A stretch of DNA of 6,736 bases from Alphaproteobacteria bacterium (GTDB lineage Bacteria; Pseudomonadota; Alphaproteobacteria; Rs-D84): NCBI GenBank assembly GCA_017650505.1, contig JAGCET010000046.1:1-6736 (forward strand), written 5' to 3'. The position numbers were made by a program, and so were the translations under genes. Positions within the stretch are counted from its first letter, which is position 1; every line of letters starts with the position of its first letter. Shown piece after piece: positions 1 to 6,736 of the stretch. The notes under the pieces are model-generated. The model worked only from the letters and a program-made list of their open reading frames with translations, searched no databases and had not been told where the DNA came from.

Positions 1-58
1 AAGGTCTGCGACGCAGGTGCTCACTTTCGTTCGCACTGGGTACCGCCCTTCGGCGGTA
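1..58. repeat. Palindrome-rich segment at the window edge
   Basis: Three inverted repeats are packed into under 60 bases: CTGCG/CGCAG at 6-10 and 12-16, GTGC/GCAC at 17-20 and 33-36, and a perfect 7-bp stem TACCGCC/GGCGGTA at 41-47 and 52-58 around the loop CTTC. No T-run follows the last stem, so it does not look like a terminator. The density of palindromes without coding potential fits the end of a dispersed palindromic repeat or a structured RNA tail that began left of the window. Only the palindromes are seen; the repeat identity is inferred. Confidence 0.35.
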
Positions 59-125
59 TGACGATTATCTGCAACAACCCTATCTATCCCATCCATTTTC
101 CTTCCACTTTCTACTATCGCATTAT

Positions 126-254
126 GAACAAAAAGGTACCTTTATGTCCACCCATTTTTTGCATTTTTTCAAAATTAAAAATCCCAGATTTCCGGGATTT
201 TTTATTGTGTGGTTTTACCGTTTTCAAAACGAACATAAAGGTACCTTTTTGTCC
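126..254. repeat. Symmetrical element: palindromic inverted arms around a central hairpin
   Basis: Arms at 126-149 and 231-254 match in inverted orientation at 22 of 24 positions, with a perfect 20-base core at 128-147 and 233-252. Each arm is also an imperfect palindrome around AAAGGTACCTTT, so the arms match as direct repeats too: 25 of 28 between 126-153 and 231-258. The midpoint of the arms (190) coincides with that of the hairpin at 177-202 (189.5). The whole segment is therefore a nested inverted repeat, able to form a cruciform or a long RNA stem. It lies in the 3' flank of the plsC operon. A small palindromic mobile repeat, a bidirectional terminator or a protein-binding element would all fit. 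The structure is clear; the function is unknown. Confidence 0.6.
177..204. terminator. Probable bidirectional intrinsic terminator
   Basis: A 9-bp stem AAAATCCC-type left arm (177-185) pairs with its complement at 194-202 around an 8-base loop. An A-rich left side and a T-run on the right give a U-tract in either direction. On the minus strand it lies about 105 bases past the plsC stop codon, so it is the likely end of the ftsE-ftsX-DUF218-plsC transcript. It sits on the symmetry axis of the larger 126-254 element. Only 3 of the 9 base pairs are G-C, so efficiency may be modest. Confidence 0.55.
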
Positions 255-266
255 GCCCGTCAAATG

Positions 267-297
267 GCCGAAAACCGTGGGGTTCCGGCATATTTTT
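267..297 (+). terminator. Possible rightward intrinsic terminator
   Basis: GCCG...CGGC arms with an internal AACC/GGTT pairing (267-289, one bulged base, four-base loop) form a hairpin. On the plus strand it is followed at once by ATATTTTT. On the minus strand no U-tract follows, so there it would only be a 3'-UTR hairpin just after the plsC stop. It could stop rightward transcripts from running into plsC as antisense. No rightward gene is visible in the window to its left. Confidence 0.35.
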
Positions 298-309
298 GAT
301 AGGTGTTTT

Positions 310-1017
310 TTATGCACTGTGGCGGTTTATTGCCTCGTGAATTTCTGATAATGTTGCAGTAGATGCAATTATTGGTTCAAAATGCACCGTTGCCGTTCCG
401 GGTATCATACGACCCTTTTTTGGCCAATACAGGCCGGTGTCGGTTCCAACCGGAATAATTGGCAACTTTAAGGTGTGTGATAAAAACATCAGACCGCGTT
501 TCAGTGCGGGGTGTTGCCCCGGTTTTACGCGTGTGCCTTCGGGAAAAATGATTAGTGTTGCGCCATTCATTATTTTTGTTGCGACCGCGTCCGCCAGTTT
601 ATTAAGGTTTGTTGCGCCACGTGCACGATTTACCGGTTGCATACCCATACGCCAAAATGACCAACCGTATATCGGAATCCATAATAATTCCCGCTTTAAT
701 ATAAAGAACGGATTTTGAATGTTGGTAACCAAAATTGCAACCTCCATCATAGACATATGTTTGGATGCAATGATTGCCTTGCCATCGGTTCGTTTGTTTT
801 CATTCGGGGTTTCGGGAATTGCCCCATCGTCGGGTTCGGGATAGAATATTTTATACCTGATTCCGCAAATAATTCGTGCCAAGAATAATACCCCGCGTGC
901 ATCCGTAATTATCATGCGGGATGTCATTTTTTTTGACACCAATCCGACCAACAAAAATGGCGACCACATCACAAAGTAAATTGACAATAAAATTTTGAAT
1001 AAGATGGTTCTAAACAT
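310..1017 (-). CDS. plsC: 1-acyl-sn-glycerol-3-phosphate acyltransferase (PlsC/LPLAT family)
   Basis: It probably transfers a fatty acyl group to lysophosphatidic acid, giving phosphatidic acid for membrane phospholipid synthesis at the inner membrane. The 235-residue length is normal for the family. A hydrophobic N-terminus (about 5-27) would anchor it. The acyltransferase blocks appear in order: block I as H87-x4-E92 (HMSMME, where HX4D is the textbook form), block II KRELLWIPIYGW at 108-119, block III FPEGTR at 158-163, and block IV around LPIIPVG at 185-191. The start ATG has AAAGGA about 8 bases upstream. It is the last gene of the leftward operon, 17 bases after the DUF218 gene. Substrate specificity cannot be read from the sequence, and a lysophospholipid or ornithine-lipid acyltransferase of the same superfamily is possible. 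Confidence 0.88.
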   Translation of the reverse strand: MFRTILFKILLSIYFVMWSPFLLVGLVSKKMTSRMIITDARGVLFLARIICGIRYKIFYPEPDDGAIPETPNENKRTDGKAIIASKHMSMMEVAILVTNIQNPFFILKRELLWIPIYGWSFWRMGMQPVNRARGATNLNKLADAVATKIMNGATLIIFPEGTRVKPGQHPALKRGLMFLSHTLKLPIIPVGTDTGLYWPKKGRMIPGTATVHFEPIIASTATLSEIHEAINRHSA

Positions 1018-1034
1018 TTATATAATCCTTTGGT

Positions 1035-1559
1035 TTATTGCATATATTGTGGACTTTCGCGTATTCCGACCAATGTTACCAAATATTTTACATATTCAAT
1101 GACCCAACGTTCCAATCGTCGCGCCGGCGGCATTTCAGACAGTGCGACCGGGCATGCCACAATTGTTGTGTACGGTAATTCGTGATGCACCAAATGTTTA
1201 GCGCGGCGAATATGGTCTTCGGTTGTGATTAAAACGATTCGGTCCAATCCCGATTTTTCTACCAATTTCCGTATGGCACGCGCGTTTTGATATGTAGATT
1301 TCGATTCGGATTCGATTGTCGCGCGATCACTGTTTATGTGCCCAGAATCTGCACCAACGCCAATTATGTATAAATCTGCATCGGGGTATTTTTCGACTTG
1401 GCGTTCGGCAAAGGGAATGCGACGAAAATCACCGGTTAAAACAAAGATGCTGTCATTTGACAATATAAAATCACAATCATTCGGGGTTGTTAACTTGAAT
1501 GCGATTCCGCCAACAACAAACAAACCTAACATTAAAAACGATGGACGCAAGAACTTCAT
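1035..1559 (-). CDS. DUF218 (YdcF/ElyC/SanA-like) membrane-anchored protein
   Basis: This is a 174-residue protein with one N-terminal membrane segment (about 7-23) followed by a DUF218 domain. Recognisable family features are DSIFVLTG (36-43), which corresponds to the usual D-x-I-x-VLGG strand and loop, an acidic/Ser motif with STYQNA (88-93) like the family's S-N-T-x-E-N-A, and TTEDHIRRA (112-120) like T-S-x-x-H-x-x-R-A. E. coli relatives SanA and ElyC affect envelope barrier function and peptidoglycan or undecaprenyl-linked precursor metabolism, but no reaction is firmly assigned. The frame stays open upstream to 1613, but that would overlap ftsX by 53 bases. ATG at 1559, one base after the ftsX stop (TAAAATG), fits translational coupling and puts the membrane segment at the N-terminus. 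No strong ribosome binding site is visible. Confidence 0.82.
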   Translation of the reverse strand: MKFLRPSFLMLGLFVVGGIAFKLTTPNDCDFILSNDSIFVLTGDFRRIPFAERQVEKYPDADLYIIGVGADSGHINSDRATIESESKSTYQNARAIRKLVEKSGLDRIVLITTEDHIRRAKHLVHHELPYTTIVACPVALSEMPPARRLERWVIEYVKYLVTLVGIRESPQYMQ

Positions 1560-1560
1560 T

Positions 1561-2400
1561 TTATTGACCGGCCAAAATCTTTTTCGTTGAACGCTTGGTG
1601 ACGAATATTGCAAAGGTGATTATTGCGATTGGCACCATTGCAATCGCCACCCATCCGCCACCCGAAATTCCCAACATAGCCATAAGGCCGACACGTGCGG
1701 ACCGTGCAACGGTTAAAATTACGCCCAACATTGGTAATGCCACGATGAATCCCGCACCGCATGCCACAATGCAAATCTTGGTGACGATGATTTGCATTTG
1801 GCGGACAACGAACGCGTCACTTGCGCCAATTTGATTTAAAATTTCCAATTCGCGTTTATGCAAAATTGCCGTATTGCGCGCAATAAATGAAATGCAAACC
1901 CCGATTGTTCCGATAATTAGCGCCAAAACAAAACCCAAAATACCAACCATTTTTAACCCCGCGGAAATGGATGGGCGCAGGGCGTCACTGTGTCGTACGA
2001 ATCGGGCAACACCGGTAAATTCCCTTTGAATTTGGGTGATATCCGATTCGGTTTTAAATTTAACCTCGAACATCTTGGGCAGGTATTTTTCCAATGCGCC
2101 GTTTCCACCACCAATCCATGGTGCCATAAGGCGGGTCATTTCGGCGGTACTAAGTTCATGGACCGATTCGAATTTATCAGAATTTGCACCGATAATCTTT
2201 TTCGCATTGCGTGTGTTGTCTTCCCCATTTACCTGGACAGAAGCGTACAGATTCCATTGGCGATTCCAACGCATAACCCCGGTCCCAATCGCCAATGATA
2301 TGCCCAATGCCATCACCGCCAAGAATGTCATAATCCCCATAACCGCGGTCATAAAAACCGATTGTTCACGAAATAATGAAAATACAAGTGGTCGTTTCAT
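1561..2400 (-). CDS. ftsX: Cell division protein FtsX (ABC-type permease subunit)
   Basis: FtsX is the membrane partner of FtsE. In characterised bacteria the complex couples ATP hydrolysis to activation of periplasmic cell-wall hydrolases at the septum, rather than to transport. The 279-residue product has the FtsX layout: a short cytoplasmic N-terminus, TM1 (about 15-40), a periplasmic domain (about 43-148), TM2 (150-173), the cytoplasmic loop HKRELEILNQIGASD (181-195) matching the family's E-I-x-I-L-x-x-x-G-A-x-D motif, TM3 (204-231) and TM4 (246-268). The frame is open to 2457, but ATG at 2400 is one base after the ftsE stop (TAATATG) and gives the expected N-terminus. The longer start would overlap ftsE by 56 bases. 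A weak TTGGAAA lies upstream inside ftsE. Confidence 0.9.
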   Translation of the reverse strand: MKRPLVFSLFREQSVFMTAVMGIMTFLAVMALGISLAIGTGVMRWNRQWNLYASVQVNGEDNTRNAKKIIGANSDKFESVHELSTAEMTRLMAPWIGGGNGALEKYLPKMFEVKFKTESDITQIQREFTGVARFVRHSDALRPSISAGLKMVGILGFVLALIIGTIGVCISFIARNTAILHKRELEILNQIGASDAFVVRQMQIIVTKICIVACGAGFIVALPMLGVILTVARSARVGLMAMLGISGGGWVAIAMVPIAIITFAIFVTKRSTKKILAGQ

Positions 2401-2401
2401 A

Positions 2402-3184
2402 TTATGCGTTTCCAATATCGTTAAATTGTTTGCTAAGTTCGGCAAAATATTCCGCATCGCCCGTGTGTAGTGCGGGTTTGCGCGCGCGTGCCGATTCGGA
2501 ATGTGCCGGACCCATAAATGTCAGTTTGTGATTTTCAACGTGCATAATTGGGAATTTATATGTTCCCATCAATTTAGAATTATGGGTCGCAATAATTATG
2601 GTTGTACCGAACATTTTGTTCATTTGAATGAACAGTTCCATCAACCGAGATGCGTTTTCATCGTCCAAATTTCCAGTTGGTTCGTCCGCCAGCATAATCG
2701 CCGGTTGCACAATAATTGCACGGGCGACCGATACACGTTGTTGCTGGCCCCCACTTAAAGTTTTTGGATTCGCGTTTGCAAATTTGCCAAGTCCCACCCA
2801 GTCCAACGTTTTGGTAACCAATTTTTTTATTTTTGCTTCGTCCACACCACGCACGCGCAGTGGCAATGCGACGTTGTCGAACACCGACATATGCGACAGC
2901 AACGAATATTCTTGGAACACAATTGCCATTTTGTGGCGCAGTTTTGTTATTTCATCGCGGGATATATTATTTGTCGGTATTCCAAAAATCTTTACCGTTC
3001 CACGACATGGTTTATGCAGTTGATATATAATGCGCAACAGTGTTGTTTTACCCGCGCCCGATGCCCCCGACAGGAAATAAAATGACCCCGCATCGATGTT
3101 AAAAGACACGTCGGTCAAGACATCCGGACTGTTGTCATATCGCACGCCTACATTGGCCAATGAAATAATAGTATTGCTTTCCAT
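2402..3184 (-). CDS. ftsE: Cell division ATP-binding protein FtsE
   Basis: This is the ABC ATPase subunit of FtsEX. From ATG 3184 the protein has 260 residues. It shows Walker A GASGAGKTT (40-48), Q-loop Q91 in the FtsE-like stretch VFQEYSLL, VFDNVALPLR (101-110), ABC signature LSGGQQQR (143-150), Walker B and D-loop IMLADEPTGNLD (163-174), and H-switch H201. The Q-loop and DNVALPL context are much more FtsE-like than LolD-like, and the adjacent ftsX settles the assignment. Residues from about 225 to 260 extend past the usual end (E. coli FtsE has 222), giving a polar, partly basic tail. Other possible starts are ATG 3193 and TTG 3220. They are disfavoured because they overlap the likely promoter and extend the N-terminus beyond the family norm. 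No clear ribosome binding site precedes any of the three. Confidence 0.92.
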   Translation of the reverse strand: MESNTIISLANVGVRYDNSPDVLTDVSFNIDAGSFYFLSGASGAGKTTLLRIIYQLHKPCRGTVKIFGIPTNNISRDEITKLRHKMAIVFQEYSLLSHMSVFDNVALPLRVRGVDEAKIKKLVTKTLDWVGLGKFANANPKTLSGGQQQRVSVARAIIVQPAIMLADEPTGNLDDENASRLMELFIQMNKMFGTTIIIATHNSKLMGTYKFPIMHVENHKLTFMGPAHSESARARKPALHTGDAEYFAELSKQFNDIGNA

Positions 3185-3191
3185 AATCGCC

Positions 3192-3220
3192 ATATTAGTA
3201 AAAAATTTTTTTATGGTCAA
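3192..3220 (-). promoter_or_regulatory. Likely sigma-70-type promoter of the ftsE operon
   Basis: On the minus strand TTGACC (3220-3215) is followed by a 17-base spacer and TAATAT (3197-3192). The -35 matches the consensus at 5 of 6 positions and the -10 at 4 of 6. The spacer contains the tract A7T6, which should be intrinsically bent. Transcription would start near 3184-3186, practically on the A of the ATG chosen for ftsE, which suggests a leaderless or near-leaderless mRNA. The start site is inferred. Confidence 0.45.
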
Positions 3221-3238
3221 CGTGTTTTAATATGTTAT

Positions 3239-3267
3239 TTGCAAAGCCCCCAAAAATGTGATATACT
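3239..3267 (+). promoter_or_regulatory. Extended -10 promoter of the barrel-protein gene
   Basis: TTGCAA (3239-3244), a 17-base spacer and TATACT (3262-3267) preceded by TG-A form a strong extended -10 promoter. The start site would lie near 3274, leaving a leader of about 20 bases that carries the AAGGA ribosome binding site at 3283-3287, six bases before the ATG. It lies back to back with the ftsE promoter. Confidence 0.7.
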
Positions 3268-3293
3268 GCGGTTAAAGAAAGTAAGGAAAAAAA

Positions 3294-4169
3294 ATGAAAA
3301 AAATCATAGTAAGTCTTGTTGCATTGTCTGCGATAGTGCCGGCGTTTGCCGATGGCGATTGCGGATGCAAATCAAAAAATTGCAAACCGAAAAAGGTTCG
3401 TGTTGTGTACGTTGGCGCGCCGTCAGATGATGCGGCTACGTATGAAAGTACGGTATTGTCATCGGAACCGCAATACGAAACCCAAGAAATCACAGTGTCT
3501 GAGGCGACAAAGTTATATGAACCGGTTGTTGAACCGGCGCCACGTGTGCGTAAATCATCGCGGTCGGATTCTGATTGGTACCTTGGGGGGCGCATTGGCG
3601 TAGATTTGTTGTCGTGGAAAAATAAATATACTGCGACACCGGCGGCGGCGATTGCAGACCCGGACTTTGATCACGACAATTATGTCTTTGAACCGGTATT
3701 TGGTGGGGATTTGTTCGTTGGGTATCATTTCAGTCCTGCGATGCGTGGCGACGTAGAACTTGGGTACATGACGCAGTTCGAAGATTCAGACAATGGTGTT
3801 TCGTTCAAGATGTCAACGTTCTATACGACGTTCAACGCGTATTACGATTTCACAAATCATTTCTATTTGGGGGCGGGCCTTGGGTTTGCGTTCCCAAAGA
3901 TAAATGTTGATTTTGAATATTTTGCGCCGGGTTCGAACAGTGAGACCAAATTGTCACTGATGTGGGCGGCAATGGCGGGATATACATACGACCTGTCGGA
4001 TCGTGTTATGTTTGATTTCCGCTATCGTCTATCGGGCTTCTGGGGACCCGAGATGACACGTGGCGTATCGGGATTCAATGTTACGGGCACTCCGTTGAAT
4101 GCGTTGACGACCAAGGTTGGATTCGTCTTGGATAATCAGTTCTCGGTTGGTCTGCGTTACGAATTTTAA
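3294..4169 (+). CDS. Outer-membrane beta-barrel protein with Cys-containing N-terminal extension
   Basis: The 291-residue protein begins with a clear Sec signal peptide (1-19, cleavage after AFA). The mature N-terminus carries a small Cys cluster, CGCKSKNC, with C23, C25 and C30. No lipobox is present, so it is not a lipoprotein. A polar, Glu/Pro/Ser-rich linker (about 35-92) leads to a domain from W95 to the C-terminus made of alternating amphipathic strands rich in Gly and aromatics (YLGGRIGVDL, FYLGAGLGFAFP, MFDFRYRLSGFW, FSVGLRYEF). It ends in Phe, the usual outer-membrane insertion signal. This fits the small porin/OmpA-barrel class of about eight strands. The function is not identifiable; surface structural protein, adhesin or anchor are possible. 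It has its own promoter and AAGGA site and is followed 18 bases later by a secreted fibre-like gene, so the two are probably co-transcribed. Confidence 0.8.
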   Translation: MKKIIVSLVALSAIVPAFADGDCGCKSKNCKPKKVRVVYVGAPSDDAATYESTVLSSEPQYETQEITVSEATKLYEPVVEPAPRVRKSSRSDSDWYLGGRIGVDLLSWKNKYTATPAAAIADPDFDHDNYVFEPVFGGDLFVGYHFSPAMRGDVELGYMTQFEDSDNGVSFKMSTFYTTFNAYYDFTNHFYLGAGLGFAFPKINVDFEYFAPGSNSETKLSLMWAAMAGYTYDLSDRVMFDFRYRLSGFWGPEMTRGVSGFNVTGTPLNALTTKVGFVLDNQFSVGLRYEF

Positions 4170-4187
4170 TCCAAAAGGTATAAACCC

Positions 4188-5054
4188 ATGAGAGAGAATG
4201 TAAAAACATCATTGTTTGCGGTTGTGGCCGTGGCGGTTATGACCAGTGGTGCGATTGCGGCGCCGTCTGTGCGTGGCATTGGTGCCGGTGATGCGTCGAC
4301 TGCGGCGATTGGTTCGTCGGCGCGTTCTGGTTCTCTGCGGACGGGTGCATTGGTTGGTGCGATATCGTCAAAGTCTCAAACCCCGGTTCCGATGTTATCG
4401 GGCACTCGTGTTGGCGGTTCGACCCCGGTGCGTACGGTGACGACGCCACGTCTATCGATTGGGAAATACATTGGTGCACCCGCGTCCATAAGTACGTCTG
4501 GTGGTGGTGGCACAGGTTGTTGCGATGGGCTGAACGAACGCATCACGCAACTGGAGCGCGAGATTATTGAAAAACAAGATATCCTGCACGATTCCGAATA
4601 TATTTACATAGATGAATCCACGCACGAAATTATGTTGGATATTGAAAGCATCCTTGAATTGATAGGTGATGGCAGTGGCGGCGATGGCACGCCGGGTGCC
4701 GATGGTACCGACGGTCGTGAAGTAGAAATGGGTACGAATAGCACTGGTTTGTTGTGGCGCTATGTCGGTGAACCGGACAGTGCATGGCGTTTGTTGATAT
4801 CGTGGGCCGATTTGTCGTCCAACCTTGAAATACCCGATATAGATTTGTCGGGCAAGGTTGACATTGATCAAAGTCAAAATGCCCAGGCCGGCGATGACGT
4901 TTTGATATTGAATGCGAATAACCAGGTTGTCACGGGAAATTTGGATGATAAGTATGTCAAGATTCAACAATCATTACCAAGTCAGCATTATCAGGTTATG
5001 CAACTTGATGAAAATCTGCGTGTTGTGCCGGGGTTAAAGATCTGGGCGGAATAG
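4188..5054 (+). CDS. Secreted modular fibre-like protein (shorter paralogue)
   Basis: I do not recognise a named family for the full protein of 288 residues. A signal peptide (1-24, cleavage after AIA) is followed by a low-complexity Ser/Thr/Gly/Val region with RSGSLRTGA (46-54), PRLSIGKYIG (87-96), a Gly run and a Cys pair C111-C112. A short coiled coil follows (about 115-131, LNERITQLERE). Next come KQDILHDSEYI (129-139), a short collagen-like stretch GDGTPGADGTDG (165-176), the module DGREVE...WRYVG...W..LISW (175-206), and two hairpin-like repeats ending near 250 and 282. Collagen-like stretches joined to DGREVE/WRYVG modules are common in tailed-phage fibres and bacterial collagen-like proteins. 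AAAAGG lies 9 bases before the ATG, and the gene follows the barrel gene by 18 bases. Likely exported and surface-associated; no anchor is visible. Confidence 0.7.
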   Translation: MRENVKTSLFAVVAVAVMTSGAIAAPSVRGIGAGDASTAAIGSSARSGSLRTGALVGAISSKSQTPVPMLSGTRVGGSTPVRTVTTPRLSIGKYIGAPASISTSGGGGTGCCDGLNERITQLEREIIEKQDILHDSEYIYIDESTHEIMLDIESILELIGDGSGGDGTPGADGTDGREVEMGTNSTGLLWRYVGEPDSAWRLLISWADLSSNLEIPDIDLSGKVDIDQSQNAQAGDDVLILNANNQVVTGNLDDKYVKIQQSLPSQHYQVMQLDENLRVVPGLKIWAE

Positions 5055-5106
5055 GGTGGAAATCTGGGGAGTATGAAGAAAATCAGAAGAAAGTGAAAAA
5101 AGTATT

Positions 5107-5134
5107 TTGGGAAGGGTTCAAATTGTGATATAAT
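5107..5134 (+). promoter_or_regulatory. Extended -10 promoter of the larger fibre-like gene
   Basis: A perfect TATAAT (5129-5134) is preceded by TGTGA, giving an extended -10 almost identical to that of the barrel gene (TGTGATATAAT against TGTGATATACT). A weaker TTGGGA (5107-5112) sits 16 bases upstream as -35. The start site would be near 5141, with a leader of about 20 bases. No terminator hairpin is seen between the preceding gene (stop at 5054) and this promoter, so read-through from the upstream operon is also possible. Confidence 0.65.
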
Positions 5135-5160
5135 GTCTAACAACGGGGAAAGTGAGAGAG

Positions 5161-6510
5161 ATGAGCAAGGGTTTCGGTACATCTTTATTGGCTATTATGA
5201 CGGTTGCGGCGTTTTGCAGTGATGCGTTCGCGGTGGCGTCTGTTCGCACTATTGGTGGTGCGGGCACATACGCATCGGCATCTGCGGCGGCGGCCGACGG
5301 TTCAAATCGTGCCGGGTCATTACGCACGGGTGGTTTTGTACGTCCGGGTACGTCTGTATCGACAACTGGTGTTGGTTCGGCGGGCGCGGCGGGTGTTGCG
5401 ACGGTTCAGCCAAAGGTGTCAACGTCAACATCGGGTTCTGTATCTGGTGCGGCGACCACGTCGGGTGGTTCGGTATCGACGGGTGGCGCGGGCATATCGG
5501 GGCGCAGTGCGTCTATGCCACGTCTGTCGATTGGCAAGTATATTGGCACGCCGGTATCGGTCAGTACACATGGCCCATCGAACAACGATTTAGATTTGCG
5601 CATCGACCGTTTGGAACGCGACGTATCTGAATTGCAAGAAAACAAGCAAGATATGTTAAGCGGAACGGAATACATCACGGTTGACCAAGATAATAACGAA
5701 GTCATTTTGGAACTTGAAGCGGTGCGCGAGGCATTGGCATTGCAAGACGGTCGCGAAATAGAGGCCGACGCCGATAACGACACGGGTGTTTTGGTGCGTT
5801 ATATTCCGCGTGAAGGCGAACCAGAAACGGAGTGGGAAACGCTGATTACATGGGAAGAATTGCGCAATCGGTTAAGCCTTGGCGAAATGAACGACGCCAT
5901 CACGGCAAGCATTAACGATTTAAGTGCCGAAATTGCCAAGAAATTGGACAAATTGGCGGGGGCCGATAAATCCGGTCGTGTTATGACGGTTGATACCGAT
6001 GGCTACATAAAGCCGGGCGTGATAATTGCGGATGAATTGAATGCCAAATTGGATAACACCGTTGATTTAGATACGAATCCAGATGCCCCGGGCAAAGCGG
6101 TTATCGTGGATGACGAAGGTAATTTGGTACCAACGGGCGATTTCTATACACGCGACGAAGTCGATAGTATCATAAATGAATATGGCATCGACAATTTGGG
6201 CGCATTGGCATACAAAGATCAGATAAAGGACGAAGATATCGCATCCGACGCGGCGATTGCGCGTTCGAAATTGGCGGGCGATATTTCGGACATATTGAAT
6301 TGGATTGAATGGTGGAAGCAGAATGCACCGACGGACGGCAAATATGTGTTGTCCGTCGATGAAAACGGCAACAAGCAATGGTTCCGCGTGGTGGTTGATG
6401 CCGAAGACGGCGGACGCAGTGCCGACACCGATTCAAACAATGCGAATTCTAACACGGGCACATCATATAACAGCACCCCATCGGGTGACGACGATAGTGA
6501 CGCGGGTTAG
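5161..6510 (+). CDS. Secreted modular fibre-like protein (larger paralogue)
   Basis: A 449-residue relative of the preceding gene. Order: signal peptide (1-24, cleavage after AFA), Ala/Ser/Thr/Gly-rich stalk (about 35-115) with SLRTGG (53-58), PRLSIGKYIG (120-129), coiled coil (about 144-163), KQDMLSGTEYI (162-172), and DGREIE...W..LITWEEL (196-234). A second helical stretch follows (about 244-266). Three repeats of the form G(K/R)xxx(V)VDxxG start near 272, 311 and 393. A phage-fibre-like segment NLGALAYKD...DIASDAAIARSKL occupies 345-371, and an acidic Asn/Ser/Asp-rich tail 416-449. No C-terminal anchor or barrel is present. An in-frame GTG at 5152 would add MRE, which matches the MRE start of the paralogue, but GGGGA (5145-5148 plus A) is only two bases from it and 11 from ATG 5161, so ATG is preferred. 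Function unknown; surface fibre or adhesin is the best guess. Confidence 0.7.
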   Translation: MSKGFGTSLLAIMTVAAFCSDAFAVASVRTIGGAGTYASASAAAADGSNRAGSLRTGGFVRPGTSVSTTGVGSAGAAGVATVQPKVSTSTSGSVSGAATTSGGSVSTGGAGISGRSASMPRLSIGKYIGTPVSVSTHGPSNNDLDLRIDRLERDVSELQENKQDMLSGTEYITVDQDNNEVILELEAVREALALQDGREIEADADNDTGVLVRYIPREGEPETEWETLITWEELRNRLSLGEMNDAITASINDLSAEIAKKLDKLAGADKSGRVMTVDTDGYIKPGVIIADELNAKLDNTVDLDTNPDAPGKAVIVDDEGNLVPTGDFYTRDEVDSIINEYGIDNLGALAYKDQIKDEDIASDAAIARSKLAGDISDILNWIEWWKQNAPTDGKYVLSVDENGNKQWFRVVVDAEDGGRSADTDSNNANSNTGTSYNSTPSGDDDSDAG

Positions 6511-6584
6511 AATGAAAGAAAGGAGCTTCGAAAGTCATAATCGGTGACAATTATCCGGTTGTGAAATGGAAGAAAATGATGCGA

Positions 6585-6601
6585 AATTGTTGTACTCAAT
6601 T
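6585..6601 (+). promoter_or_regulatory. Weak promoter candidate before the last gene
   Basis: The 146 bases between the larger fibre-like gene and the next start contain no convincing terminator. TTGTTGTACT (6587-6596) could be an extended -10 (TG-T-TGTACT, 4 of 6), but no good -35 precedes it. Downstream, an A/C-rich and probably unstructured leader runs to the ribosome binding site at 6646-6650. The assignment is tentative. Confidence 0.2.
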
Positions 6602-6656
6602 GGTCGGCAACTCCGCAGAAAACTAACAACAAACAAACGAACAAAAAGGAACGTTT

Positions 6657-6736
6657 ATGACCATAAAAATTAAAAACTTTTGCTTTGTCGGGATTGCCGC
6701 AGCAATGCTGAGCGCAACCGCCGCAAATGCAGCACA
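6657..6736 (+). CDS. Exported protein, 5' end only (truncated by the window edge)
   Basis: ATG at 6657 is preceded by AAGGA with about 6-7 bases spacing. The 26 visible codons encode a typical Sec signal peptide: a basic n-region MTIKIKNF, a hydrophobic core, and ATAANA or ANAA as a signal-peptidase I site. Nothing of the mature protein is visible. By position it could be a third member of the fibre-like cluster, but the N-terminus does not share the MRE start of the other two, so an unrelated envelope protein is equally possible. Confidence 0.7.
   Translation, partial: MTIKIKNFCFVGIAAAMLSATAANAA

Follow-up and report, generated by a model that had tools for sequence, protein, structure and literature searches.

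A putative barrel-fibre gene unit encoding exported, probably trimeric proteins in an order of small-genome Alphaproteobacteria

Two neighbouring genes in a 6,736-nucleotide stretch of alphaproteobacterial DNA (the window) encode proteins that are built of the same parts and begin like exported proteins, and together they raise the question of what such a pair is for. Do the two genes belong to the bacterium or to a phage? Where do their modules have relatives? Do the proteins act alone or with a partner? How would they be held on the cell, and what would they do there? The gene immediately upstream, which encodes an outer-membrane barrel, has proved to be the main point. The features discussed below are collected in Table 1.

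Table 1. Positions of the fibre genes, their modules and neighbouring genes in the window.
Feature	Position	Strand	Remarks
FtsX-like, DUF218 and acyltransferase genes	310-2457	-	Conserved neighbours, context
FtsE-like ABC ATPase	2402-3220	-	Divergent conserved neighbour; context, outside the fibre unit
P0003, outer-membrane beta-barrel	3294-4169	+	291 aa; PF13505 41.2 bits, cut-off 28.7
P0001, short fibre paralogue	4188-5054	+	288 aa
P0001 DGRE...WRYVG...W..L module	4698-4847	+	24.8 bits against the phage-module HMM
P0002, full-length fibre	5152-6510	+	452 aa; GTG start 5152 or ATG 5161
P0002 DGREIE module, insertion before second W	5734-5883	+	11.0 bits, weak, against the phage-module HMM
Third secreted gene, start only	6657-6736	+	MTIKIKNFCFVGIAAAMLSATAANAA...; cut by the window end

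P0001 consists of a signal peptide, a stalk, the segment PRLSIGKYIG (residues 87-96), a coil containing RITQLE, the motif KQDIL, a DGREVE module (at residue 175) and two hairpins. P0002 has the same parts, with PRLSIGKYIG at residues 123-132, KQDML for KQDIL and DGREIE at residue 199, and adds hairpin repeats, an LGALAYKDQV segment, a C-terminal helix-hairpin YVLSVDENGNKQWFRV and an acidic/Asn tail; the C-terminal cap, LGxLAYKDxV...YVLSVDxxGNxxWF, is missing from P0001. SLRTG and EYI occur in both proteins, and Ser, Thr and Gly make up 48% of the stalk in P0001 and 53% in P0002. Every part that a sequence-only reading had described as shared by the two genes is thus present and in order, and BLASTP aligns the proteins at 32% identity over 323 columns with an E-value of 3e-33, so that their likeness is not due to chance. 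That reading had also taken both to be exported, with which the hydrophobic N-terminus followed by AxA in each protein agrees, the signal peptides being called by eye and with a hydropathy window rather than with a predictor. An in-frame ATG lies three codons past the GTG start of P0002, and the database copy of the protein (P0035) has 449 aa. The parts keep their order in all 28 sequences of the fully read alignment. Both ends of the full-length aligned members are conserved, with 23 invariant columns up to P0002 residue 234 and, towards the C-terminus, columns at 323-411 that hardly vary, and the middle is variable.

No known family could be assigned to either protein as a whole, as the sequence-only reading had supposed. 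Pfam and NCBIfam gave no model at cut-off for P0001 or P0002 and the PHROGs none at E<=0.01 (best phrog_3556, E 0.011), and the profile searches that had been suggested as a check assigned neither of them to an established family. Ribosomal L13, CR4_N and phrog_3556 were weak matches only and were rejected as families of the two proteins. A likeness to bacterial collagen-like surface proteins (PF01391) had been suggested and has to be given up for these two proteins, in which Pfam finds no collagen match; the module-sharing proteins P0032 and L026 do carry collagen stretches.

The conserved N-terminal part includes a short coil between PRLSIGKYIG and KQ. Here all 36 aligned members, P0001 and P0002 included, have the motif R-hxxhE, against 0.4 expected from the shuffled stretch; PMC3653964 defines it as a trimerization motif, and under the strict residue list from that source it is found in 35 of the 36, the exception being P0037 with Ala at the second position. 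Because the sequences are related, this counts as one conserved motif and not as 36 events. Seven extra R-hxxhE matches lie beyond the coil stretch in the same 36 proteins. The fibre proteins are probably homotrimers joined through this short coiled coil, as the motif suggests. An AlphaFold model of the P0002 monomer (mean pLDDT 58.5) contains only local order, namely the coil at 144-169, strands around the DGRE module and the C-terminal helix-hairpin; with the low confidence that this score implies, it agrees with the earlier expectation that the protein is not one monomeric globular fold. Foldseek with this model returned nothing at E <= 0.001. A PDB sequence search with family alignment A1 gave five matches (best E 0.13), of which one was a flavin oxidoreductase and the other four, to designed proteins and miniproteins, fell on the coil.

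A phage-fibre-like build had been proposed for the whole modular set; it stands for one of the modules, DGRE. The metagenome protein P0016, which has five DGRE modules, matched 23 phage records, several of which carry a tail fibre or tail assembly annotation, and had no match in a PDB sequence search; this protein and P0031-P0033 have only the DGRE module in common with P0001. A PHROG scan of the 36 aligned members (A2) found phrog_19976 in 11 of them, with a best E of 1.6e-4, and none for P0002. These matches are suggestive rather than decisive, and the DGRE module was therefore compared by itself. In hhalign, 13 family modules (A5, which left out the module of L001, with L010, L014 and L015 having none by the motif used) aligned to seven modules from four phages (A6) with a probability of 98.1% and an E of 8.6e-14 over 39 columns, the phage modules being favourable examples because they were picked for resemblance to P0016. 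Against the phage-module HMM, 2000 shuffled family modules scored 8.3 bits at most (compare Table 1). In the reverse test the seven phage modules scored 14.2-34.0 bits; shuffled phage modules, 2000 of them, reached 14.6 at best, and the weakest phage module (the second of L101) is therefore not separated from chance. By these profile comparisons the DGRE module is related to phage tail modules. The description of the family as a domesticated fibre may apply to this module at most.

How widely are such proteins distributed? Protein searches with P0001 and P0002 gave 32 and 48 matches, respectively, self included (as P0035 for P0002). A pattern scan of species genomes gave 18 matches, of which 15 were relatives, found in Alphaproteobacteria or 'proteobacterium' MAGs; their record titles name the rumen or reticulum in 6 of the 15 and red deer in 2, the others giving no body site. 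The order to which one relative belongs has the fibre family in 120 of its 201 genomes (E <= 1e-10). In a sample of the class, where no more than four candidates were scored in each genome, it was found in 4 of 385 genomes (E <= 1e-5; G005, G130, G139 and G170), and because all four belong to that same order, the family looks order-specific at this search sensitivity. Genomes of the fibre-bearing order measure 0.5-1.1 Mb, and citrate synthase was found in 0 of 59 of them and in 13 of 14 control genomes. The order Rs-D84 / Candidatus Enterousia has been described as partner-dependent, with small genomes and no citrate synthase (PMC12306168), and the fibre-bearing order fits that description in genome size, in the gut origin that several record titles give and in the absence of the enzyme. 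The paralogue count that had been suggested as a check bears out a multigene family: a profile of the N-terminal module found it 43 times across 15 genomes, between one and six times in each, where 14 of the 16 rows of the profile (A3) come from the searched genomes and match by construction. The SVR...RAGSLR part also occurs in further secreted proteins of the same genomes, on different bodies.

The gene upstream of the pair, P0003, encodes a signal peptide, about 70 disordered N-terminal residues, an 8-stranded barrel (95-290) and a C-terminal RYEF. In its structural model the barrel blocks have pLDDT values of 74-98 and residues 16-67 lie below 50, and the best solved matches in Foldseek include OmpA (E 1.6e-8), NspA, Ail and OprG. 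The eight strands, the signal peptide and the C-terminal aromatic residue that characterise the OmpA type are all present. As modelled, P0003 is an 8-stranded outer-membrane barrel of the OmpA/NspA/Ail type. The rickettsial adhesin Adr was also considered for P0003 and rejected (NF052636, 19.7 bits against a cut-off of 210).

Conservation of the gene order was counted in 110 of the 120 fibre-positive genomes, with one N-terminal match each and second matches left out; G044, G053, G070, G089, G100, G116, G160, G172, G177 and G193, with no listed near-N-terminal match, are omitted. The barrel gene lies directly upstream of the best N-terminal fibre match, on the same contig and strand, in 104 of these 110 genomes. 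The best fibre match of G119 is on another contig and its second-best adjoins the barrel, and in G014, G057 and G040 the barrel stands beside another protein with the N-terminal module, which brings the genomes with a barrel beside some N-terminal-module protein to 108 of 110. As for the other two, G092 has fibre and barrel within one same-strand cluster with the barrel last, and in G012 the contig begins 255 nt before the fibre match. The matched stretches of barrel and fibre are 21-263 nt apart, with a median of 70 (105 pairs, G119 by its second-best match). A 183-aa member in G040 amounts to about the N-terminal module alone, yet it still adjoins the barrel. Among the first 15 related loci, 13 have the barrel immediately ahead of the fibre; L012 lies at the start of its contig, and L014 has no barrel within 10 kb. 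The barrel was found in 157 of the 201 genomes of the order and the fibre in 120 (E <= 1e-10), so that the barrel may also serve other purposes, or else some fibres may be missed by the profile; barrel matches in genomes lacking a fibre match were partly left out of the pairing comparison.

Judged by gene order, P0003, P0001 and P0002 are one unit, and the barrel-fibre pair is kept across the order. This order-wide unit is what the analysis adds, and it does not figure in the sequence-only reading. Because nearly all relatives examined have the fibre gene right behind the barrel gene, the pair may represent a hitherto undescribed attachment system. Adjacency of genes alone does not prove that barrel and fibre touch.

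The surroundings of the unit are conserved as well. Acyltransferase, DUF218, FtsX and FtsE genes are kept as a neighbourhood in 13 of the 15 loci, the call of FtsX being based on a sub-cut-off Pfam match and on position. On the other side, the open reading frame at 6657 begins like the following genes of related loci (MKxKVKGLVFVGFAAA), where its relatives are fibre-like proteins with VTSKxYVD. Of the first 15 loci, at least 11 have a further secreted protein with such a start after the fibre; nine of these proteins, which form the profile set, have VTSK/TSL-xYxx stretches and most end in ...CALV...W. When four following proteins were scanned against the PHROGs, L088 (562 aa) matched a tail-fibre family at 1.2e-9 and the other three matched none at 0.001.

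What would the unit do? Starting from what can be read in the sequence, that is, the export signal, the order of parts, the barrel fold, the pairing and the relatedness of the DGRE module, we favour, with modest confidence, that the proteins are lineage-specific, exported, probably homotrimeric surface fibres that work with an OmpA-type barrel, probably for attachment. The trimer, surface display, anchoring, barrel contact and binding function, which we infer, would come about as follows: the export signal would take the fibre out of the cytoplasm, and three chains would join through the R-hxxhE coil. The conserved N-terminal part (SVR...RAGSLR...PRLSIGKYIG) would fasten the fibre to the outer membrane, where the barrel would serve as socket or helper. 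Then the middle, variable in length, would set the reach of the fibre, and the capped C-terminal far end would face outward and bind a partner cell, a host ciliate, mucus or a plant surface. A more specific version, which we regard as tentative and rather doubtful, proposes that trimeric fibres, made partly of phage-tail modules and with interchangeable bodies, dock by their N-terminal part in the 8-stranded barrel, a socket supplied in trans, and grip other cells.

The strongest rival is that the proteins never leave the periplasm and that the trimeric fibres tether the barrel to peptidoglycan or to the inner membrane, stabilising the envelope of a cell with a reduced genome. Neither a lipobox (by eye) nor a YadA anchor (Pfam) was found in P0001 or P0002. 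A barrel of eight strands does not have the width to let a fibre through. A Sec-exported fibre would therefore need some other way across the outer membrane, which weighs against surface display, and a Sec-type signal with no known outer-membrane export route is what a periplasmic tether would have. The termini of OmpA-type barrels are periplasmic, which counts for the tether too, as do the conservation of both fibre ends and, in several loci, a gene for a Pal-like OmpA-domain lipoprotein (PF00691 in L088) that lies with FtsE/FtsX divergently beside the unit. However, the open frames of the family range from about 200 to 1,468 aa among those listed, some of them cut by contig ends, and because of this span a fibre fits better than a spacer of fixed length, bodies of such different lengths being hard to fit into a fixed gap. 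The phage-tail-related module and the presence of several such proteins per genome also speak against a tether, and the disordered N-terminal stretch of the barrel is not a general tether point, because it is missing in 9 of 22 aligned barrels. We consider the periplasmic tether unlikely. A separate point weighs against an attachment fibre itself: its C-terminal cap is conserved, unlike binding tips, which are often variable.

Does the presence of two fibre genes have a meaning of its own? They might be the outcome of a recent, plain tandem duplication of one gene, and the two are indeed adjacent, made of the same parts and 32% identical. The copies do not group in trees, however. In trees that cover the sequence from the N-terminal part up to and including the DGRE module, P0002 falls with P0036, P0037 and P0039 (support 99/91 and 98/92) and P0001 forms a long branch away from it, in a smaller tree beside P0014 and near P0007 and P0010 (weak, 90/48). 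Forcing P0001 and P0002 together costs 15.4 log units and is weakly rejected (p-AU 0.04). By eye, P0001 has the short 'GTNxxGLLWRYVG' form of P0014, P0007 and P0010, and P0002 has the insertion form. All of the first 15 related loci have one family member each in the stretch examined (HMM, E <= 1e-5), and the window has two; a second fibre copy lies three genes on in L088 and L089. The earlier proposal of a family expanded by duplication thus holds insofar as paralogues exist, and it is doubtful for this pair, whose recent duplication from one gene without functional meaning we take to be improbable. An older duplication or a transfer may have given rise to the pair, whose origin is unsure because P0001 is a long branch. 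Within the favoured explanation of surface fibres, P0001 would on balance be a divergent second fibre without the C-terminal cap.

Still less probable is that the proteins are released into a matrix or form a loose, perhaps glycosylated coat instead of a barrel-bound fibre. The long Ser/Thr/Gly stalk and the failure to find a covalent anchor would suit such a coat, but the tight pairing with the barrel gene would not, nor would the strong conservation of the N-terminal part, which suggests a fixed binding partner. Finally, that these are phage or prophage structural genes from a tail fibre cassette is very improbable: the DGRE module is common to tail proteins and PHROG tail families match relatives, but the proteins have signal peptides, the acyltransferase-DUF218-FtsX-FtsE neighbours are bacterial and are kept in 13/15 loci, no neighbour attracted notice as a phage gene, and no relative appeared among IMG/VR viral contigs (6 and 7 pattern stretches when searched with P0001 and alignment A1) or in 50,697 phage records searched by tblastn with P0001 and P0002, as expected from the earlier view that they are genes of the cell.

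The surface-fibre reading can be compared with several known systems. Phage tail proteins (phrog_19976; Stenotrophomonas phages Suzuki and AXL_1, Erwinia phage S6, Pantoea phage AAM22) likewise have the DGRE...W.Y.G...W..L module among fibre-type repeats, and the presumed trimeric build is also that of phage tail fibres; unlike those, the present proteins have a signal peptide and the SVR/RAGSLR/PRLSIGKYIG part, and they are encoded together with a barrel in a bacterial unit that is conserved. Trimeric autotransporter adhesins (YadA type, type Vc) resemble them in being exported and in having a short trimer-type coiled coil, here predicted, but P0001 and P0002 have no YadA_anchor (Pfam, E<=1) and the 8-stranded barrel is encoded by a separate gene. 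Autotransporters in general carry barrel and fibre in one chain, whereas here they are separate genes. True YadA_anchor proteins were found in 5 of 10 tested genomes of the fibre-bearing kind, and the lineage is therefore able to make a YadA anchor. P0003 itself is like the small barrels of the OmpA/OmpX/NspA/Ail type in its fold, with a weak NCBIfam match to rickettsial Adr, and unlike them in being paired with a fibre gene. A limited literature search found no description of the fibre family or of the barrel-fibre unit.

If the proposal is true, a barrel socket acting in trans would be a route of display separate from that of autotransporters, and it would be found in small-genome, partner-dependent gut Alphaproteobacteria. 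The DGRE module would be one more case of a phage-tail module inside a stable bacterial family of exported proteins. The putative barrel-fibre unit, kept across the order, would provide concrete genes for an order that probably depends on partners.

The N-terminal part of the fibre family (SVR...RAGSLR...PRLSIGKYIG) is found in secreted proteins of very different length. A minimal one, from genome G040, extends scarcely beyond this module and carries RLSVGKYLH, and the same part occurs together with Cys-rich repeats in two very large ones. The third secreted gene of the barrel-fibre unit is cut by the window end, and its relatives are fibre-like proteins with VTSKxYVD.

In several genomes of the order, a gene for a Pal-like lipoprotein lies between the genes for FtsE and the barrel, on the other strand than the barrel gene; it is missing from this position in the window. 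The OmpA domain (PF00691) was tested on L088 only. Proteins with YadA_anchor (trimeric autotransporters; open frames of 526-1827 aa) are encoded in half of the small genomes tested (5/10), and two adjacent genes at L001 7039-8757 may be akin to the DarT/DarG (macro-domain) toxin-antitoxin pair, which they resemble by eye.

Features in the window and in stretches of related genomes (L-numbers)
Feature	Location	Remarks
Third secreted gene	window 6657-6736	start 6657
Minimal barrel-fibre version	L106 1860-3151	barrel, 11-nt gap, 183-aa protein
Very large secreted protein	L028 2847-6293	1148 aa
Very large secreted protein	L034 25-4704	1559 aa
YadA_anchor proteins	L102 3468-8945; L103 1080-2828; further places	
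Pal-like lipoprotein	L088 1667-2065	opposite to barrel; PF00691
Pal-like lipoprotein	L089 7411-7809	opposite to barrel
Pal-like lipoprotein	L091 863-1267	opposite to barrel
Pal-like lipoprotein	L092, L093, L094, L097	opposite to barrel
Cys-Cys pair	window 4518-4523	P0001 residues 111-112

The short fibre paralogue P0001 has a Cys-Cys pair immediately N-terminal to its coiled coil, which is absent from the remaining 35 coil stretches compared. This pair could cross-link the putative trimer.
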